This document shows positions 1 to 64,000 of a stretch of DNA of 64,000 nt, in pieces. The number at the start of each line of letters is the position of its first letter. The first letter of the stretch is position 1. The stretch is from Sanyastnella coralliicola (GTDB taxonomy: Bacteria; Bacteroidota; Bacteroidia; Flavobacteriales_D; Sanyastnellaceae), in NCBI RefSeq assembly GCF_030845195.1, contig NZ_CP132543.1:3799501-3863500 (forward strand), written 5' to 3'. The notes beneath the pieces were generated by a model. It saw nothing but the letters and a program-made list of their open reading frames with translations. It had not been told where the DNA came from and ran no database searches. The position numbers were made by a program, and so were the translations under genes.

Positions 1-1
1 C

Positions 2-3000
2 ATTTCAGTGAATTACAACGGCTTCACTCCTGAAGCACAAGCGGCATTTCAATACGCCGTTGACATTTGGTCATCGCTGTTGACGTCAAGTGTGCCAATC
101 ATTATTGATGCAACTTGGGAAGACATTGACGGAAATACTCTTGGATTCGCAGGAGCTTCTGGTTACTTCCAGAATTTCGCCAATGCCCCTGAAGCAAATA
201 CTTTCTACCCTTCAGCCTTGGCTGATAAGCTGGCAGGCTTCAACCTTCAAGGTGGAGCTGACATCGAAGCAAGCTTTGATAGCGGCACGAACTGGTACTT
301 CGGAACAGACGGTAACCCCGGCTTTGGTCAGTTCGACTTCGTATCTGTGGTGCTGCACGAGCTCGGTCACGGACTTGGCGTGGTTGGTTCTGCAGGCGTT
401 GATGGAACTACAGGGTTCTTCTTCTTCAGCAATCCTTCTATTTATGACACTTACGTGGAAAACGGATCGAACTCATCGATCTTGAATTTCCCAGACAATA
501 GCTTCTCGCTTTACCAGCAGCTAACTTCTGATAACCTGTTCTGGAACGGACCCGCAGCAGTTGGCAACAATGGTGGTACTGACCCACAACTTTACGCTCC
601 GAGTTCTTGGGCGCAAGGGTCAAGCTACTCACACGTTGATGAAGACTCATATCCTGCGGGGAATGCAAACTCGCTGATGACACCGTTCATTGCACCAGGT
701 GAAGCGATCCACGATCCGGGTCCAATCATCATGGGATTGATGGAAGACATCGGTTGGACTGTAGAAGAGCCAGCACCATGTGTAGACAGCGGTTACACAT
801 TCTCACTGACTCCTGATTGCTACGGTTCAGAAATCACTTGGGAAGTACTCAATAGTAACGGAGTTGCAGTGGCTTCTGGAGGTCCTTACGCTGATCTTCT
901 TCCTGAGTCGATTACAACGATTGACACTGATTTATGTCTGACTTCTGGCTGTTACACATTCAATATCTATGACTCTTTTGGAGATGGATTGAATGGTTCT
1001 GCTGAAGCAGGATGTGGTGTTGACGGTGACTTCACCATGTTTGATGAAAATGGAGCTGTTGTGTTTACGATGGCTAGCTCTACCTATGGTGATCAAGACA
1101 CTTACGATTTCTGTGTAGATGACAACGGTGGCGGAGGTGACGATTGTACCAACCTAGATATGGACATCGTTGAAGGACCTTGTGCGGATAACGGCAACGG
1201 ACTTCTACCAACGATCACGTTGACAATGACTTGGAATGGCGATTGTATCGTTCAAGACTTCTGTTTCTCTACAGACGGGGTAAACTTCGATTGTTTTGAC
1301 CTCCCTGCATTGGCTGATCCAATTCTACTTGAATCTGGAGACCCATTGGATTTTGTTGACCTCGATCCGAACACGGAATACACATTCTACTATACCCTCA
1401 CTGATGGCGCTACTTCTGGGGAATATACCTTCACAACAGGTGACTGTAACAACGAAGACACCATCTGTGACTGTCTTGGTACGGAACACACCATTGGTGT
1501 ATTGACTTGGTTGGGCGATGGCTTTGAAGACGACGGAACTTACCAGTGGGAAGGTCAGCCTGTAGACTTCAACTGTGAAACTTGGGGTTACGATTGTGGT
1601 GACTTCGGAACGGTAGGCGATCCATTCGGTGTTTGTGATGGTAACCTCCCTCCGAACAACGGGTGTGGAGACCTCACTTCTTGCACTAACCTAGATATGA
1701 CGGTCATCGATACAGGATGTGCCGATAACGGATTTGGTGAGTTGCCAACGATCGATGTGCTTGTAAGCTGGAATGGAGACTGTCTAGTAGAAGACTTCTG
1801 CTTTGCCATCGATGGTGAAACATTCACTTGTTTCAACCTGCCGACGCAAGATCCACCATTGCTGATTGAATCAGGTGATGCGATTGGATTCATCAACCTT
1901 GATCCAGACACAGAGTACACATTCTACTACACGCTTTCTGATGGAACGGTTTCTGAAGAGTTCCTGTACACAAGCAGCAACTGTGACGACGAAGTATTCG
2001 GTTGTACAGACCCGAATGCGACGAACTATAATCCATTGGCTACTTCTGATGACGGTAGCTGTATTTACGATGATTGTGTGCCAACTGGAATCACACTTTC
2101 AGAAGACTGTTTCTTCGATGAGGTGAACCAAGAAATCGTAAACCGCATTCTAGTGAACGTGGAGATTTCAGGTGACTGTATCATTGAGAATGTTTGCTTC
2201 ACTCCAACTGGAGGAGGTGACGAGACCTGTTTCTTCCTTCCTGATTTCGACATCTTCCTTGAGGATGGCGATGGCGTATTTATTCCAGTTCCTGAAGCAG
2301 GAGAGTACGATGTTTACGTAACAACGGCTGAAGGAGTCTCACCAGTAGAAACCATTGCGGTTGATTGTAGCGATGCCATTGTTGGTTGTGGAAACCCGTT
2401 CGCATTGAACTACAACCCAATTGTTGAGATCAATGATGAGGCTCAATGTATTTATGATGAGTTCATTTGTGATTGTAGCGGAAATCAACACACCATAGGA
2501 GTATTGGTTTGGTTAGGAGACGGATTCCTAGACGATGGTTCATTCGAATGGGATGGCCAAACGGTAGATTTCAACTGTGAAACATGGGGTTATGATTGTG
2601 CCGACGGCGGAATCAATGACGATCCAAACGGTGTGTGTGAAGGAAACCTTCCTCCAAACAACGGATGTGCAGGGTGTGGACCAGTAAGTGGTACGGCCTA
2701 CCAGGAAGATTGTCTTGATACTGGAGACGGTGTCGGAATCCTTCCGGTAATCGGATTTGACATCTCGATCAACGGAGACTGTTTGATCACTGAGTTCTGC
2801 TTCCAAGAAGACGGCGGTGGCTACACTTGCTTCGACTTTGCTGAGTTGGAACTAGAAATTGGAGACGGCGACGGACTGATCTTGAACAACACGACTCCTG
2901 GTGGGTCGTATGAATTCTACTTCACGACAGACGACGGTTCTATTTCTCCAGTCTTCACTTGGGAAAATGGTGACTGTGAAAACGAAGAAACCATTTGTGA

Positions 3001-4591
3001 CTGTGCAGGAACGCAACACACCATTGGTGTTCTAGCATGGCTAGGAGACGGACTCGAAGACGATGGTTCTTTCACCTGGGATGGTAACCCAGTTGACTTC
3101 AACTGTCAAACTTGGGGTTATGACTGTGGTGACTTCGGAATCAACGATGATCCAAATGGCGTGTGTGATGGCAACCTCCCTCCAAACAATGGATGTGTAG
3201 GTGAGATTCTCGGATGTACTGACCCAACGGCGTTGAACTACGATCCGTCGGCTACTTTGAACGATGGTTCTTGTATCTACGACATCGAGGGATGTGATGA
3301 TATCCTCGCTTGTAACTACGATCCAGAAGCAACTGTGAATGATGGTTCATGTGATTACGATTGCTACGGTTGTACAGACCCAACAGCAATCAACTATGAT
3401 TCGAATGCAACGGAAGATGATGGTTCATGTATCTACGATGTGGAAGGATGTACGGATCCTGTAGCGAATAACTACGATCCGGATGCTACAATTGATGATG
3501 GTTCTTGTACATACGATGACGAAGGATGTACAGATCCGGAAGCATGCAACTACAATCCAGAAGCTACAATTGATGATGGTTCATGTGATTACAGCTGCTA
3601 CGGCTGTACTGACCCAACAGCGAACAACTATGATCCAGATGCGACAATCGATGATGGATCATGTACTTACGATGATGAAGGATGTACAGATCCAGAAGCG
3701 TGTAACTACAACCCTGATGCTACAGTTGATGATGGTTCATGTGATTACAGCTGCTACGGATGTACTGATCCATTGGCATCGAACTACGATCCAGATGCGA
3801 CGATCGATGATGGTTCTTGTATCTACGATGGTCTAGGATGTACAGATCCAGAAGCGTGTAACTACAACCCTGATGCTACAGTTGATGATGGTTCATGTGA
3901 TTACAGCTGTTACGGTTGTACAGATCCAGAGGCATGTAACTACGATGCAGATGCAACAGTAGATGATGACTCTTGTGAGTACGAAACATGTGCTGGATGT
4001 ACGAACGAGTTCGCCATTAATTACGATCCAAATGCAACGATCGACGATGGATCTTGTATCGATGATTGTGAACTGCCGATCGTTGACCTTTCTGATATCG
4101 GATGTCTTGACGGAGACAATGAGTTCTACATCGAAATCGACGTTACTGAATACGGAAATGTTGGTCCTTACGTAGTGTCAAATGACCAAGACAACAACAC
4201 AGATATCATCGACGGAACAGGTACGCTATTGTACGGTCCTTTTGTTGATGGTGATATCGTAACGATCACTATTGAATCTGAAGAGTTCGACGTTTGTATT
4301 CTTGAATTGGCCGGTTACGGTTGTGACACTAGCGTGGAATTGATTGAGAGCACTGTTTGGGAGGTTTACCCTAACCCTGCCAACGAAGTACTCATCATCG
4401 AAGGATTCGCGAATGAGAACATGATGATTGAACTCGTTGACTTGACAGGTAAGTTGATCATGTCTGAAAACATCCCGGCTGGAAACCTACGATACGAGAT
4501 GAATGTATCGTCACTCGCTAGCGGAATGTACTTCGTGAAGATGACCGATTCTAACGGCGCTCGAACAGAACGAGTGGTCGTGAAACACTGA
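2..4591 (+). CDS. Giant T9SS-secreted protein with metallopeptidase domain and GCTDP repeat array (5' end cut by window)
   Basis: The frame is open to the window edge and has no signal peptide, so the true start lies upstream; the GTG at 8 is internal. Counting from that GTG, residues 1-250 look like a secreted zinc metallopeptidase: HELGH at 117-121, followed by GLGVVGS rather than the usual metzincin third ligand, a SYSHVDE block (His209) and a possible Met-turn SLMTP near 222. The middle has cysteine-rich Ig-like segments and three ~70-residue modules that begin ICDC and end LPPNNGC (about nt 1462-1670, 2462-2670, 2990-3200). From about nt 3211 to 4060 there are 11 tandem ~26-residue repeats of the GCTDPEACNYNPDATVDDGSC type, with two stray copies earlier. 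The last ~80 residues (VYPNPANEVL ... LASGMYFVKM ... VVVKH) are a typical T9SS type A sorting domain, so the product should be exported and surface-attached or released. Peptidase activity is inferred, not certain. Confidence 0.9.
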   Translation: MSVNYNGFTPEAQAAFQYAVDIWSSLLTSSVPIIIDATWEDIDGNTLGFAGASGYFQNFANAPEANTFYPSALADKLAGFNLQGGADIEASFDSGTNWYFGTDGNPGFGQFDFVSVVLHELGHGLGVVGSAGVDGTTGFFFFSNPSIYDTYVENGSNSSILNFPDNSFSLYQQLTSDNLFWNGPAAVGNNGGTDPQLYAPSSWAQGSSYSHVDEDSYPAGNANSLMTPFIAPGEAIHDPGPIIMGLMEDIGWTVEEPAPCVDSGYTFSLTPDCYGSEITWEVLNSNGVAVASGGPYADLLPESITTIDTDLCLTSGCYTFNIYDSFGDGLNGSAEAGCGVDGDFTMFDENGAVVFTMASSTYGDQDTYDFCVDDNGGGGDDCTNLDMDIVEGPCADNGNGLLPTITLTMTWNGDCIVQDFCFSTDGVNFDCFDLPALADPILLESGDPLDFVDLDPNTEYTFYYTLTDGATSGEYTFTTGDCNNEDTICDCLGTEHTIGVLTWLGDGFEDDGTYQWEGQPVDFNCETWGYDCGDFGTVGDPFGVCDGNLPPNNGCGDLTSCTNLDMTVIDTGCADNGFGELPTIDVLVSWNGDCLVEDFCFAIDGETFTCFNLPTQDPPLLIESGDAIGFINLDPDTEYTFYYTLSDGTVSEEFLYTSSNCDDEVFGCTDPNATNYNPLATSDDGSCIYDDCVPTGITLSEDCFFDEVNQEIVNRILVNVEISGDCIIENVCFTPTGGGDETCFFLPDFDIFLEDGDGVFIPVPEAGEYDVYVTTAEGVSPVETIAVDCSDAIVGCGNPFALNYNPIVEINDEAQCIYDEFICDCSGNQHTIGVLVWLGDGFLDDGSFEWDGQTVDFNCETWGYDCADGGINDDPNGVCEGNLPPNNGCAGCGPVSGTAYQEDCLDTGDGVGILPVIGFDISINGDCLITEFCFQEDGGGYTCFDFAELELEIGDGDGLILNNTTPGGSYEFYFTTDDGSISPVFTWENGDCENEETICDCAGTQHTIGVLAWLGDGLEDDGSFTWDGNPVDFNCQTWGYDCGDFGINDDPNGVCDGNLPPNNGCVGEILGCTDPTALNYDPSATLNDGSCIYDIEGCDDILACNYDPEATVNDGSCDYDCYGCTDPTAINYDSNATEDDGSCIYDVEGCTDPVANNYDPDATIDDGSCTYDDEGCTDPEACNYNPEATIDDGSCDYSCYGCTDPTANNYDPDATIDDGSCTYDDEGCTDPEACNYNPDATVDDGSCDYSCYGCTDPLASNYDPDATIDDGSCIYDGLGCTDPEACNYNPDATVDDGSCDYSCYGCTDPEACNYDADATVDDDSCEYETCAGCTNEFAINYDPNATIDDGSCIDDCELPIVDLSDIGCLDGDNEFYIEIDVTEYGNVGPYVVSNDQDNNTDIIDGTGTLLYGPFVDGDIVTITIESEEFDVCILELAGYGCDTSVELIESTVWEVYPNPANEVLIIEGFANENMMIELVDLTGKLIMSENIPAGNLRYEMNVSSLASGMYFVKMTDSNGARTERVVVKH

Positions 4592-4612
4592 GGATAACAA
4601 TCCAAGTATTAT

Positions 4613-4644
4613 GAAGCCCCAGGGAATTTCTCTGGGGCTTTTCT
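4613..4644 (+). terminator. Intrinsic terminator after the first giant gene
   Basis: AAGCCCCAG and CTGGGGCTT pair around a short loop and are followed by TTTTC, about 20 bases past the stop codon. It separates the two related giant genes, which are therefore probably separate transcription units. Confidence 0.8.
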
Positions 4645-4733
4645 ATTCGTCGGCCCTACACGACCATCGGTCGAAATCCTACATTCAGCCCATCGAATAA
4701 TCAGGTATTTAGCACTTGATAAATACTACGATT

Positions 4734-7700
4734 ATGCGTGGGTTGAAAACAATCTTATTATTCCTCTTTGTATTAGCTGCCGGACAAGCGTTTAGCCAGG
4801 TTCCTGGGTGTACGGATCCGAGTGCATGTAATTTTGATGCATCGGCCACGGAGGATGACGGTACATGTGATTACAGTTGTTACGGTTGTACCGAACCAAC
4901 AGCAAACAATTACGATCCTGATGCAACAGTCAATGACGGCTCTTGCCTTTGGGATTCATGTGTTCCTTATGAACTCGAAATCGAAGAAGCCTGTCTTTGG
5001 GATAGCCAAACAGGAGACTTCATTACCCGCGTGGCGATCACTCCGTCTATTAGTGGTGTCTGTTATCTCGAAGAGATTTGTTGGCAGCAAGTTGGAGGTG
5101 GGGTTACTGGTTGTATTGACCTACCTGCCATTGGTGAATTCATTACTGATGGTGAAACGGTGATTATTCCCCTACTAACCGGTGGTGTTTATTCCTTCAC
5201 GGCGACCACTTTCGATGGGACTTCAGCTCCGGTGGAAATTGCGGTGAACTGTTACGATAATCAGAACGCTTGTGGTAACCCGTACGCGGTGAACTACGAT
5301 CCTGAGGCAGAGAATACCTTCGAATTAGCATGTATCTATGACGAGTTCATCTGTGACTGTGCAGGGACGCAACACAACATGGGTGTATTGATCTGGCTAG
5401 GAGATGGCTTTTACGACGAAGGAACCACTTCGTACTGGTACGGTGTGCCAGTAGACTTCACATGTAACCTCTGGGGTTGGGATTGTGGAGATGGTGGAAT
5501 CAACCACGACCCCTATGACACATGTTTAGGTGAGCTACCTCCGAATAATGGATGTGCCGCCCCGGCATGTACCCCTTTGATTATGAGTTTTGAGCAAGGC
5601 GAATGTACCTATTCAGACAGTTTAGGGTATCGACCTTCCTTTGATGTCACTTTCACCATGAATGGCCCCTGTGAGGTCACCGACTTAAATTACCGAGTCA
5701 ATTCTGGGGAGTGGCAGGAGATTGATCTTACAGATCTCAACCTGACTTCAGGTCTCTCCTTTACCATGGAGAATACCATAGCAGATGGAAACTATCAGTT
5801 CTCTTTTGAAACGTCAGCGGAGTCTGTTTCCCCGTACTTCTATTGGAATAACGGAAACTGTTACGACGAAAACACCATCTGTGATTGTAGCGACAACGTA
5901 TATGACATAGAGGTATTGGATCGATTAGGTGATGGAAACCTCGATTTTGGAACTTCCATTGGTGAGCCTTCGGTCAACTTTAACTGCTTGAAGTGGGGTT
6001 ATGACTGTGGCGATGCCGGAGTCGACGCTGACCCAATTGGAGTGTGTGAAGGAAACTTACCGCCGAATAACGGTTGTATGACCTTCTATTTCGGATGTGA
6101 TGATGAAACAGCATGTAATTACAACGCCGGAGTGAACTTCAACGATGGTTCTTGTGACTACGAGACATGTCTAGGATGTATGGATGATACCGCATGTAAC
6201 TGGGATATCACCGCCACACAAGACGACGGAACGTGTGATTATGAGTCATGTGTCGGATGTACCGACCCAACGGCTTGTAACTACGAACCTGACAATACAG
6301 AAGATGATGGATCCTGTACTTATGATTGTCAAGGGTGTATGAACCCAGACGCATGTAACTTCGATCCATTGGCCACACAGAATGATGACAGTTGCCATTT
6401 CGATTGTTATGGATGTACGGATTCAGGGGCATGTAATTACAACCCTGATGCCACCATTGACAACGGAAGCTGTAACAACGACTGTGTCGGGTGTATGGAT
6501 TCTGGAGCATGTAACTATGACCCATTTGCGACCATGGACAGTGGCAACTGTGAGTTCATTACCTGTTTGGGTTGTACAGACCCAGGAGCGTGTAACTTCG
6601 ACTCTTCTGCTTCTATCGATAATGGACAATGTGATTACAGTTGTTTAGGGTGTACAGACCCGATTGCCTGTAACTTCGATCCAACGGCAACGATTCTCGA
6701 TGCAAGTTGTGTGTATGACTGTTTAGGTTGTACAGATGAAGAGGCGTGTAATTACAATCCTGACGCTACCGTAAATGATAACTCGTGTGACTACAGCTGT
6801 TTTGGATGTACTGATCCAGATGCTTGTAACTACAGCGCCGTGGCCATCTTCGATGACGGGTCATGTCAGCTGGAGTGTGTTGGTTGTATGGATCCGGAGG
6901 CATGTAACTACGACGAATTTGCCGTGGTAAGTGATGGTAACTGTGACTACACATCATGTTTAGGTTGTACTATTCCAACGGCGTGTAACTACGATCCAGA
7001 AGCGACAGTTGACGACGATAGTTGTGACTTTGGTTGCTATGGGTGTATCGATCCGCTAGCGTGTAATTACAGTGAAGAATACACGATTGACAATGGAACG
7101 TGTGATTACGAATCATGTCTGGGTTGTACCGACACTGATGCGTGTAACTACGACGAAACAGCCACTCAAAATGATGGAACCTGTGAATACGTGACATGTC
7201 AAGGGTGTACAGACCCGACAGCATTCAATTACGATGTCACGGCATTGATTGATGATGGTTCATGTGTTTACGAATGTGTCGGACCTCAAATTGACTGGTC
7301 ATCTTACGATTGTGAAGAGACGGCAGGTAACCTCTATGTAGTAGCTGATGTCACTGACATGGGGAATGCAGGTCCTTGGACATTGATCAATAATGTCAAC
7401 AGCTACATTACTATTCTTGATCAGCCGAACGAGTATGTGATTGGCCCATTTGCTGAAGACGATGTGGTGGTGTGTACGATGATCTCTACGCTTTACTCGT
7501 CTTGTTTTGAGAGTGGCCCAGCGATTCAATGTTCGGTCAATGTAGAAGAACTCGAAGCGAATCAAGTAGACATCTTCCCGGTGCCTGCTCAAGACATCCT
7601 CAATGTATCATCGCGTAAAGCACTAGAACGGATTTCGATCTACGATGAACGTGGGCGTGAGGTGCTCAATGAGCCGGCCTTGAACGACTTCACCGTGACC

Positions 7701-7793
7701 TTGAACATTGGTGATTTAGCTTCAGGATACTACATCGTGACTTGTCAAACGGCAAGCGGTGTGATCCGAAAGCATGTCGTAATCACTGATTAG
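4734..7793 (+). CDS. T9SS-secreted cysteine-rich protein with long GCTDP repeat array
   Basis: This is a paralogue of the repeat part of the preceding gene, without its peptidase domain. I chose the ATG at 4734 because it gives a clean signal peptide (MRGLKTILLFLFVLAAGQAFSQ); the frame can also open at a TTG at 4716. Two GCTDP/GCTEP repeats follow the signal peptide, then Ig-like segments and two ICDC...LPPNNGC modules, then 15 tandem ~26-residue repeats of the form GCxDxxACNYxPxAxxDDGSC (about nt 6094-7270). Four cysteines per repeat suggest disulphide-stabilised or metal-binding units; the Asp/Asn-rich DDGSC turn would suit calcium, but that is inference. The C terminus (VDIFPVPAQDILNVSS ... 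LASGYYIVTC ... KHVVITD) is a T9SS type A sorting domain. Repeats here are more diverged from one another than those of the upstream gene. Function unknown; an adhesin or matrix protein is plausible. Confidence 0.92.
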   Translation: MRGLKTILLFLFVLAAGQAFSQVPGCTDPSACNFDASATEDDGTCDYSCYGCTEPTANNYDPDATVNDGSCLWDSCVPYELEIEEACLWDSQTGDFITRVAITPSISGVCYLEEICWQQVGGGVTGCIDLPAIGEFITDGETVIIPLLTGGVYSFTATTFDGTSAPVEIAVNCYDNQNACGNPYAVNYDPEAENTFELACIYDEFICDCAGTQHNMGVLIWLGDGFYDEGTTSYWYGVPVDFTCNLWGWDCGDGGINHDPYDTCLGELPPNNGCAAPACTPLIMSFEQGECTYSDSLGYRPSFDVTFTMNGPCEVTDLNYRVNSGEWQEIDLTDLNLTSGLSFTMENTIADGNYQFSFETSAESVSPYFYWNNGNCYDENTICDCSDNVYDIEVLDRLGDGNLDFGTSIGEPSVNFNCLKWGYDCGDAGVDADPIGVCEGNLPPNNGCMTFYFGCDDETACNYNAGVNFNDGSCDYETCLGCMDDTACNWDITATQDDGTCDYESCVGCTDPTACNYEPDNTEDDGSCTYDCQGCMNPDACNFDPLATQNDDSCHFDCYGCTDSGACNYNPDATIDNGSCNNDCVGCMDSGACNYDPFATMDSGNCEFITCLGCTDPGACNFDSSASIDNGQCDYSCLGCTDPIACNFDPTATILDASCVYDCLGCTDEEACNYNPDATVNDNSCDYSCFGCTDPDACNYSAVAIFDDGSCQLECVGCMDPEACNYDEFAVVSDGNCDYTSCLGCTIPTACNYDPEATVDDDSCDFGCYGCIDPLACNYSEEYTIDNGTCDYESCLGCTDTDACNYDETATQNDGTCEYVTCQGCTDPTAFNYDVTALIDDGSCVYECVGPQIDWSSYDCEETAGNLYVVADVTDMGNAGPWTLINNVNSYITILDQPNEYVIGPFAEDDVVVCTMISTLYSSCFESGPAIQCSVNVEELEANQVDIFPVPAQDILNVSSRKALERISIYDERGREVLNEPALNDFTVTLNIGDLASGYYIVTCQTASGVIRKHVVITD

Positions 7794-7827
7794 GAGACAC
7801 AATTCCGGTTATAGAGCGGTCAATTGC

Positions 7828-7835
7828 TATTTTTG
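7828..7835 (+). promoter_or_regulatory. -7 box (TATTTTTG) of the yicC-gmk-nadD operon
   Basis: TATTTTTG fits the Bacteroidota TAnnTTTG -7 element. It ends 16 bases before the yicC ATG. No clear -33 TTG is visible at the expected spacing. Confidence 0.6.
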
Positions 7836-7851
7836 CACGAAATAGCAACGC

Positions 7852-8724
7852 ATGATTCGCTCTATGACAGGCTACGGAAAAGCTGAAGGGAACGTTGGAA
7901 CCCGCAAGTTTACCGTAGAACTCAAATCACTCAACAGCAAGCAGCTCGACTTAAACGTGCGCATGCCTTCTTTGTACAAGGAGAAGGAAATGAAGCTTCG
8001 TAAATGGCTAGCTGACCGCGTATTCCGCGGAAAGACAGACCTCAGCATCTACTATGAGGCTGACGCTGCTGAGAAGCGTATGACGATCAATAAGGCGTTG
8101 ATCTCGTCTTTTCACGAAGACTTGAAAGAGGTGGCTGATCAGATTGGCCAGCAAGACGTTGATTATCTATCGATGATCATGCGCATTCCTGATGTACTAA
8201 AGCCAGAACGCGAAGAGCTGAACGAAGATGAGTGGTCTCAGATCATGAAATTGATCGAACAGGCTTTCGAGATGTTCAATTCATACCGTGTTCAAGAAGG
8301 AGCTGGATTGGAAGAAGACTTCCGTGGACGAATCGCTAGGATTCAAGAATTGGAAGGCGGCCTAGACGATCTTATTGAGCAACGTATCGCACGTATCAAA
8401 GGACGTATCTCTGGCAACCTTGAAGAATTCATCGAGTCTGAGAAGTTGGATAAAAACCGCTTTGAGCAGGAATTGATCTACTACTTGGAGAAGATCGATG
8501 TATCTGAAGAACGTCAGCGTTTGAAGTCTAACACAGACTACTTCTTGGACATCCTGACCAAGGGCAATGCGCAAGGAAAGAAACTTGGTTTCATCTCTCA
8601 GGAGATTGGTCGAGAGATCAACACCCTTGGGTCAAAAGCAAATGACGCAGAGATTCAACGCGGTGTGATTCAAATGAAAGACGAACTCGAGAAGATCAAA
8701 GAACAAGTTCTCAATGTCCTCTGA
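7852..8724 (+). CDS. yicC: YicC/YloC-family endoribonuclease
   Basis: The 290-residue product starts with the family signature MIRSMTGYGKAE and has the conserved middle and C-terminal blocks (LKSLNSKQLDLNVRMPS near residues 26-42; QEIGREINTLGSKA near 257-270). The family length is about 290. YicC-type proteins are cytosolic RNases implicated in small-RNA and mRNA turnover. The gene overlaps gmk by 11 bases, the usual neighbour arrangement for this family, and is first in an operon with gmk and nadD. A -7 box just upstream supports the chosen ATG. Confidence 0.95.
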   Translation: MIRSMTGYGKAEGNVGTRKFTVELKSLNSKQLDLNVRMPSLYKEKEMKLRKWLADRVFRGKTDLSIYYEADAAEKRMTINKALISSFHEDLKEVADQIGQQDVDYLSMIMRIPDVLKPEREELNEDEWSQIMKLIEQAFEMFNSYRVQEGAGLEEDFRGRIARIQELEGGLDDLIEQRIARIKGRISGNLEEFIESEKLDKNRFEQELIYYLEKIDVSEERQRLKSNTDYFLDILTKGNAQGKKLGFISQEIGREINTLGSKANDAEIQRGVIQMKDELEKIKEQVLNVL

Positions 8725-9295
8725 TCAGCATAACGGCAAATGCGTCATCTTTTCTGCGCCGTCAGGTGCTGGGAAGACTACGATCGTTAAGCACCTATTA
8801 GATACCCGAGAAGATTTAGAATTCTCCATCTCGGCCACAAGCCGAGCGCCCAGAAAAAAAGAGCGAGAAGGTAAAGATTATCACTACCTCAGTGTTGCGG
8901 AGTTCAAAGCCTACATCGAAGCTGGAGCTTTTGTAGAATGGGAAGAGGTATATACTGATCAATTCTATGGCACCCTCCATATGGAGATCGAACGCATCTG
9001 GGAAATGAACAAGCATGTGATTTTCGATGTTGACGTTCAAGGAGGTTTGAATTTGAAAAAGTCTTTCGGAGATAAAGCGTTGGCTGTCTTCGTTATGCCA
9101 CCCAACCTTGAAGCATTAGAAGCTCGCTTACGTGGAAGAGATACCGAAACAGAAGAGAGCATTCGTCGAAGAATGGGTAAAGCAGCACAGGAATTGGCCG
9201 TCGCTGATTCTTTTGATGTGATTTTAATCAATGATGACCTCGAAACGGCAAAACAAGAAGCGAGCAAACTAATCGCTGATTTTCTAGAAGCATGA
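8714..9295 (+). CDS. gmk: Guanylate kinase
   Basis: This enzyme phosphorylates GMP to GDP with ATP, an essential cytosolic step of purine nucleotide synthesis. At 193 residues it is the normal length. The P-loop SAPSGAGKTT is near residues 14-23, and the GMP-binding region with SATSRAPRKKEREGKDY follows near 41-57. The C-terminal NDDLETA segment is also typical. The ATG lies inside the end of yicC and the stop overlaps the nadD start by 4 bases (ATGA type), so translation of the three genes is probably coupled. Confidence 0.97.
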   Translation: MSSDQHNGKCVIFSAPSGAGKTTIVKHLLDTREDLEFSISATSRAPRKKEREGKDYHYLSVAEFKAYIEAGAFVEWEEVYTDQFYGTLHMEIERIWEMNKHVIFDVDVQGGLNLKKSFGDKALAVFVMPPNLEALEARLRGRDTETEESIRRRMGKAAQELAVADSFDVILINDDLETAKQEASKLIADFLEA

Positions 9296-9891
9296 AGAAA
9301 CGAACGGGTCTTTACTTCGGTACGTTCAATCCAATCCACATTGGACACCTGGTGATCGCCAACTTTATGGCGAATCACACAGACCTCGATGAGGTGTGGT
9401 TGATCGTTACCCCTCACAACCCGTTAAAGGATCGCGGAGATCTACTCCCAGATGATCATAGACTGCAAATGGTGCGCTTGGCGACCATTGACAACAATAA
9501 ACTTGAGGTCAGCGATGTGGAGTTCAATCTTCCGCAGCCGAACTATACCATTAATACATTAGACCTTCTTCAAGAGAGATATAGCGACACCGAGTTCGTT
9601 CTGATCATGGGAGAAGACAATCTACGTTCATTGCATCGTTGGAAGGACTACGAACGCATTGTGTCGTCATATGACATCTTCGTTTACCCACGTAGTATTA
9701 CCGAAGGAGAGAATACAGAAGAATCAGGGGTACTCGTTGACCTCAAACGGGTGACGATTTGTGAAGCACCGATGATTCGGATCTCGTCTACCTTCCTCCG
9801 CAATGCGATTCGCACTCAAAAAGACATTCGATACCTGGTTCCAGACAAGGTGATCAACTACATCAGCAATAATTATCTCTACGAGAAATAG
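9292..9891 (+). CDS. nadD: Nicotinate-nucleotide adenylyltransferase
   Basis: It joins ATP to nicotinate mononucleotide, giving deamido-NAD, in NAD biosynthesis. The 199-residue protein has the nucleotidyltransferase motif GTFNPIHIGHL near residues 9-19 and the second motif ISSTFLRNAI near 163-172, both diagnostic of the NadD/CoaD superfamily. It is the last gene of yicC-gmk-nadD, with a 4-base overlap with gmk. Confidence 0.96.
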   Translation: MKKRTGLYFGTFNPIHIGHLVIANFMANHTDLDEVWLIVTPHNPLKDRGDLLPDDHRLQMVRLATIDNNKLEVSDVEFNLPQPNYTINTLDLLQERYSDTEFVLIMGEDNLRSLHRWKDYERIVSSYDIFVYPRSITEGENTEESGVLVDLKRVTICEAPMIRISSTFLRNAIRTQKDIRYLVPDKVINYISNNYLYEK

Positions 9892-9920
9892 TTGATATAC
9901 AGCTGATTAGTAATTTTTTT

Positions 9921-9952
9921 CAAGCCCCGTCCATTTTTTGGCACGGGGCTTG
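9921..9952 (+). other. Perfect 10-bp GC-rich hairpin downstream of nadD
   Basis: CAAGCCCCGT pairs perfectly with ACGGGGCTTG across a 12-base loop. A run of seven T precedes rather than follows it, so it does not look like a normal plus-strand intrinsic terminator. Its right arm overlaps the sigma-54-like promoter described separately. It could end the nadD transcript, act as a structural element, or be an accident of the promoter sequence. Confidence 0.6.
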
Positions 9953-9954
9953 CA
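9938..9954 (+). promoter_or_regulatory. Sigma-54 (RpoN) -24/-12 promoter
   Basis: TTGGCACGGGGCTTGCA matches the RpoN consensus TTGGCACGnnnnTTGCA at every defined base, with GG (9940-9941) and GC (9952-9953) exactly 10 bases apart. Transcription should begin near 9965, about 24 bases before the ATG of a 48-codon gene. It needs an activating enhancer-binding ATPase, whose gene is not in this window. Confidence 0.65.
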
Positions 9955-9988
9955 TTATGATGGGTGAAACACTTTAAAACCTAGGAAC

Positions 9989-10135
9989 ATGAAAGAACTT
10001 AGAAAAAAATATATGGCATTGAAGAGCCAGGCAATAGACTTAATGAAAGCAGGTAAAGTAAACGCTTACCTAGCCAAACTTCAAGAGGTGAACGACCTCA
10101 AATTCCAAATGATTCAACTCGCTGCTAGTCGTTAA
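9989..10135 (+). CDS. Small 48-residue basic helical protein, probably sigma-54 controlled
   Basis: ATG at 9989 opens 48 codons that end at TAA 10133-10135. The product begins MKELRKKYMALKSQ and ends QMIQLAASR; it is Lys/Leu-rich with no Pro and only one Gly, so a short amphipathic helix or helical hairpin is likely. Its pattern (KKYxxLxxxAxxL ... KxxE) faintly recalls short Bacteroidota hypothetical proteins such as the Lacal_2735 family, but I would not assign it. The gene has its own sigma-54-like promoter and is followed by a strong terminator, so it looks like an independent regulated unit. The leader sequence TAAAACCTAG just before the ATG is also found before tonB at 25050. Function unknown. 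Confidence 0.7.
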   Translation: MKELRKKYMALKSQAIDLMKAGKVNAYLAKLQEVNDLKFQMIQLAASR

Positions 10136-10167
10136 AGATTAGTAAGGTTCAAATAGGTTAAAGGTTG

Positions 10168-10202
10168 GAAAAGCCTCCCGTAATGTCGGGGGGCTTTTTC
10201 TA
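10168..10202 (+). terminator. Intrinsic terminator of the small sigma-54 gene
   Basis: AAAGCCTCCCG and CGGGGGGCTTT (one G-T pair) form a hairpin followed by TTTTTC. It lies about 35 bases after the small gene's stop codon and just before the 3' end of the convergent hxlR-type gene. Confidence 0.85.
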
Positions 10203-10209
10203 TTTAGGC

Positions 10210-10548
10210 CTAACAAGCAATGCTTCGCTTGTAATCTTCTACTAAGTACATTCCCCAATCCGCCATGGAATCAAAGATCGGTAGGAGCTCTTTTCCCTTT
10301 TCTGTTAACTCGTATTCAACGCGTGGGGGAGTTTCTGCGTATGAGGTACGTACGACAAGACCATCATCTACGAGTTCATTAAGCTGACTGGTCAATACCT
10401 TACGAGATACACCAACAACAGCGGCATTTAACTGCCCAAATCGCTTCTTCGAACGACTGAGTTGGTAGATGATGACTGGTTTCCATTTGCCTCCAACTAC
10501 CTGTAAGGCTTGTTGTAGCGGGCATAGCGGGTTCTTACACTCTTTCAT
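10210..10548 (-). CDS. HxlR-family winged-helix transcriptional regulator
   Basis: The 112-residue protein has the family's N-terminal cysteine block (KECKNPLCPLQQAL, residues 2-15) and the HxlR core GGKWKPVIIYQLS near 19-31, followed by the recognition helix and wing (VSRKVLTSQLNELVDDGLV ... PPRVEYELTEKG). HxlR proteins are small dimeric repressors or activators, often answering to electrophiles or redox stress through a conserved cysteine; Cys4 or Cys9 could serve here. It is divergent from an SDR oxidoreductase, and the shared intergenic region carries matching inverted repeats, so that gene is the likely target along with autoregulation. Confidence 0.93.
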   Translation of the reverse strand: MKECKNPLCPLQQALQVVGGKWKPVIIYQLSRSKKRFGQLNAAVVGVSRKVLTSQLNELVDDGLVVRTSYAETPPRVEYELTEKGKELLPIFDSMADWGMYLVEDYKRSIAC

Positions 10549-10561
10549 ATCTCTTGTATCA

Positions 10562-10637
10562 GTTACCTCAAGGTAACCACTTTTTGACCTGATTTCTTAT
10601 TCAAAGTTACAAAATGTAACTAATAAAAGTAACTTTG
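10562..10637. promoter_or_regulatory. Divergent promoter with GTTAC/GTAAC operators between hxlR-type gene and SDR gene
   Basis: Several copies of one half-site are visible. GTTACC-TCAA-GGTAAC (10562-10577) is a perfect inverted repeat. AGTTACAAAATGTAACT (10605-10621) is another. A longer symmetry, CAAAGTTAC (10602-10610) and GTAACTTTG (10629-10637), encloses the second. TAACTTTG on the plus strand (10630-10637) is a perfect -7 box for the SDR gene, and the same TAACTTTG on the minus strand (10609-10602) is one for the regulator. Operator and -7 elements are thus the same bases. Confidence 0.75.
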
Positions 10638-10667
10638 AGTAACAATTATCACCAACGATACATTAAA

Positions 10668-11531
10668 ATGGAAAACAAAGTAGTATTTATTACAGGAACA
10701 AATAGCGGATTCGGTTACCTAACAGCAAAAGGTGCCGCAGCTAAAGGACACAAAGTATACGCTTCAATGCGTAATACCACTTCTCGCAATGCTGAAAGAG
10801 CAGCAGAGCTGAATGCCATCGAGAATATTACCGTGGTTGATCTTGACGTAACGGATGGAAACCGCGCCAAAGAAGTGCTCTCAGAAGTCATCGAAAAGGA
10901 AGGACGTATCGACGTACTCGTTAACAACGCGGGTTACTTCGGAGGCGGAATCGCGGAGACCTACACTGAGCAAGACGTAGAGAACATGTTTGACGTGAAC
11001 TTGAAAGGGCCATGGCGAACAATCAAGTCAGCGCTTCCTCAAATGCGTAATCAAGGAGAAGGGTTGATCATCAATATTTCAAGTAGCCTTGGACGTTTCT
11101 CGGCTCCCTTCATGACTGTATACAACAGCACGAAATTCGCTCTAGAAGGATTGACAGAAGGACTGCACTTCGAGGTTCGTCCACTAGGAGTTGATGTTGT
11201 ATTGGTTCAGCCAGGAGCTTTCCCAACAGAGATCTTCCAGAAGACAGCGTACGGAGCAGACCAAGATGTAACTGCAGGTTACGGACCATTGGCAGATGTG
11301 CCTGAGCAAATTGGAGAAGGAATGGGCAAAGCATTTGAAAGCCTTGACCTCAACCCTCAGATGGTAGCAGATGCGATCTTTAAGTTGATCGAAACACCGA
11401 AAGGACAGCGTCCGTTGCGCACCGTGGTTGATGGAATTACAGGCGAACACGTGAAGATTGCCAACGACAACGTGAAAGAAGGATACAGCAACTTCTTGAC
11501 AGCCTTCGGAATGGCAGAAATGCTGAATTAA
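10668..11531 (+). CDS. SDR-family NAD(P)-dependent oxidoreductase
   Basis: I chose the ATG at 10668 (287 residues, MENKVVFITG), because the longer frame would start at a TTG inside the -7 box. The classical short-chain dehydrogenase motifs are present: TGTNSGFG cofactor loop near residues 9-16, NNAG near 86, catalytic Ser in ISSSLG and YNSTK (Tyr/Lys pair) near 149-153. The substrate cannot be told from sequence. It is divergent from the HxlR regulator with operators between, suggesting induction by a reactive aldehyde or quinone, which is inference from the regulator family. Confidence 0.93.
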   Translation: MENKVVFITGTNSGFGYLTAKGAAAKGHKVYASMRNTTSRNAERAAELNAIENITVVDLDVTDGNRAKEVLSEVIEKEGRIDVLVNNAGYFGGGIAETYTEQDVENMFDVNLKGPWRTIKSALPQMRNQGEGLIINISSSLGRFSAPFMTVYNSTKFALEGLTEGLHFEVRPLGVDVVLVQPGAFPTEIFQKTAYGADQDVTAGYGPLADVPEQIGEGMGKAFESLDLNPQMVADAIFKLIETPKGQRPLRTVVDGITGEHVKIANDNVKEGYSNFLTAFGMAEMLN

Positions 11532-11551
11532 TCAGCAACCTATATATAATC

Positions 11552-11588
11552 AAAGAGCCCTCCGATCCTTCGGGGGGCTTCTTTATTT
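11552..11588. terminator. Terminator between convergent SDR and acetyltransferase genes
   Basis: AAGAGCCCTCCGA pairs with TCGGGGGGCTTCTT and is followed by TTTATTTT on the plus strand. It sits about 20 bases after the SDR stop and overlaps the end of the convergent gene. Confidence 0.75.
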
Positions 11589-12134
11589 TGGGGTGATCTC
11601 ATACCACACACAACGTTGATGCTGTGGATAGTCTCCCAATTTCGGATGGTCAAACTCACCTTTTTTGGTCATCCCGATCTTCCGCATCACATTTTCAGAG
11701 TTGGTGTTCCTCAGGGTGCAGACTGCCACGATCTTAGATAGGTTTAGCGTTTCGAAAGCGTGCTGCAAACAACGTTTGGCACCTTCCGTTGCGTAGCCCT
11801 TCCCCCAGGCTGATTTCTTGAGGCGCCATCCAATATCAGTCGCGGGAGTGAAGTCGGTTTCATACTCTTGATAGGCAAGGCCAATGAATCCGATGAATTC
11901 TCCGGTCTCAATTACCTCTGTGGCATAGTAGGTATATCCACGTTTGTCGAAATGATCCTGCAAACGAGTAATGAACCCTGCGGTTTCCTCAGTTGATAAG
12001 GGTTTTGGGAAGTGCTCCATGACCTCAGGGTCAGCATTCAGTTGTGCAAACGCTTCAAGATCGTGCTCGTTCCAGGTACGGAAGCCGAGACGTTCAGAGT
12101 GGAAGAGGTAGTTCATTTTCATCGATTCACTCAT
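11583..12134 (-). CDS. GNAT-family N-acetyltransferase (RimJ/RimL type)
   Basis: The 183-residue protein has the RimJ/RimL layout: N-terminal SERLGFRTWNEHDLEAFAQLN, a central IGWRLKKSAWGKGYATEGAK acetyl-CoA-binding loop (RxxxGxG/A-like, near residues 105-124) and the C-terminal NTNSENVMRKIGM block typical of proteins acetylating N-terminal amines or small-molecule amines. The acceptor is unknown. Its start overlaps the stop of the upstream hydrolase gene by 8 bases, so the two are probably co-transcribed. An internal start at MNYL would shorten it by six residues. Confidence 0.9.
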   Translation of the reverse strand: MSESMKMNYLFHSERLGFRTWNEHDLEAFAQLNADPEVMEHFPKPLSTEETAGFITRLQDHFDKRGYTYYATEVIETGEFIGFIGLAYQEYETDFTPATDIGWRLKKSAWGKGYATEGAKRCLQHAFETLNLSKIVAVCTLRNTNSENVMRKIGMTKKGEFDHPKLGDYPQHQRCVWYEITPK

Positions 12135-13107
12135 AGCGCATCTTCGTCAACAGCTCTAGAACCTTCGCGGCAGATTTCTTTTGTGCTTCGAGATCTCCCG
12201 CCTCGGTGCCACCAAATTCGAAGGTGTGCTGCTTTCCATTGATTGTCATGGTTCCTTGGCGTTGAGTAGAAGGACTGTTCGGATTCCCTGATATCAGATG
12301 GCCCGCATTCTGGAACTGAATGTTCTCCAATTCAAATTTGAATCCGTTAGACTTTGCACGTCCTTCAATCATATCTGCCATGCGTGCAGATGGCCAAACT
12401 TGATCAGCGATGCCCGAAAACAAGATGATGGGTCCGCTTACCTTTTCTACTGGGATGGCTGCGCGATTGACAATGGCTTCATTCGAGAATCCGCTAACCC
12501 AGTAGGGAAGGGTTTGAACCATTTCGGCCTCTCCTCCCTGAAACTTCTCCATAGGTATGAAAGGAACCGCTTGACTACGGTAAGTCCAGCTGGGCTTCAC
12601 TTGGTCTGAATTGTATGGTAAAACGGTGTTCGACCAACTCACCGAGGATGGTGAATAGGCAATCGCTCCATGTACGAGGTCAGGAAAATAAGAAGCTACT
12701 ACTAAGGCCAGCTCGGCATTCCGTGAAGCTCCCATGACCAAGATGTTTTCCGGGTCTACTTCGGGCTGTTGACTCAACCAACCGGCAGCCTTTTCGAAAT
12801 ACTCCAAGGGAATTTCCTCAGGCAAAGCGGGGAGGCCTTCTTCTTGACAATAGGGGAGCGAAAGTCCCACAAATCCTGCCTTCGCAAGTTCTTGTCCCCA
12901 GTAGTCGCCCCAGGCTCCTCCGCCAATTAGAATGACGGCAGGCTGTTTTTCCGTTTCCGCGCTAGCGAAAAAAGAAGCTTTAAAATCTTGATCAGTGATT
13001 TCTTGAGGCTTAACACCATCAAACAAAAGACTGTCGAGGTATAAATAACCACCCACTACGACGATGACGAGCAAGAGGCTACCGATGATTTTCTTGGTGT
13101 TGTTCAA
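12127..13107 (-). CDS. Membrane-anchored alpha/beta hydrolase, BAAT/acyl-CoA thioesterase-like
   Basis: The 326-residue protein has one N-terminal hydrophobic segment (about residues 6-25), so it is anchored or exported. The C-terminal two thirds look like the BAAT_C fold (bile acid-CoA:amino acid N-acyltransferase/acyl-CoA thioesterase): nucleophile elbow MGASRNAELAL near 126-136, acidic residue in GIADQVWPS, and histidine in NAGHLISG. The elbow is unusual: family members normally have GxSxG, while here the last Gly is Asn. The real substrate in bacteria of this type is not known. It is upstream of, and overlaps, the GNAT gene. One copy of the dispersed CGCTAGCGCGGAA word is read here as ASAE (near residue 50). 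Confidence 0.8.
   Translation of the reverse strand: MNNTKKIIGSLLLVIVVVGGYLYLDSLLFDGVKPQEITDQDFKASFFASAETEKQPAVILIGGGAWGDYWGQELAKAGFVGLSLPYCQEEGLPALPEEIPLEYFEKAAGWLSQQPEVDPENILVMGASRNAELALVVASYFPDLVHGAIAYSPSSVSWSNTVLPYNSDQVKPSWTYRSQAVPFIPMEKFQGGEAEMVQTLPYWVSGFSNEAIVNRAAIPVEKVSGPIILFSGIADQVWPSARMADMIEGRAKSNGFKFELENIQFQNAGHLISGNPNSPSTQRQGTMTINGKQHTFEFGGTEAGDLEAQKKSAAKVLELLTKMRYE
12955..12967 (+). repeat. Dispersed 13-mer TTCCGCGCTAGCG, copy 1
   Basis: Exact copy, extended to the 15-mer TTCCGCGCTAGCGAA. It lies in the coding region of the BAAT-like hydrolase; on the coding strand it is read GCT AGC GCG GAA (Ala-Ser-Ala-Glu). Confidence 0.85.
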
Positions 13108-13380
13108 GTTGAATTTGTGCTAGATGATAATCTTCCTTCACCGGAAGTTGATTGTTAGGGAAAGATAGTGAAGAGTTGAATGCATTAAACTATCATTTTA
13201 AGCATCTCAACCTAACTACTTGCTCCCCATCGAATCTTCACTGCTGAAATCTTCTCTTGTTCTACTCGTTCTTCTGGCAATACAGTAAATCCATTTCTAA
13301 GATGGAAAGGAGGTGCTTGTCTAAATGGGCGCTGGGTCAAGATAACAATCAATAGATGCTGATTATTATATGTCATCTAG

Positions 13381-13821
13381 CTATTGGTTGACAGAGAAGA
13401 TGTGATAATATGACCCTGGACCAGGTGTTCCGTGCAATTCTATATGAAGCGAAGGAAAATAATACCCCATTCCTCTGTTAGGGATCCAATCAGTAAACTT
13501 CTCAATCAACTTATCTGAGTATGATAATTCTTCTGCTACTGTCTCGAGCTTGAAACATGCCGGTGCCTTCAACGCATGAATTGAAATGGTATTTAAACAC
13601 CTTATGATAATTACGTGCTCTTCATCTGGGATTTCATTCACCGGCGTCGTTTGAAGAAGCTTCGTTACACGTTCTACCAGGCCCAAAAAGTCGTTTTGTT
13701 CCATTGAAGGGGCGTAGGCAATATTGGCTTGCGGCATATCTGTTTGAGCATGAATCACAGCAGGTAGAGTGATTGCAAATGCAAATAACGCAGAGGCAAG
13801 AAGGAATTTCAATCGAAGCAT
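13381..13821 (-). CDS. Hypothetical secreted protein
   Basis: The 146-residue product has a good signal peptide (MLRLKFLLASALFAFAITLPAVIHAQ, cleavage after about residue 26). The mature part is about 120 residues, has three Cys and a Gly/Tyr/His-rich end (GPGSYYHIF). No family is recognised. It stands alone between two intergenic spaces, with composition like its neighbours, so it is probably a real lineage-specific gene. Confidence 0.6.
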   Translation of the reverse strand: MLRLKFLLASALFAFAITLPAVIHAQTDMPQANIAYAPSMEQNDFLGLVERVTKLLQTTPVNEIPDEEHVIIIRCLNTISIHALKAPACFKLETVAEELSYSDKLIEKFTDWIPNRGMGYYFPSLHIELHGTPGPGSYYHIFSVNQ

Positions 13822-13998
13822 AAGGCAAGTTAAGAAACGGGGATGCTTTACTCTAACTGATCAAAATGACCCGTTATTGTAGGCGATGATTTAAGCAAAA
13901 GTTGAGGTCATGTCCATCGACTTTTCACTTTTTCAAAATTCCACTGTAACTTTTCTTTATGCAGGTGCGTCACACTATCAAACAGCCTGTACTGAATC

Positions 13999-14484
13999 AT
14001 GACTGTCGCCGAATACAATGAATGTGTACATTCCTTCGCTGATAATCTCTTCAGGTTCATTGTCAAGAACTTGAGAGATGAAGAACAAGCGCGGGATATT
14101 GTGCAGGACACCTTTGCCAAGCTTTGGTTGAAGGTGGAAGATGTGCCGTATGCGAAATGCAAATCGTACCTCTTCACCACCGGCTACCGTACCATGATTG
14201 ATTGGATTCGTCGAGAGAAAAAGAACGCTGACTTTGAAAATGTAAATCAAAAGGCGCTCTCGCATGACAGACAGTACAGCGATTTGAGTGAGATCTTGCA
14301 AGATGCACTAGATCGAATTCCAGAGATGCAGCGAAACGTGATCATGTTGCGTGATTACGAAGGCTACAGCTACCAGGAGATCGGTGAAATCACAGGACTC
14401 AACGAATCACAAGTGAAAGTATACATCTATCGCGGAAGGGTAGCACTAAAAAACTACCTCGTAAGCATTGATCAATTGATATGA
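13999..14484 (+). CDS. ECF-type RNA polymerase sigma factor
   Basis: The 161-residue protein has sigma region 2 (DEEQARDIVQDTFAKLWLKVED near residues 27-48 and the following SYLFTTGYRTMIDWIRREK) and region 4 (IPEMQRNVIMLRDYEGYSYQEIGEITGLNESQVKVYIYRGR near 113-153). It has no region 3, as expected of the extracytoplasmic-function group. It overlaps the start of the downstream gene, which encodes a membrane protein likely to be its antagonist, so the pair probably forms a stress-responsive switch. Confidence 0.95.
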   Translation: MTVAEYNECVHSFADNLFRFIVKNLRDEEQARDIVQDTFAKLWLKVEDVPYAKCKSYLFTTGYRTMIDWIRREKKNADFENVNQKALSHDRQYSDLSEILQDALDRIPEMQRNVIMLRDYEGYSYQEIGEITGLNESQVKVYIYRGRVALKNYLVSIDQLI

Positions 14485-15692
14485 AGATCACCATCGAGAA
14501 TTATGAAGCCTTTGTGCTAGACCACTTGGAAGGTCGACTCTCTGACGAACAGTCGGAGGCGTTGTTTGCGTTCCTTGATGCACATCCAGAATTGGAGGTG
14601 GATCTCGATCTTGACTTGGAAGGAATGTCAGAAACCCTTCCAAGCAGTGGTATTGATTTGTCGTCTCTTCTCGCTTCGGAAGGTGAAATGCCTGAAGCAG
14701 TAGATCTCTTCATGGCACGTAAGCTCGAGGGGGATGAAGAAGGAGAGGTTGGCAATGACCCATTAACGCAGAAGCATTGGAAAGCAATGCAGAAGACGAA
14801 AGTCGAAGCGCCATTGGTGTCATACCAAGACAAAGATTCTATGTTGATTCCTTCGGAAGTCACTTCTAAAGACGAGTGGTACGCTGCGGTCATGGAAGGT
14901 GATGTCAAAGGGCCTTGGGTAGAGCGTGTACTCGCTTCCGCGCTAGCGAAAAAACACCTGGCATTATTCAAGAAGACCAAGCTTCAAGCACCTGCTGTAC
15001 CGTACGGTCAGAAAGAGGAACTCGAACGCACAGGTCGTGTAGTAGCCTTCCGACCGGTAATGTACCGAGTTGCTTCTATCGCAGCCGTACTAGTTCTAGT
15101 ACTGGGCGCATTCTGGATGTTCACACAAGATGAAGGTTCAAACGGACAAATGGCACAAACAGGTAGCGATCTTGGAGTGGCACGTGAAGTGGCAGCATCG
15201 ACACCAGCGAGTGAAGAAACTACGCCGGTGATGACAACCGTAGATTATGATGCGACGCCAAAGGGAACTCCTTTGTCACCATCGAATGATGTAGCACAAG
15301 AAGATGTGATTTCCAACCGCATTCCTGTAGTACAGTTTGCTTCAACGCGTGCTGTCGATCAAGTGCGTACAGATGGAGTGGCTGCTAATCGCAGCATCTT
15401 CCTTAATTCGAGCATGGGCGATGCCGTAGCTGACGCCACGCCAGCAGAAGTGATCCCAACGGAAACGCCAACCAAGGTTGAAGAGCCACAGAAGTTTAAA
15501 GACTTCGTATTCGCGGAAGCAGTGAACAAAGTGCTTGGTCGCGAAAAGGCAGAAGGTGAGAGTTTGGTAGAGGCTCTGGCTTCGAAAGTTGAAGAGAAAA
15601 CAGCCTTAGACTTGGCCTTTGCATCGAAAGACAAGGCATCGAAAGATAAGGGCTTCTTCTTCCGGCTAGGGAAGTTTAGCGTAGAGCGCTAA
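14481..15692 (+). CDS. Putative anti-sigma factor, single-pass membrane protein
   Basis: The 403-residue protein overlaps the ECF sigma gene by 4 bases. Residues 1-190 are acidic and cytosolic, with a short N-terminal block (YEAFVLDHLEGRLSDEQSEALFAFLDAHPELE) of the kind that starts many Bacteroidota anti-sigma proteins; one transmembrane helix is at about 196-214; the rest is a low-complexity periplasmic part rich in Ala, Thr and Val. I do not see a zinc-binding ZAS motif. The role is inferred from position and topology. A copy of the dispersed 13-mer is read here in the opposite phase (LASALAKK, near residue 151). Confidence 0.75.
   Translation: MKITIENYEAFVLDHLEGRLSDEQSEALFAFLDAHPELEVDLDLDLEGMSETLPSSGIDLSSLLASEGEMPEAVDLFMARKLEGDEEGEVGNDPLTQKHWKAMQKTKVEAPLVSYQDKDSMLIPSEVTSKDEWYAAVMEGDVKGPWVERVLASALAKKHLALFKKTKLQAPAVPYGQKEELERTGRVVAFRPVMYRVASIAAVLVLVLGAFWMFTQDEGSNGQMAQTGSDLGVAREVAASTPASEETTPVMTTVDYDATPKGTPLSPSNDVAQEDVISNRIPVVQFASTRAVDQVRTDGVAANRSIFLNSSMGDAVADATPAEVIPTETPTKVEEPQKFKDFVFAEAVNKVLGREKAEGESLVEALASKVEEKTALDLAFASKDKASKDKGFFFRLGKFSVER
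14936..14948 (+). repeat. Dispersed 13-mer TTCCGCGCTAGCG, copy 2
   Basis: Exact copy, extended to TTCCGCGCTAGCGAA followed by AAAA exactly as in copy 1. It lies within the putative anti-sigma coding region, with the coding strand in the TTCC... orientation. Confidence 0.85.
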
Positions 15693-16256
15693 TCACGTAT
15701 TGTTGAAGAAGTTCATCGTTCGATCTAAGCCGATCGATGCGAAAGAAAGAATCGCTTCGCAGCTGCGCTCTAATCGCTCTCCAAGACGAGATGATTCATC
15801 GTCATTCCATTTCCCCAACACATAATTCACCTGATGTCCTTTTGAGAACTCAGCGCTAATTCCGAATCGGAAACGTGGGTATTTCGTGGTGTTGATCAGC
15901 GCTTGAATGTTCTTCAGGCCATTGTGACCACCGTCTGATCCTTTTTTGCGAATACGAATTGTACCAAAAGGGAGCGCCAAGTCATCCGTGACAACTAACA
16001 TGCGCTCAGCCGGTACTTTTTCCTTATCCATCCAATAGCGAACCGCTTTACCACTAAGGTTCATGTAGGTGTTCGGCTTGAGCAAGATAAGGGTGCGACC
16101 TTTGTGTTTGAGTTCAGCGACATCGCCGTAACGTTCGGTCTTAAAAGAAATATTGGACGCCCCGGCAAGGGCATCCAATATCTCAAATCCAATATTATGT
16201 CGTGTTCCAGTGTATTCCAGTCCAGGATTACCTAGTCCAACGATCAAATACTTCAT
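15693..16256 (-). CDS. pth: Peptidyl-tRNA hydrolase
   Basis: The enzyme cleaves peptidyl-tRNA released from stalled ribosomes. The 187-residue product has the Pth signature: YLIVGLGNPGLEYTGTRHNIGF at the N terminus with the catalytic His near residue 20, NTYMNLSGKAV near 62-72 and DDLALPFGTIRIRKKGSDGGHNGLKNI near 91-117. It is the last gene of a prs-rplY-pth run; rplY-pth adjacency is common in bacteria. Its stop codon directly abuts that of the convergent anti-sigma gene. Confidence 0.97.
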   Translation of the reverse strand: MKYLIVGLGNPGLEYTGTRHNIGFEILDALAGASNISFKTERYGDVAELKHKGRTLILLKPNTYMNLSGKAVRYWMDKEKVPAERMLVVTDDLALPFGTIRIRKKGSDGGHNGLKNIQALINTTKYPRFRFGISAEFSKGHQVNYVLGKWNDDESSRLGERLERSCEAILSFASIGLDRTMNFFNNT

Positions 16257-16264
16257 GTAGCGAA

Positions 16265-16885
16265 TTATTCAGCTGCTGCTTCTTCCGCTCCTTCCTCTGC
16301 TGCTTCGCCTTCAGCTTCTTCACTAGAAGCAGCAGACATAGCCGCACGAGTACGTTTCACACCAACAACTACATCAGAGTCAGCTTGTGCGATGCGCGCT
16401 CCTTCGATATTCATCTCACGAACACGAATAACGTCGCCGATATCAAGGTTAGAGATGTCAACCATTACGTACTCAGGAATAGACCCTGGAGTACCGATGA
16501 GGCGAAGACGACGGTGGTTTACCGCTAGACGTCCACCGTTACGTACACCTACAGAGTTACCTTCTGTACGAACTGGGATATCAACCCAGATCTCACGGTC
16601 ATCAAACATTTGGAGAAGATCTACGTGTAGAATCTTATCCGTTACTGGGTGGAACTGCAGTTCGCGAATGATACAGTTGTACACTGTTCCATCTACGTCT
16701 AGTTCGATCTTGAAAACGTCTGGGTTGTAAACCAGTTTCTCAAGTGCAATTTCTGGGAGATGGAGGTGTACCTGATTGTCGCCACCGTAAAGAACCGCTG
16801 GAATGCGACCCTCTTTGCGCAGGTCCTTCGCATCTTTTTTCCCTACGCTCTCACGTGAAGAGCCGCTCAATGATGCTACTTTCAT
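16265..16885 (-). CDS. rplY: 50S ribosomal protein L25/general stress protein Ctc
   Basis: The 206-residue protein is the long TL5/Ctc form of L25, which binds 5S rRNA. The N-terminal L25 domain (LSGSSRESVGKKDAKDLRKEGRIPAVLYGG, ~1-90) is followed by the beta-rich C-terminal domain (VGVRNGGRLAVNHRRLRLIG ...) and ends in an acidic Ala/Glu tail (EEAEGEAAEEGAEEAAAE), usual for Bacteroidota. It lies between prs and pth in the same direction, with 8 bases to pth and about 10 to prs. Confidence 0.96.
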   Translation of the reverse strand: MKVASLSGSSRESVGKKDAKDLRKEGRIPAVLYGGDNQVHLHLPEIALEKLVYNPDVFKIELDVDGTVYNCIIRELQFHPVTDKILHVDLLQMFDDREIWVDIPVRTEGNSVGVRNGGRLAVNHRRLRLIGTPGSIPEYVMVDISNLDIGDVIRVREMNIEGARIAQADSDVVVGVKRTRAAMSAASSEEAEGEAAEEGAEEAAAE

Positions 16886-16895
16886 TGTTGTTTGA

Positions 16896-17837
16896 TTATG
16901 AAATTAGAAAATGTGAACTGATAGATTCATTGTTCGTCAAGCAACGCATCACCTGTGAGAACAGAGGAGCAATGCTCAGAACTTTGATTTTATCAGTCGG
17001 TTTATCGTCTCTAAGAGGTAGACTGTTTGTTACGATCAGCTCAGTCAGAACAGAATCCTGAATGCGCTCGTAAGCTGGCCCACTCAATACTGGGTGTGTA
17101 CACACAGCACGCACTGAGCGTGCTCCGTGATCCATCATCATGGCTGCCGCTTTCGTCAAGGTTCCAGCAGTATCGCACATGTCGTCGATGAGTACAACAT
17201 CCTTATCCTTTACGTCTCCGATCACGGTCATGCTTTCCACTTCGTTCGCCACCTTGCGCTGCTTGTAACAGATTGCGAGGTCAACAGAAAGGAATTTTGC
17301 ATAAGCGTTGGCACGTTTCGTACCGCCTGTATCAGGAGTCGCAATGACCAAGTCTTCTTTGCGAAGTTCCTCTAGGTATGGGAGGAAAATCGTTGAAGCG
17401 AACAGGTGATCTACCGGCACTTCGAAGAAACCTTGGATTTGGTCAGCGTGCAGATCCATCGTGATCACACGATCAACACCAGCGGCTGTCAATAGATTCG
17501 CCACCAACTTCGCTCCAATCGCCACACGAGGACGATCTTTACGGTCTTGACGTGCGTAACCGAAGTATGGCATCACTGCTACAATTCGCTTAGCGCTTGC
17601 GCGTTTTGCTGCGTCAATAAGCAACAAAAGCTCCATCAAGTTATCTGCAGGTGGGAAGGTCGACTGAACAATCACCACGTCTTTTCCACGCACTGTTTCT
17701 TCGATCGAGGTTTGAAGCTCGCCGTCTGAAAAGCGCTGGTAATTAACCTCTCCGAGAGAAGTTCCGTATTCCATGGCTATTTCCTTCGCAATGTATTGCG
17801 ATGCTGAGCCGGAAAAGATCTTTACTTGATTATTCAT
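16896..17837 (-). CDS. prs: Ribose-phosphate pyrophosphokinase
   Basis: The enzyme makes PRPP from ribose 5-phosphate and ATP for nucleotide, His and Trp synthesis. The ATG at 17837 (MNNQVKIFSGSASQYIA) gives 313 residues, the standard length; a longer frame starts upstream of the -7 box and is rejected. Visible motifs are MPYFGYARQDRK (ATP site), the VDHLFAS region and the PRPP loop VVLIDDMCDTAGTL near residues 217-230. It heads the prs-rplY-pth operon. Confidence 0.96.
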   Translation of the reverse strand: MNNQVKIFSGSASQYIAKEIAMEYGTSLGEVNYQRFSDGELQTSIEETVRGKDVVIVQSTFPPADNLMELLLLIDAAKRASAKRIVAVMPYFGYARQDRKDRPRVAIGAKLVANLLTAAGVDRVITMDLHADQIQGFFEVPVDHLFASTIFLPYLEELRKEDLVIATPDTGGTKRANAYAKFLSVDLAICYKQRKVANEVESMTVIGDVKDKDVVLIDDMCDTAGTLTKAAAMMMDHGARSVRAVCTHPVLSGPAYERIQDSVLTELIVTNSLPLRDDKPTDKIKVLSIAPLFSQVMRCLTNNESISSHFLIS

Positions 17838-17859
17838 GATGCCGCCGCGTAAAGGGGTG

Positions 17860-17867
17860 CAAAGATA
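17860..17867 (-). promoter_or_regulatory. -7 box (TATCTTTG) of prs-rplY-pth
   Basis: On the minus strand TATCTTTG (17867-17860) matches TAnnTTTG exactly and lies 22 bases before the prs ATG at 17837. This position decides the start codon choice. Confidence 0.65.
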
Positions 17868-17985
17868 GTGATTATCAGTCACTCGGCAAATCAGACAAGT
17901 CCTACAGAAGGCCGAGACGAATTTACCGTGAAAATGACTGTTAAAAGTAAGAGTGGTCTCAAATTAATTCCTACCTTCGAGATAT

Positions 17986-18114
17986 CTGAAATGCGGTTTT
18001 AACTGGCCGCAACCAAGCTGTCTGGTGTAGGCAGTATGGCAACAGCCACTACGGTGGTTAAGGTTATCTGATTAGTTAGTTGAGAGCCAGGGCATTGTCT
18101 TGGCTCTTTTTTTT
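17986..18114 (+). ncRNA. Candidate small RNA between convergent flanks of prs and the LytTR regulator
   Basis: This plus-strand unit lies between two minus-strand genes. It ends in a clear intrinsic terminator, AGAGCCA / TGGCTCT (18083-18107) followed by seven more T. A near -7 box, TACCTTCG (17972-17979), would start a transcript of about 130 bases near 17986. Only very short open frames exist inside (for example an 11-codon one beginning at ATG about 18034), so I favour a noncoding RNA. Short hairpins such as CCAC-TAC-GGTGG are visible. The terminator's T run overlaps the stop codon of the facing gene. The 5' end is a guess. Confidence 0.45.
18083..18114 (+). terminator. Plus-strand intrinsic terminator of the candidate small RNA
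   Basis: AGAGCCA and TGGCTCT pair around an 11-base loop and run into an eight-base T tract. There is no T run on the minus side, so it works only for plus-strand transcription, where no protein gene lies upstream. Confidence 0.8.
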
Positions 18115-18862
18115 AACTATCAATCCAAGACTTGAATTCCTTTACTCGTTGACGACTCACAATCACTTCTTCGCTAGCTTCTGGTGCGACTTCTAGAAGT
18201 AGTCGATTATTGAAGTAGTTCTCGATTTTGGAGATACAATCGATGGTCACAATGAACTTTCGGTTAATGCGAAAGAACTGCTCGGGGTTCAATTCTCCTT
18301 CCAATTCATCCAGGGTTTGATCAATCAAGAAGCGTTCATTGGTAGCGGTTACCAAAAAGGTGGAACTCGCTTCACTGACGAACCAGTGAATGTCAGTTGT
18401 AGGAACAAAGCTGAGTCGTTGCCCCGATCGAATCAAGAATCGCTTCTTATAACTCACATTTGAACGGAACTCCTGCATCAAGGCTTTTAGATCTGGAAGT
18501 TGAGCACCTTGTTGCTGTGACTCAAACTTTTGCATCGCCTGCTCAAGCTGCTCTTCGTCAATCGGCTTCAACAGGTAATCTATGCTGTTCACTTTAAAGG
18601 CCTGAATCGCGTATTCATCGTGCGCTGTGGTAAAGATGACCGGACAAGGAACATCGGTCTTCTCGAAGATTTTGAAGCTCTGACCGTCTGCTAGTTGAAT
18701 GTCCATAAACGCCAGGTCAGGTTTGGTTTCATCCAAATCTTCGACGGCATCTTCAATGCTGTCGGCAGTGCCTACCACACTCCAATCTGGTCGTAGCGCT
18801 TTCACCAATCGTTCAAGTCGTTGAGCTGCTGGCAGCTCGTCTTCAATGATGACTACTTTCAT
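18113..18862 (-). CDS. LytR/AlgR-family response regulator (LytTR DNA-binding domain)
   Basis: The 249-residue protein has an N-terminal receiver (IEDELPAAQRLERLV ... PDLAFMDIQLADGQSF with phospho-acceptor Asp near 55, and the K of LLKPI near 104) and a C-terminal LytTR domain (about 140-249, YKKRFLIRSGQRLSFVPTTDIHWF ... FFRINRKFIV). It overlaps the LytS-like kinase gene by 20 bases, its evident partner. Regulators of this type in Bacteroidota often act on neighbouring or envelope genes; the TonB receptor upstream is a candidate target. Confidence 0.95.
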   Translation of the reverse strand: MKVVIIEDELPAAQRLERLVKALRPDWSVVGTADSIEDAVEDLDETKPDLAFMDIQLADGQSFKIFEKTDVPCPVIFTTAHDEYAIQAFKVNSIDYLLKPIDEEQLEQAMQKFESQQQGAQLPDLKALMQEFRSNVSYKKRFLIRSGQRLSFVPTTDIHWFVSEASSTFLVTATNERFLIDQTLDELEGELNPEQFFRINRKFIVTIDCISKIENYFNNRLLLEVAPEASEEVIVSRQRVKEFKSWIDS

Positions 18863-19931
18863 AAGAAGAGATGGTTAAAAGGGGTAAAACAACGGTGAAA
18901 TGTTCGCTGGTTTGAATCACCTCAAGGGCCTCTTCACTCACCAGCTGGAAGCGGTTATCAATATTCTCAATGCCTGTGCCAGTACCTTCCATTTCTTGGT
19001 CTTTCAGCTGCAGGTTGTTGCGAACAACAAGGTTTCCTTCATCATTCGCGAAGATTTCGATCGTTAACGGTCGTTTACGGGAAACCACGTTGTGCTTGAT
19101 CGCATTCTCAATCAAAATCTGCAGGCTCAGCGGCACTACAAATCGCTCTTTATCTTCTTCTTTGAGCTGAATATCGAATTTCAGGCTAGCGCCGAATCGC
19201 GTGTCCAATAAATAAATGTAACTCTCGATGCAATTGAATTCTTCTTCTAGGGTCACAACTTCCTTGTCTCGAATCTCGAGGATGCAGCGGTAAACGTTCG
19301 ATAGTTTCTGAACGAATTTCACCGAACGTTCTGGGTCTTCAGGAATGATCGATGTCAAGGTGTTCAAGCTGTTGAATAAGAAGTGAGGGTTCACTTGACT
19401 CTTCAACATGCTAAGCTGACTTTGTAAGTTTTCCCGCTTGAGTTTCTCTGCTTCCGTTCGTGATTGACGTAGGCGAGAAGCAGACCAGATGGCTTCGTAA
19501 ATGGTAATACAGAAGAGGGTCACAAACAAACCTGCTCCAAACCCTTGTCCTTGAATTTCAAGTCGGTCTTCTGGTGGGGTCAAGATGAACCCGATGAAGT
19601 TCACTAGGGCCGTAAAGAAGATGACGAAGAAGATGGTCAGCGCCACCCGCTTTTTATCTTGCTCCTTGTCAAAGAATTTCCTTCTAAATTCTATCAAAAT
19701 TTGACGGTTCCCTGCCCATAGAATTGAAGAGAAGAATAAACTGGCACCCCATTGTGGACAGAACTCCATGAAGCTTTCAGGACGTTGACCGAAAAACAAT
19801 GGCGGAATGATAAAGCTCACCACGGGAATTCCGAGAAGCACCATGATGCGGTCATCAAAGCCTAAGTATTTCGATTTGTTGCCTAGAAGTTTCACTGTTT
19901 CAGAAGTAAAGGTGGCCGCTGCCGCGACCAC
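18843..19931 (-). CDS. LytS-like sensor histidine kinase (His_kinase family)
   Basis: The 362-residue protein has about four N-terminal membrane helices (residues ~28-130), then the His_kinase (PF06580-type) signature QVNPHFLFNSLNTL near 184-197 with the phospho-accepting His, and a C-terminal ATPase domain with LIENAIKHNV and GTGIENI. It feeds the LytTR regulator that overlaps its 3' end. The start is uncertain: the GTG at 19931 gives the listed length, and GTG or ATG codons a little further in are possible. The upstream TonB receptor gene ends 29 bases before, so read-through from it is possible. Confidence 0.93.
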   Translation of the reverse strand: MVAAAATFTSETVKLLGNKSKYLGFDDRIMVLLGIPVVSFIIPPLFFGQRPESFMEFCPQWGASLFFSSILWAGNRQILIEFRRKFFDKEQDKKRVALTIFFVIFFTALVNFIGFILTPPEDRLEIQGQGFGAGLFVTLFCITIYEAIWSASRLRQSRTEAEKLKRENLQSQLSMLKSQVNPHFLFNSLNTLTSIIPEDPERSVKFVQKLSNVYRCILEIRDKEVVTLEEEFNCIESYIYLLDTRFGASLKFDIQLKEEDKERFVVPLSLQILIENAIKHNVVSRKRPLTIEIFANDEGNLVVRNNLQLKDQEMEGTGTGIENIDNRFQLVSEEALEVIQTSEHFTVVLPLLTISSYESSHH

Positions 19932-19960
19932 CTATTGAGTAATGCAAGATCGAGTTTTTC

Positions 19961-22321
19961 TTAGAAGTAAATGCGGTATTGTACATCCGGGAAGAACCCA
20001 ATCTGATAGCGCGTTTCGATCTCACCAGCCCGCGCATTGAACTGTTGCATGAAGACATTCTCCTGATTAGTAACGTTGCGCAAGTCAATGCTGAACTGCT
20101 GAGATGTCTTTTTCTTATTCATGCGGTAAGTGATCTTAAAGTCCCAACGGAAGTAAGGATCATACTGCTCTGAGAAGGCTTGGTCTTCAAAGAGAACTTC
20201 TTCTGTCTGAGCGAGTGAACTCTCGAAATCAATTGGAGTAAAGCGCTGACCACCAGCGTATGTCACCTTCGTATCGAATGAGATCGAGCTCTTTTCGTTG
20301 AGAGGGAATTCCTTTCCTCCGAGGAGGTTCAATACGTAGTTGGTGTTGAAGGCCGTGTTGCGTTCAATGCCGTCGCTTCCTTCGTATTTCGACTCAAACA
20401 ATGAAGCTGTACCTAAGATGTAGTATCCTTTGTTGAAGAAGCGCTCCGCGGTGAATTCAAGTCCGTAGTTGAATCCAGTTCCGTCATTCACGAGGTCTGC
20501 GTTGTTCGGGATCACAAAACCTGCACCGGCATTCAAGACTGAGAATGAGCTGCTGTCACGATCCACCGCTACGTTGTAGAGGTACTGGTAGTAAGCCTCC
20601 ACCTTGATGCGGAATACGTTCGTGATGAGGTTGTCGTATCCGATCACCCCGTGTGCGCTCTTGTTAAAGTCAAGTTCATCGTTGCGGATCACCGACGTGT
20701 TGGCATCAATACGTTCACGGTTGAAATAGATCGGCAGTGGCTGCATCTGGCTGTGCAGACCCATTCCGAGGTTCAAGCTTTGACGGTCATTGATCTTGTA
20801 ACGAACACCTGCACGTGGTTCAATGGCGTTACTGTTGTTTAACAAGAAATGCTGACTGTGCAATCCGGCATTGATGGTCCACTTCTCGCCAGCACGGTGT
20901 TGCCAGCTGATATATGACTGCACCAAAGATGCCTCATCTTCAAAATCCGATTCGTAGAAGTACTCACCAGGTGCATACAATACAGAATCGCGGAAGTTGA
21001 ACTGGTTCAAGTCAGCCTGTACACCAAACTTGATCGTGTTTCGTGCGTTGCGTTTGCTATTGATATCGAGGCGTGCGGTGTACTTGTTCTGGAATCGATC
21101 CAATCCAAAAATGCGGGTAGGATCTCCGTTCTCTGTTGAAAGTGAATCAATGTTGCCATCGGTTCCTGCGTGCGAAGCCGCAAGTACAAGCTTCGAGCTT
21201 GTGCGCTCGTTGAAGAAGTATTTGTGACTGACACCCACCCAACCTGTGTTTGATCCAAAGCGTGAATCTTCGGCATCGGATGAAAAGAGATTCGTCTCTG
21301 TGGCATCACTCGCAAGGAATTCAATGTAGCTCGTTCCACCTACACCAAAGATTCCGAAACGTCCGGCCTTGGCTGTGGGGATGTCTACTTTGAACGTCAA
21401 ATCTTGGTACTGAGGTACGGCTGTTCCTGTTCCGAATTCAATACCCAGTGCATTGAATACTTCTAGGGTGCTGTATCGGTAGTTAATCAAGAAGCTACCA
21501 TTCTTGCCCAGTCCAATAGGTCCTTCAGCACCGAATTCAAATCCGTTGAATCCGACTTGACCAAGGAACTCGTAATTCTCTTTGTTACCGTTTCTCAATT
21601 CGAGGTCGAATACACCAGCGAGGGCGTTTCCGTATTCTGAAGGGAAGGCACTCGTCAGGAAGTCTGAATTCGAAAGGTTGTTGATGTTCAACATACTTAC
21701 CGGACCTCCGGTAGAACCAAAGGCACTGAAGTGGTTCGGGCTAGGAATGTCAATTCCCTCCATGCGCCACAGCACACCAGAAGGCGAGTTTCCTCGGATG
21801 ATGATGTCGTTTCGATCGTCACTTGAATTGCTCACACCGGCGAAGTTCTGTGCCATACGACTCGGGTCTTGCAGGGCACCTGAATAGCGCATTGCTTCTT
21901 CCACTGTGAATGAACGCGCACTCACTGTGGCCATTTCATTCTTAGGTGTGGCCTTATCGTCTTCAGCAACAATCTCTGCGCCGTCTAGCTGCAGCACGCT
22001 TTCGCTGAGTTTTACGTTGACCGTAAGTTCTTTTCCTGAAGTCACAAGAAGGTTTGAAAGCACTTGTGGTTCGTACCCAATGAACGATACCTGAATACCG
22101 TGACGTCCAACGGGAATGTTTTCAAGACGGAATCGTCCGTCAATATCAGTGGTTGTTCCTACGACCGGGTCAGATCCTATAAGCAGAACCGTAACTCCGG
22201 GAAGAGGGAAATCACTTTGTGCGTCAACCACAGCTCCTCGAATAACAGAGGACGGGCTTTCTTGTCCGAAGGACACCAAAGAGATCAGTGCAAATAAGAC
22301 TAATAGTGCTTGGCGTTTCAT
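19961..22321 (-). CDS. TonB-dependent outer membrane receptor with carboxypeptidase-like N-terminal domain
   Basis: From the ATG at 22321 the 786-residue protein has a signal peptide (MKRQALLVLFALISLVSFGQ), a CarboxypepD_reg-like Ig domain (about residues 25-110, VVDAQSDFPLPGVTVLLIG ... GRFRLENIPVGRHGI), a plug domain (MRYSGALQDPSRMAQNFAGV ... NDIIIRGNSPSGVLWRMEG) and a long outer-membrane barrel ending in the aromatic YRIYF. Such receptors import siderophores, glycans or peptides using TonB energy; without a SusD partner nearby, the substrate is not predictable. A tonB gene lies at 25050 in this window. The next genes on the same strand are the LytS/LytR-like pair. Confidence 0.95.
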   Translation of the reverse strand: MKRQALLVLFALISLVSFGQESPSSVIRGAVVDAQSDFPLPGVTVLLIGSDPVVGTTTDIDGRFRLENIPVGRHGIQVSFIGYEPQVLSNLLVTSGKELTVNVKLSESVLQLDGAEIVAEDDKATPKNEMATVSARSFTVEEAMRYSGALQDPSRMAQNFAGVSNSSDDRNDIIIRGNSPSGVLWRMEGIDIPSPNHFSAFGSTGGPVSMLNINNLSNSDFLTSAFPSEYGNALAGVFDLELRNGNKENYEFLGQVGFNGFEFGAEGPIGLGKNGSFLINYRYSTLEVFNALGIEFGTGTAVPQYQDLTFKVDIPTAKAGRFGIFGVGGTSYIEFLASDATETNLFSSDAEDSRFGSNTGWVGVSHKYFFNERTSSKLVLAASHAGTDGNIDSLSTENGDPTRIFGLDRFQNKYTARLDINSKRNARNTIKFGVQADLNQFNFRDSVLYAPGEYFYESDFEDEASLVQSYISWQHRAGEKWTINAGLHSQHFLLNNSNAIEPRAGVRYKINDRQSLNLGMGLHSQMQPLPIYFNRERIDANTSVIRNDELDFNKSAHGVIGYDNLITNVFRIKVEAYYQYLYNVAVDRDSSSFSVLNAGAGFVIPNNADLVNDGTGFNYGLEFTAERFFNKGYYILGTASLFESKYEGSDGIERNTAFNTNYVLNLLGGKEFPLNEKSSISFDTKVTYAGGQRFTPIDFESSLAQTEEVLFEDQAFSEQYDPYFRWDFKITYRMNKKKTSQQFSIDLRNVTNQENVFMQQFNARAGEIETRYQIGFFPDVQYRIYF

Positions 22322-22434
22322 GGCTTGTCGGTTTTTTGACACTACAAAGGTGAAGCGACCTTAGCACAAGGAAAACGAAAAAAGGCTGAGTTGTCAGAAT
22401 TCCGGATTGGAATGTAGTAGGTTTAGATTCGGTC

Positions 22435-22472
22435 AAAAAAAATGGAGAGACTCTGCGTTCAGACTCTCTCCA
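22435..22472 (-). terminator. Minus-strand intrinsic terminator or attenuator upstream of the TonB receptor
   Basis: TGGAGAGA (22443-22450) pairs with TCTCTCCA (22465-22472); on the minus strand the hairpin is followed by eight T (22442-22435). It lies about 115 bases upstream of the receptor's ATG, so it may end a separate small RNA or attenuate the receptor transcript. Confidence 0.75.
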
Positions 22473-22593
22473 ATGTTGTTTCGAAATAGGTAATCCAAAT
22501 TAAAACCTGTAATGTCTTATTTTCAGAAGACCTTAAACCTAAATAATCATGAGATCGCTGTCTGCGCTCAGACAACTTGGCTTTGTTAAAAAC
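22443..22593 (-). ncRNA. Candidate ~150-nt small RNA or attenuated leader upstream of the TonB receptor
   Basis: A perfect minus-strand -7 box, TACATTTG (22607-22600), predicts a start near 22593, and a strong minus-strand terminator ends at 22435-22472. No open frame of useful length lies between them on that strand (the one ATG runs into a stop after two codons). Either this is a free small RNA or a 5' leader of the receptor gene whose terminator controls read-through. I do not recognise a known riboswitch. Confidence 0.5.
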
Positions 22594-22599
22594 CTGAAT

Positions 22600-22607
22600 C
22601 AAATGTA
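22600..22607 (-). promoter_or_regulatory. -7 box (TACATTTG) for the minus-strand small RNA/leader
   Basis: CAAATGTA on the plus strand reads TACATTTG on the minus strand, an exact TAnnTTTG match. No obvious -33 TTG is seen. Confidence 0.5.
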
Positions 22608-22672
22608 CACCGGAGCCCCTATGCCATGTGTTAATGCGGGGTTAACACTTGTTAAAAAAAGCCAAGCATCTA

Positions 22673-22685
22673 TTCCGCGCTAGCG
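22673..22685 (+). repeat. Dispersed 13-mer TTCCGCGCTAGCG, copy 3
   Basis: Exact copy in the intergenic space, 10 bases before the -7 box of the histidine kinase gene at 22727. It is followed by AGG rather than AA. Confidence 0.85.
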
Positions 22686-22694
22686 AGGAAAAAA

Positions 22695-22702
22695 TAACTT
22701 TG
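22695..22702 (+). promoter_or_regulatory. -7 box (TAACTTTG) of the histidine kinase/OmpR-type operon
   Basis: TAACTTTG is an exact TAnnTTTG match ending 24 bases before the TTG start at 22727, supporting that unusual start codon. Confidence 0.6.
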
Positions 22703-22726
22703 AATACCCCATAGGGAAATCTCGAT

Positions 22727-24226
22727 TTGAAGCAGAAATACATCCAATTACTTGTTGTACTCATTAGTACGGCCTTCATCGGTTTGGTGGCCATACAGAT
22801 CTATTGGGTAAATAACTCTATTCTGCTGCGCGAACAGGAGTTCAATGTCAACGTGTTGAAAGCCCTTGAAAAGGTGGCGGATCACTTGAATGCGGAAAGC
22901 TACTACGTGCATGACCCACGGGTAGACGGTGACCAATCGCTGCGCATTACGTCTGATGATGATGCCCTCGAACTCGAATTCGACAGTAAGTTGATTGGTG
23001 ATTCCGTGAGCATTGAAGGGATTCACAGCGATGAGCTTTCGAGCATGACTGACTCAGCCTTGTACAGCGCTTGGGGAGATTATGGACTCGAAACTTCAGA
23101 GATTCTAGATCAGAGCGGCATCATGGAAGACATTATCGGAGGCGCCGTTTCGCTCGATATCTTCCGAGACTTACGTCCGATTGATCCTGCCTTTCTGGAT
23201 TCATTGATTGATCATGAATTAGAGGATAGTAATGTCAAAGCTAAATTCGTCTTTGGCGTATTCAATCGTTACCATCAGCCAGAGATCTTAGAACAAGACG
23301 CTGAGCAATACCGAGAGGAGTTCTTTACGCGAGGCTATAAGACTACTTTGTTTGAAGCCGATCAGCTACGCGAGCCGTATTTCTTGCGTATTTATTTCCC
23401 GCATCAACGTTCCTACCTACTCCAAACGATGTGGGTGATGCTTTCGATCTCAGCGGTTCTGATCATCGTCATCTTCGCGGCGTTCACCTATACCATCAAA
23501 ACGATCTACCAGCAAAAGAAGGTAGGTGAAATCAAGAATGACTTCATCAACAACATGACGCACGAGTTGAAAACACCAATTTCAACCATTTCACTAGCGT
23601 GCGAAGCCTTGAACGACCCCGATATGCAGCGCAGTGAGAAATCGATGCGCACCTTTATTGGAATGATCAATGAAGAGAACAAGCGTTTGGGGGTGTTGGT
23701 AGAGAACGTACTTCGCTCGGCGATTCTTGACCGTGGAGACATGCAGTTGAAGGTGGAGCAACTCAATATGCATGAGATTATTAAGAATGTAATCCGCAAC
23801 ATTGCGATTCAAGTGAAGCAAAAAGGCGGAAGCATTAAAACCGAATTGGAAGCCACGAATCCGTTGATCATGGGTGACTCTGTTCACCTCACGAATGTGG
23901 TATACAATTTGATTGATAATGCCATAAAATACTCACCAGAAAACCCTCAATTGATCATTCGCTCGCGCAATACTGAACATGGTATTGAACTTCAATTTGA
24001 AGACAATGGAATTGGTATTAGTAAAGACAACCAGCGAAAGATCTTTGATAAACTCTATCGTGTACCCACCGGAAACATTCACAACGTGAAAGGTTTCGGT
24101 CTCGGATTGAGCTACGTCCGCGTGGTCGTCGAAAAGCACTTCGGAAAGATCAATGTAGATAGCGAACTTCGAAAGGGAAGCACATTTTTTGTTTACTTAC
24201 CTGCTGAACATGAAGAAAACGACTAG
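22727..24226 (+). CDS. Membrane sensor histidine kinase
   Basis: The 499-residue protein starts at a TTG (KQKYIQLLVVLIS...), placed by the -7 box 24 bases upstream. It has two membrane helices (about residues 8-28 and 234-256) flanking a ~200-residue periplasmic sensor, then HisKA (NNMTHELKTPISTISLA, His near 278), N box (VVYNLIDNAIKYSP) and G boxes (DNGIGISKDN, GFGLGLSYV). It overlaps the OmpR-type response regulator gene, its cognate partner. The signal sensed is unknown. Confidence 0.95.
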   Translation: MKQKYIQLLVVLISTAFIGLVAIQIYWVNNSILLREQEFNVNVLKALEKVADHLNAESYYVHDPRVDGDQSLRITSDDDALELEFDSKLIGDSVSIEGIHSDELSSMTDSALYSAWGDYGLETSEILDQSGIMEDIIGGAVSLDIFRDLRPIDPAFLDSLIDHELEDSNVKAKFVFGVFNRYHQPEILEQDAEQYREEFFTRGYKTTLFEADQLREPYFLRIYFPHQRSYLLQTMWVMLSISAVLIIVIFAAFTYTIKTIYQQKKVGEIKNDFINNMTHELKTPISTISLACEALNDPDMQRSEKSMRTFIGMINEENKRLGVLVENVLRSAILDRGDMQLKVEQLNMHEIIKNVIRNIAIQVKQKGGSIKTELEATNPLIMGDSVHLTNVVYNLIDNAIKYSPENPQLIIRSRNTEHGIELQFEDNGIGISKDNQRKIFDKLYRVPTGNIHNVKGFGLGLSYVRVVVEKHFGKINVDSELRKGSTFFVYLPAEHEEND

Positions 24227-24905
24227 AATACTATTGTGTGAGGATGACCCAAACTTGGGTACCCTTCTCTCGGAATACCTCACCGCAAAAGGATTTGAAA
24301 CAACATTGGCTGTTGACGGAGTCGAAGGTTTGAAGGCCTTCCGTCGTGAACACTTTGATTTCATCATTCTCGATGTAATGATGCCAAACAAAGACGGATT
24401 CACTGTAGCTGGTGAAATTCGTCAGGAAGACCGCCACATTCCCATTCTATTCTTGACCGCGAAGTCAATGAAGGAAGATACCCTAGCTGGGTTCAAGGCC
24501 GGTGCCGATGACTACATGACCAAGCCATTCTCGATGGAAGAACTCTTAGTGCGTGTGAACGCTATTTTGCGTCGTTCAGCAGCCCTTCCAGAAGACGGGG
24601 AAGTCGTTACAGAATTCAATATTGGTCGTTTCCAGTTCGATTACAACAAGCAACGTTTGTACGAAGGAGAGGAAGAAACGAAGCTCACTACCAAGGAAAA
24701 CGAGCTACTTTACTTGCTCTGTAAGAACAAGAATGGATTGCTGGAGCGTAACTACGCCTTGAACGCGATTTGGGGTGATGACAACTACTTCAACGGAAGA
24801 TCAATGGACGTCTACATCGCCAAGCTTCGTAAGCATTTGAAGCCAGATGAGTCGATTGAGATCATCAATGTGCACGGGAAAGGATTCAAGTTATTGACTC
24901 CTTGA
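24210..24905 (+). CDS. OmpR/PhoB-family response regulator
   Basis: From the ATG at 24210 (MKKTTRILLCEDDPNLG) the protein has 231 residues: receiver domain with acidic pair EDD, phospho-acceptor in IILDVMMPNKDG and Lys of TKPFS, then a winged-helix DNA-binding domain (LTTKENELLYLLCKNKNGLLERNYALNAIWG ... SMDVYIAKLRKHLK). A longer reading from a TTG at 24189 is possible but the internal ATG overlaps the kinase stop by 17 bases, as usual for paired genes. Confidence 0.95.
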   Translation: MKKTTRILLCEDDPNLGTLLSEYLTAKGFETTLAVDGVEGLKAFRREHFDFIILDVMMPNKDGFTVAGEIRQEDRHIPILFLTAKSMKEDTLAGFKAGADDYMTKPFSMEELLVRVNAILRRSAALPEDGEVVTEFNIGRFQFDYNKQRLYEGEEETKLTTKENELLYLLCKNKNGLLERNYALNAIWGDDNYFNGRSMDVYIAKLRKHLKPDESIEIINVHGKGFKLLTP

Positions 24906-24957
24906 TTTCAGGCCGTTAGTCAGCCTTAAATCTTCATTTCAGCCTTGTTTTTGAAGT

Positions 24958-24969
24958 GTGATTAATCAC
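24958..24969. promoter_or_regulatory. 12-bp palindrome GTGATTAATCAC upstream of tonB
   Basis: A perfect palindrome about 29 bases upstream of a sigma-54-like -24 element. It could be a regulator or enhancer-binding site for tonB; the activator is unknown. Confidence 0.35.
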
Positions 24970-24996
24970 TGATCTTTGTCGCAGGATTCCAATCTT

Positions 24997-25012
24997 CGGC
25001 AAGGTCGTTGCA
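24997..25012 (+). promoter_or_regulatory. Possible sigma-54 promoter of tonB
   Basis: CGGCAAGGTCGTTGCA has GG (24998-24999) and GC (25010-25011) 10 bases apart and the TTGCA of the -12 element, but only a partial -24 element (CGGCAA for TGGCAC). It lies about 38 bases before the tonB ATG. Weaker than the match at 9938. Confidence 0.4.
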
Positions 25013-25049
25013 GCATTTCCACTAGTTATTAATTCTAAAACCTAGTGGT

Positions 25050-25784
25050 ATGAATCGTTCTAAAAAGACAAACGAAGCCGACCTCGAAAAGAAAAGAGGC
25101 GTCTTCTTTTACATCGGATTCGCAGCAGCACTTAGTTTCGTTATGATCGCCCTGGAGTGGACTTCAGTGGAGTATGGTGGAAATAAGGCCTACGGAGAAA
25201 TTCCGATGACCGACATCATGGAGGAAGATGAACTTCCCGTGGTGCGTATCGAACGTCCGAAGGTAGAACCGCCGAAGGACAACACCCGCTTTATTATTGC
25301 TCCAGACCCGGAGCCTGAACCAGATCCTGATCCCGACCCAGATCCGGAACCAGATCCAGAGCCATTCTTGGTGGAGATCGGTGACCCTTTCGGTAGCGAA
25401 GATCCTGATCCGGAACCAGAGCCAGATCCAGGTCCGATGATGATCGTTGAGATCATGCCTCACTTCGCAGACTGTGAGAATGTGGTTGACCGTGATGCAC
25501 AGCAAGCATGCACTGAAAAACGCATTATCCAATGGGTGCAAGACCATGTGAAGTACCCAAGCCACCTTCGCGATGCCGGAATTGAAGGGAAAGTCTTCGC
25601 TTCATTTGTCATCGACAAACAAGGAAGCATTACAAACGTCGAAATCCTCCGCACACCGCACAAAGATTTCAATGGCACGGTGACTCAAGCCATCAACTCG
25701 ATCCCAGAAATGACTCCAGGTAGTCAACAAGGACGAAAAGCCGCAGTCATTATGACGATACCTGTTCACTTCAAGCTGAATTAA
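25050..25784 (+). CDS. tonB: Energy transducer TonB
   Basis: TonB spans the periplasm and passes inner-membrane proton-motive energy to outer-membrane receptors. The 244-residue protein has one N-terminal membrane helix (about 19-40), a Pro/Asp/Glu spacer (PDPEPEPDPDPDPDPEP near 87-103 and again near 125-133) and a C-terminal TonB domain (about 155-244, IIQWVQDHVKYPSHLRDAGIEGKVFASFVIDKQG). The leader TAAAACCTAG before the ATG is shared with the small gene at 9989, and both have sigma-54-like elements. It probably serves, among others, the receptor encoded at 19961-22321. Confidence 0.95.
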   Translation: MNRSKKTNEADLEKKRGVFFYIGFAAALSFVMIALEWTSVEYGGNKAYGEIPMTDIMEEDELPVVRIERPKVEPPKDNTRFIIAPDPEPEPDPDPDPDPEPDPEPFLVEIGDPFGSEDPDPEPEPDPGPMMIVEIMPHFADCENVVDRDAQQACTEKRIIQWVQDHVKYPSHLRDAGIEGKVFASFVIDKQGSITNVEILRTPHKDFNGTVTQAINSIPEMTPGSQQGRKAAVIMTIPVHFKLN

Positions 25785-25801
25785 GCTGTTTGAACCTTAA
25801 G

Positions 25802-25831
25802 AAGCCCCGCCGTATGGTGGGGTTTTTTTTT
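25802..25831 (+). terminator. Intrinsic terminator of tonB
   Basis: AAGCCCCGCC pairs with GGTGGGGTTT (one G-T pair) around GTAT, followed by nine T, about 18 bases after the tonB stop. Confidence 0.85.
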
Positions 25832-25834
25832 GGA

Positions 25835-26030
25835 GGAACGCGGAATGCGGATTGCGGAACGCAGAACGCAGAACGCGGTGGTTACCGATAGACTCTCGTC
25901 ACTTGTCTTTAGTCCGCTTCAGGCGGATAGCATGATTAGTTTTTAGTCATTAGTTCTTGGTCCCTAGTCCCTAGACTCTCGTCTTTGGTAATGAGTTATC
26001 GGTTTTTGACTATCGATTATCGATTCAAAA
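25835..26030. repeat. Degenerate heptanucleotide array, 28 units in register
   Basis: The whole space between the tonB terminator and the next promoter region can be cut into 28 seven-base units without a slip. It begins with GGAACGC, GGAATGC, GGATTGC, GGAACGC, AGAACGC, AGAACGC and later contains TGATTAG, TCATTAG, TTCTTGG, TCCCTAG twice, ACTCTCG, TCTTTGG, TTATCGG, CTATCGA, TTATCGA. The unit sequence drifts in blocks. The order TTCTTGG...CCCTAG...ACTCTCG...TCTT...TTAT recurs at 32552-32726. No open frame is credible. Confidence 0.7.
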
Positions 26031-26074
26031 TTCCCCTTTTCCTATATTTACTCTGAACACAACTACTACCTCTT

Positions 26075-26713
26075 ATGAAAACAACTACACTATTTCTGTG
26101 TGCGGCTGCCGTTGCCATGGTAGCTATGACCTCTTGCGGTAAAGAAGAAGAAACGGATACCGTTGCTCCGGCAATCACATTGGTGGGTGCTGCTGAGATT
26201 GATGTGACCTTGAATCAGAGTTATACTGATCCTGGTTATTCCGCTCAAGATGATACTGACGGTGACTTGACGGATCAAGTGGAAGTGAATGGAACCGTAG
26301 ACGTGAATCAAACGGGTGTGTATGAACTGAGTTATTCGGTGTCTGATGCAGCTGGTAACGAAACTACCTTGAGTCGTTCAGTGACGGTGGTGAATGATGC
26401 TGATTTCCTTGGTGGCATGTACTCGGTGTCTACGAATTGCGCGAGCTCTTCCTGGGATAATGATGATTTCATGAGCTTTATCACGGTTTCTGAGACCAAT
26501 AACAACGCCTTCACGATTTCAGAACTTCGATTTGATTTGAGCACTACTGTTCAATCGGTTGATGCGATGCTAGACGGACAGTCAATTGACGTGCCGAATC
26601 AGACGGTTGACGGTGAAATGGTTGAAGGTACTGGAGAGGTGATTAGTGCAGATGAATTTGAGATCACGCTTTCTACCGGTAACAGCTGTCTAAACGACTT
26701 TACACGACAATAA
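26075..26713 (+). CDS. Lipoprotein with DUF5011-type Ig-like domain
   Basis: The 212-residue protein has a lipoprotein signal (AMVAMTSC, acylated Cys near residue 20). Residues ~32-108 form an Ig-like DUF5011 domain (APAITLVGAAEIDVTLNQSYTDPGYSAQDDTDGDLTDQV ... YSVSDAAGNETTLSRSVTV), usually found on surface or secreted proteins. The C-terminal ~100 residues are a short beta-rich domain with a pair of Cys. It should sit in the outer membrane; no specific function can be given. Confidence 0.85.
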   Translation: MKTTTLFLCAAAVAMVAMTSCGKEEETDTVAPAITLVGAAEIDVTLNQSYTDPGYSAQDDTDGDLTDQVEVNGTVDVNQTGVYELSYSVSDAAGNETTLSRSVTVVNDADFLGGMYSVSTNCASSSWDNDDFMSFITVSETNNNAFTISELRFDLSTTVQSVDAMLDGQSIDVPNQTVDGEMVEGTGEVISADEFEITLSTGNSCLNDFTRQ

Positions 26714-26748
26714 GCACTTCAAATTCCAAAGCATTTTCATGGCTAGCA

Positions 26749-28440
26749 GTGACCCTTGTTGGAACACTGCTTATCGCGTGGTTGGCTGATATTGGCTTGC
26801 TTGAACGCGGTTCGTCTGAGCGTGTCCTCTTTGCAGGATTGGCGATGACCGGGGGGCTCGTTGCTCTGCTTTTCCGACATCAATCGCTCGAGATTCCTTC
26901 GAATAGATCGTTGATCTTAATCGGCGCGATGCTGGGTTGGCCCTTGCTTTCGATGGCTTGGGCGGGTTATGTGCCTGCGGCTTTGTATCGCAGTTTGAAG
27001 TTTGTCTTGGCGGGAGCTGTCTTCTTGATCGCCTTTCAAATCCCACGTGATCGCATGCCTACTTTGGGCCGTTTGTTCTCGGTGATTTTATGGGTTGCTG
27101 TGCTTTACGCTAGCGCGGAATGGTTTTTCTCCGGACGAGCATGGACTGACGTAGGCGGACTATTTCGCCATCCGAATTTGCTCTCTTCTCTGTTGGTCAT
27201 GGTGTCTTTTCCAGTAGCTGGATTGGTTTTTACGGATCAGAAGAAATGGAAACTTCAAGCGGTTATTATTCTGGCTTTAACACTTTGTTTGCTCGCATTG
27301 CTACAAACCCGGGCGGCTTGGTTGGGCTTATTCTGTGGGTCCTTGTTCTTCGGGATTTCTTTGCTGTTCAAAAGCAAGACGAAGGCTTTCGGGAGATGGG
27401 TTAGCCTCGCAAACCTCGGTGTACTTGGCGTCGCTTTTGGAGTCTTAGCAAGCAATCCCCAATTGATGAATGCCAACTCCATGGTCGAGCGATCAGCACT
27501 GTGGAGTAATACGGTGGGGTTGATTCAAGAGTCACCCTTCATCGGTGTGGGTGCAGGCAATTGGCAGTTTGAATTCATGAAATTCGGAGTGCAGGACCTA
27601 CCCATGGCAGCAAAAGACATCGCGACCTTTCAATCGCCTCACAATGATTTCTTGTGGATGGCATCTGAGCTGGGGTTGCCGTTCGCCTTGCTTTGTTCTT
27701 TGGCACTTCTTTGGCTGGTACTTAAAACCTTCCGAAGCCGCACCGACGTAGAGAAGAATGACTGGATCACCACCAGTTTGTTCCTCTCCAGTATCATCGC
27801 TGCTGCGGTGATTTCTTGTTTCAGTTTCCCAAGTGACCGTGTTTTTCATTTGATGGTGTTGGCTTGTCTGATCGCATTTCTAGTGAAGCGTGTTGGTCAA
27901 GTACAGAGACAATCTTCAAGAGTCTTGTTGTTATTCATTCCATTGACAATACTCGCTGCAGTTGTTGGAGGATGTCAATTATGGGGAGAGTACCACACGC
28001 GTCTAATAATCGAAGCGAAGGCTGCCGAACAGTTCGAACTTTTGCCTGAAATGTGTGACAAAGCCAGTTCGGTGTTCTATCGATGTGACCCCATGTCGAC
28101 TCCACTTTCCAGTTACGCGCTGTTGGGCTACGTGGGCGACCCGAACGCTCACGACAAACGCATGGAGTTGTTGCTAGACTCCAAAGCGATTTCGCCCTAT
28201 GATCCAGAGATTTTGACCAACCTCGGCCTCGAATACATGATGGGACGAGATTTCGTCAATGCGCAAAAGGAACTTGAACACGCCCTGGAGATCAATCCAT
28301 TCAACGAGGCCTCTTGGCTGAATTTAGCCTTGGTTCACTTTAATCAAGGAGCGATCGATCGAGCGCAAGAATGTCTGCAAGAAATCCCCCAAGCCGGTCA
28401 GAAGTATCCGATGTACTACCAGCGGATTTTTGGTCGTTAG
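26749..28440 (+). CDS. O-antigen ligase-family membrane protein with C-terminal TPR
   Basis: The 563-residue protein has roughly ten membrane helices in its first ~430 residues, with a large loop carrying the Wzy_C/O-antigen ligase features (RAAWLGLFCG near 185-194; SPFIGVGAGNWQFEF near 263-277; FQSPHNDFLWMASELGLPFALL near 290-311), and tetratricopeptide repeats near 470-560. Such proteins polymerise or ligate surface glycans at the periplasmic face. The start is uncertain: GTG at 26749 is used, but the hydrophobic segment extends upstream in frame (SWLAVTLVG). No glycan cluster surrounds it. One exact copy of the dispersed 13-mer is read as ASAE near residue 121. Confidence 0.85.
   Translation: MTLVGTLLIAWLADIGLLERGSSERVLFAGLAMTGGLVALLFRHQSLEIPSNRSLILIGAMLGWPLLSMAWAGYVPAALYRSLKFVLAGAVFLIAFQIPRDRMPTLGRLFSVILWVAVLYASAEWFFSGRAWTDVGGLFRHPNLLSSLLVMVSFPVAGLVFTDQKKWKLQAVIILALTLCLLALLQTRAAWLGLFCGSLFFGISLLFKSKTKAFGRWVSLANLGVLGVAFGVLASNPQLMNANSMVERSALWSNTVGLIQESPFIGVGAGNWQFEFMKFGVQDLPMAAKDIATFQSPHNDFLWMASELGLPFALLCSLALLWLVLKTFRSRTDVEKNDWITTSLFLSSIIAAAVISCFSFPSDRVFHLMVLACLIAFLVKRVGQVQRQSSRVLLLFIPLTILAAVVGGCQLWGEYHTRLIIEAKAAEQFELLPEMCDKASSVFYRCDPMSTPLSSYALLGYVGDPNAHDKRMELLLDSKAISPYDPEILTNLGLEYMMGRDFVNAQKELEHALEINPFNEASWLNLALVHFNQGAIDRAQECLQEIPQAGQKYPMYYQRIFGR
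27108..27120 (-). repeat. Dispersed 13-mer TTCCGCGCTAGCG, copy 4 (minus strand)
   Basis: Exact copy inside the O-antigen ligase-like gene; read on the coding strand as GCT AGC GCG GAA (ASAE, in YASAEWFF). Confidence 0.85.
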
Positions 28441-28483
28441 GCTTTCTTCTAGATTGGACGAAGGCTCTCCAAGACATTCTCCG

Positions 28484-28491
28484 TAAATTTG
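28484..28491 (+). promoter_or_regulatory. -7 box (TAAATTTG) directly upstream of dnaG
   Basis: Exact TAnnTTTG match ending only 6 bases before the dnaG ATG at 28498, so the mRNA would have almost no leader. It argues against the TTG start at 28489, which lies inside the box. Confidence 0.6.
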
Positions 28492-28497
28492 ACTCTT

Positions 28498-30450
28498 ATG
28501 ATCCCACAGGACGTCATAGATCAAATCATGCAAAGCGTCGACATCATCGAGGTTGTAGGGGAATTTGTGCCGCTGAAAAAGTCGGGATCTAGTTATCGTG
28601 GGTTAAGTCCGTTCACCAGCGAAAAAACACCATCGTTTTACGTTGTTCCATCGAAAGGCATTTTCAAAGATTTCTCTTCTGGAAAAGGAGGAAGTGCGGT
28701 GACTTTCTTGATGGAGCATGAGAAGATGAGTTATCCGGAAGCCTTGCGATGGCTGGCGGATAAGTACGGCATCGAGCTCCAAGAGGAGAAACCGAGTGAG
28801 GAAGTATTGCAGGAGCGTTCTGAACGCGAAAGTTTATTGGCCGTGAGCCAGTGGGCCGCAAATTACTTTGAGAAAGAGCTGTGGGAAGGTGAAGAAGGAC
28901 AAGCCATTGGATTGAGTTACTTCCAGGAACGTGGGTTCCGGGATGACATCATGAAGAAATTCAAGCTGGGGTACTGTCCGGAAGGATGGGAGACGATGAC
29001 CACAGCTGCTTTAGAGGCGGGCTACGACGAACAGTGGTTGCTGGCTTCTGGTTTGACTAAAGAATCGAACGGTAAGAAATACGACTTCTTCCACGGAAGG
29101 GTCATGTTCCCGATTCAAGATATTTCTGGTCGTGTGATCGCCTTTGGAGGTAGAACGCTCAAGACCGAAAAGAAAGTTGCGAAGTACTTCAATAGTCCGG
29201 AGAGTGCGCTGTACAACAAGTCGCGCATTCTGTATGGAATTTTCCAGGCGAAGAATGCGATTGTTCGCGAGGGCCGATGCTTCTTGGTGGAAGGATATAC
29301 TGACGTTGTCTCACTCCACCAAGCGGGTGTAGAAAACGTTGTTGCTTCTTCCGGAACGGCGTTGACAGAAGACCAGGTCAAGCTGATCAAGCGTTACTCA
29401 GAGAACGTGACCATCCTTTACGATGGTGACCCGGCGGGTATCCGTGCGAGTTTCCGAGGGATTGATTTGATCTTAGCTCAAGGACTGAACGTACGCGTGG
29501 TCTTGTTCCCTGACGGAGAGGATCCTGATTCGTTTGCTAAGCGCGTTTCGTCAACCGAGTTGACAGAATACCTCGAGAAGGAAGCGAAAGACTTCATTGA
29601 ATTCAAGACTTCCATTCTTAGCAAAGAGGCAGGGAAAGATCCGGTCAAACGAGCAGATATGATCCGTGAGGTGGTGTCTTCGATTGTGGAGATTCCAGAC
29701 CAGATCAAACGTCAGGTCTACATCCAAGAGTGTAGCCGATTGCTCGATATGGCCGAGCAGGTCTTAATGAACGAGACCAACAAGCTCCTTCGCGCCAAAC
29801 TTAAACGCAAAAGCAAGCCGGGCGACTACGTTACTGAACCTGAGGTAGTTCCAGTTCCTCAACCGGAGCCCAAGGCACATACCAATAAGAAGACAGCTTA
29901 CCCACAAGAACTCGACTTTGTTCGCCTGCTGTTGAATTTCGGCAAAATGCCTATTCAAGTGAGCCTGCATAACCTGGAGGATGATTCACAAGAAACCGCC
30001 CCTGTTTCAGTAGCAGAATACCTCTTGTTCGAGTTACGAGATGAGAAGATGGACCTTCACGACCACACCTTGCGAAAGATCACCACGCGTTACGGCGAAT
30101 CGTTAGATCAAGGTAAATTCCCGGAAGATCACTTCTTCCTGCATGACCCTGACCAAGGCGTGGTTTCCATTTGTGCAGATCTCTTGACGGAGAAACATCA
30201 GATGAGTGAAAACTGGTCTGAGCGTCATCAGATTTATCCAGAAACGGAAGACATGAACCTGGCGAAGGCGGTGAAAGATTGTGTTTATCGCTTGAAACTG
30301 CGCCATGCACTCATCATGATCGATGAGATTCAAGAAGCACTCAAGACCGACCTACCTACAGAACGCATGTTACTCTTATTGGAAGAGAAACGCCACTTGG
30401 ATGAGGTAAAACGAGAGCTTTCTCGCTACTTTGGTAGTGCAATTATCTAG
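28498..30450 (+). CDS. dnaG: DNA primase lacking zinc-finger ligands
   Basis: DnaG makes RNA primers for DNA replication with DnaB helicase. The 650-residue protein has the N-terminal CHC2-type domain (residues ~1-95), the catalytic core with TOPRIM motifs (CFLVEGYTDVVSLHQAG near 262-278 and YDGDPAGIRAS near 308-318) and a helical C-terminal DnaB-binding region. In the first domain the zinc ligands are replaced: the usual CPFH is SPFT and the usual CFGC is DFSSGKGG, so no zinc can be held there as in the E. coli enzyme. I believe this is a flavobacterial trait. The ATG at 28498 was chosen because a -7 box ends 6 bases upstream. Confidence 0.95.
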   Translation: MIPQDVIDQIMQSVDIIEVVGEFVPLKKSGSSYRGLSPFTSEKTPSFYVVPSKGIFKDFSSGKGGSAVTFLMEHEKMSYPEALRWLADKYGIELQEEKPSEEVLQERSERESLLAVSQWAANYFEKELWEGEEGQAIGLSYFQERGFRDDIMKKFKLGYCPEGWETMTTAALEAGYDEQWLLASGLTKESNGKKYDFFHGRVMFPIQDISGRVIAFGGRTLKTEKKVAKYFNSPESALYNKSRILYGIFQAKNAIVREGRCFLVEGYTDVVSLHQAGVENVVASSGTALTEDQVKLIKRYSENVTILYDGDPAGIRASFRGIDLILAQGLNVRVVLFPDGEDPDSFAKRVSSTELTEYLEKEAKDFIEFKTSILSKEAGKDPVKRADMIREVVSSIVEIPDQIKRQVYIQECSRLLDMAEQVLMNETNKLLRAKLKRKSKPGDYVTEPEVVPVPQPEPKAHTNKKTAYPQELDFVRLLLNFGKMPIQVSLHNLEDDSQETAPVSVAEYLLFELRDEKMDLHDHTLRKITTRYGESLDQGKFPEDHFFLHDPDQGVVSICADLLTEKHQMSENWSERHQIYPETEDMNLAKAVKDCVYRLKLRHALIMIDEIQEALKTDLPTERMLLLLEEKRHLDEVKRELSRYFGSAII

Positions 30451-30451
30451 T

Positions 30452-31276
30452 ATGGAAGAATGGTTCGATAAAGGACTGCACGTCCAAGAATACCACGTTA
30501 CCGTGGGTGATGTCTTGTACATCCTGATACTCTTCACGATTATCCGTCTAATCATTTTCGGATTGCGCTCTGTTGTTAAACGTGCAGGAGACAAGCGAGG
30601 AATGGATGAAGGAATTCGTTTCACGCTAGTAAAATTGCTTAGCTATTTCCTCTATACCATGGGGATCGTGATGTCGCTCGATCAAATTGGAGTGAACATC
30701 AATGCCTTAATTGTGGGGTCTGCGGCCCTGCTCGTAGGACTTGGTTTGGGAATTCAGCAATTATTCAACGATGTTATCAGCGGCTTCGTCATTCTCTTTG
30801 AAGGAGTTGTACGTGTGGGAGACGTCATTGAATTCGACGGTATGATCGCAAGAGTTGTACGGATCGATATTCGCACCTCGAAGGTGGTCAATCGGAAAGG
30901 TGTTTACCTCATTGTTCCGAACTCAAAGATCACCTCAAATTCAGTCATTAACTGGACACATCACGACCTCCATAGCCGATTTGATATTCAGGTGGGAGTG
31001 GCCTATGGTTCCGATACGGCCAAGGTGAAACGCTTGCTGATTGATGTGGCGAAAGAACACCCTCTCGTTGTCTCTGATCGCCAGCCGGAGGTGGTTTTCA
31101 TGGATTTTGCAGATTCCTCGTTGAACATGGAATTGCGCTTTTGGGCGACTCGTCCTTGGCAGATGGATCAAATCAAAAGTGACATCCGCTTCCGCATTGA
31201 TGAGGTGTTCCGTGAACACAACATCAAAATCCCATTCCCACAACGTGAAATGTACGTTTGGGATCAATCGAAATAA
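30452..31276 (+). CDS. MscS-family mechanosensitive ion channel
   Basis: The 274-residue protein (ATG at 30452, one base past the dnaG stop) has membrane helices near residues 20-45, 62-82 and 85-110. The last is the pore-lining TM3 with the Gly/Ala pattern LIVGSAALLVGLGLGIQQLF. The cytosolic beta domain follows (GDVIEFDGMIARVVRIDIRTSKV, then YLIVPNSKITSNSVINW near 152-168), typical of MscS. It releases solutes on osmotic downshock. It is probably co-transcribed with dnaG. Confidence 0.95.
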   Translation: MEEWFDKGLHVQEYHVTVGDVLYILILFTIIRLIIFGLRSVVKRAGDKRGMDEGIRFTLVKLLSYFLYTMGIVMSLDQIGVNINALIVGSAALLVGLGLGIQQLFNDVISGFVILFEGVVRVGDVIEFDGMIARVVRIDIRTSKVVNRKGVYLIVPNSKITSNSVINWTHHDLHSRFDIQVGVAYGSDTAKVKRLLIDVAKEHPLVVSDRQPEVVFMDFADSSLNMELRFWATRPWQMDQIKSDIRFRIDEVFREHNIKIPFPQREMYVWDQSK

Positions 31277-31288
31277 GCCGTTTCGGCG

Positions 31289-31301
31289 TTCCGCGCTAGC
31301 G
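31289..31301 (+). repeat. Dispersed 13-mer TTCCGCGCTAGCG, copy 5
   Basis: Exact copy, extended to TTCCGCGCTAGCGAA, in the intergenic space 12 bases after the MscS gene stop. Confidence 0.85.
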
Positions 31302-31405
31302 AAAGTTAAGACACAGAGAACCAAGGTTTGCATGCTTTGATACGGCTGCAATCAAAGTGTTTCCGTATCTTCGATTTCTGCATCCAAACTGTTGAAAACG
31401 TGAAA

Positions 31406-32365
31406 ATGAAAGAATCACAGGTATATCTAGGATTGATCGCATTGTTTTTTGCGTCATTCTTTCTTGCGAGTTGTTTGAACGAAGACAATAAAATTCCAGA
31501 GAACTGTTACGATGGAATCCTGAACAACGGCGAAGAATTAATCGACTGTGGTGGGCCTAACTGTCCGCTATGTGACCCATGTGAAAACTTTGTTTGGGAA
31601 CCTGAACTAGGTGAACAATGGGTTGATTGTGGTGGAGAATGTGATCCATGTGATCCTAGCTTCAACGGTCAGCTTGATCCAGGTGAAGAAGGTATTGATT
31701 GTGGAGGTGACACAGGCGTTGACTGTGGCGAGCTCTGTGGAGACGGCCTTCTCAATGGTAACGAAGAAGAAATTGACTGTGGTGGTCCTGACTGTGACCC
31801 ATGTCCAACATGTACTGATGGCATCCTGAACCAAGACGAAACAGGTATTGACTGTGGTGGTTCTGAATGTCCAGACTGTCCGGAAGAAGCAGGTGACTGT
31901 ACCAACGGTGAGATCGACGGTGACGAGCAGTACATCGACTGTGGTGGTAGCGCATGTCCTCCATGTGAAGGACTTATCACCTTTAAGCGTGGTGGTCAAA
32001 CCATCGTATGTGACGCTTCAGTTATGGGTGCCCTAGCAGGTGGAACAATCACACTCACAGGAGCTTCATTGCTTCCTGCAGGTATTTCGTTCACCCTCGC
32101 AGAACCAGACCTCGGATGGACAAGCGGTGTGGGTATCACAGCTGACGTAGCTTCGAACCCTGCAACGGTGATTCAGTTCACAGACAACACTGGGGTGATT
32201 TACAGCACTGCCTTCGGTGAAGGTGAAGTTTCACTTACCATTGACTACGTACTCGCAGAAGCAGGCGGTTTCATCGCCGGAAGCTTCTCAGGACAACTCT
32301 ACACTGCAGACGGAGAAGAGTCAGTATTCTTGACTCAAGGACAGTTTGCGGTACCGTTGCCGTAA
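31406..32365 (+). CDS. Lipoprotein with tandem DCGG cysteine repeats
   Basis: From the ATG at 31406 the 319-residue protein has a lipoprotein signal (FFASFFLASC, Cys near 20). Residues ~30-190 are tandem repeats of the type DGxLNxxExxIDCGGxxCxxC (seven or so DCGG units), a cysteine-rich pattern seen in surface proteins of Bacteroidota. The C-terminal ~120 residues form a beta-rich domain (GGTITLTGASLLPAGISFTL ... GSFSGQLYTADG ... FAVPLP). It is probably an outer-membrane surface protein; regular spacing of Cys suggests stacked disulphides. A near -7 box TATCTTCG lies at 31366-31373 and supports this start over one at 31328. Confidence 0.82.
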   Translation: MKESQVYLGLIALFFASFFLASCLNEDNKIPENCYDGILNNGEELIDCGGPNCPLCDPCENFVWEPELGEQWVDCGGECDPCDPSFNGQLDPGEEGIDCGGDTGVDCGELCGDGLLNGNEEEIDCGGPDCDPCPTCTDGILNQDETGIDCGGSECPDCPEEAGDCTNGEIDGDEQYIDCGGSACPPCEGLITFKRGGQTIVCDASVMGALAGGTITLTGASLLPAGISFTLAEPDLGWTSGVGITADVASNPATVIQFTDNTGVIYSTAFGEGEVSLTIDYVLAEAGGFIAGSFSGQLYTADGEESVFLTQGQFAVPLP

Positions 32366-32390
32366 AGCAGCGCAAAGCGATAAAGAATTA

Positions 32391-32419
32391 GAAAGGGGCC
32401 AAAGTGGTCCCTTTTTTTT
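32391..32419 (+). terminator. Intrinsic terminator of the DCGG lipoprotein gene
   Basis: AAGGG and GCC on one side pair with GGTCCCTT around AAAGT, followed by an eight-base T run. Confidence 0.8.
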
Positions 32420-32432
32420 ATGGCTTGGGTTT

Positions 32433-32460
32433 GGTTCGTGGTTCGTGGTTCGTGGTGGGT
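32433..32460. repeat. Tandem heptamer GGTTCGT
   Basis: Three exact GGTTCGT units (32433-32453) and a degenerate fourth (GGTGGGT). The reverse complement of the unit recurs as GAACCAC/GAACTAC at 32552-32586, so the two could pair across a ~100-base loop that itself holds the hairpin GGGACGCATGTATGCGTCC (32478-32496). Confidence 0.75.
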
Positions 32461-32551
32461 GGGTTGTGATGTTGAAGGGACGCATGTATGCGTCCTTACT
32501 TGTGATTTGGGGTGTTGTAGGAGGCGTTCATATGAGCCTATTCAGAAAACA

Positions 32552-32726
32552 GAACCACGAACTACGCACCACGAACTACGAACTAGTTCTTGGCCTCTAG
32601 ACCCTAGTCCCTCGACTCTCGTCTTCAGTTATAGACTTTTAGTTATCGTTTATAGATTCCAAGTGCCAAAAACCAAAAACCAAAAACCAAAAACCAAAAA
32701 CTAATTACTAAAGACCAAAGACTAGA
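32552..32726. repeat. Degenerate heptanucleotide array, 25 units in register
   Basis: Twenty-five seven-base units follow without a slip: GAACCAC, GAACTAC, GCACCAC, GAACTAC, GAACTAG, TTCTTGG, CCTCTAG, ACCCTAG, TCCCTCG, ACTCTCG, TCTTCAG, TTATAGA, CTTTTAG, TTATCGT, TTATAGA, TTCCAAG, TGCCAAA, then four AACCAAA, AACTAAT, TACTAAA, GACCAAA, GACTAGA. The middle has the same unit order as 25835-26030. The space between the terminators at 32391-32419 and 32733-32758 holds nothing else that I can support. Confidence 0.72.
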
Positions 32727-32732
32727 GAAAAA

Positions 32733-32758
32733 AAAGCCACGCTGGAGGACGTGGCTTT
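32733..32758 (-). terminator. Minus-strand terminator of the OmpA-type lipoprotein gene
   Basis: On the minus strand AAAGCCACG and CGTGGCTTT pair around TCCTCCAG and are followed by a T run (32732 downward). Confidence 0.85.
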
Positions 32759-32783
32759 CGGCAGGTTTAAAGGAATGATGCAA

Positions 32784-33773
32784 TCAATTCCCTTCTAGGA
32801 TCTGGAACAATTCGTTCAGATTAGGTGAGATGATAATCTCAATGCGTCGGTTCTTTGCTTTGTCTTCTGGATCTACTGGGTGGAATTCGCTGCGTCCTGA
32901 AGCGGAGAGGATGGTAGGAGCGATGCTGCTATTCTCTGTCATGATCTTCACAACGGCTGTAGCGCGAAGTACACTCAATTCCCAGTTATCGCGTGGAATA
33001 GAGTTCCCGCGGATCTTATCAGTGTCCGTGTGGCCTTCTACGATGATCTCCATGTCGCTTTCGTCTTCGATGGCTTTGGCGAGGTCAACGAGGGCTTTCT
33101 TTCCTTCATTATTGATCACGGTACTTCCAGAAGGGAAGAGGAGCTTAGCGTCAAGGCTAACGTATACTTTACCGTTCTTTTCTTCTACGCTGAAACCTTT
33201 GTCTTTGAATCCGAGAAGGGCAGTGGCAATCTTATCGCGCAGCGCATTAGCGGCTTCTTGTTGCTTGTTCAAGAGATCTTCTAGCTCGTTCACGCGGGCT
33301 TCTCGTGCTTCCAGTGCTGCGCTGAGTTCGTTGAGGCTTGTTTCTTTCGAGTCTAGCTGAGTTTCTAGTTCTCTAAGGGCGTCTTCTTGCATTTGAAGAT
33401 CGCTTTGAGCGGTCTGCAGGTCTTCCAACAACTTGCGATTCTCAGCGTTCATGTCTTCGAGAATCGAGCTGTTTTTCGCCATGAGAATGTCGTTTAGCTC
33501 GTTGATTTTGTCGTATTGACTGCGCAAATGACGAAGTGAGCTTCCAAGCAAAGTGGTGTCGCTTTCGAGGGCGCCCATGCGTTTGCCAATGTCATCTATC
33601 TGAGCTTCAAGCTCATTGACTTGTGTGGTGAGTGCTTCATTCGAGGTTCTGAGCTGCTTGTTCTCCGTCTCACAGTCGTTCTTTCTCGCCTCTAATTCTT
33701 CGTATTGACGGGCAGTTACGCACGAAGCCAAGCCCATCACTACTACTGATACCAATAGAAGATACTTCTTCAT
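32784..33773 (-). CDS. OmpA-family peptidoglycan-binding lipoprotein with coiled coil
   Basis: The 329-residue protein has a lipoprotein signal (VVMGLASC, Cys near 18), a long coiled coil (about 20-185, with heptad-like Leu/Glu/Asn runs) and an OmpA C-terminal domain (about 205-320, LLFPSGSTVINNEGKKALVDLAKAI ... EGHTDTDKIRG ... LSVLRATAVVKIM). OmpA domains bind diaminopimelate in peptidoglycan, so this probably ties the outer membrane to the wall. It stands alone with its own terminator. Confidence 0.93.
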   Translation of the reverse strand: MKKYLLLVSVVVMGLASCVTARQYEELEARKNDCETENKQLRTSNEALTTQVNELEAQIDDIGKRMGALESDTTLLGSSLRHLRSQYDKINELNDILMAKNSSILEDMNAENRKLLEDLQTAQSDLQMQEDALRELETQLDSKETSLNELSAALEAREARVNELEDLLNKQQEAANALRDKIATALLGFKDKGFSVEEKNGKVYVSLDAKLLFPSGSTVINNEGKKALVDLAKAIEDESDMEIIVEGHTDTDKIRGNSIPRDNWELSVLRATAVVKIMTENSSIAPTILSASGRSEFHPVDPEDKAKNRRIEIIISPNLNELFQILEGN

Positions 33774-33812
33774 CGCTGAAAATTTTCATTACAAAGATGC
33801 TTGCTTTCTTCT

Positions 33813-33825
33813 CGCTAGCGCGGAA
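33813..33825 (-). repeat. Dispersed 13-mer TTCCGCGCTAGCG, copy 6 (minus strand)
   Basis: Exact copy as CGCTAGCGCGGAA in the intergenic space about 40 bases upstream of the OmpA-type lipoprotein gene. Confidence 0.85.
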
Positions 33826-33990
33826 TAGCGCAGGGGTCTTATACACAAGGATTTGTGCATACCCCCAATTTTGGAATTCCTCTAGTTCGCCATTTTTAAC
33901 ACTAGGGTAAACAAGAATTCACACGTATTCACTGTTAGTAATGTGTGGAGCGCCGCGGCGTTCCTGCATTAAGAACCAAAAAGATATGTG

Positions 33991-34110
33991 ATGGAAGCGT
34001 TGTTCAATTTGCTCTCTTCGATTGAAGAGAGATTCAATCGTCGTTTTGGGTGGTTCTTTACCAACGGAAACAAAGCAAAAGTTGCCAACGAGGATCAGGA
34101 TTTCAGCTGA
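33991..34110 (+). CDS. Possible small protein, 39 residues
   Basis: An ATG at 33991 opens 39 codons (MEALFNLLSSIEERFNRRF... FFTNGNKAKVANEDQDFS) and stops at TGA 34108-34110, overlapping the 3' end of the convergent aldehyde dehydrogenase gene by 16 bases. The first 25 residues form an amphipathic, aromatic- and Arg-rich helix ending in WFFTNGNK, a composition expected of a membrane-surface peptide rather than of random sequence. I see no family and no clear -7 box. It is the only coding candidate in the space 33774-34094. Confidence 0.45.
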   Translation: MEALFNLLSSIEERFNRRFGWFFTNGNKAKVANEDQDFS

Positions 34111-35552
34111 ATGCAAACATTCTGAGGCTCGGTAAAAAAGTGTAATGCTTCAAAGCCACCTTCTCTTCCTACGCCAGAGTTTTTAACTCCTCCGAAAGGA
34201 GTGCGTAGATCTCGTACTAGCCAGCAATTGATCCATACAATACCTGAATGGATCTGCTGGGCTACGCGATGTGCACGCGTCAAGTTGCTCGTCCATACCG
34301 TAGCAGCCAATCCGTATTCTACACTGTTGGCCATTTCTAAGGCATGTTCGTCTGATTCAAATGGGGTAATGGTCACGACAGGACCAAAAATCTCTTCCTG
34401 CTGTACACGACACTGATAATCGAGTCCTTCAATGACGGTAGGTTCGATATAGTATCCCTCCGCACGATTCCCATCTTCTGGGATGTGTTGCTTTCCTCCA
34501 CACAGTACTGTTCCGCCTTCTTCTTTAGCGAGTTCGATGTATGAGAGTACCTTTTCCATATGTGGTTTTGAGACCACGGCTCCAAACTTGGTAGATTGAT
34601 CTGAAGGGTCGCCAATCTGCATGCGCTTCACCTTCGCTACAAAGGCCTCCTTGAACTTGTCGTAGATAGAGGCTTCTACGAAGATGCGTGAACCGCACAG
34701 GCAAATCTGTCCTTGGTTAGCGAAGGACGAACGCACCGTAGTGCGAATCATCTGATCAAAGTCGCAATCCGCGAAGATGATGTTTGGGTTCTTTCCTCCG
34801 AGTTCCAACGATAACTTCTTGAACATCGGTGCTGCTTTCTTCGCGATGAGGGCCCCTGTGGTTGTTCCTCCAGTGAATGAAATCGCCTTGATACCAGGGT
34901 GCGACACCATCGCATCACCTGCTTGGTGTCCGTGACCGTGCACGATGTTAAGCACACCTGCAGGAAGACCTGCTTCATTGCACAATTTCGACATCAAGTA
35001 AGCGGTCATCGGGGTGATTTCGCTTGGCTTCGCTACGACAGTACATCCTGAGGCAAGTGCTGGGGCAATCTTCCAGGTAAACAGATAAAGCGGCAAGTTC
35101 CAAGGAGAGATACATCCGACTACACCCACCGGTTTGCGGTTGGTGTAGTTGATCACGCGGTCTTCCATGATATGGGCTTCACTGGCGTAGTGCATGATCG
35201 CCGTAGAGAAGAAGCGAATATTCGATTCCGCACGAGGGATGTCGACATGAGAAGCCAAGCTCACGGGTTTACCGTTGTCTTTACTTTCAGCTGCCGCCAG
35301 AGCGTCGAGGTTTTCTCCAATGAGGTCAGCCAACTTCGAAAGAATGCGAGACCGCTCTTGGTAAGGAGTGTTCGACCAGATAGGGAAAGCGGCATTCGCT
35401 GCTTCGTACGCTCGTTCTACATCATCAGCATCAGAGTTCGGGATTTGGCTGTAGACTTTTCCCGTTGCAGGCTCGTAATTATCGATCCATTGTCCGTTCG
35501 CTGGTTCAGCGAATTCTCCATTGATGAAGTTGAGTATCTTTTCCACAGCCAT
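34095..35552 (-). CDS. Aldehyde dehydrogenase, 2-aminomuconic/2-hydroxymuconic semialdehyde dehydrogenase-like
   Basis: This NAD(P)-dependent enzyme oxidises an aldehyde to the acid. At 485 residues it is full length. Motifs: ISPWNLPLYLFTWKIAPAL near 154-172, FTGGTTTG near 224-231, LELGGKNPNIIF with the general-base Glu near 253, and FANQGQICLCGSRIFVE with the catalytic Cys near 287. The end (RTPFGGVKNSGVGREGGFEALHFFTEPQNVCIQL) resembles the subgroup acting on aminomuconic or hydroxymuconic semialdehyde in tryptophan (kynurenine) or aromatic catabolism, but no other genes of those pathways are near. Confidence 0.92.
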   Translation of the reverse strand: MAVEKILNFINGEFAEPANGQWIDNYEPATGKVYSQIPNSDADDVERAYEAANAAFPIWSNTPYQERSRILSKLADLIGENLDALAAAESKDNGKPVSLASHVDIPRAESNIRFFSTAIMHYASEAHIMEDRVINYTNRKPVGVVGCISPWNLPLYLFTWKIAPALASGCTVVAKPSEITPMTAYLMSKLCNEAGLPAGVLNIVHGHGHQAGDAMVSHPGIKAISFTGGTTTGALIAKKAAPMFKKLSLELGGKNPNIIFADCDFDQMIRTTVRSSFANQGQICLCGSRIFVEASIYDKFKEAFVAKVKRMQIGDPSDQSTKFGAVVSKPHMEKVLSYIELAKEEGGTVLCGGKQHIPEDGNRAEGYYIEPTVIEGLDYQCRVQQEEIFGPVVTITPFESDEHALEMANSVEYGLAATVWTSNLTRAHRVAQQIHSGIVWINCWLVRDLRTPFGGVKNSGVGREGGFEALHFFTEPQNVCIQLKS

Positions 35553-35625
35553 GAATTTTTGTAAAAGTAGTGAAATGGCCTTGTCGAAAAATGTTGCGGG
35601 CTTGTGTACTTATTCAGAATATTTT

Positions 35626-35633
35626 TAAATTTG
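35626..35633 (+). promoter_or_regulatory. -7 box (TAAATTTG) of tRNA-Gln
   Basis: Exact TAnnTTTG match ending 22 bases before the mature tRNA; a CTTG at 35601-35604 could serve as the -33 element (21-base gap). Confidence 0.65.
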
Positions 35634-35655
35634 CACCCCTGTTAATTCAGGAAAC

Positions 35656-35726
35656 TGCCCCATGGTGTAATGGTAGCACACCAGATTTTGGTTCTGTTTG
35701 TCAAGGTTCGAGTCCTTGTGGGGCAA
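35656..35726 (+). tRNA. tRNA-Gln (anticodon TTG)
   Basis: The acceptor arms TGCCCCA (35656-35662) and TGGGGCA (35719-35725) pair perfectly, with discriminator A at 35726. The D arm contains GTAATGGTAGCA, the anticodon loop is TTTTGGT with anticodon TTG, and the T arm is CAAGG-TTCGAGT-CCTTG. CCA is not encoded. A -7 box precedes it and a terminator follows, so it is a single-gene unit. Confidence 0.96.
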
Positions 35727-35728
35727 CA

Positions 35729-35756
35729 AAAAGGTCACTTCGGTGACCTTTTTTGT
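35729..35756 (+). terminator. Intrinsic terminator of tRNA-Gln
   Basis: AAAAGGTCAC and GTGACCTTTT pair around the tetraloop TTCG, followed by further T. Confidence 0.88.
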
Positions 35757-35792
35757 TTTTGGGTTATTGGTGGTTTCGACCCATCCGTTCGC

Positions 35793-36000
35793 TGGTTGAG
35801 GCGCAAAATTGCGCCGCTAAAGGACCGGTTGTCCTCTTTGATTGATGTAGGGGCGCATGAAATGCGTCCATCAGACGGAAAGCATGGTTAGGCCGCCTAC
35901 GGCGGATAGGCTAGAGGCACGCATGCGTGCCCCTAAATCATAATTTTTCACGATTCTTCCGCAATCCGCAATCCGCAATCCGCAACCCGCATCCCGCGTT
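35793..36000. repeat. Palindrome-rich intergenic mosaic, copy A
   Basis: Successive unrelated inverted repeats: GGCGCAAAATTGCGCC (35800-35815), GGGCGCATGAAATGCGTCC (35851-35869), CCGCCTACGGCGG (35893-35905) and the perfect 16-mer GGCACGCATGCGTGCC (35916-35931). It ends in a heptamer run, GCAATCC three times then GCAACCC, GCATCCC, GCGTTCC (35961-36002), which is the reverse complement of the GGAACGC-type units at 25835. The same modules in the same order occur at 37865-38046. No coding potential is seen. Confidence 0.75.
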
Positions 36001-36010
36001 CCTCCTCCCA

Positions 36011-37567
36011 TCATTTGGCAATCACCAAGCTAATCGAATCAAATAACCGTTCAAGGGTCATCCAGTGCATAATGTAGTGGCCGTTGGCGAGGTGTTGAAG
36101 GTTGAGTTGGATGGAATTGGGTGTGCTGAGTTGTTCAGTAAACACAAGCGCACCGGTGAGGTCAAAGACACGGAGTTCTGTGTTGCTAGGGGGAGTATAC
36201 CCATTCGGTAGATTAAAACTCAAATTTACGATGCCATTGCTAGGGTTGGGTGCAATTGACATGGCCTGTTCAAGCCCGAGCATGATTTCCTCTACATTTA
36301 CATATTCGCACCCAGGTTCAACACAGCCAAATTCATCTACTTTGACTACCCATCCTTGCTGGCCTGGGTCTTGGTAGTTGGGGTTATTGAGATCAGTTTC
36401 TCTTGATTCTCCGCAGAAAATATATCCACCATCCGAGGTGGCAATCATATCATTTATTGTGTTTTCCTCTGTCCATGCGAGAATACCACTGTAGGTGTGT
36501 GACCAAATGACATTACCATTGAAGTCGAGCTTTGCCAGGATGCCAAATCTGTCAGCCCAACCCAAGACATCGTCTGGCTCATCTCTAATGATTACGTAGT
36601 TACCGGCCACCGTGAAGGTGTCATCACCGTTGTCAACCAATACCTTCATTTCCGGGTGCTCACCTTGTTCACCGTCACCAAAGATTCGATTCCAAAGAAT
36701 GTCTCCGTCTTCATTGATGCGGCCAACGCCGGGAGTGCGCCATCCTTGCTCTGGGTGGGTGAATCCGCTGGCGATAATAAGATCTCCATTGTCAAGCACC
36801 ATCATGTCAAAGATGCCATCAGGTGAATTGGCATTGTTGACAATACTTTCAAGTTGCGTTCCTGTTTCGGCATCAAAACGGAGTATGTTTCCTCCAGCTT
36901 CAAAAGCGACGCCATCGATGTAGTCTAGTCCTACATACACGACACCCTCATGATGAATGATTCCTTCGTAGTATTGACCTATCCAGTCAGGGTCATCTTC
37001 AATTATGGTAGACCAAAGTTTCAGGCCGTTATCATCGAATTTCGCGACTTCCTTGAACGGATGAACCATGGCATTGACCGTGAAAATATTTTGGTCGTCG
37101 TCCAAAGTCATCAACCCAGCTCTATACCAATCCATGGGCTCTTCAGCATCAGGATCAAACAAAGGACTGTAATGGAATATGGTATCTACAACCTCTCCAT
37201 CATGATTCCAAAAGCCGATGTAGAGGCGCTGAAAGCCAGCTGAATCTACCGTAAACCCTGTATTTATGAAAAGCTCATCATTCCATATTTCCCAATCGTT
37301 GTCCCAATGAGCAAGCCAATAAAAAGGACCTACAGCAGGAACTTCGTTCATTAGGTCTCCGGTTTGACTGATTTGGAGCATCATGGCCTGCTGTGATTCC
37401 TCATAGAATCCTCCTCCCAAGACGAAAAAAGAGCCATCCGCTTCTACAATACCTGAGGTTAGTCCTCCGGCTTCTCCAATTTCATATCTATTGTTAAACC
37501 CTTGGGAAATTCCGCCTAAAGTAATGGAGGACAGAAAGACACTAATGACGAACTTCCAATTTTTCAT
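36011..37567 (-). CDS. T9SS-secreted protein, duplicate A
   Basis: From the ATG at 37567 (MKNWKFVISVFLSSITLGGISQ, signal peptide) the protein has 518 residues. The body (about 25-425) looks like a beta-propeller-type sequence of repeated strand blocks with GxxxW and TGT/SGGY turns (GNVIWSHTYSGILAWTEENTINDMIATSDGGYIFCGE), and the end (MSIAPNPSNGIVNLSFNLP ... LRVFDLTGALVF ... LANGHYIMHW) is a T9SS type A sorting domain. It is one of two tandem copies with the same length; see the finding on the duplication. A secreted surface or extracellular protein of unknown function. Confidence 0.88.
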   Translation of the reverse strand: MKNWKFVISVFLSSITLGGISQGFNNRYEIGEAGGLTSGIVEADGSFFVLGGGFYEESQQAMMLQISQTGDLMNEVPAVGPFYWLAHWDNDWEIWNDELFINTGFTVDSAGFQRLYIGFWNHDGEVVDTIFHYSPLFDPDAEEPMDWYRAGLMTLDDDQNIFTVNAMVHPFKEVAKFDDNGLKLWSTIIEDDPDWIGQYYEGIIHHEGVVYVGLDYIDGVAFEAGGNILRFDAETGTQLESIVNNANSPDGIFDMMVLDNGDLIIASGFTHPEQGWRTPGVGRINEDGDILWNRIFGDGEQGEHPEMKVLVDNGDDTFTVAGNYVIIRDEPDDVLGWADRFGILAKLDFNGNVIWSHTYSGILAWTEENTINDMIATSDGGYIFCGESRETDLNNPNYQDPGQQGWVVKVDEFGCVEPGCEYVNVEEIMLGLEQAMSIAPNPSNGIVNLSFNLPNGYTPPSNTELRVFDLTGALVFTEQLSTPNSIQLNLQHLANGHYIMHWMTLERLFDSISLVIAK

Positions 37568-37667
37568 AGAAGACCTGATCTTGAGATTTGAGTAAAACAA
37601 TGTACGAAGCAGATGGCCAATTAGAACAGTCGATTGTCCATATTCGATGAGTTGATGGTGGTATGTT

Positions 37668-38046
37668 GTTGGTTAGGCCGCCTAAGGCGGATAGCATGGT
37701 TAGGGCTAGGGGCACGCATGCGTGCCCTTAACGATAGGGGGAGATTGTTTTGGTCGGATGGATTTCATCCATCCCTACAATTGACCTATATATGATGAGG
37801 TGTAGATGGCGTTTATAAACGCCATTGTTTGTGGGTTTGATCTCCATGTCCTCATTATGGTTGAGGCGCAAGATTGCGCCGCTAAAGGACCGGTTTTCCC
37901 CTTTGATTGATGTAGGGGCGCATGAAATGCGTCCATCAGACGGAAAGCATGGTTAGGCCGCCTACGGCGGATAGGCTAGAGGCACGCATGCGTGCCCTTA
38001 AATCATAATTTTTCACGATTCTTCCGCAATCCGTGTTCCTCCTCCC
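37668..38046. repeat. Palindrome-rich intergenic mosaic, copy B
   Basis: Modules seen: CCGCCTAAGGCGG (37678-37690), GGGCACGCATGCGTGCCC (37710-37727), GGATGGATTTCATCCATCC (37756-37774), ATGGCGTTTATAAACGCCAT (37806-37825, perfect 20-bp palindrome), GGCGCAAGATTGCGCC (37865-37880), GGGCGCATGAAATGCGTCC (37916-37934), CCGCCTACGGCGG (37958-37970), GGCACGCATGCGTGCC (37981-37996). The right part matches copy A and the left part matches copy C, as expected of the junction of a tandem duplication. Nothing coding is seen. Confidence 0.75.
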
Positions 38047-38047
38047 A

Positions 38048-39604
38048 TCATTTGGCAATCACCAAGCTAATCGAATCAAACAAACGTTCATTGGTCATCC
38101 AGTGCATGATGTAGTGGCCGTTGGCGAGGTGTTGAAGGTTGAGTTGGATGGAATTGGGGGTGGAGAGTTGTTCAGTAAACACAAGCGCACCGGTGAGGTC
38201 ATAGACGCGGAGTTCAGTATTGCTTGGTGGATCAACCCCTTCTGGTAGATTAAAACTCAAATTTACGATGCCATTGCTTGGGTTGGGTGCGACAGACATG
38301 GCCTCTTCTAGCCCGAGGGTGATTTCCTCTACATTTACATATTCACAGCCGGGTTCAACACAGCCAAATTCATCTACTTTGACTACCCATCCTTGCTGGC
38401 CTGGGTCTTGGTAGTTGGGGTTATTGAGATTAGTTTCTCTTGATTCTCCGCAGAAAATATATCCACCATCAGAGGTAGCAATCATATCATTTATTGTGTT
38501 TTCCTCTGTCCATGCGAGAATACCACTGTAGGTGTGTGACCAAATGACATTACCATTAAAGTCGAGCTTTGCCAGGATGCCAAATCTGTCAGCCCAACCC
38601 AAGACATCGTCTGGCTCATCTCTAATGATTACGTAGTTACCGGCCACCGTGAAGGTGTCATCACCGTTGTCAACCAACACCTTCATTTCTGGGTGCACGC
38701 CTTGTTCGCCATCACCAAAGATTCGATTCCATAGAATGTCTCCATCTTCATTGATGCGTCCAACACCCGGAGTGCGCCATCCCTGCTCTGGGTGAGTGAA
38801 TCCGCTGGCGATAATTAGATCTCCATTGTCAAGCACCATCATGTCAAAGATGCCATCAGGAGAATTGGCATTGTTGACAATACTTTCAAGTTGCGTTCCT
38901 GTTTCGGCATCGAAACGGAGTATGGCGCCCCCGCTCACAAGGCCTATTTCTTCTACATATTGCAAGCCGACGTAAATAATTCCCTCGTGGTGAATAATTC
39001 CTTCATAGAACTCCCCTAACCAATCAGGATCATCCTCAATTACTGCAGACCAAAGCTTTACACCGTTTTCATCGAACTTCGCGACTTCTTTGAACGGATT
39101 AACCATGGCATTGACCGTGAAAATATTTTGGTCTTCGTCCAAAGTCATCAACCCAGCTCTATACCAATCCATTGGCTCTTCAGCATCAGGATCAAACAAA
39201 GGACTGTAATGGAATATGGTATCTACAACCTCACCCTCATGATTCCAAAAGCCGATGTAGAGGCGCTGAAAGCCAGCTGAATCTACCGTAAACCCTGTAT
39301 TTATGAAAAGCTCATCATTCCATATTTCCCAATCGTTGTCCCAGTGTGAAAACCAATAATAAGGTGGTATGGCAGGAACCTCATTAATTAATTCGCCCAT
39401 TTGGTTGATTTCAATCATCACCGCTTCTTGAGATTGCTCGAACACTCCAGAACCTAAAATGAAAAATGAACTATTTATCTCTACAATACCAGATAGGAAG
39501 GAACCTGCTTCGCCTAATTCATACCTATTGTTAAATCCTTGGGACAATGCTCCGGCAGCATTGCATAACAGAAAAACACTAATGACGAACTTCCAGCTTC
39601 TCAT
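38048..39604 (-). CDS. T9SS-secreted protein, duplicate B
   Basis: 518 residues from the ATG at 39604 (MRSWKFVISVFLLCNAAGALSQ, signal peptide), the same length as duplicate A and colinear with it throughout, ending in the same T9SS type A sorting domain. Differences are concentrated in the first ~90 residues (for example SSFFILGSGVFEQSQEAVMI against GSFFVLGGGFYEESQQAMML) and in a block near 195-220; most of the rest is identical. It is probably secreted like its twin. Function unknown. Confidence 0.88.
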   Translation of the reverse strand: MRSWKFVISVFLLCNAAGALSQGFNNRYELGEAGSFLSGIVEINSSFFILGSGVFEQSQEAVMIEINQMGELINEVPAIPPYYWFSHWDNDWEIWNDELFINTGFTVDSAGFQRLYIGFWNHEGEVVDTIFHYSPLFDPDAEEPMDWYRAGLMTLDEDQNIFTVNAMVNPFKEVAKFDENGVKLWSAVIEDDPDWLGEFYEGIIHHEGIIYVGLQYVEEIGLVSGGAILRFDAETGTQLESIVNNANSPDGIFDMMVLDNGDLIIASGFTHPEQGWRTPGVGRINEDGDILWNRIFGDGEQGVHPEMKVLVDNGDDTFTVAGNYVIIRDEPDDVLGWADRFGILAKLDFNGNVIWSHTYSGILAWTEENTINDMIATSDGGYIFCGESRETNLNNPNYQDPGQQGWVVKVDEFGCVEPGCEYVNVEEITLGLEEAMSVAPNPSNGIVNLSFNLPEGVDPPSNTELRVYDLTGALVFTEQLSTPNSIQLNLQHLANGHYIMHWMTNERLFDSISLVIAK

Positions 39605-39699
39605 AGAAGAGTTGATCTTGGGACTTTAACAGAACAATATACGATGCCGAAGGCCAAGTGGAACAGTCGATTGTCCATATTCGATGAGTTGATGGTGGT

Positions 39700-39990
39700 A
39701 TTTTGTTGGTTAGGCCGCCTACGGCGGATAGCATGGTTAGGACTAGGGGCACGCATGCGTGCCCTTAATGAAAGGTGGAGATTGTTTTGGTCGGATGGAT
39801 TTCATCCATCCCTACGGCCTATGTGTGATGGGGTGTAGATGGTGTTTATAAACGCCATTGTTGGTGGGTTTGATCTCCATGTCCTCATTATGGTTGAGGC
39901 GCATAAATCCCGAAGTGCGGGACAGGTGCGCCGCTAAAGGACCCGTTTCTCAATATTGGTAGATGTACGGCCGCATGAAATGCGTCCAAC
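39700..39990. repeat. Palindrome-rich intergenic mosaic, copy C, with a nested hairpin
   Basis: Modules: CCGCCTACGGCGG (39715-39727), GGGGCACGCATGCGTGCCC (39746-39764), GGATGGATTTCATCCATCC (39793-39811), a decayed form of the 20-bp palindrome (39840-39857), and GGCGCA...TGCGCC (39898-39932). In the last, the inner AAAT/AGAT of copies A and B is replaced by a sequence containing TCCCG-AAGTG-CGGGA, a hairpin nested inside a hairpin. No coding frame is seen. Confidence 0.72.
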
Positions 39991-39994
39991 CCAC

Positions 39995-40483
39995 CTAATT
40001 CTGATTCTTCTCCTTCCATTCCCTGATGTCAGCTACCAGTTTTAATGCTGAATCTTGTCTTTTAACCTTCATGATAGGTTCCGAATTATCAGGATCAATA
40101 GTCAGGAGTAGTATATAACCATCTTTTTTGACTACTCCGCTTGAATATGAATGATTGTCTACGATTTCAATTGTCCAATCCTCGCCGTATTTCGTTACGG
40201 TATTTCTGTAAGTAAAAAGCAAAAAGACATCCGATGTTTTTAAAGAGCCATTTCTATTGAGAATATGTTTCTTCCAGGAGTATGAGTTCCAAGCAAAGAG
40301 CATCGTGAATAGTCCAATTAAGATCATTACAGTAATGCTATTTGAACATAAAATCAGAAGGATAAATAGGGAACAAATGATGATCAGGCCAAAAACAAAT
40401 CTGGAAGCTGAGATCGGTCGTTTGAATTCTATAGAATCCTCGACAGCCTCAACTGTATATCCTCCAAAATTCCTTTTTTTCAT
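39995..40483 (-). CDS. Hypothetical membrane protein
   Basis: The 162-residue protein has two adjacent membrane helices (about residues 29-46 and 49-66), a short cytosolic N terminus and a ~95-residue C-terminal domain with alternating beta strands and a final helix (DSALKLVADIREWKEKNQN). The layout resembles small PH-like or DUF-type membrane proteins, but no family is recognised. It is A+T-richer than its neighbours and sits beside the palindromic mosaic, so recent arrival is possible. Confidence 0.65.
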   Translation of the reverse strand: MKKRNFGGYTVEAVEDSIEFKRPISASRFVFGLIIICSLFILLILCSNSITVMILIGLFTMLFAWNSYSWKKHILNRNGSLKTSDVFLLFTYRNTVTKYGEDWTIEIVDNHSYSSGVVKKDGYILLLTIDPDNSEPIMKVKRQDSALKLVADIREWKEKNQN

Positions 40484-40592
40484 AGGTGTTTAGACAGCCT
40501 CGTATAAATATGATGCCTTTTTGAAGTGTACCAATATACAATGGCTCCTCTGTTTTATTTAGGATGGAATTTATGCGAACAACCCCAAAAAG

Positions 40593-40625
40593 AAAACCCC
40601 TCCCAGTTCTACCTAGAGGGGTTTT
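40593..40625. terminator. Bidirectional intrinsic terminator
   Basis: AAAACCCCTC and GAGGGGTTTT pair around a 13-base loop, with T on both sides in the appropriate direction. It probably serves the minus-strand gene that ends at 40678. Confidence 0.8.
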
Positions 40626-40677
40626 TGCTTTAATGGCTGTGGCTACAAGGCCACAGGAGAGAGTATATTCTTTGCTA

Positions 40678-41010
40678 CTAGAGCAGCTTAATCAGAATCG
40701 TAAGTATTGAAATTGCTACCGAGGCGCCACTCGCCCAAGTGAGCATTTTGATGGGTGCTTGAGCGATACAAAGTGCGTTTGCTGTTACGCCTACCGCTAC
40801 TACTGTGAGGAATAGCGCGAAGTCTTGCGGACTTTCAGAATGCAAGGTGTACATCACCGCAATGGCACCTAAACAGCTTTGAAGCAAAATGGCGATCACC
40901 ATGATACCGTAGCGGTTGAATTCCATTTTGTCCCAGAAGTCTGAAGTAGACTTGGCTGCGGTTGTCTTAAGTATTGTAGGACTCGGATGGGTTACTGATG
41001 GATTTTTCAT
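40678..41010 (-). CDS. Small hypothetical membrane protein
   Basis: The 110-residue protein has three membrane helices (about residues 34-54, 63-83 and 88-108) after a soluble Ser/Thr/Lys-rich N terminus. It is similar in size to respiratory-chain or channel accessory proteins, but I see no diagnostic motif. A 12-bp palindrome, TGACCTAGGTCA, lies about 50 bases upstream and suggests dedicated regulation; the terminator at 40593-40625 follows it. Confidence 0.65.
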   Translation of the reverse strand: MKNPSVTHPSPTILKTTAAKSTSDFWDKMEFNRYGIMVIAILLQSCLGAIAVMYTLHSESPQDFALFLTVVAVGVTANALCIAQAPIKMLTWASGASVAISILTILIKLL

Positions 41011-41060
41011 TAGATGTGATTTAGTACCACTAAGTTCCCCCGGAAGTCGTCTTCTATTTA

Positions 41061-41072
41061 TGACCTAGGTCA
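41061..41072. promoter_or_regulatory. Palindrome TGACCTAGGTCA upstream of the small membrane protein
   Basis: A perfect 12-bp palindrome 51 bases before the ATG at 41010. TGAC-N4-GTCA resembles half-sites of Crp/Fnr-type regulators (family knowledge), so a redox- or oxygen-responsive operator is conceivable. The remaining space up to 41230 shows nothing else. Confidence 0.35.
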
Positions 41073-41234
41073 GGATTTGAGGTAACATTCATTACGTTCT
41101 CAGTTGAGTTGCGCTGGAGTACTTTGTAACCGTGGGTCAAAACTTTACGAGTGTTAGCGATGCTCACAGGCTTCCGTTGTACTTTGAGCACTCCTTAGCA
41201 TTAAACTAAATCAGCTTCGTATTGACGGAGATCA

Positions 41235-41260
41235 AAAGACCCGCTCTTAGGCGGGTCTTT
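41235..41260 (-). terminator. Terminator of the beta-helix protein gene
   Basis: AAAGACCCGC and GCGGGTCTTT pair around TCTTAG. T runs flank both sides; it lies 12 bases after the stop of the minus-strand gene. Confidence 0.8.
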
Positions 41261-41271
41261 TTGATTCAATA

Positions 41272-42666
41272 CTATTCAATGACTTCAACTACCATGGGTT
41301 CTTCACCCTTCTTTTTAATGACTGGTTGGTAGTAGGTGACGGTCTCACCGGTTTCCGGGTCGATCATCAAGAGCGGTCGAAGATCTACGATTTCATAGTC
41401 TGCGAGCTCTTTTGGCCCTTGCATCGGCAGGGTCTGCTGATCAAAGGTTTGATGATTCGTCAGTAAAATCCGGTCTTCCGTGAATGACCAATATTCTTCT
41501 CCGCTTCGCATGGTTGGTGACCACCCACCTTCTGTGCGGATGGTAGAGGCAAAGCGATCAACAACGTATGGTGGCGGATCTCCAACCCAGAGGTCAGGAT
41601 CGTTCAATTCAAAATTTTGCATCATACGTACGTCTTCGAAGATCCACTCTCCCACGCCATTGGCTTTGAACTTGGCACCGCCAGGCACGTATGCCCAGTT
41701 GCTCAGTTTTACAACGCTTCTTCCGGCATCAACTTGCACGGTGCGTCCTGTTTGAGAATAAATACCGTCGAGGTGTACAATTCCGCCATTCTGTTCAGCG
41801 TGAATAAGTGCTTTCGTGAAGAGCGTGTCAAAAGGATGCTCAATATGAATGTTCCGCATGAACAGGTAGGTACAAGTTGTTGAATTGCGATCATGGTAGT
41901 CTACACTGTATCGCGGTGCGAGTCCTTCAAATACCGTATTGGTGACACTCAAGCTGTTTGAGCCATAATTGCGAATGCAGGCATGGGCGTGCAGCTCACT
42001 AAAGAAGCGACAACCATCAACCGTCACCATATTGGATTGAGAATTCGAGCCGGTTGCATCCCGCAGGTATTTGCTTTCTCCTGTCATAGGGTCTCCTTGT
42101 GCTGATCGCACGAGGAGCTGCTCCACTTTTTGGCGGGTAAACTGACAATTCACCACACGGGCCATAAGGCAGAAAACAAGGTCTACACCTCGGTTTCCAG
42201 AGACGAATTCACAGTTACTGATCTCGCTATTCAAGGTGGCGGCCAAACGTAGCTGTGTATCTCCACCTTCGAAGCTCAAATCACGCACAACAAGCTTGTC
42301 CATTTTCACCAGAGCTTCCTCCACATCAGCGTCGCGATCGGCTTTTGGGGTAAGCAGATCGAATTCGAGTCCTACAGCCTTAATCGTGGCGTGATTTCCA
42401 TCGATCATGGTGCGTCTGCGGTTGCGCTTAGAGTAGAATACCGTCTTCTCAAAGAGGTATTGACCGGGCATGAGTTCAATGACCACATTCAGCTCGTTCT
42501 TTGGGATGGCATCAAACATGGCCTGGAAGGCCTCATCGTCTGGTAAACCGTCGTCAATCACGGCACCGAAGTCTTCTGGCTTCAGTAAGATGGCTTCCGC
42601 CTGAAAAGGCGAAAGAAGGGCCATAAAGAGGGTACAAAGGAGGAGGTAGAACGTTGAAAGTTTCAT
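41272..42666 (-). CDS. Secreted right-handed beta-helix (pectate lyase-like fold) protein
   Basis: The 464-residue protein has a signal peptide (MKLSTFYLLLCTLFMALLSPFQAEA). The N-terminal block (LLKPEDFGAVIDDGLPDDEAFQAMFDAI ... VVIELMPGQYLFEKTVFYSKRNRRRTMIDG) is the start seen in pectate-lyase superfamily beta helices, followed by coils of short strands and Asn turns (VRDLSFEGGDTQLRLAATLNSEISNCEFVSGNRGVDL ... VVNCQF). No clear catalytic triad is visible, so a carbohydrate-binding or structural role is as likely as hydrolysis. No T9SS signal is seen at the C terminus. Confidence 0.75.
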   Translation of the reverse strand: MKLSTFYLLLCTLFMALLSPFQAEAILLKPEDFGAVIDDGLPDDEAFQAMFDAIPKNELNVVIELMPGQYLFEKTVFYSKRNRRRTMIDGNHATIKAVGLEFDLLTPKADRDADVEEALVKMDKLVVRDLSFEGGDTQLRLAATLNSEISNCEFVSGNRGVDLVFCLMARVVNCQFTRQKVEQLLVRSAQGDPMTGESKYLRDATGSNSQSNMVTVDGCRFFSELHAHACIRNYGSNSLSVTNTVFEGLAPRYSVDYHDRNSTTCTYLFMRNIHIEHPFDTLFTKALIHAEQNGGIVHLDGIYSQTGRTVQVDAGRSVVKLSNWAYVPGGAKFKANGVGEWIFEDVRMMQNFELNDPDLWVGDPPPYVVDRFASTIRTEGGWSPTMRSGEEYWSFTEDRILLTNHQTFDQQTLPMQGPKELADYEIVDLRPLLMIDPETGETVTYYQPVIKKKGEEPMVVEVIE

Positions 42667-42910
42667 GCTTTTCCAGGTTTAGTTACCCCTACAAGTGCAA
42701 GTTGAGTGCCATTTTTTCGCCGAGGCTTCCCAACCACTCGTCGTTGAAGTCGTTCTGACAGTCGATTTATTCCACTCCTGCAAGCGTTCGGCACGTATTC
42801 GGACAAGTGCAACGCTCGATTCCTACGGTACAGTAAGACATCGGCCTACTACAAAGCCATGGACCTCTATAGAGATTTGTACACGCTGTATTAAGAAAAG
42901 ACAGAAACGA

Positions 42911-45900
42911 ATGAAAACCTCTCTTATTCGCCACATCGCGATCATTGCCGCCCTGGTATTCGGCGCTAGCCAAGTACAAGGCCAAATGATCATTGCCGAC
43001 TTAAGCGGTCCGTCAGAGAACCTTATTAATGAGGAAGTCTGCTTTGACCTCACCGCTTGGAACACCGGAGAAATCGGTTACCAGCCGTACATCCGACTTT
43101 CCCTCCCACCGGAAATGCCCGCCTCTTCATTGAGCGTGTCGTTTCTCGATAACCCCATCTCAAGCATCATTGAGGTCGGAACTTTTGCGGGTGATCCCCT
43201 GGAAGATCCGAACCTTATTGTGGAAGACCCAAACCATTTAATTAATGGTCAGGTTGGAAACACCTTGGTGATTGTCAACCTACCTGTAGGTTCGTTGATC
43301 GCAGGTGGTGTCAACGTGGAAGTGGAATTGTGTGTCCGTATCAACGGAGATGGAGTGGCCGTTGGTTCTCCTATCCAATTAGAAGCGCAGCCTGTCTACC
43401 GTTATGGAGACACGCCAACAGGGCTTAACGGATCCATTGCAGGTGCGGTATACTCAGCAACGGTAACACCTACGCTTTATTCAATCTCCCATGTGGTGAA
43501 TCAAGGAGATGTATTAACTGGAAACTGTGTTCCATTGGAGTACAGCGTGAATGTTAACATCGCCGAGCAGGAGATTGTAACCGGTCTTGATATTACAGCC
43601 GATCTCCCAAGTGGGATCAATTACATTGACGTACTGGCCGTGACACCTGGATGTGTCGTAATCTCTGAACCGCCTACGGATTCAAATGGTCAGCTTCTGG
43701 TGACATGTAACAACGCGAATGGTACGGAAGATCCGGTCGATGTAGAGGTAACATACTTCGCTTATTTAGGAGATGTACTCGACCAGAACAGCTGTGACAG
43801 TAGTTATTATGTGAGTCAAGCCGCGGTAGCTTCGAATGAGGTGCCGTCTCAGATCGACAATGCCATTGTTACGGGTTACCATATCCTCTTTGATCCGGTC
43901 AACCCATCAACCAATATCTGGCCTGGAGAAACAGTAATTCTAGGGCTTCAGTACCAAGTAGCAGAACACGTGGAAGGAATCGACAGCCTCTGGGTTGATT
44001 TGATCATTCCTGATGGATTGGCGTACCTAGGTAATGCGACAGTAGAAGGATTTCCTTTGACTGCTGAAACGGTCACCGACTTAGGAGACGGACGAACAGC
44101 TGTTTCGTTCAACCTACATGACGCCTTAGGAGCTGACGTGCAGCCTTGTGAAGTGGGTCAATTCCTCTTCGAGGCGGAAATCCTAGAAACATACTTTGAT
44201 GGAGATTACTTGACAGCACGTGACCGATTGTACGCCTCTGGTTTTGCTAGCTACTCGCTGGTGAACGGAGTCGAAGGATGTGTCCGTCCTGTAGCTACCG
44301 GTTACAACCTACCTCCAGCAGAAGTAATTAAAGAATTGATTAGTAGTCCGGCGAATGGATTTGGATACGTACCTGGAGAGCAGGTGGTATACCGTCTTCA
44401 AATGTCCATCCCATCAGGAGACTCTAAGGACGTGGTATTTGAGGATCTGTTCCCAGTGCCAGTCCATGATGTGAGTGACTTGAACTTGACGTTCGGTGTT
44501 GACATTACGCATTCACCAACGGATAACATCGGGGCCACTCCACTTGATATTTCGATTGATACCGACAAGAACAGTTTGACCATTGATTGGGGTTCCATCA
44601 CGGGAGTAAGTAACGGCACTCCAACGGTCATCGCGGTTGACATTGCCATACCGATTACCTCGGAACCTTTCGCCGATGGTCTGGTCCACACGAACTTTGG
44701 ACGATTCTATAGTAACAACAGTCTCCTTGAGGCCAGTGTAGATGTCGATCTGACAACGATTAACGTTGGTGCACCTGAGTTGATCATGTTCAAGGGTATT
44801 CTAGAAACAGATCAACCTGATGCGGAATTGGCTCCGGTCATGGTTCCTGTGAACGCCAATGCTACAAACATTGATGCATGGGATTACGTGACCTACCAAA
44901 TCACATTGACGAATGCCGGTTTGGCACCAGCGTATGACGTGATTGTCACTGACTTCCCTCCGTTCCCTGAATTGGGTAACTGTGTATTAGAGAGCGTGAA
45001 AAACGGTGAGGGAGATGACCTTCCTTACGTTGGTTCGCTCTTCACCATTGGATTGGTGCTAGACTCCATTCCAAAAGCAGAGCCAGGTTCCGAAGCACAC
45101 CGAGTATACATCGATTACGAATGCCGAGTACAGGATGAAATTAGTGCCGGTGATTACGCAACGAACACAGCAGAGGCCACTTGGGCAGCCGTTCCAGGTG
45201 GAACCGAACTCTTTAACCCGATTACGGAAAGTGCACAGCTGTTCTTCGCTGAGCCGCGTATTGAGATGAATGTGTTAGACATCACCCCAGGTTACCAAGC
45301 ACCAGAAGGTGTTCAAGTAGGTGAGTTGGTTGAGATGGAAGTACGCGTAGAGATTCCAGAAGGATTTACGCGTGATGCCACGATTCAAGTAACGCTTCCT
45401 GAGGGATTGAGTCTGGAAGAAATCACGAACTACGAGCACCCGGATGATATGTACTTCTCAGCAGGTTCTTCAACGCAGGTGTACAACGCCATCACGGTGG
45501 AGGCGCTTGGTCAAGGAGAAGAAAATGAAGGACGTGTCATTACGATGTACACGGGTGATATCGATAACGGATCTTCAGATAACGATGAAGCAGAGTACCT
45601 CGTGTTAGGTTTCACGGCCACTGTGTTGAACTCTGAAGTCAACCAAAACGGGTACCTACTGTCTACCCTCGGAACCATTGAGTATTTGAGTCCGATTAAT
45701 GGTAGTTACACTACAGAATATGACAACGCCAACCTCGAACTACGTGAACCTGAGCTAGACGTTTCGATTGAGTTCTTTGAGCCTGAACTCCTTCCAGGAG
45801 GGCAGACCTTTGTAACGATTACCATCGAACACGCAGAGTCTTCACTCGGACATGCCTACAACGTAGACATCGTGAACGACCTTCCGCTTGGTCTGCAGTT

Positions 45901-48304
45901 CGTGAATGGATCGTTCCTTTCAGAATGTGAGGAGCTATTGACAGCACCTCCTACGAATAGTTTCGGATCGATCACGTGTGAATGGGATAGTATTCCATTG
46001 GGTGTAACCTGTGAGCTTGTTTACAGCGTGCAGGTGGTGAATGGGTACCCTCCGTGTACGCAAGCGGTGAATGACATTGAGCTTCGTTACACGAGTGGTT
46101 TTGAAGCCCATTATGATACCCTGACCTATGGTCCGGTGAACAGTTTCGGTGTTCGTCGTACAGGTGATCCAACAGATATTGGAGGTGACCTCAATGACCA
46201 TTTGTCTATTGATTCTTCTGTGCTAGATGTTGTGTCTGGTACATTGAATCAGCCAATCATTGTAGGTAATGATGAATTTTGCGCTGGCGCGGAATTGAAT
46301 ATCCAAATCCCTGAATACGCGGGAACATTTGTTGAGTACCACTGGGAAGGACCAGGAGTACCTGACGGATACAACTCAAATCAATTGATTCTTCCAAACC
46401 CTGATCCGGATGATTCTGGTGAATACACCGTGTACATCCAAGTAGGTCAGTGTTTGAGTCCGATTTCAGATCCATTTGAGGTGAACATTTTGGAGAACCC
46501 AACCGTGGTTTTTGAAGATGTGGATGTTCCATGTATCTCCGGAGTTGATGATTTAATCCTTGAAGCAGATGTCAGTGGAGGAGTTGGACCTTATGACTTC
46601 GTTTGGAGTGGACCGAACTTCTTGTCGTCAGACAGTTTAGCGGTCATTGAAAATGCCAGTGAAGACAATACAGGTGTTTACAGCTTGATCGTTACTGATA
46701 GTCAAGGTTGTGCATCCATTGAAGAGATGGCGCAGGTGAGTATCAGTACGGCACCTCCAACCCCTGAAATTGAAAACGGAGCTGAGCTTTGTGAAGGATT
46801 GAACTTCCAACTGGAATGTGGGGTGTACCCCGGAGCGATTGGATATCACTGGATCACACCTACGGGTGAGATCGTTACCGAGACGCCATTCCTCAATGTG
46901 AGCGATGCCGATCCACTCGGCTCAGGATCATACACCGTATGGGTAGAATTCGATGAATGTTCGACTGATCCATCGTTCAGTGTTGAAGTGATAATTCATC
47001 CAACCCCAGGGTTACCGGTGATTGACGCGAATTCAATCGAACTCTGTTCAGGACAGGACTTGGTACTGTCTACAGAAGCAGATGGAGACCTCTACACGTG
47101 GAGTGGACCTGACGGATATGAATTCTCTGGTTCAACACCGAACCCACCAGTGATTGAAGACATTAACCTTCTCGAGGCTGGTACCTATGAATTGACTGTA
47201 ACTGACGGAATCTGTTCTTCAGAGACCGCAGAGATTGATATTATCGTCAATCCAACGCCGAACGCACCTGGATTGGCAAGTAATAGCCCGTTATGTGTGG
47301 GTGACCTCCTCTTATTGACAACCTCAAGTAACGCAAGTGCTTATGAATGGACTCTTCCAGACAATAGCACAGAAACAACGAGCAGTGGTTCCTTGACCAT
47401 TCAAGAAACTACAGTGGCTGATGCCGGAGACTACCTACTATCGGTATTCGATGGTAACTGCTGGAGTGAACCTTCGCCGATTGAAAACGTGGTGGTAGAT
47501 GTGGTGCCTTCGGAACAAGCCTACGCCGGAGCCAATGTTGTGGCCTGTCAAGATGAGGCAGTCCTCGTACAGGCCTCGAACGACGAAACACTCACAGGAT
47601 TCTGGGAATCACCAGATCAAACGCTACAGTTGGCGAGTCCGAACAATCAGACGACGGCTGTAACGGGTGCGCAACAAGGTGAGACTTATACACTGACATG
47701 GTCGCTGTACACCGATGGTTGTGGTGTCTACTCAGTGGATCAAGTGACAATCTACGCACCGGTAGATCCAATTGCGAACGACGACGTCTTTGAGATGGTG
47801 GAAGGAGAGTCGGAAGACATCTTCGTCATCGAAAATGATGTTCCTGGTCCAGTGGATTACACGATTGAAATCGTTGACTTCCCTGACAACGGTACGGCGC
47901 AGGTGGCCGAAAACATATTAATCGAATACCGGCCTGATGTGGACTATGATGGTCCGGATGAGATCATCTATGAGATGTGTTTGAATGACTGTCCAACGAT
48001 GTGTGATACAGCCATCGTTCGAATCATGGTCTTCCCATACCTCGCGATTCCAGACATCATTACTCCAAACAATGATGGAGCCAACGATATGCTCGTGATT
48101 GAGGGTATCGAGCGATTCCCAGAGAACGAGATCTACATCTACAATCGATGGGGACGCAAAGTCTTCTCAAGCGAAAACTATAAGAACGATTGGGACGCGA
48201 CCTTCCGAGGAAAGCCGCTGCCTGATGGAACCTATTACTATGTATTCAACAACCGAGCAACAGGCGAAAACCTGGGCACCGGTTACATCACAGTTCATCA
48301 ATAA
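42911..48304 (+). CDS. Giant T9SS type-B surface protein with DUF11 repeats (gliding motility-associated C terminus)
   Basis: From the ATG at 42911 ([25 protein letters not shown], signal peptide) the protein has 1797 residues. The first ~1070 residues hold DUF11-type Ig-like repeats ([71 protein letters not shown]). Then come PKD/Ig-like domains with paired Cys and WxGP motifs ([26 protein letters not shown]). The end ([20 protein letters not shown] ... [20 protein letters not shown] ... PDGTYYYVF) is the CHU_C-type gliding motility-associated domain, a T9SS type B signal. An in-frame extension upstream lacks sense. It heads a trio with porP/sprF and an OmpA gene. An adhesin role is inferred. 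Confidence 0.93.
46282..46294 (-). repeat. Dispersed 13-mer variant, one mismatch (minus strand)
   Basis: CGCTGGCGCGGAA differs from CGCTAGCGCGGAA at one base. It lies in the giant T9SS gene, in the same reading phase as the other copies (Ala-Gly-Ala-Glu). Confidence 0.6.
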
Positions 48305-48307
48305 GAA

Positions 48308-49252
48308 ATGACGATTATGAAGCCAAAGATGATGATAAGAATGGCCCTTGTGTGCCTGGCTGTGATGACCGCGTCGCAGACCTTCGCACAACAGAATGCC
48401 GGCCATACCCAGTATCTCTGGAATCAGCTCTCTCTGAATCCAGCCTATGCGGGGTCAAAAAAATCGCTAGCCACAGGGCTCTCGTACAGAGCACAATGGT
48501 TAGGTATTGAAGGAGCTCCTTTAACTGAGAACTTCTTCGTGCACAGTCCGCTGTCGCATGGCCAATTTGGTACAGGACTCAACGTTATGCGTGACCGATT
48601 AGGAATCACGAATAACCTGAATGCTCAAGCCTCTTTCGCCTACAAGATGAATTTCGACTTCGGAACCATCTCGGTCGGAATGAGTGGAGTAGTAGACCAT
48701 ACCACCTTGCAATGGACCTCAGTTGACCCGACAGATCAAGTCGATCCGTCCATCCCGTATGCGGATGTAAGCCAACTGGATTTCAACGCCGGGTTCGGAC
48801 TACACTTCCAACGCGAAGAGATGTTCTTCGGACTCTCTGTTCCGCGATTGCTGGAAAACGAAGTGGGCTACCCGGTACCCGAAACCAATGTGAGTGCGCT
48901 CCTCCAAGGAAGAAGACACATTCACGCCATTGGTGGATACATGTGGCAAGCCAACCGATACATCTGGGTTCAGCCCTACTTCATGACGAGGTACGTGGCA
49001 GGAGCACCCTTCCAACTTGACCTTGGATGTTTGGTTCAATTCAATAAAACCGTTTGGGTGGGTGGAAGCTTCCGCTGGGGTGACTCAGTTGACTTCTTGC
49101 TCAACTACAATCTTTCGAAACAGCTGAAGCTGGGCTACTCTTTTGATTTCTCGGTAACGAAAATCCAAGGACATGCCGGTTCGCACGAGCTCTTCCTCGG
49201 CTATGAACTGAGAAAGAAAAAAGACGGATACAATCACCCTCGATTCTTCTAA
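48308..49252 (+). CDS. PorP/SprF-family outer-membrane protein of the type IX secretion system
   Basis: The 314-residue protein has a signal peptide and the PorP/SprF hallmarks right after it: QYLWNQLSLNPAYAGSKKSLATGLSYRAQWLGIEGAP (residues ~30-67), followed by a beta barrel with alternating aromatic strands. SprF-type proteins are needed for secretion or surface display of CHU_C (type B) substrates such as the large protein encoded just upstream. The spacing is 3 bases to that gene and 3 to the next, so the three are one operon. Confidence 0.95.
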   Translation: MTIMKPKMMIRMALVCLAVMTASQTFAQQNAGHTQYLWNQLSLNPAYAGSKKSLATGLSYRAQWLGIEGAPLTENFFVHSPLSHGQFGTGLNVMRDRLGITNNLNAQASFAYKMNFDFGTISVGMSGVVDHTTLQWTSVDPTDQVDPSIPYADVSQLDFNAGFGLHFQREEMFFGLSVPRLLENEVGYPVPETNVSALLQGRRHIHAIGGYMWQANRYIWVQPYFMTRYVAGAPFQLDLGCLVQFNKTVWVGGSFRWGDSVDFLLNYNLSKQLKLGYSFDFSVTKIQGHAGSHELFLGYELRKKKDGYNHPRFF

Positions 49253-49255
49253 ACC

Positions 49256-51549
49256 ATGAGAGTTATCAGATACACCTTAGTTTCCCTAGGTATGGTACTC
49301 CTTGGATTACCATCGATGGGTCAGATGAAGAAGGCGAACGATGCCTTCGAACACCACCATTATGAAGAAGCGATTGGATTCTACGATAAGGAGATCCGAC
49401 GTGACCTTGATAATGACGAAGCGATCACCAAAATGGCGATCTGCTTCTGGAAAACGAATCAATTACCTGAAGCTGAATACTGGTTTACTCGTGCAGCGTT
49501 GATGAACGATGACCCAGAAGTGAAGCTGATGTACGCCCAAGTACTGATTGCGAATGAGAAGTACGCCAAGGCACAGGAATGGCTTGACAAGTACGTAGCC
49601 ATTGTTACTGATGAAGACAAAGTTCACCACGCCCACCAGCTGGTTGAATGGGCTGGAGCGCTCTCGAATGGAGCCTTCCAACTTCAGAATTGTAAAGTGC
49701 AGCCGGTGAATGTGAATTCATATGCACTCGACTTCGCCCCTCAGTTGATTGGTAACAAGCTCTATTTCATTACCAACCGAAAGGGAGTAGTCAGCCGCTC
49801 AGGTGTGTACGATCCTTGGACCAATGCACGATTCACTGACATTTATGTTGCTGATCGTGTCGCTAACGCGGAATTTGGTGAGGTACGTCCGGCGACAGAA
49901 ATCCCATTGAGCGCCTTCCACGAAGGTCCGATGTGTATGAGTCCGGATAGCTCAGAGTTGTACATGACCATGTCAGACTTCAATGAGAAACGTCGTGAGT
50001 TTGACAGTGAGAATAATACACGTGTGAAAGTAGTGCGTTTGGTGAAAGGTGCAGATGGGAATTGGGAGCGAACAGCCCCGCTATCATTCTACTCGAACCA
50101 ATACAATACGGCCCACCCAGCCATTTCACCTGATGGCAACACCATGGTCTTTGCCAGTGACATGCCAGGAGGTCAAGGTTTGATGGACCTATACGTAACA
50201 CGCCGTAACCCTGATGGGTCATGGGGTGTTCCAGAACCGCTTCCACCACACATCAACACCCGAGGAAACGAGGTCTTCCCTTCGTTCCATAAAGATGGTG
50301 CGTTGTACTTCGCTTCAAACTGGCACGCCGGTTTCGGAGGGATGGACATCTTCCGTTGTCCACCAGAAGCAGATGGTTGGGGAATTCCTGAGAATATGGG
50401 TCTCCCGATAAATAGCCCACGTGATGATTTTGGTATTTGCCTAGAAGAAGACGGCCAGTCTGGATTCTTCACTTCCAACCGAGGAAACGAAGACAAGGAT
50501 GATATCCTTTTCTTCAAGACATCGTATGGAATGAAGATCGAAGGAACGGTGGTGAATTGTAAGACACGCATGCCAATTGCCAATGCGCAAGTAGAGCTCC
50601 GTCGTCAAGATCACTACCGTGACTATAGCTTCTCTAATAGCGAAGGACGATTCAGCTTTATCGTGAAAGACAATGCTGAGTACATGATCTTGGCTCAACA
50701 CGATTCTTACCTCGAAGATGAAGGATGTACAGGAATCGAATGGACTGACACCTTCGGGATGATCGAGGGGCAGAAAGTTGAGATTGATGTGGCCTTGAGT
50801 CCTGAACCTGCTGCGAAGCTTGATCAAGTGTATGTCTGTGGTAACATCTACCACGATGACTACCTCAATCCGTTGAGTGAGTGTGACGTTACATTGGTAG
50901 ATCCTTCAGGAGAAGAAACGCACTTGAATACCGCTGGATTAGGTTCATTCTATGTTCCAGTAAGTCATGATCAACCCTATGAAATGGTGATTCGCCGCCA
51001 GGCATTCTACGAGTTCCGCCAAACACTTGAAGTGGCTGCAGGACTTGACCAGTGTCACGCGGTAGACATTCACCTGGTACCAGATCGAAGCCAAATCCCA
51101 CCTCCACTCACGCTTGACGTTGTGGTTGAGAAGGGAATGGTACTTGAGCTCTACCACATCTACTTTGATAAAGATGAAGCAGATGTGCGTCAAGACGCCA
51201 TGAAAGATCTGGAGACCTTCTATGAACTGCTCATGAAGTATCCTTCGATGAAGGGTGAATTGATGGCCCATACTGATTCTCGCGCTAGCGCGGAATACAA
51301 TATGCAGCTATCACAACGACGTGCTGAATCGGTACGAAACTACCTGATCAGCCGTGGGATCGATGGTGATCGATTGATCGCCAACGGTTACGGAGAAACG
51401 CAACTAGTAAACCTTTGTTCTGACGATGTTGAATGTACAGAGGAACAACACCAGCGAAACCGCCGAGTGGAATTCCGTGTCATTGATGTCGATGAAGATG
51501 TGGATGTAAAGAGTAAGCACAAGTCTGGATTATCAGACTCGGGCAAGCC

Positions 51550-51553
<4 letters not shown>
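49256..51553 (+). CDS. OmpA-family protein with TPR and PD40 repeats (T9SS/gliding operon)
   Basis: The 765-residue protein has a signal peptide, TPR-like helices (about 25-130), beta-propeller PD40/WD40-like repeats (about 150-430: [65 protein letters not shown]), two carboxypeptidase-regulatory-like Ig domains, and a C-terminal OmpA domain ([14 protein letters not shown] ... [22 protein letters not shown]). This architecture is typical of the third gene of adhesin-PorP/SprF-OmpA operons and probably ties the secretion apparatus or its cargo to peptidoglycan. Its stop overlaps that of leuS in the shared TTAA. Confidence 0.93.
49861..49873 (-). repeat. Dispersed 13-mer variant, one mismatch (minus strand)
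   Basis: CGCTAACGCGGAA, one base from CGCTAGCGCGGAA, in the OmpA-PD40 gene and read Ala-Asn-Ala-Glu in the same phase. Confidence 0.6.
51283..51295 (-). repeat. Dispersed 13-mer TTCCGCGCTAGCG, copy 7 (minus strand)
   Basis: Exact copy within the conserved OmpA motif ([11 protein letters not shown]), extended to GCGCTAGCGCGGAA on the coding strand. Confidence 0.85.
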
Positions 51554-54369
<2,816 letters not shown>

Positions 54370-54442
54370 CTCTGGTTTTTTTAGAGACGCGAAATTACGA
54401 ATTCACGCGGCAAATGACATGAAATTGAGAGGGATGTGTTGC

Positions 54443-55465
54443 TTACCAGCGCACAGCCAATTTGCCAGTGGTTCTTCGGTACTCCAGATCATCATGCGCT
54501 TGAGCCAATTCATTGACCGAATATTCTCCTCCAGACTGTGGTTTGATCACACCTTCTTGGTAGAGTTTAACAAGTTCTTCTAACGCTTCTGCAATGCGTT
54601 GTGGACGATGATCAGCGATCTTCAGCATATTCACTCCAATCAGCGCTTGGCTTTTCGCCATACGAAGCAATGGAATCAGGAGCCCCATCTTTCGAAGCAT
54701 ATTGATAGTGGCCCATTTACCTCCTTTTTTTCCAGCGCGTTCAGCCGCGCCGTAGATGACTACGCGTCCACCAGCGCCAATTAAGCGCATGTCTTTCTTA
54801 AAGGTGCTTCCCGCGATAGCGTTGAAGGTCATGTCAAGACGTTTCTCACCAAGAATCTTCTTGATTTCCTCTTCGTAATCTTGAGTGCGGTAATTAATGA
54901 CGTGCTGTACACCTCGATCTTTGAGCAGTTGGATTTTTTCATCGCTTCCAGCAGTGGCGAAGATTTCGCATCCTTTCCACTGTGCGAGCTGAACCAAGGC
55001 AGTTCCTACACCACCTGCTGCTGCATGGATCAGCACGCGTTCACCCGGGTTCATGTTGGTCGCTTGAAACGCCGCGTACCAGGCGGTGCAATATTGAGTC
55101 CCTAAGGCGCAAGCCTCCGCAGCTGGCATATCATCTGGGACCACTGCCACACCGCTTGCTTGAGTAGCGCAGTATTCAGCGTAGGAACCAAAACGACTCA
55201 TCCCCGCCACGCGTTCGCCGATGAGAGAAGTATCTACTCCGCTACCCACGGCCTCTACTTTTCCTACCAAATCATACCCGATGACAGAAGGCAAGGGAGG
55301 AGCTTCGCGGTATAGACCACGACGTGCCATTACATCAGCGAAATTGAGCCCAAAGGCCTCCACTTTGATCAATACTTGGCCTTCCTGAGGTGTTGGTTTA
55401 TCAAGGTCACGGATCTCGAATGAATCAAAGGCATTGCCATTGGTCGTGAGTACAGCAGCTTTCAT
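54443..55465 (-). CDS. Zinc-free MDR-family quinone oxidoreductase (VAT-1/QOR-like)
   Basis: From the ATG at 55465 (MKAAVLTTNGNAFDSFEIRDL) the protein has 340 residues. It has the MDR N-terminal catalytic domain (VEAFGLNFADVMARRGLYREAPPLPSVIGYDLVGKVEAVGSGV) and the Rossmann domain (VLIHAAAGGVGTALVQLA near 139-156) with no zinc-ligand cysteines, so it belongs to the quinone oxidoreductase branch. It closely resembles the synaptic-vesicle VAT-1-like subgroup (FNAIAGSTFKKDMRLIGAGGRVVIYGA). It likely reduces quinones or enones with NADPH; the exact substrate is unknown. A longer start at 55504 would overlap the divergent deacetylase promoter. Confidence 0.92.
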   Translation of the reverse strand: MKAAVLTTNGNAFDSFEIRDLDKPTPQEGQVLIKVEAFGLNFADVMARRGLYREAPPLPSVIGYDLVGKVEAVGSGVDTSLIGERVAGMSRFGSYAEYCATQASGVAVVPDDMPAAEACALGTQYCTAWYAAFQATNMNPGERVLIHAAAGGVGTALVQLAQWKGCEIFATAGSDEKIQLLKDRGVQHVINYRTQDYEEEIKKILGEKRLDMTFNAIAGSTFKKDMRLIGAGGRVVIYGAAERAGKKGGKWATINMLRKMGLLIPLLRMAKSQALIGVNMLKIADHRPQRIAEALEELVKLYQEGVIKPQSGGEYSVNELAQAHDDLEYRRTTGKLAVRW

Positions 55466-55557
55466 GCGACGAAGATAAATGACTCGATCTTGATTTATGG
55501 GCAATGGGAGGTTGATTTCTTTCTGTTCTTGAAACCAGCGTTTGGAGGCACTTCCGC

Positions 55558-55565
55558 TATCTTTG
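55558..55565 (+). promoter_or_regulatory. -7 box (TATCTTTG) directly upstream of the deacetylase gene
   Basis: Exact TAnnTTTG match ending five bases before the ATG at 55571, implying a nearly leaderless transcript and ruling against the longer reading from 55490. Confidence 0.55.
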
Positions 55566-55570
55566 ACACG

Positions 55571-56206
55571 ATGTATCTCGCCAAAACCCCATCCATCGTA
55601 AAGCCGCTTGCCGGTGATTTGGTTTGGGATATTCCTACCTCTCAGCGCGAAGTCTTTCTGACCTTCGATGATGGCCCGGTTCCCGAGGTCACGCCACAGG
55701 TCTTAGACATCTTGGATGAATATGGCGCCAAAGGAACTTTCTTTTGTGTGGGCGAAAACGTAGAACGTCACCCTGAAATCTTCCTCGACTTATTAGATCG
55801 CGGGCACTCAGTTGGTAACCACACTTGGTCTCACGAGAATGGTTGGAGAACCTCTCAGATGAGCTACCTCAAAAGTGTATTGCGCTGTGAAGAGTTGGTC
55901 AATTCGAAATTGTTCCGTCCTCCTTATGGTCGAATCAGACGTCAACAGGCGGAGGCCCTTCGCAACAGATTCCACCTCATTATGTGGGACGTACTCGCTG
56001 GCGATTGGGATGAGAACCGATCGGTAGAGCAGTGTGTTGATACCTTGATTGAGTATACCCGACCGGGTTCAGTGGTAGTGTTTCACGATAGCATCAAGGC
56101 AAGAGATCGCGTCTTGCAAGCCTTGCCTGAATACCTCCGGTACCTAGAAGTAGAAGGGTATACCTGTAGTTTATTAACCGAAGAGAATACGAAGAGTCAT
56201 GGGTGA
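55571..56206 (+). CDS. Polysaccharide deacetylase (NodB homology domain)
   Basis: The 211-residue protein is essentially one NodB domain: motif 1 FLTFDDGPVPEVT near 28-40 (metal-binding Asp pair), motif 2 HSVGNHTWSHEN near 76-87 (His ligands), then RPPYGRIR and LIMWDVLAGDWDEN for the later motifs. Metal-dependent deacetylases of this fold act on chitin oligomers, peptidoglycan or surface polysaccharides. No signal peptide is seen, so it may act in the cytosol. It is divergent from the MDR gene and overlaps the next gene by 8 bases. Confidence 0.92.
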   Translation: MYLAKTPSIVKPLAGDLVWDIPTSQREVFLTFDDGPVPEVTPQVLDILDEYGAKGTFFCVGENVERHPEIFLDLLDRGHSVGNHTWSHENGWRTSQMSYLKSVLRCEELVNSKLFRPPYGRIRRQQAEALRNRFHLIMWDVLAGDWDENRSVEQCVDTLIEYTRPGSVVVFHDSIKARDRVLQALPEYLRYLEVEGYTCSLLTEENTKSHG

Positions 56207-57203
56207 TCTACCCTCAACATACCGCGCGTTAGTAGCGCGTGAAGCCGTAGACGGCACGTTTAGCCATCAGATTGAAGAGCTTGATTTTGACTTTTTACCT
56301 GATCACGAAGTCACGATCAAAGTGCACTACTCAGCGTTGAATTATAAAGACGCACTTTCTGCTTCTGGCCACAAGGGAATCACTCGCAATTATCCGCATA
56401 CCCCAGGTGTTGATGCTGTAGGTGAAGTGGTTGAAGACAAGTCAGGTAAATGGGCTCCTGGAACCGCTGTTCTTTGCACTTCGTTCGATTTAGGAATGAA
56501 TACAGCAGGTGGCTTCGGACAATACATTCGTGTTCCAGCTGAATGGGTAGTGGCGTTGCCAAAAGGATTGAGCATGCCTGAAGCTGCGGCATACGGTACA
56601 GCAGCGTACACAGCGGCTTTAGCGCTTCACAAGATGGAGGCGTGCGGTCAAATTCCTGAGATGGGCCCCATCGTGGTTACAGGCGCCACGGGCGGAGTAG
56701 GAAGCATGGCAGTGGCTCTATTGAAACATGCCGGCTATGATGTGCATGCTGCCACGGGTAAAGCTGATAAGCACGACTACTTGCGTTCATTGGGCGCGTC
56801 GCAAATCTTAACGCGTGAAGAAGTGGATGATCAGAGTGGTCGTCCGTTGCTTCGTAGCCGTTGGTCTGGTGCGATTGATAACGTTGGGGGCAATACGCTT
56901 GCTACTTTGATTAAGGGGTGTGCACGCAATGGCAGTGTGGCTACCATTGGTTTAGTCGCTAGCGCGGAATTGCATACGACGGTCTATCCATTCATTTTGA
57001 ACGGTGTGAATCTGTTGGGAGTAGATAGCGCTGAAACACCGATTCGTCTTCGTCATCAGCTCTGGGAGAAGTTAGCTACCGAGTGGCGATTCCCGCTCAA
57101 TCAGTCGAGTGTTTCTATCGTCGGACTCGACGCTATTCCTTCCGCGATAGCGCAAATATTAGAAGGAAACACCACAGGACGCGTGGTTTGCCGCATGTCT
57201 TAA
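56199..57203 (+). CDS. YhdH/AcuI-family quinone oxidoreductase (acrylyl-CoA reductase-like)
   Basis: The 334-residue MDR protein matches the YhdH/YhfP subgroup: YSALNYKDALSASGHKGITRNYPHTPGVDAVGEVV near 46-80, then VTGATGGVGSMAVALLK near 154-170 in the Rossmann domain. AcuI members reduce acrylyl-CoA with NADPH, a step of DMSP catabolism and acrylate detoxification in marine bacteria. The family assignment is firm; the substrate is inferred. It overlaps the deacetylase gene by 8 bases. An exact copy of the dispersed 13-mer is read as ASAE near residue 254. Confidence 0.93.
   Translation: MGDLPSTYRALVAREAVDGTFSHQIEELDFDFLPDHEVTIKVHYSALNYKDALSASGHKGITRNYPHTPGVDAVGEVVEDKSGKWAPGTAVLCTSFDLGMNTAGGFGQYIRVPAEWVVALPKGLSMPEAAAYGTAAYTAALALHKMEACGQIPEMGPIVVTGATGGVGSMAVALLKHAGYDVHAATGKADKHDYLRSLGASQILTREEVDDQSGRPLLRSRWSGAIDNVGGNTLATLIKGCARNGSVATIGLVASAELHTTVYPFILNGVNLLGVDSAETPIRLRHQLWEKLATEWRFPLNQSSVSIVGLDAIPSAIAQILEGNTTGRVVCRMS
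56957..56969 (-). repeat. Dispersed 13-mer TTCCGCGCTAGCG, copy 8 (minus strand)
   Basis: Exact copy in the YhdH-type gene, coding strand GCT AGC GCG GAA (VASAELHT). Confidence 0.85.
57139..57151 (+). repeat. Dispersed 13-mer variant, one mismatch
   Basis: TTCCGCGATAGCG, one base from TTCCGCGCTAGCG, 180 bases after copy 8 in the same gene. A 10-base partial copy, TTCCGCGCTA, follows at 57204 just after the stop codon. Confidence 0.55.
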
Positions 57204-57281
57204 TTCCGCGCTACATAGTTGTCAGAGAAGTCCTACAGACAGTAGAGCATCATGCTTACCTCATTCTCTAAGGTCTCCATA

Positions 57282-57289
57282 TACATTTG
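57282..57289 (+). promoter_or_regulatory. -7 box (TACATTTG) of the phosphorelay operon
   Basis: Exact TAnnTTTG match ending 18 bases before the ATG at 57308 (9 before an alternative ATG at 57299). Confidence 0.6.
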
Positions 57290-57307
57290 GAAACGAGAAT
57301 GAGAAAT

Positions 57308-57673
57308 ATGAAAACAAAACTATTATTGATTGACGACGAGGTCATCACGCTACGAATGACCAAAATGATGCTAGTTCAACACGACTTTGATGTTGAAACG
57401 TGTCTCACGACGTCTGAAGCGATTTCCGTTCTTACTACTACAGATATTGACTTGATCCTGCTTGACATCAGTATGCCTACGATCGATGGATTCGATTTTG
57501 TGAAACTGATGAATAGCTTATGCATTCGTGTTCCGGTAATCTTCCTGTCAAACAAAGAAGATGACTACACGAAATCGGTAGCCCTTTCGGAAGGGGTGAA
57601 GCGTTGCGTAAGTAAGAGCAAGCAGTTGGCCGAGTTGCCCCAGATAATTAACGAAGTATTGCAAGAAGCATGA
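57308..57673 (+). CDS. Single-domain response regulator
   Basis: The 121-residue protein is a lone receiver: acidic pair IDDE near 7-10, phospho-acceptor Asp in DLILLDISMPTIDGFDF, Ser/Thr in VIFLSNK and Lys in VSKSK near 102. No output domain. It overlaps the following kinase gene by 4 bases, and with the third gene forms a three-gene cytosolic phosphorelay. An ATG at 57299 (MRN...) is an alternative start. Confidence 0.93.
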   Translation: MKTKLLLIDDEVITLRMTKMMLVQHDFDVETCLTTSEAISVLTTTDIDLILLDISMPTIDGFDFVKLMNSLCIRVPVIFLSNKEDDYTKSVALSEGVKRCVSKSKQLAELPQIINEVLQEA

Positions 57674-58401
57674 CAGGTTCCCGTCCTATGGCCCTACCAA
57701 ATCATCCAGCGAAAAAAGGCCTGAAAGCTCCCGAAGGAGCGTACGAACGCTTTCTCTACAGTGTATCGCACGACCTTCAGGAACCGCTGCGTATGATCAG
57801 TTCATTTCTGAAACTGCTTGAGACGAAAACTCAAGGGCAGTTAGATCCAGATGCACAACAGTACCTAGACTACGGTATTGAAAATGCAGAGCGCATGAAG
57901 CGTATGATCTATGCTCTAGTAGAACTCTCTCGAGTGGCAAGAAATACGGAAACACCTCAAGTGGTTTCGTTGAATGAGGTGGTTGATGATCTCAAAGGAA
58001 TGTTCTCTGGTGAGACCGATAAGGCGGGAAGCGATATTGTTCGTGGCAACTTGCCACCAGTATTGATGCCACCAAGTCAGGTGGTGAATCTATTTAAGAT
58101 CCTATTTCAGAATTCCTTCGATAATCCAGGAGAAGAGCCGATGCAAATCACTGTAGAGGCACACCAAGTGGAAGATCGCGCATTGATCGAGGTTCGTGAC
58201 AACGGACGTGGAATAAATCCGGTATATTTAGACAAGATCTTCGAGATGTTCAAACGTACTGACGCGAGAAGTGAGAAGATTGGAGCTGGATTAACCATTG
58301 CTCGGGAGATCGTACAGAAGCACGGAGGAGAAATTAACTTAGAATCTACCCCTGGCGAAGGAACGACGGCTTACCTGAGTTTGCCATTGGGTGTTCTATG
58401 A
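57670..58401 (+). CDS. Cytosolic histidine kinase, phytochrome-like HisKA
   Basis: The 243-residue protein has no membrane segment and no sensor domain: HisKA (RFLYSVSHDLQEPLRMISSFLKLLE near 27-51, His near 35) and a HATPase_c domain with LFQNSFDNP (N box), IEVRDNGRGINPVYLDKIFEMF and GAGLTIAREIV (G2). The SHDLQEPLR box is characteristic of bacteriophytochrome-like kinases. Overlaps of 4 bases on both sides mean coupled translation with the two response-regulator genes. Confidence 0.93.
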   Translation: MTGSRPMALPNHPAKKGLKAPEGAYERFLYSVSHDLQEPLRMISSFLKLLETKTQGQLDPDAQQYLDYGIENAERMKRMIYALVELSRVARNTETPQVVSLNEVVDDLKGMFSGETDKAGSDIVRGNLPPVLMPPSQVVNLFKILFQNSFDNPGEEPMQITVEAHQVEDRALIEVRDNGRGINPVYLDKIFEMFKRTDARSEKIGAGLTIAREIVQKHGGEINLESTPGEGTTAYLSLPLGVL

Positions 58402-60578
58402 GTTACTTGAAGACGCGTATCCTCGTTGTTGAGGATAACTTGCAGGATTTTATCATTTTCAAAGAGGTCTTGAGTCAAATCCGAGACTTCTTTATTCAGA
58501 TCGAACATGCCGAGACGATGCAGGATACCCTGCAAAAGCTCGAATCGAATACCTACGACATTGTTTTTCTTGACCTCTTCCTCCCTGATAGCTTCGGGAA
58601 GGAAACCTTCCAGCAGGTGGCGTCAATTATCAATGCCCCGGTAGTTATCCTTTCGGGATTGAGCGATAAGAACATTGCCCTTGAAATCGTAAAAGAAGGA
58701 GCCCAGGATTACATCGTAAAAGGTGAATTCGATGCCAATCTTTTGGAGAAGGCGATTGTTTATTCCATCGAACGTAAGAAGTACCAAGAACAGATTGAGC
58801 AATCGGAGAAGAATCACCGTGCCATCTTCCAATCTGTAGGTATTGCCATTGGTGAATATGATTACACCGAGCTTAATGAATTCTTAGAGCAGAAGAAGTC
58901 TTCTGGAGTAGATGTAGAATCTATTCTTGGTGGTTCCCTTGATGAGGTGCTTGCGCTTCGGAAAAAGATGAAGGTGCTGAACTTGAACCAAGAGGCTCTG
59001 CATCTATACGGTTGTAACACCTTAGAAGAGTTCATTGATCGCCACGAGTCATTCTACACCAATGAATCCATTGGGTATTTCAAACGCGCTATTCGCGGAA
59101 TCTGGGAAGGCGAACAAGAAATTGAATATGAGCTCCCACACCGCACAAGTGGTGGAGCAATGATCCATACCCTGAAACGCTGGCGCTTCCTAGGAGAAAG
59201 TGGTGGCGTTTACAAGCTGCTTATTTCAACGGAAGACGTAACGCGAATCAAGCAAAACGAAGAGAAGATTTTCAAGCAATCTGTGGTGATGGAAAGCATC
59301 GCAAAAGCTTCCACATTGTTGCTCGAGGAGAACGACTTCAGAGAAAATGTAGACAAAGCAATGGAACTCGCAGGTACAGCCTTAAATGCTGATGCGATGA
59401 TCGCTTATGTCTATGATATGACAGACCCTGAAGACGTTCAATACAAAGTAACGGGTAGATGGAGACTAGACGATACAGTGAATATGGGCGTGACCGATGG
59501 AGCCATTGGAGACTATGATGCGCATGGGTTAATTCGAAGCCTCGAGAATGGAATTCCAATTGAACTGTATTCCTCGGCTGCTAACGAGACCTTGAAGAAA
59601 ACACTTGAAGAAAGAGGAATTGAGCAATTGGTGCTCGCGCCGATCATTGTGGGGGAAAAGCTTTGGGGTTCTCTAGTAATAGGAAACAAAAAGGAACGAC
59701 CTACCGATGAACATGTCTTCAACGGGATGATGACCTTGGCAGGGAATATTGGCTCTGCGCACTCCATGCGTGATGCACGTAGTAAGCTTGAGTTGATGAA
59801 TGAAGAACTTGAGCAACGCGTGGATGACCGCACCTTCAAGATGCGTCAGGCAATTAAAGAACTCGAGTCGTTCTCCTATTCAGTATCACACGATTTACGT
59901 GCTCCTCTTCGCGCTATCAGTGGATTCTCCGGAGCACTGAAAGATGATTACCAAGAGAAACTAGACGAAACCGCGCAGCACTACCTCAATGTGATTTGCA
60001 AAGGAGCAGGGGAGATGTCTCAACTCATTGATGACCTTCTTGACTTCTCGCGCATTGGTCGTAAGCCAGTGAGCTTCGGAGAGGTTGATATGCAGGCACT
60101 GGTCGCAGATGTCATCAAAGAATTGAGTGCACAAGTACCGGAGCGAAACATCGTCTTCAAAGCAGAAAGCCTACTTCCTTGTAAAGGAGATGCGAACATG
60201 ATTCGCCAAGTGCTTGTCAACTTCATTTGGAACGCTGTTAAGTTCACCGCACGTGAAGAACAAGCCATCATCGAAGTTACCTCTGAGGCTCAGGACGATA
60301 TGGTGGCCTACCAAGTTAAAGACAATGGGGTAGGGTTCAACATGAATTACGCGAGCAAGCTCTTTGGTGTGTTCCAGCGATTACATCCGCATGAGGATTT
60401 CGAAGGCACCGGAGTTGGACTCGCTATTGTACAGCGCGTTGTGACACGTCATGGTGGACGTATCGAACCTTATGGTGAGGAAGGAGTAGGAGCTACTTTC
60501 CGATTCACATTACCGTCTGTAGAGAAAGAGATCGAGCCTGAGCTAATGAAGCCAAGCGAGGTCGAATTCAAACTCTAA
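58398..60578 (+). CDS. Hybrid REC-PAS-GAF histidine kinase
   Basis: The 726-residue cytosolic protein starts with a receiver domain (ILVVEDNLQDFIIFKEVL, phospho-acceptor in IVFLDLFLPDSFG near 55-67, Lys in IVKGEF), then a PAS-like sensor (about 140-290), a GAF domain (about 305-465, APIIVGEKLWGSLVIG), a coiled segment, HisKA (SYSVSHDLRAPLRAISGFSGAL near 493-514) and HATPase_c (VLVNFIWNAVKFTA; KDNGVGFNMNYASKLFGVFQRLH; GTGVGLAIVQRVV). Receiver-first hybrids sit inside relays, so it probably gets phosphate from the kinase upstream. Its stop directly abuts that of the convergent DUF349 gene. Confidence 0.93.
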   Translation: MSYLKTRILVVEDNLQDFIIFKEVLSQIRDFFIQIEHAETMQDTLQKLESNTYDIVFLDLFLPDSFGKETFQQVASIINAPVVILSGLSDKNIALEIVKEGAQDYIVKGEFDANLLEKAIVYSIERKKYQEQIEQSEKNHRAIFQSVGIAIGEYDYTELNEFLEQKKSSGVDVESILGGSLDEVLALRKKMKVLNLNQEALHLYGCNTLEEFIDRHESFYTNESIGYFKRAIRGIWEGEQEIEYELPHRTSGGAMIHTLKRWRFLGESGGVYKLLISTEDVTRIKQNEEKIFKQSVVMESIAKASTLLLEENDFRENVDKAMELAGTALNADAMIAYVYDMTDPEDVQYKVTGRWRLDDTVNMGVTDGAIGDYDAHGLIRSLENGIPIELYSSAANETLKKTLEERGIEQLVLAPIIVGEKLWGSLVIGNKKERPTDEHVFNGMMTLAGNIGSAHSMRDARSKLELMNEELEQRVDDRTFKMRQAIKELESFSYSVSHDLRAPLRAISGFSGALKDDYQEKLDETAQHYLNVICKGAGEMSQLIDDLLDFSRIGRKPVSFGEVDMQALVADVIKELSAQVPERNIVFKAESLLPCKGDANMIRQVLVNFIWNAVKFTAREEQAIIEVTSEAQDDMVAYQVKDNGVGFNMNYASKLFGVFQRLHPHEDFEGTGVGLAIVQRVVTRHGGRIEPYGEEGVGATFRFTLPSVEKEIEPELMKPSEVEFKL

Positions 60579-62270
60579 TCAGTCGTTAAATAGTCGAAGC
60601 TTTTCCTTGATCTCAGCGATCTCATCTTCTGCTGTACGAATCTTGCGTTCGAAATCTTTCTTGAGGTCGTCAGCACCTGGTCCGGTGAAGAAGCTCATGT
60701 TGTTTTCGTACTGCAATACACGTTGCTTCAGACGGTCAATCTTATCACGCAACAAACGCTTTTCACGACGTAACTCGCGATCTCCATCGTCCTGTCCTTT
60801 CATAGAATCAAGACGATCTTTGTAGCGTGTCATTGAGCGGTCACGACGATCCATTTTCAGTTGATCGTACTTTCCGTCGATGGCTGAGAAGTAAGTTTCA
60901 TTCACCGTTTTGATTGCTGATTTCGGCACGTAACCGATACCAGACCAACGGTTCTGGAATTCGCGAAGCGCTTGAAGGTCTTCATTGCGATTTCCTGAAA
61001 GCTCGAATGCTTTGATCTCTTCGATCAAGGCTTCTTTCGCTTTTTGGTTTTCTTCCTGACGGGCACCCATACCAGCGAAGTGCTCTTTCTTCGCATTGAA
61101 GAAATGATCACATGCTGCACGGAATTTCTGCCACAGCTTACGTTCTTCACCAGGAGCAGCTGAGCCAATGCTCTTCCACTGCTTCTGCATGTTTACCAAT
61201 GCCTCTGTTGCAGACTTCCAATCAGTGCTTTCTTTGAGTTCATTGGCCTTTTGAACGAGCTCTTCTTTTTTCGCCTTGTTGCCTTTTTGTTCAGACTTAC
61301 GGCTATCGTAGAAGGTGTTTTTCTTTTCAAAGAATAGGTCACATAACCCACGGAATTCTTGCCAAACCTCTTCGTTCTCTTTCTTTGGAGCGAAGCCAAT
61401 CATCTTCCAGTCTTTCTGTAATTGGATGATTTCTTCCGTCTTCTTTTGCCACGTTCCGTGGTTGGAGATTTCCAATGAAACGATTTCACGCAGCTTGTCA
61501 ACAAGGGCGCGCTTCTTCGTAAGGTTCTCTTCGTATGAACTGCGAAGTGAGTCGTAGTGAGCTTGAACACGGCTAAATGCCTCACGCACGATCCCGTAGA
61601 ACTCATCTCCAAGTTCTTTCCAGTTTTCTCGCGGTGAAGGACCAATCTCAGACCATTCCTTTTGGTAGCTACGTGTCAACATCTCGATTTCCTTGATGTC
61701 AGCCACCGCTGCCAAACCTTTGGCCTTCTCGATGAGGTCTTCTTTCTTCTTCAAGTTGATCTTCAGGTCATTTTCCTGAAGCTCTTTGTAGATATTGATG
61801 TTGTAGTAGAAGTCGTCTTTGAGGCGCGTGTGTTTCTCTCGGAGATCGTTGTACTTGTCTCCAGGAACATCTCCGATCGTCTTCCAACGTTCGTCGAGTT
61901 CTTTCATCGTAGCGAATGCCTTGCCCACGTTCTCTTCGTCTTTCACGAGAGACTCCAGCTCTTTCAGGATGTCTTCCTTTGCTTTGAGGTTGGCACGCTG
62001 CTCCTCTGCGATTTTCTGACCGTGTTCCTTAACGCGTTCGCGGTAAGTGGTCATCAACGCATCGAATTGCTCATCTTCCGCCGCTGGCGTGTAGTTGAAC
62101 TCTTCTCCTTCTTCATGTTCTTCGCCTTGCCATTTCTCTAGCTGGATCTGCCGATCTTTAGCATTTGCTGCTTTAAAGTCGGCCAGCAGATCTCTTACAC
62201 CTTGTTTGATCGATGTAATGTCATCTGTCTGTAGCAGGCCCTCCAGTTTCTCTACGATTTCCGCTTTCAT
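60579..62270 (-). CDS. DUF349 domain-containing coiled-coil protein
   Basis: The 563-residue cytosolic protein is almost wholly helical and contains about five repeats of the DUF349 type, with the motif W(K/S)xIG(x)xP (WKTIGDVPGDKYNDLREK, WSEIGPSPRENWKELGDEF, WKMIGFAPKKENEEVWQEF, WKSIGSAAPGEERKLWQKF, WSGIGYVPKSAIKTVNETYF). The family is widespread in Bacteroidota and its cellular role is not settled. It is a single-gene unit with its own -7 box. Confidence 0.95.
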   Translation of the reverse strand: MKAEIVEKLEGLLQTDDITSIKQGVRDLLADFKAANAKDRQIQLEKWQGEEHEEGEEFNYTPAAEDEQFDALMTTYRERVKEHGQKIAEEQRANLKAKEDILKELESLVKDEENVGKAFATMKELDERWKTIGDVPGDKYNDLREKHTRLKDDFYYNINIYKELQENDLKINLKKKEDLIEKAKGLAAVADIKEIEMLTRSYQKEWSEIGPSPRENWKELGDEFYGIVREAFSRVQAHYDSLRSSYEENLTKKRALVDKLREIVSLEISNHGTWQKKTEEIIQLQKDWKMIGFAPKKENEEVWQEFRGLCDLFFEKKNTFYDSRKSEQKGNKAKKEELVQKANELKESTDWKSATEALVNMQKQWKSIGSAAPGEERKLWQKFRAACDHFFNAKKEHFAGMGARQEENQKAKEALIEEIKAFELSGNRNEDLQALREFQNRWSGIGYVPKSAIKTVNETYFSAIDGKYDQLKMDRRDRSMTRYKDRLDSMKGQDDGDRELRREKRLLRDKIDRLKQRVLQYENNMSFFTGPGADDLKKDFERKIRTAEDEIAEIKEKLRLFND

Positions 62271-62296
62271 AACTGTTGTTAGTCCTTATGGGAGCA

Positions 62297-62304
62297 CAAA
62301 AATA
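62297..62304 (-). promoter_or_regulatory. -7 box (TATTTTTG) of the DUF349 gene
   Basis: CAAAAATA on the plus strand reads TATTTTTG on the minus strand, 26 bases before the ATG at 62270. Confidence 0.6.
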
Positions 62305-62415
62305 CAAATAATTCAAGGGTAGCCGCGAAATGCGCGGCCTTCTCCGACAAGAAACGAAGGCTTTCAGAAAAAGTTGCGCTTGAAGGGGTTGGGCTGCAAT
62401 TGTCATATTTGCGTT

Positions 62416-62889
62416 ATGGAAGCAAGAGGGGAATATGAAGCATTGATTGCCCGCATGAGAAACTGGTGCGCACGCCGTGACCGAAGCACATCCGAGGTTG
62501 AACGGAAGCTTCAGGAGCTTGGCATGGGTGAAAAAGACTTAGCCAAGGCCATCCAACAACTCACTTCTGAGCAATATTTAGATGACGTAAGATTCACAGA
62601 AAGCTTCGTTTCTGGAAGGGTTCGAATCAAGAAATGGGGCCGCATTAAAATCAAGCATGCCTTGAAACCTCATCAAATCAGCGATTCCTTGATTTCCGCC
62701 GCATTCCAGTCGGTCATCAAAGAAGATGAATACGAAGAGAACCTCCGATCAGTTTTGCACTCAAAGGGGTGGCGCCCAGGTAAAGACTTGAGCTATGAAC
62801 AACGCCAAAAGTTGTTGCGCTATGCTTACCAACGAGGCTACGAAAGCTCGTTGATTAATGCTGTACTTGATGATCGAGGTTTCGCTTAA
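62416..62889 (+). CDS. recX: Regulatory protein RecX
   Basis: RecX binds RecA filaments and modulates recombination. From the ATG at 62416 (MEARGEYEALIARMRNWCARRDRSTSEVERKLQELG) the protein has 157 residues, the normal length, with the three-helix RecX repeats: RSTSEVERKLQELG, the LTSEQYLDDVRFTESFVSGRVRIKKWGRIKIKHALK block near 53-88 and the last repeat YAYQRGYESSLINAVL. recA is not in the window. A near -7 box CATATTTG ends four bases before this ATG and argues against a longer start at 62374. Confidence 0.9.
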   Translation: MEARGEYEALIARMRNWCARRDRSTSEVERKLQELGMGEKDLAKAIQQLTSEQYLDDVRFTESFVSGRVRIKKWGRIKIKHALKPHQISDSLISAAFQSVIKEDEYEENLRSVLHSKGWRPGKDLSYEQRQKLLRYAYQRGYESSLINAVLDDRGFA

Positions 62890-63653
62890 AGCGAGGCTTC
62901 TTGCTTATTCCCAAGCCCAACAATATCAGCGTATGCTCCCAAGATGAGGCATTGCGATAGTGGCATCGTGAACAGCAATCCGACGTAACATGCGAAGGCA
63001 CCTGCTTGGCTAATCAAGCTGACTACAAACGCAAACAATAGAATCCACCAGAACTGCTTGCGAGCAATTTTAGCACTCCACTTAATCGCGTCCATAGTCC
63101 CAAGACCTCCAATAACAATCAGAGGGACAGAGAAAAATAGAAAGGCTTGAATCAAGACACTAATCACCATGATTAGAATCTGAAGTGGCCCAAGCATGAT
63201 TGCTGAAATCGCTTCTATGGCTTCGGAATTTGCAGCGTCAGCTATCGCCGAACCCATCCCAAAGATGAGCGCGAAAGGAACAATAAAGACAAGTGAAAGC
63301 AGCACCATAATCAATAGATAGCCCAAGAGAGGTCCAAAGAATTTAAAACCTTCGAAGAACGTGTTGAATTCGCGTGTCTCTTTTTTGAGCGCGTAGCTTC
63401 CGTAGATCATGACACCGGCTGAAAGTGGCATTGCGATGAGAATCGGTCCAACAATCGTAATGAGACTGGCGATGATGATCACAAGCATGACCAAGGTGTA
63501 CAAAATGTACTGCCCAATGTCATCTTTGAAGGCCGCCCATCCTGTTTCAAAGGCTCGGCTAAAATCAAATTTGTAGCCCTCGGCATCAAGTTGAGACAAT
63601 GAAGGTCCGTCTTGCTGATTGCTTTCGTGCTGAATGTCAAGAATATCTTCCAT
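62886..63653 (-). CDS. Hypothetical multi-pass membrane protein
   Basis: The 255-residue protein has a soluble acidic N terminus (~45 residues) and six or so membrane helices, with repeated Gly/Ala-rich segments (VGPILIAMPLSAGVMIYGSYALK, LLGYLLIMVLLSLVFIVPFALIFGMGSAI). The layout recalls DUF975/BPSS1780-like membrane proteins, but that is a resemblance in shape only. Its stop overlaps that of recX by 4 bases (TTAA). Confidence 0.8.
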   Translation of the reverse strand: MEDILDIQHESNQQDGPSLSQLDAEGYKFDFSRAFETGWAAFKDDIGQYILYTLVMLVIIIASLITIVGPILIAMPLSAGVMIYGSYALKKETREFNTFFEGFKFFGPLLGYLLIMVLLSLVFIVPFALIFGMGSAIADAANSEAIEAISAIMLGPLQILIMVISVLIQAFLFFSVPLIVIGGLGTMDAIKWSAKIARKQFWWILLFAFVVSLISQAGAFACYVGLLFTMPLSQCLILGAYADIVGLGNKQEASL

Positions 63654-63697
63654 GGTGTTTTGGCTGTGCCCATGAAATTAGAAAATGATCTTTAATT

Positions 63698-63710
63698 CGC
63701 TAGCGCGGAA
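63698..63710 (-). repeat. Dispersed 13-mer TTCCGCGCTAGCG, copy 9 (minus strand)
   Basis: Exact copy, extended to TTCGCTAGCGCGGAA (63696-63710, the reverse complement of the 15-mer), in the short space between the membrane-protein gene and prfB. Confidence 0.85.
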
Positions 63711-63744
63711 GCGATTTTCCGTTCCTCAGAATAGGCAATTGCAT

Positions 63745-63752
63745 TACCTTTG
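63745..63752 (+). promoter_or_regulatory. -7 box (TACCTTTG) directly upstream of prfB
   Basis: Exact TAnnTTTG match ending 5 bases before the prfB ATG, so this mRNA would also be nearly leaderless. Confidence 0.55.
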
Positions 63753-63757
63753 CCGCC

Positions 63758-64000
63758 ATGATCACAAGTGATAACGTAGCAGCATTAGCTGGGCGCCTGG
63801 AAGCGCTAAGGGGGTATCTTTGACGTCGATAAGAAACTGATCGAGATACAAGAAGACGAAAAGCTGACGCAAGACCCTGAATTTTGGAACGATCCCAAGA
63901 AAGCAGAGGGTGTGATGCGACGCATTCGTACCAAGAAATCATGGACAGACAGCTACGCAAGTTGTACACAAGCCGTAGACGATTTGAATGTCCTTTACGA
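63758..64000 (+). CDS. prfB: Peptide chain release factor 2 with programmed +1 frameshift (3' end beyond window)
   Basis: RF2 releases peptides at UGA and UAA stops. The ATG at 63758 opens 21 codons ending at an in-frame TGA (63821-63823). Just before it stands AGGGGGTATCTTTGAC, the same arrangement as the E. coli prfB autoregulatory site: an internal Shine-Dalgarno AGGGGG, the slippery CTT, then TGA C. After a +1 shift the frame continues DVDKKLIEIQEDEKLTQDP and EFWNDPKKAEGVMRRI, typical of RF2, to the edge of the window. Because of the shift no single open frame shows the gene. The second frame is partial (about 60 residues visible). Confidence 0.93.

Follow-up and report, generated by a model that had tools for sequence, protein, structure and literature searches.

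The window analysed here is a stretch of 64,000 nucleotides of the Sanyastnella coralliicola genome, which consists of a single contig of 4.10 Mb. It contains a short gene of 48 codons, preceded at a distance of 50 nt by an element with the form of a sigma-54 promoter (TTGGCACGGGGCTTGCA, 9938-9954) and followed by a hairpin with the features of an intrinsic terminator (Table 1). An earlier, sequence-only reading of this stretch had described the element as a perfect match to the RpoN consensus, and TTGGCAC-N5-TTG is indeed present there with the correct spacing. The exact core TGGCAC-N5-TTGC (9939-9953) is found twice in the window, versus ∼0.12 matches expected. The small gene and the terminator of its own that the same reading had placed behind the element were both located, the terminator being a 14-bp hairpin with its T-run within the 3′ arm in the fold of the predicted transcript; this hairpin is absent from the list produced by a simple terminator scan. 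The unit would thus run from the -24/-12 promoter through a leader of ∼24 nt and the 48-codon gene to the terminator, with a transcript that would start near 9965, as judged from the -12 box, and end at the terminator hairpin. We consider it very probable that the small gene forms a stand-alone, single-gene sigma-54 transcription unit encoding a functional small protein.

Table 1. Features of the small-gene locus (positions in the window)
Feature	Position	Strand	Basis
GC-rich hairpin overlapping the promoter	9921..9952	+	Fold; no T-run after the hairpin on either strand
Sigma-54 -24/-12 promoter element, TTGGCAC-N5-TTGCA	9938..9954	+	Sequence; kept in 58/58 readable homologues with at most 2 mismatches
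Predicted 5′ leader, ∼24 nt, A-rich	9965..9988	+	Start inferred from the -12 box
48-codon small-protein gene, predicted alpha-hairpin product	9989..10135	+	ORF; pN < pS; AlphaFold2
3′UTR motif GGTTCAAATAGGTTAAAGGTTGG	10145..10167	+	Alignment; kept in a minority of the family
Intrinsic terminator hairpin with T-run	10167..10200	+	Fold of the predicted transcript

Conservation of the promoter element

To find homologues, we searched the 249 sampled genomes of the order first with the protein itself (43 matching) and then with a 34-row profile (56 matching), and we also searched 395 genomes of the phylum, where the nine matching genomes comprised two already counted, four new ones at class level and three that were dropped. 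The dropped matches sit in a 362-aa TPR-like frame in one genome of the order (G070) and in frames of ∼1040 aa in the three genomes of the phylum (G328, G422, G568). This leaves homologues in 59 genomes, 55 of the 249 sampled from the order and four more from the class. The DNA upstream of one homologue (L044, in G164) is masked, so that the promoter counts rest on the 58 readable ones. Fourteen relatives in the collection are MAGs, labelled Flavobacteriales (12), Crocinitomicaceae (one) and Chryseobacterium (one).

The sequence-only reading had proposed to look for the element in orthologues, and it is kept in all 58 readable homologues: TTGGCAC-N5-TTG is found within 120 nt of the start codon, perfect in 44, with one mismatch in 13 and with two in a single case, i.e., with at most one mismatch to the ten defined bases in 57/58. 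As a control we took the 432 other ORFs of 100 aa or more that were called mechanically in the same neighbourhoods: none is preceded by a perfect element, three by one with one mismatch and 27 by one with two; the element is likewise absent from the TPR-like frames L118 and L126, two of the four dropped matches, which served as a negative control. Its distance to the start codon is 40-56 nt in 55 of the 58 homologues and 65-84 nt in the remaining three. Without exception, the 58 homologues carry the GG and the A of the -24 box and, in the -12 box, its first T and its G; only ten have the C with which the textbook -12 box ends. The gene upstream varies: nadD occupies this position in only 21 of 57 cases, and 22 kinds of neighbour were counted in total from mechanical ORF calls, a few short ones of which are probably spurious (the names nadD, gmk, yicC and tonB used for this region are those we presume from the sequences). 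The homologues are related by descent and therefore do not represent 58 independent events; this conservation nonetheless places the match far beyond chance. Within the family the promoter is kept as faithfully as the protein, and we regard this conserved sigma-54 transcription unit of an unnamed small-protein family as real.

The small protein and its family

Between the window gene and fifteen relatives more distant than G027, pN ranges from 0.11 to 0.33 and pS from 0.59 to 0.97; judging from these substitutions, the small protein is under purifying selection. AlphaFold2 confidently returns a helical hairpin (pLDDT 92.4 for the protein alone, 95.9 with 13 sequences), supporting the small helical protein that had been read from the sequence, and the product is accordingly listed as a predicted two-helix hairpin. 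Neither Pfam nor NCBIfam contains a model that matches it above cut-off, the NCBIfam matches lying far below, and the PHROGs contain no match either. The nearest named family is DUF6435 (PF20027), with 17.1 bits versus a cut-off of 26.9, which is weakly matched by 13 of 34 family members and reaches a probability of 19% (E 0.0012) when aligned to the small-protein profile with hhalign. Members of DUF6435 and of Lacal_2735 (NF033487) resemble our family as small proteins with a K-Y-K-L-x-x-x-A pattern, but begin with an N-terminal MFGLFKK-like stretch that is missing from it. Of 22 DUF6435-type loci in the phylum (including three below the family cut-off, one with an internal stop and one in the window genome), none has the promoter at one mismatch or less within 200 nt, and six have it with two mismatches. 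Since the DUF6435 match is below cut-off and these loci do not carry the promoter, the small-protein family is best treated as separate. It has no name in the libraries searched. A DUF6435-family gene above cut-off lies in the window genome at C1:2607601-2607756 (L170), without a sigma-54 site.

The similarity to TPR proteins is faint, consisting of a single match by sequence in the PDB, to kinesin light chain (E 3e-4), and a fold search against the PDB gave 85 matches at E ≤10, none of them at 0.001 and the best at E 1.0. Among open-access papers, a scope outside which most subscription journals lie, nothing was found on DUF6435 or Lacal_2735, and no open-access paper was found that combines at least three of sigma-54, small protein, Bacteroidota and conserved promoter.

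Alternative readings of the locus

The promoter element sits within one arm of a strong GC-rich hairpin (-23 kcal/mol, z -3.5), an overlap that the sequence-only reading had itself offered as a way for the match to have arisen by chance. A rival reading would combine such a chance match with an ORF that is not a gene. The hairpin is real as a predicted fold, but it does not explain the match, because among the aligned genomes only that of the window and G027, its closest relative, have it: it is already missing in G039, assigned to the same genus, and in five others, all of which keep the element. With the element present in all readable homologues and the ORF under purifying selection, we reject this origin of the match and hold the rival reading to be vanishingly improbable. 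A different question is raised by the 3′ end. Across G000, G027, G098 and G039 the terminator stem varies, whereas the motif GGTTCAAATAGGTTAAAGGTTGG stays the same at every base. A loose form of it is found downstream of 13 of 58 homologues (the one at L016 fitting poorly) and, in addition, at L044, the locus with masked DNA; among 327 control regions, 3 have it. Over the 243 positions of the predicted transcript (9965-10207), G000 and G027 differ by a single one, the synonymous divergence of the small gene between the two is 0.04 (1/27 sites) versus 0.23-0.31 in three neighbouring genes, and the transcript folds more stably than its shuffles (z -4.5). These observations would fit a dual-function RNA, i.e., a sigma-54-driven transcript that is translated into the small protein and whose 3′ end, made of the motif and the terminator, would base-pair much as sigma-54-driven small RNAs like GlmY do. 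Yet the motif is missing in most homologues (45/58), synonymous sites have diverged freely beyond G027, and antisense targets searched in six genomes at up to three mismatches gave 24 matches, six of them the gene itself, so that the 18 others compare with 36 for the reversed-pattern control. Pairing of the 5′ and 3′ UTRs, into which the window transcript folds, is in 19 genomes no better than with shuffled leaders (z -1.7 to +1.3), a negative weakened by 3′UTRs that were cut too early in several genomes, and we rejected it. None of the 11 Rfam matches at E ≤5 comes near its gathering score, and the motif was not found beyond the small gene in the 715 kb searched, mostly neighbourhoods of the same gene. 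We consequently hold the dual-function reading to be improbable, even if the motif by itself might be a small-RNA element.

The Qrr genes are sigma-54-driven small RNA genes, and they too are short stand-alone units with a sigma-54 promoter and a terminator. The same likeness extends to GlmY, a sigma-54-driven small RNA described in passages of PMC3162934. In contrast to both, the small gene encodes a protein under selection, and no RNA target was found for it in the antisense search.

Candidate activators, proposed role and further sites

Sigma-54 promoters are activator-dependent, as is established from sigma-54 biochemistry, and the small gene would be so for the same reason. RNA polymerase with RpoN would wait at the promoter element as a closed complex, which an AAA+ activator would have to remodel before the small gene is read. 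The presence of rpoN and of activators, which the sequence-only reading had wanted confirmed, is borne out by a single copy of rpoN in the source genome and by ten matches to Sigma54_activat, four of which are strong and full-length. We infer that it is almost certainly RpoN that transcribes the small gene. Across the sample of the order, rpoN is found in 240 of 249 genomes, and in 176/176 of the most complete ones.

Among the activators, one that we call EBP-A (C1:2784366-2785538, L002) consists of a receiver and an AAA+ domain with lid, without an HTH according to Pfam in both the window-genome and the G007 proteins; it ends where a DNA-binding domain would begin, as do, by eye, 20 further orthologues (L191-L210). 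The gene before EBP-A resembles Ppx/GppA, presumably. In G007, G018 and G025, the gene directly upstream of the small gene is an activator that is 73-75% identical to the window-genome EBP-A. Of the 59 genomes with the small gene, 54 have EBP-A at an identity of at least 62%, and the five without a hit are 71-83% complete. Its presence alone nevertheless proves little, because it is equally common in genomes without the small gene (21/21); co-occurrence with rpoN or with EBP-A is uninformative, since both are nearly universal. In 31 of 57 cases the upstream ORF closest to the -24 box is no more than 60 nt away, and in 14 no more than 20 nt, of which 11 involve same-strand ORFs with an exact stop; such short gaps leave little intergenic room for an enhancer. 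This arrangement suggests an enhancer-independent activator, though enhancers inside neighbouring coding DNA would also be possible. We therefore favour EBP-A as the probable activator of the small gene, on whose promoter it would act without an enhancer in the way described for FlgR of Helicobacter pylori. H. pylori FlgR and Chlamydia CtcC, like EBP-A, combine a receiver and an AAA+ domain without a DNA-binding domain, and passages of PMC9696931 and PMC7482065 present them as HTH-less activators and FlgR as enhancer-independent. EBP-A differs from them in its contact loop, mostly GAFTSA or GSFTSA, and its action at the small-gene promoter is a proposal.

An activator other than EBP-A would leave the sigma-54 unit itself as it is: EBP-C, EBP-B or EBP-D could drive the gene from an enhancer inside neighbouring coding DNA. 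EBP-C, which has no receiver, and EBP-D possess Fis-type HTH domains according to Pfam, which finds none in EBP-B, although the C-terminus of the latter looks HTH-like by eye. Many genomes hold two to five activators, and for Flavobacterium psychrophilum, with three, the authors suggest in parts of PMC9723704 that distinct ones serve sub-regulons. Against this stand the three genomes in which the activator adjoining the small gene is EBP-A, and G007, in which EBP-A is the only activator found (a second might be concealed there by a contig break, just as in G083 the domain search missed EBP-A on account of such a break) and the small gene is nevertheless present with its promoter, the latter with two mismatches to the 15-base textbook core. 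We thus see control by one of these other activators as rather unlikely, and retain EBP-A as the better candidate.

A point against EBP-A as the activator is its contact loop, which is usually GAFTGA in such proteins but reads GAFTSA in the window genome, and in the 20 orthologues GAFTSA (16), GSFTSA (two) or GSFTGA (two). A serine thus stands in place of the usual glycine in 18/20, and the two that read GSFTGA are class-level ones. Nothing on GAFTSA was found among open-access papers, most subscription journals being outside this scope.

With regard to function, the F. psychrophilum sigma-54 (SM4) regulon, likewise built on -24/-12 promoters in a flavobacterium, is described in passages of PMC9723704 as driving chaperones, proteases, gliding and exported proteins, and as covering small exported and unknown proteins and one putative regulatory RNA; no protein of our family is among the selection listed in its text. 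A position-matrix survey reports, in parts of PMC12316311, an enrichment of chaperone genes and TonB in Flavobacteriia. By analogy, the small protein would be made within the sigma-54 stress and envelope response of the Flavobacteriales. Whether the gene is stress-induced seems to us evenly balanced, and that its product is an adaptor or partner protein is a tentative proposal. More speculative still, and in our estimation quite improbable, is an undescribed Flavobacteriales module in which an HTH-less GAFTSA activator serves an enhancer-free promoter and the hairpin protein feeds back on the activator or on its regulon, joined in some lineages by a 3′ small RNA. The conserved promoter offers a ready-made reporter of sigma-54 activity in Flavobacteriales, and it makes testable both the enhancer-free action of activators without a DNA-binding domain in Bacteroidota and the question of which roles small proteins have in a sigma-54 regulon.

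The sequence-only reading had further noted that the leader of the small gene recurs before tonB. The recurrence is exact (TAAAACCTAG, 25036-25045), but a link to tonB is not supported and we rejected it: two matches at one mismatch or less (both exact) compare with 2.4 expected, and the ten shared bases at tonB are the 3′ arm of a leader stem-loop whose counterparts in two relatives differ in sequence, so that the match looks coincidental. The stem-loop itself (25015-25055, just before the start codon, z -2.0) is possibly a translational control element, and stem-loops of different sequence are seen at the same site in G098 and G039 (z -2.8 and -2.7). At -54 of tonB lies a weak sigma-54-like site that departs from the 11-base core TTGGCAC-N5-TTGC at two bases. 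G027 has it unchanged, in G098 it has three mismatches, and the best site in G039 has five; no tonB match was found in the stretch examined from G009.

The second exact TGGCAC-N5-TTGC of the window lies on the minus strand (42697-42711). The ORF whose start codon follows 45 nt later (42666-41272, also on the minus strand) encodes an exported-looking protein of 464 aa and has a leader, TAACTAAACCTGGAAAAGCATG, similar to the one of the small gene; the element is likely a second sigma-54 promoter. Genome-wide, TTGGCAC-N5-TTGNW gives eight sites versus six for the control, and only individual sites are therefore worth naming: TTGGCAC-N5-TTG precedes genes for a DUF1800 protein, an acyltransferase, a DUF4476 exported protein, a lipoprotein-like protein and a possible outer-membrane barrel (L059, L060, L062, L063 and L065). 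Finally, short tandem runs of the GGTTCGT and GGTTTTT types were observed close together in the window, at 32428 (plus strand) and 32678 (minus strand).
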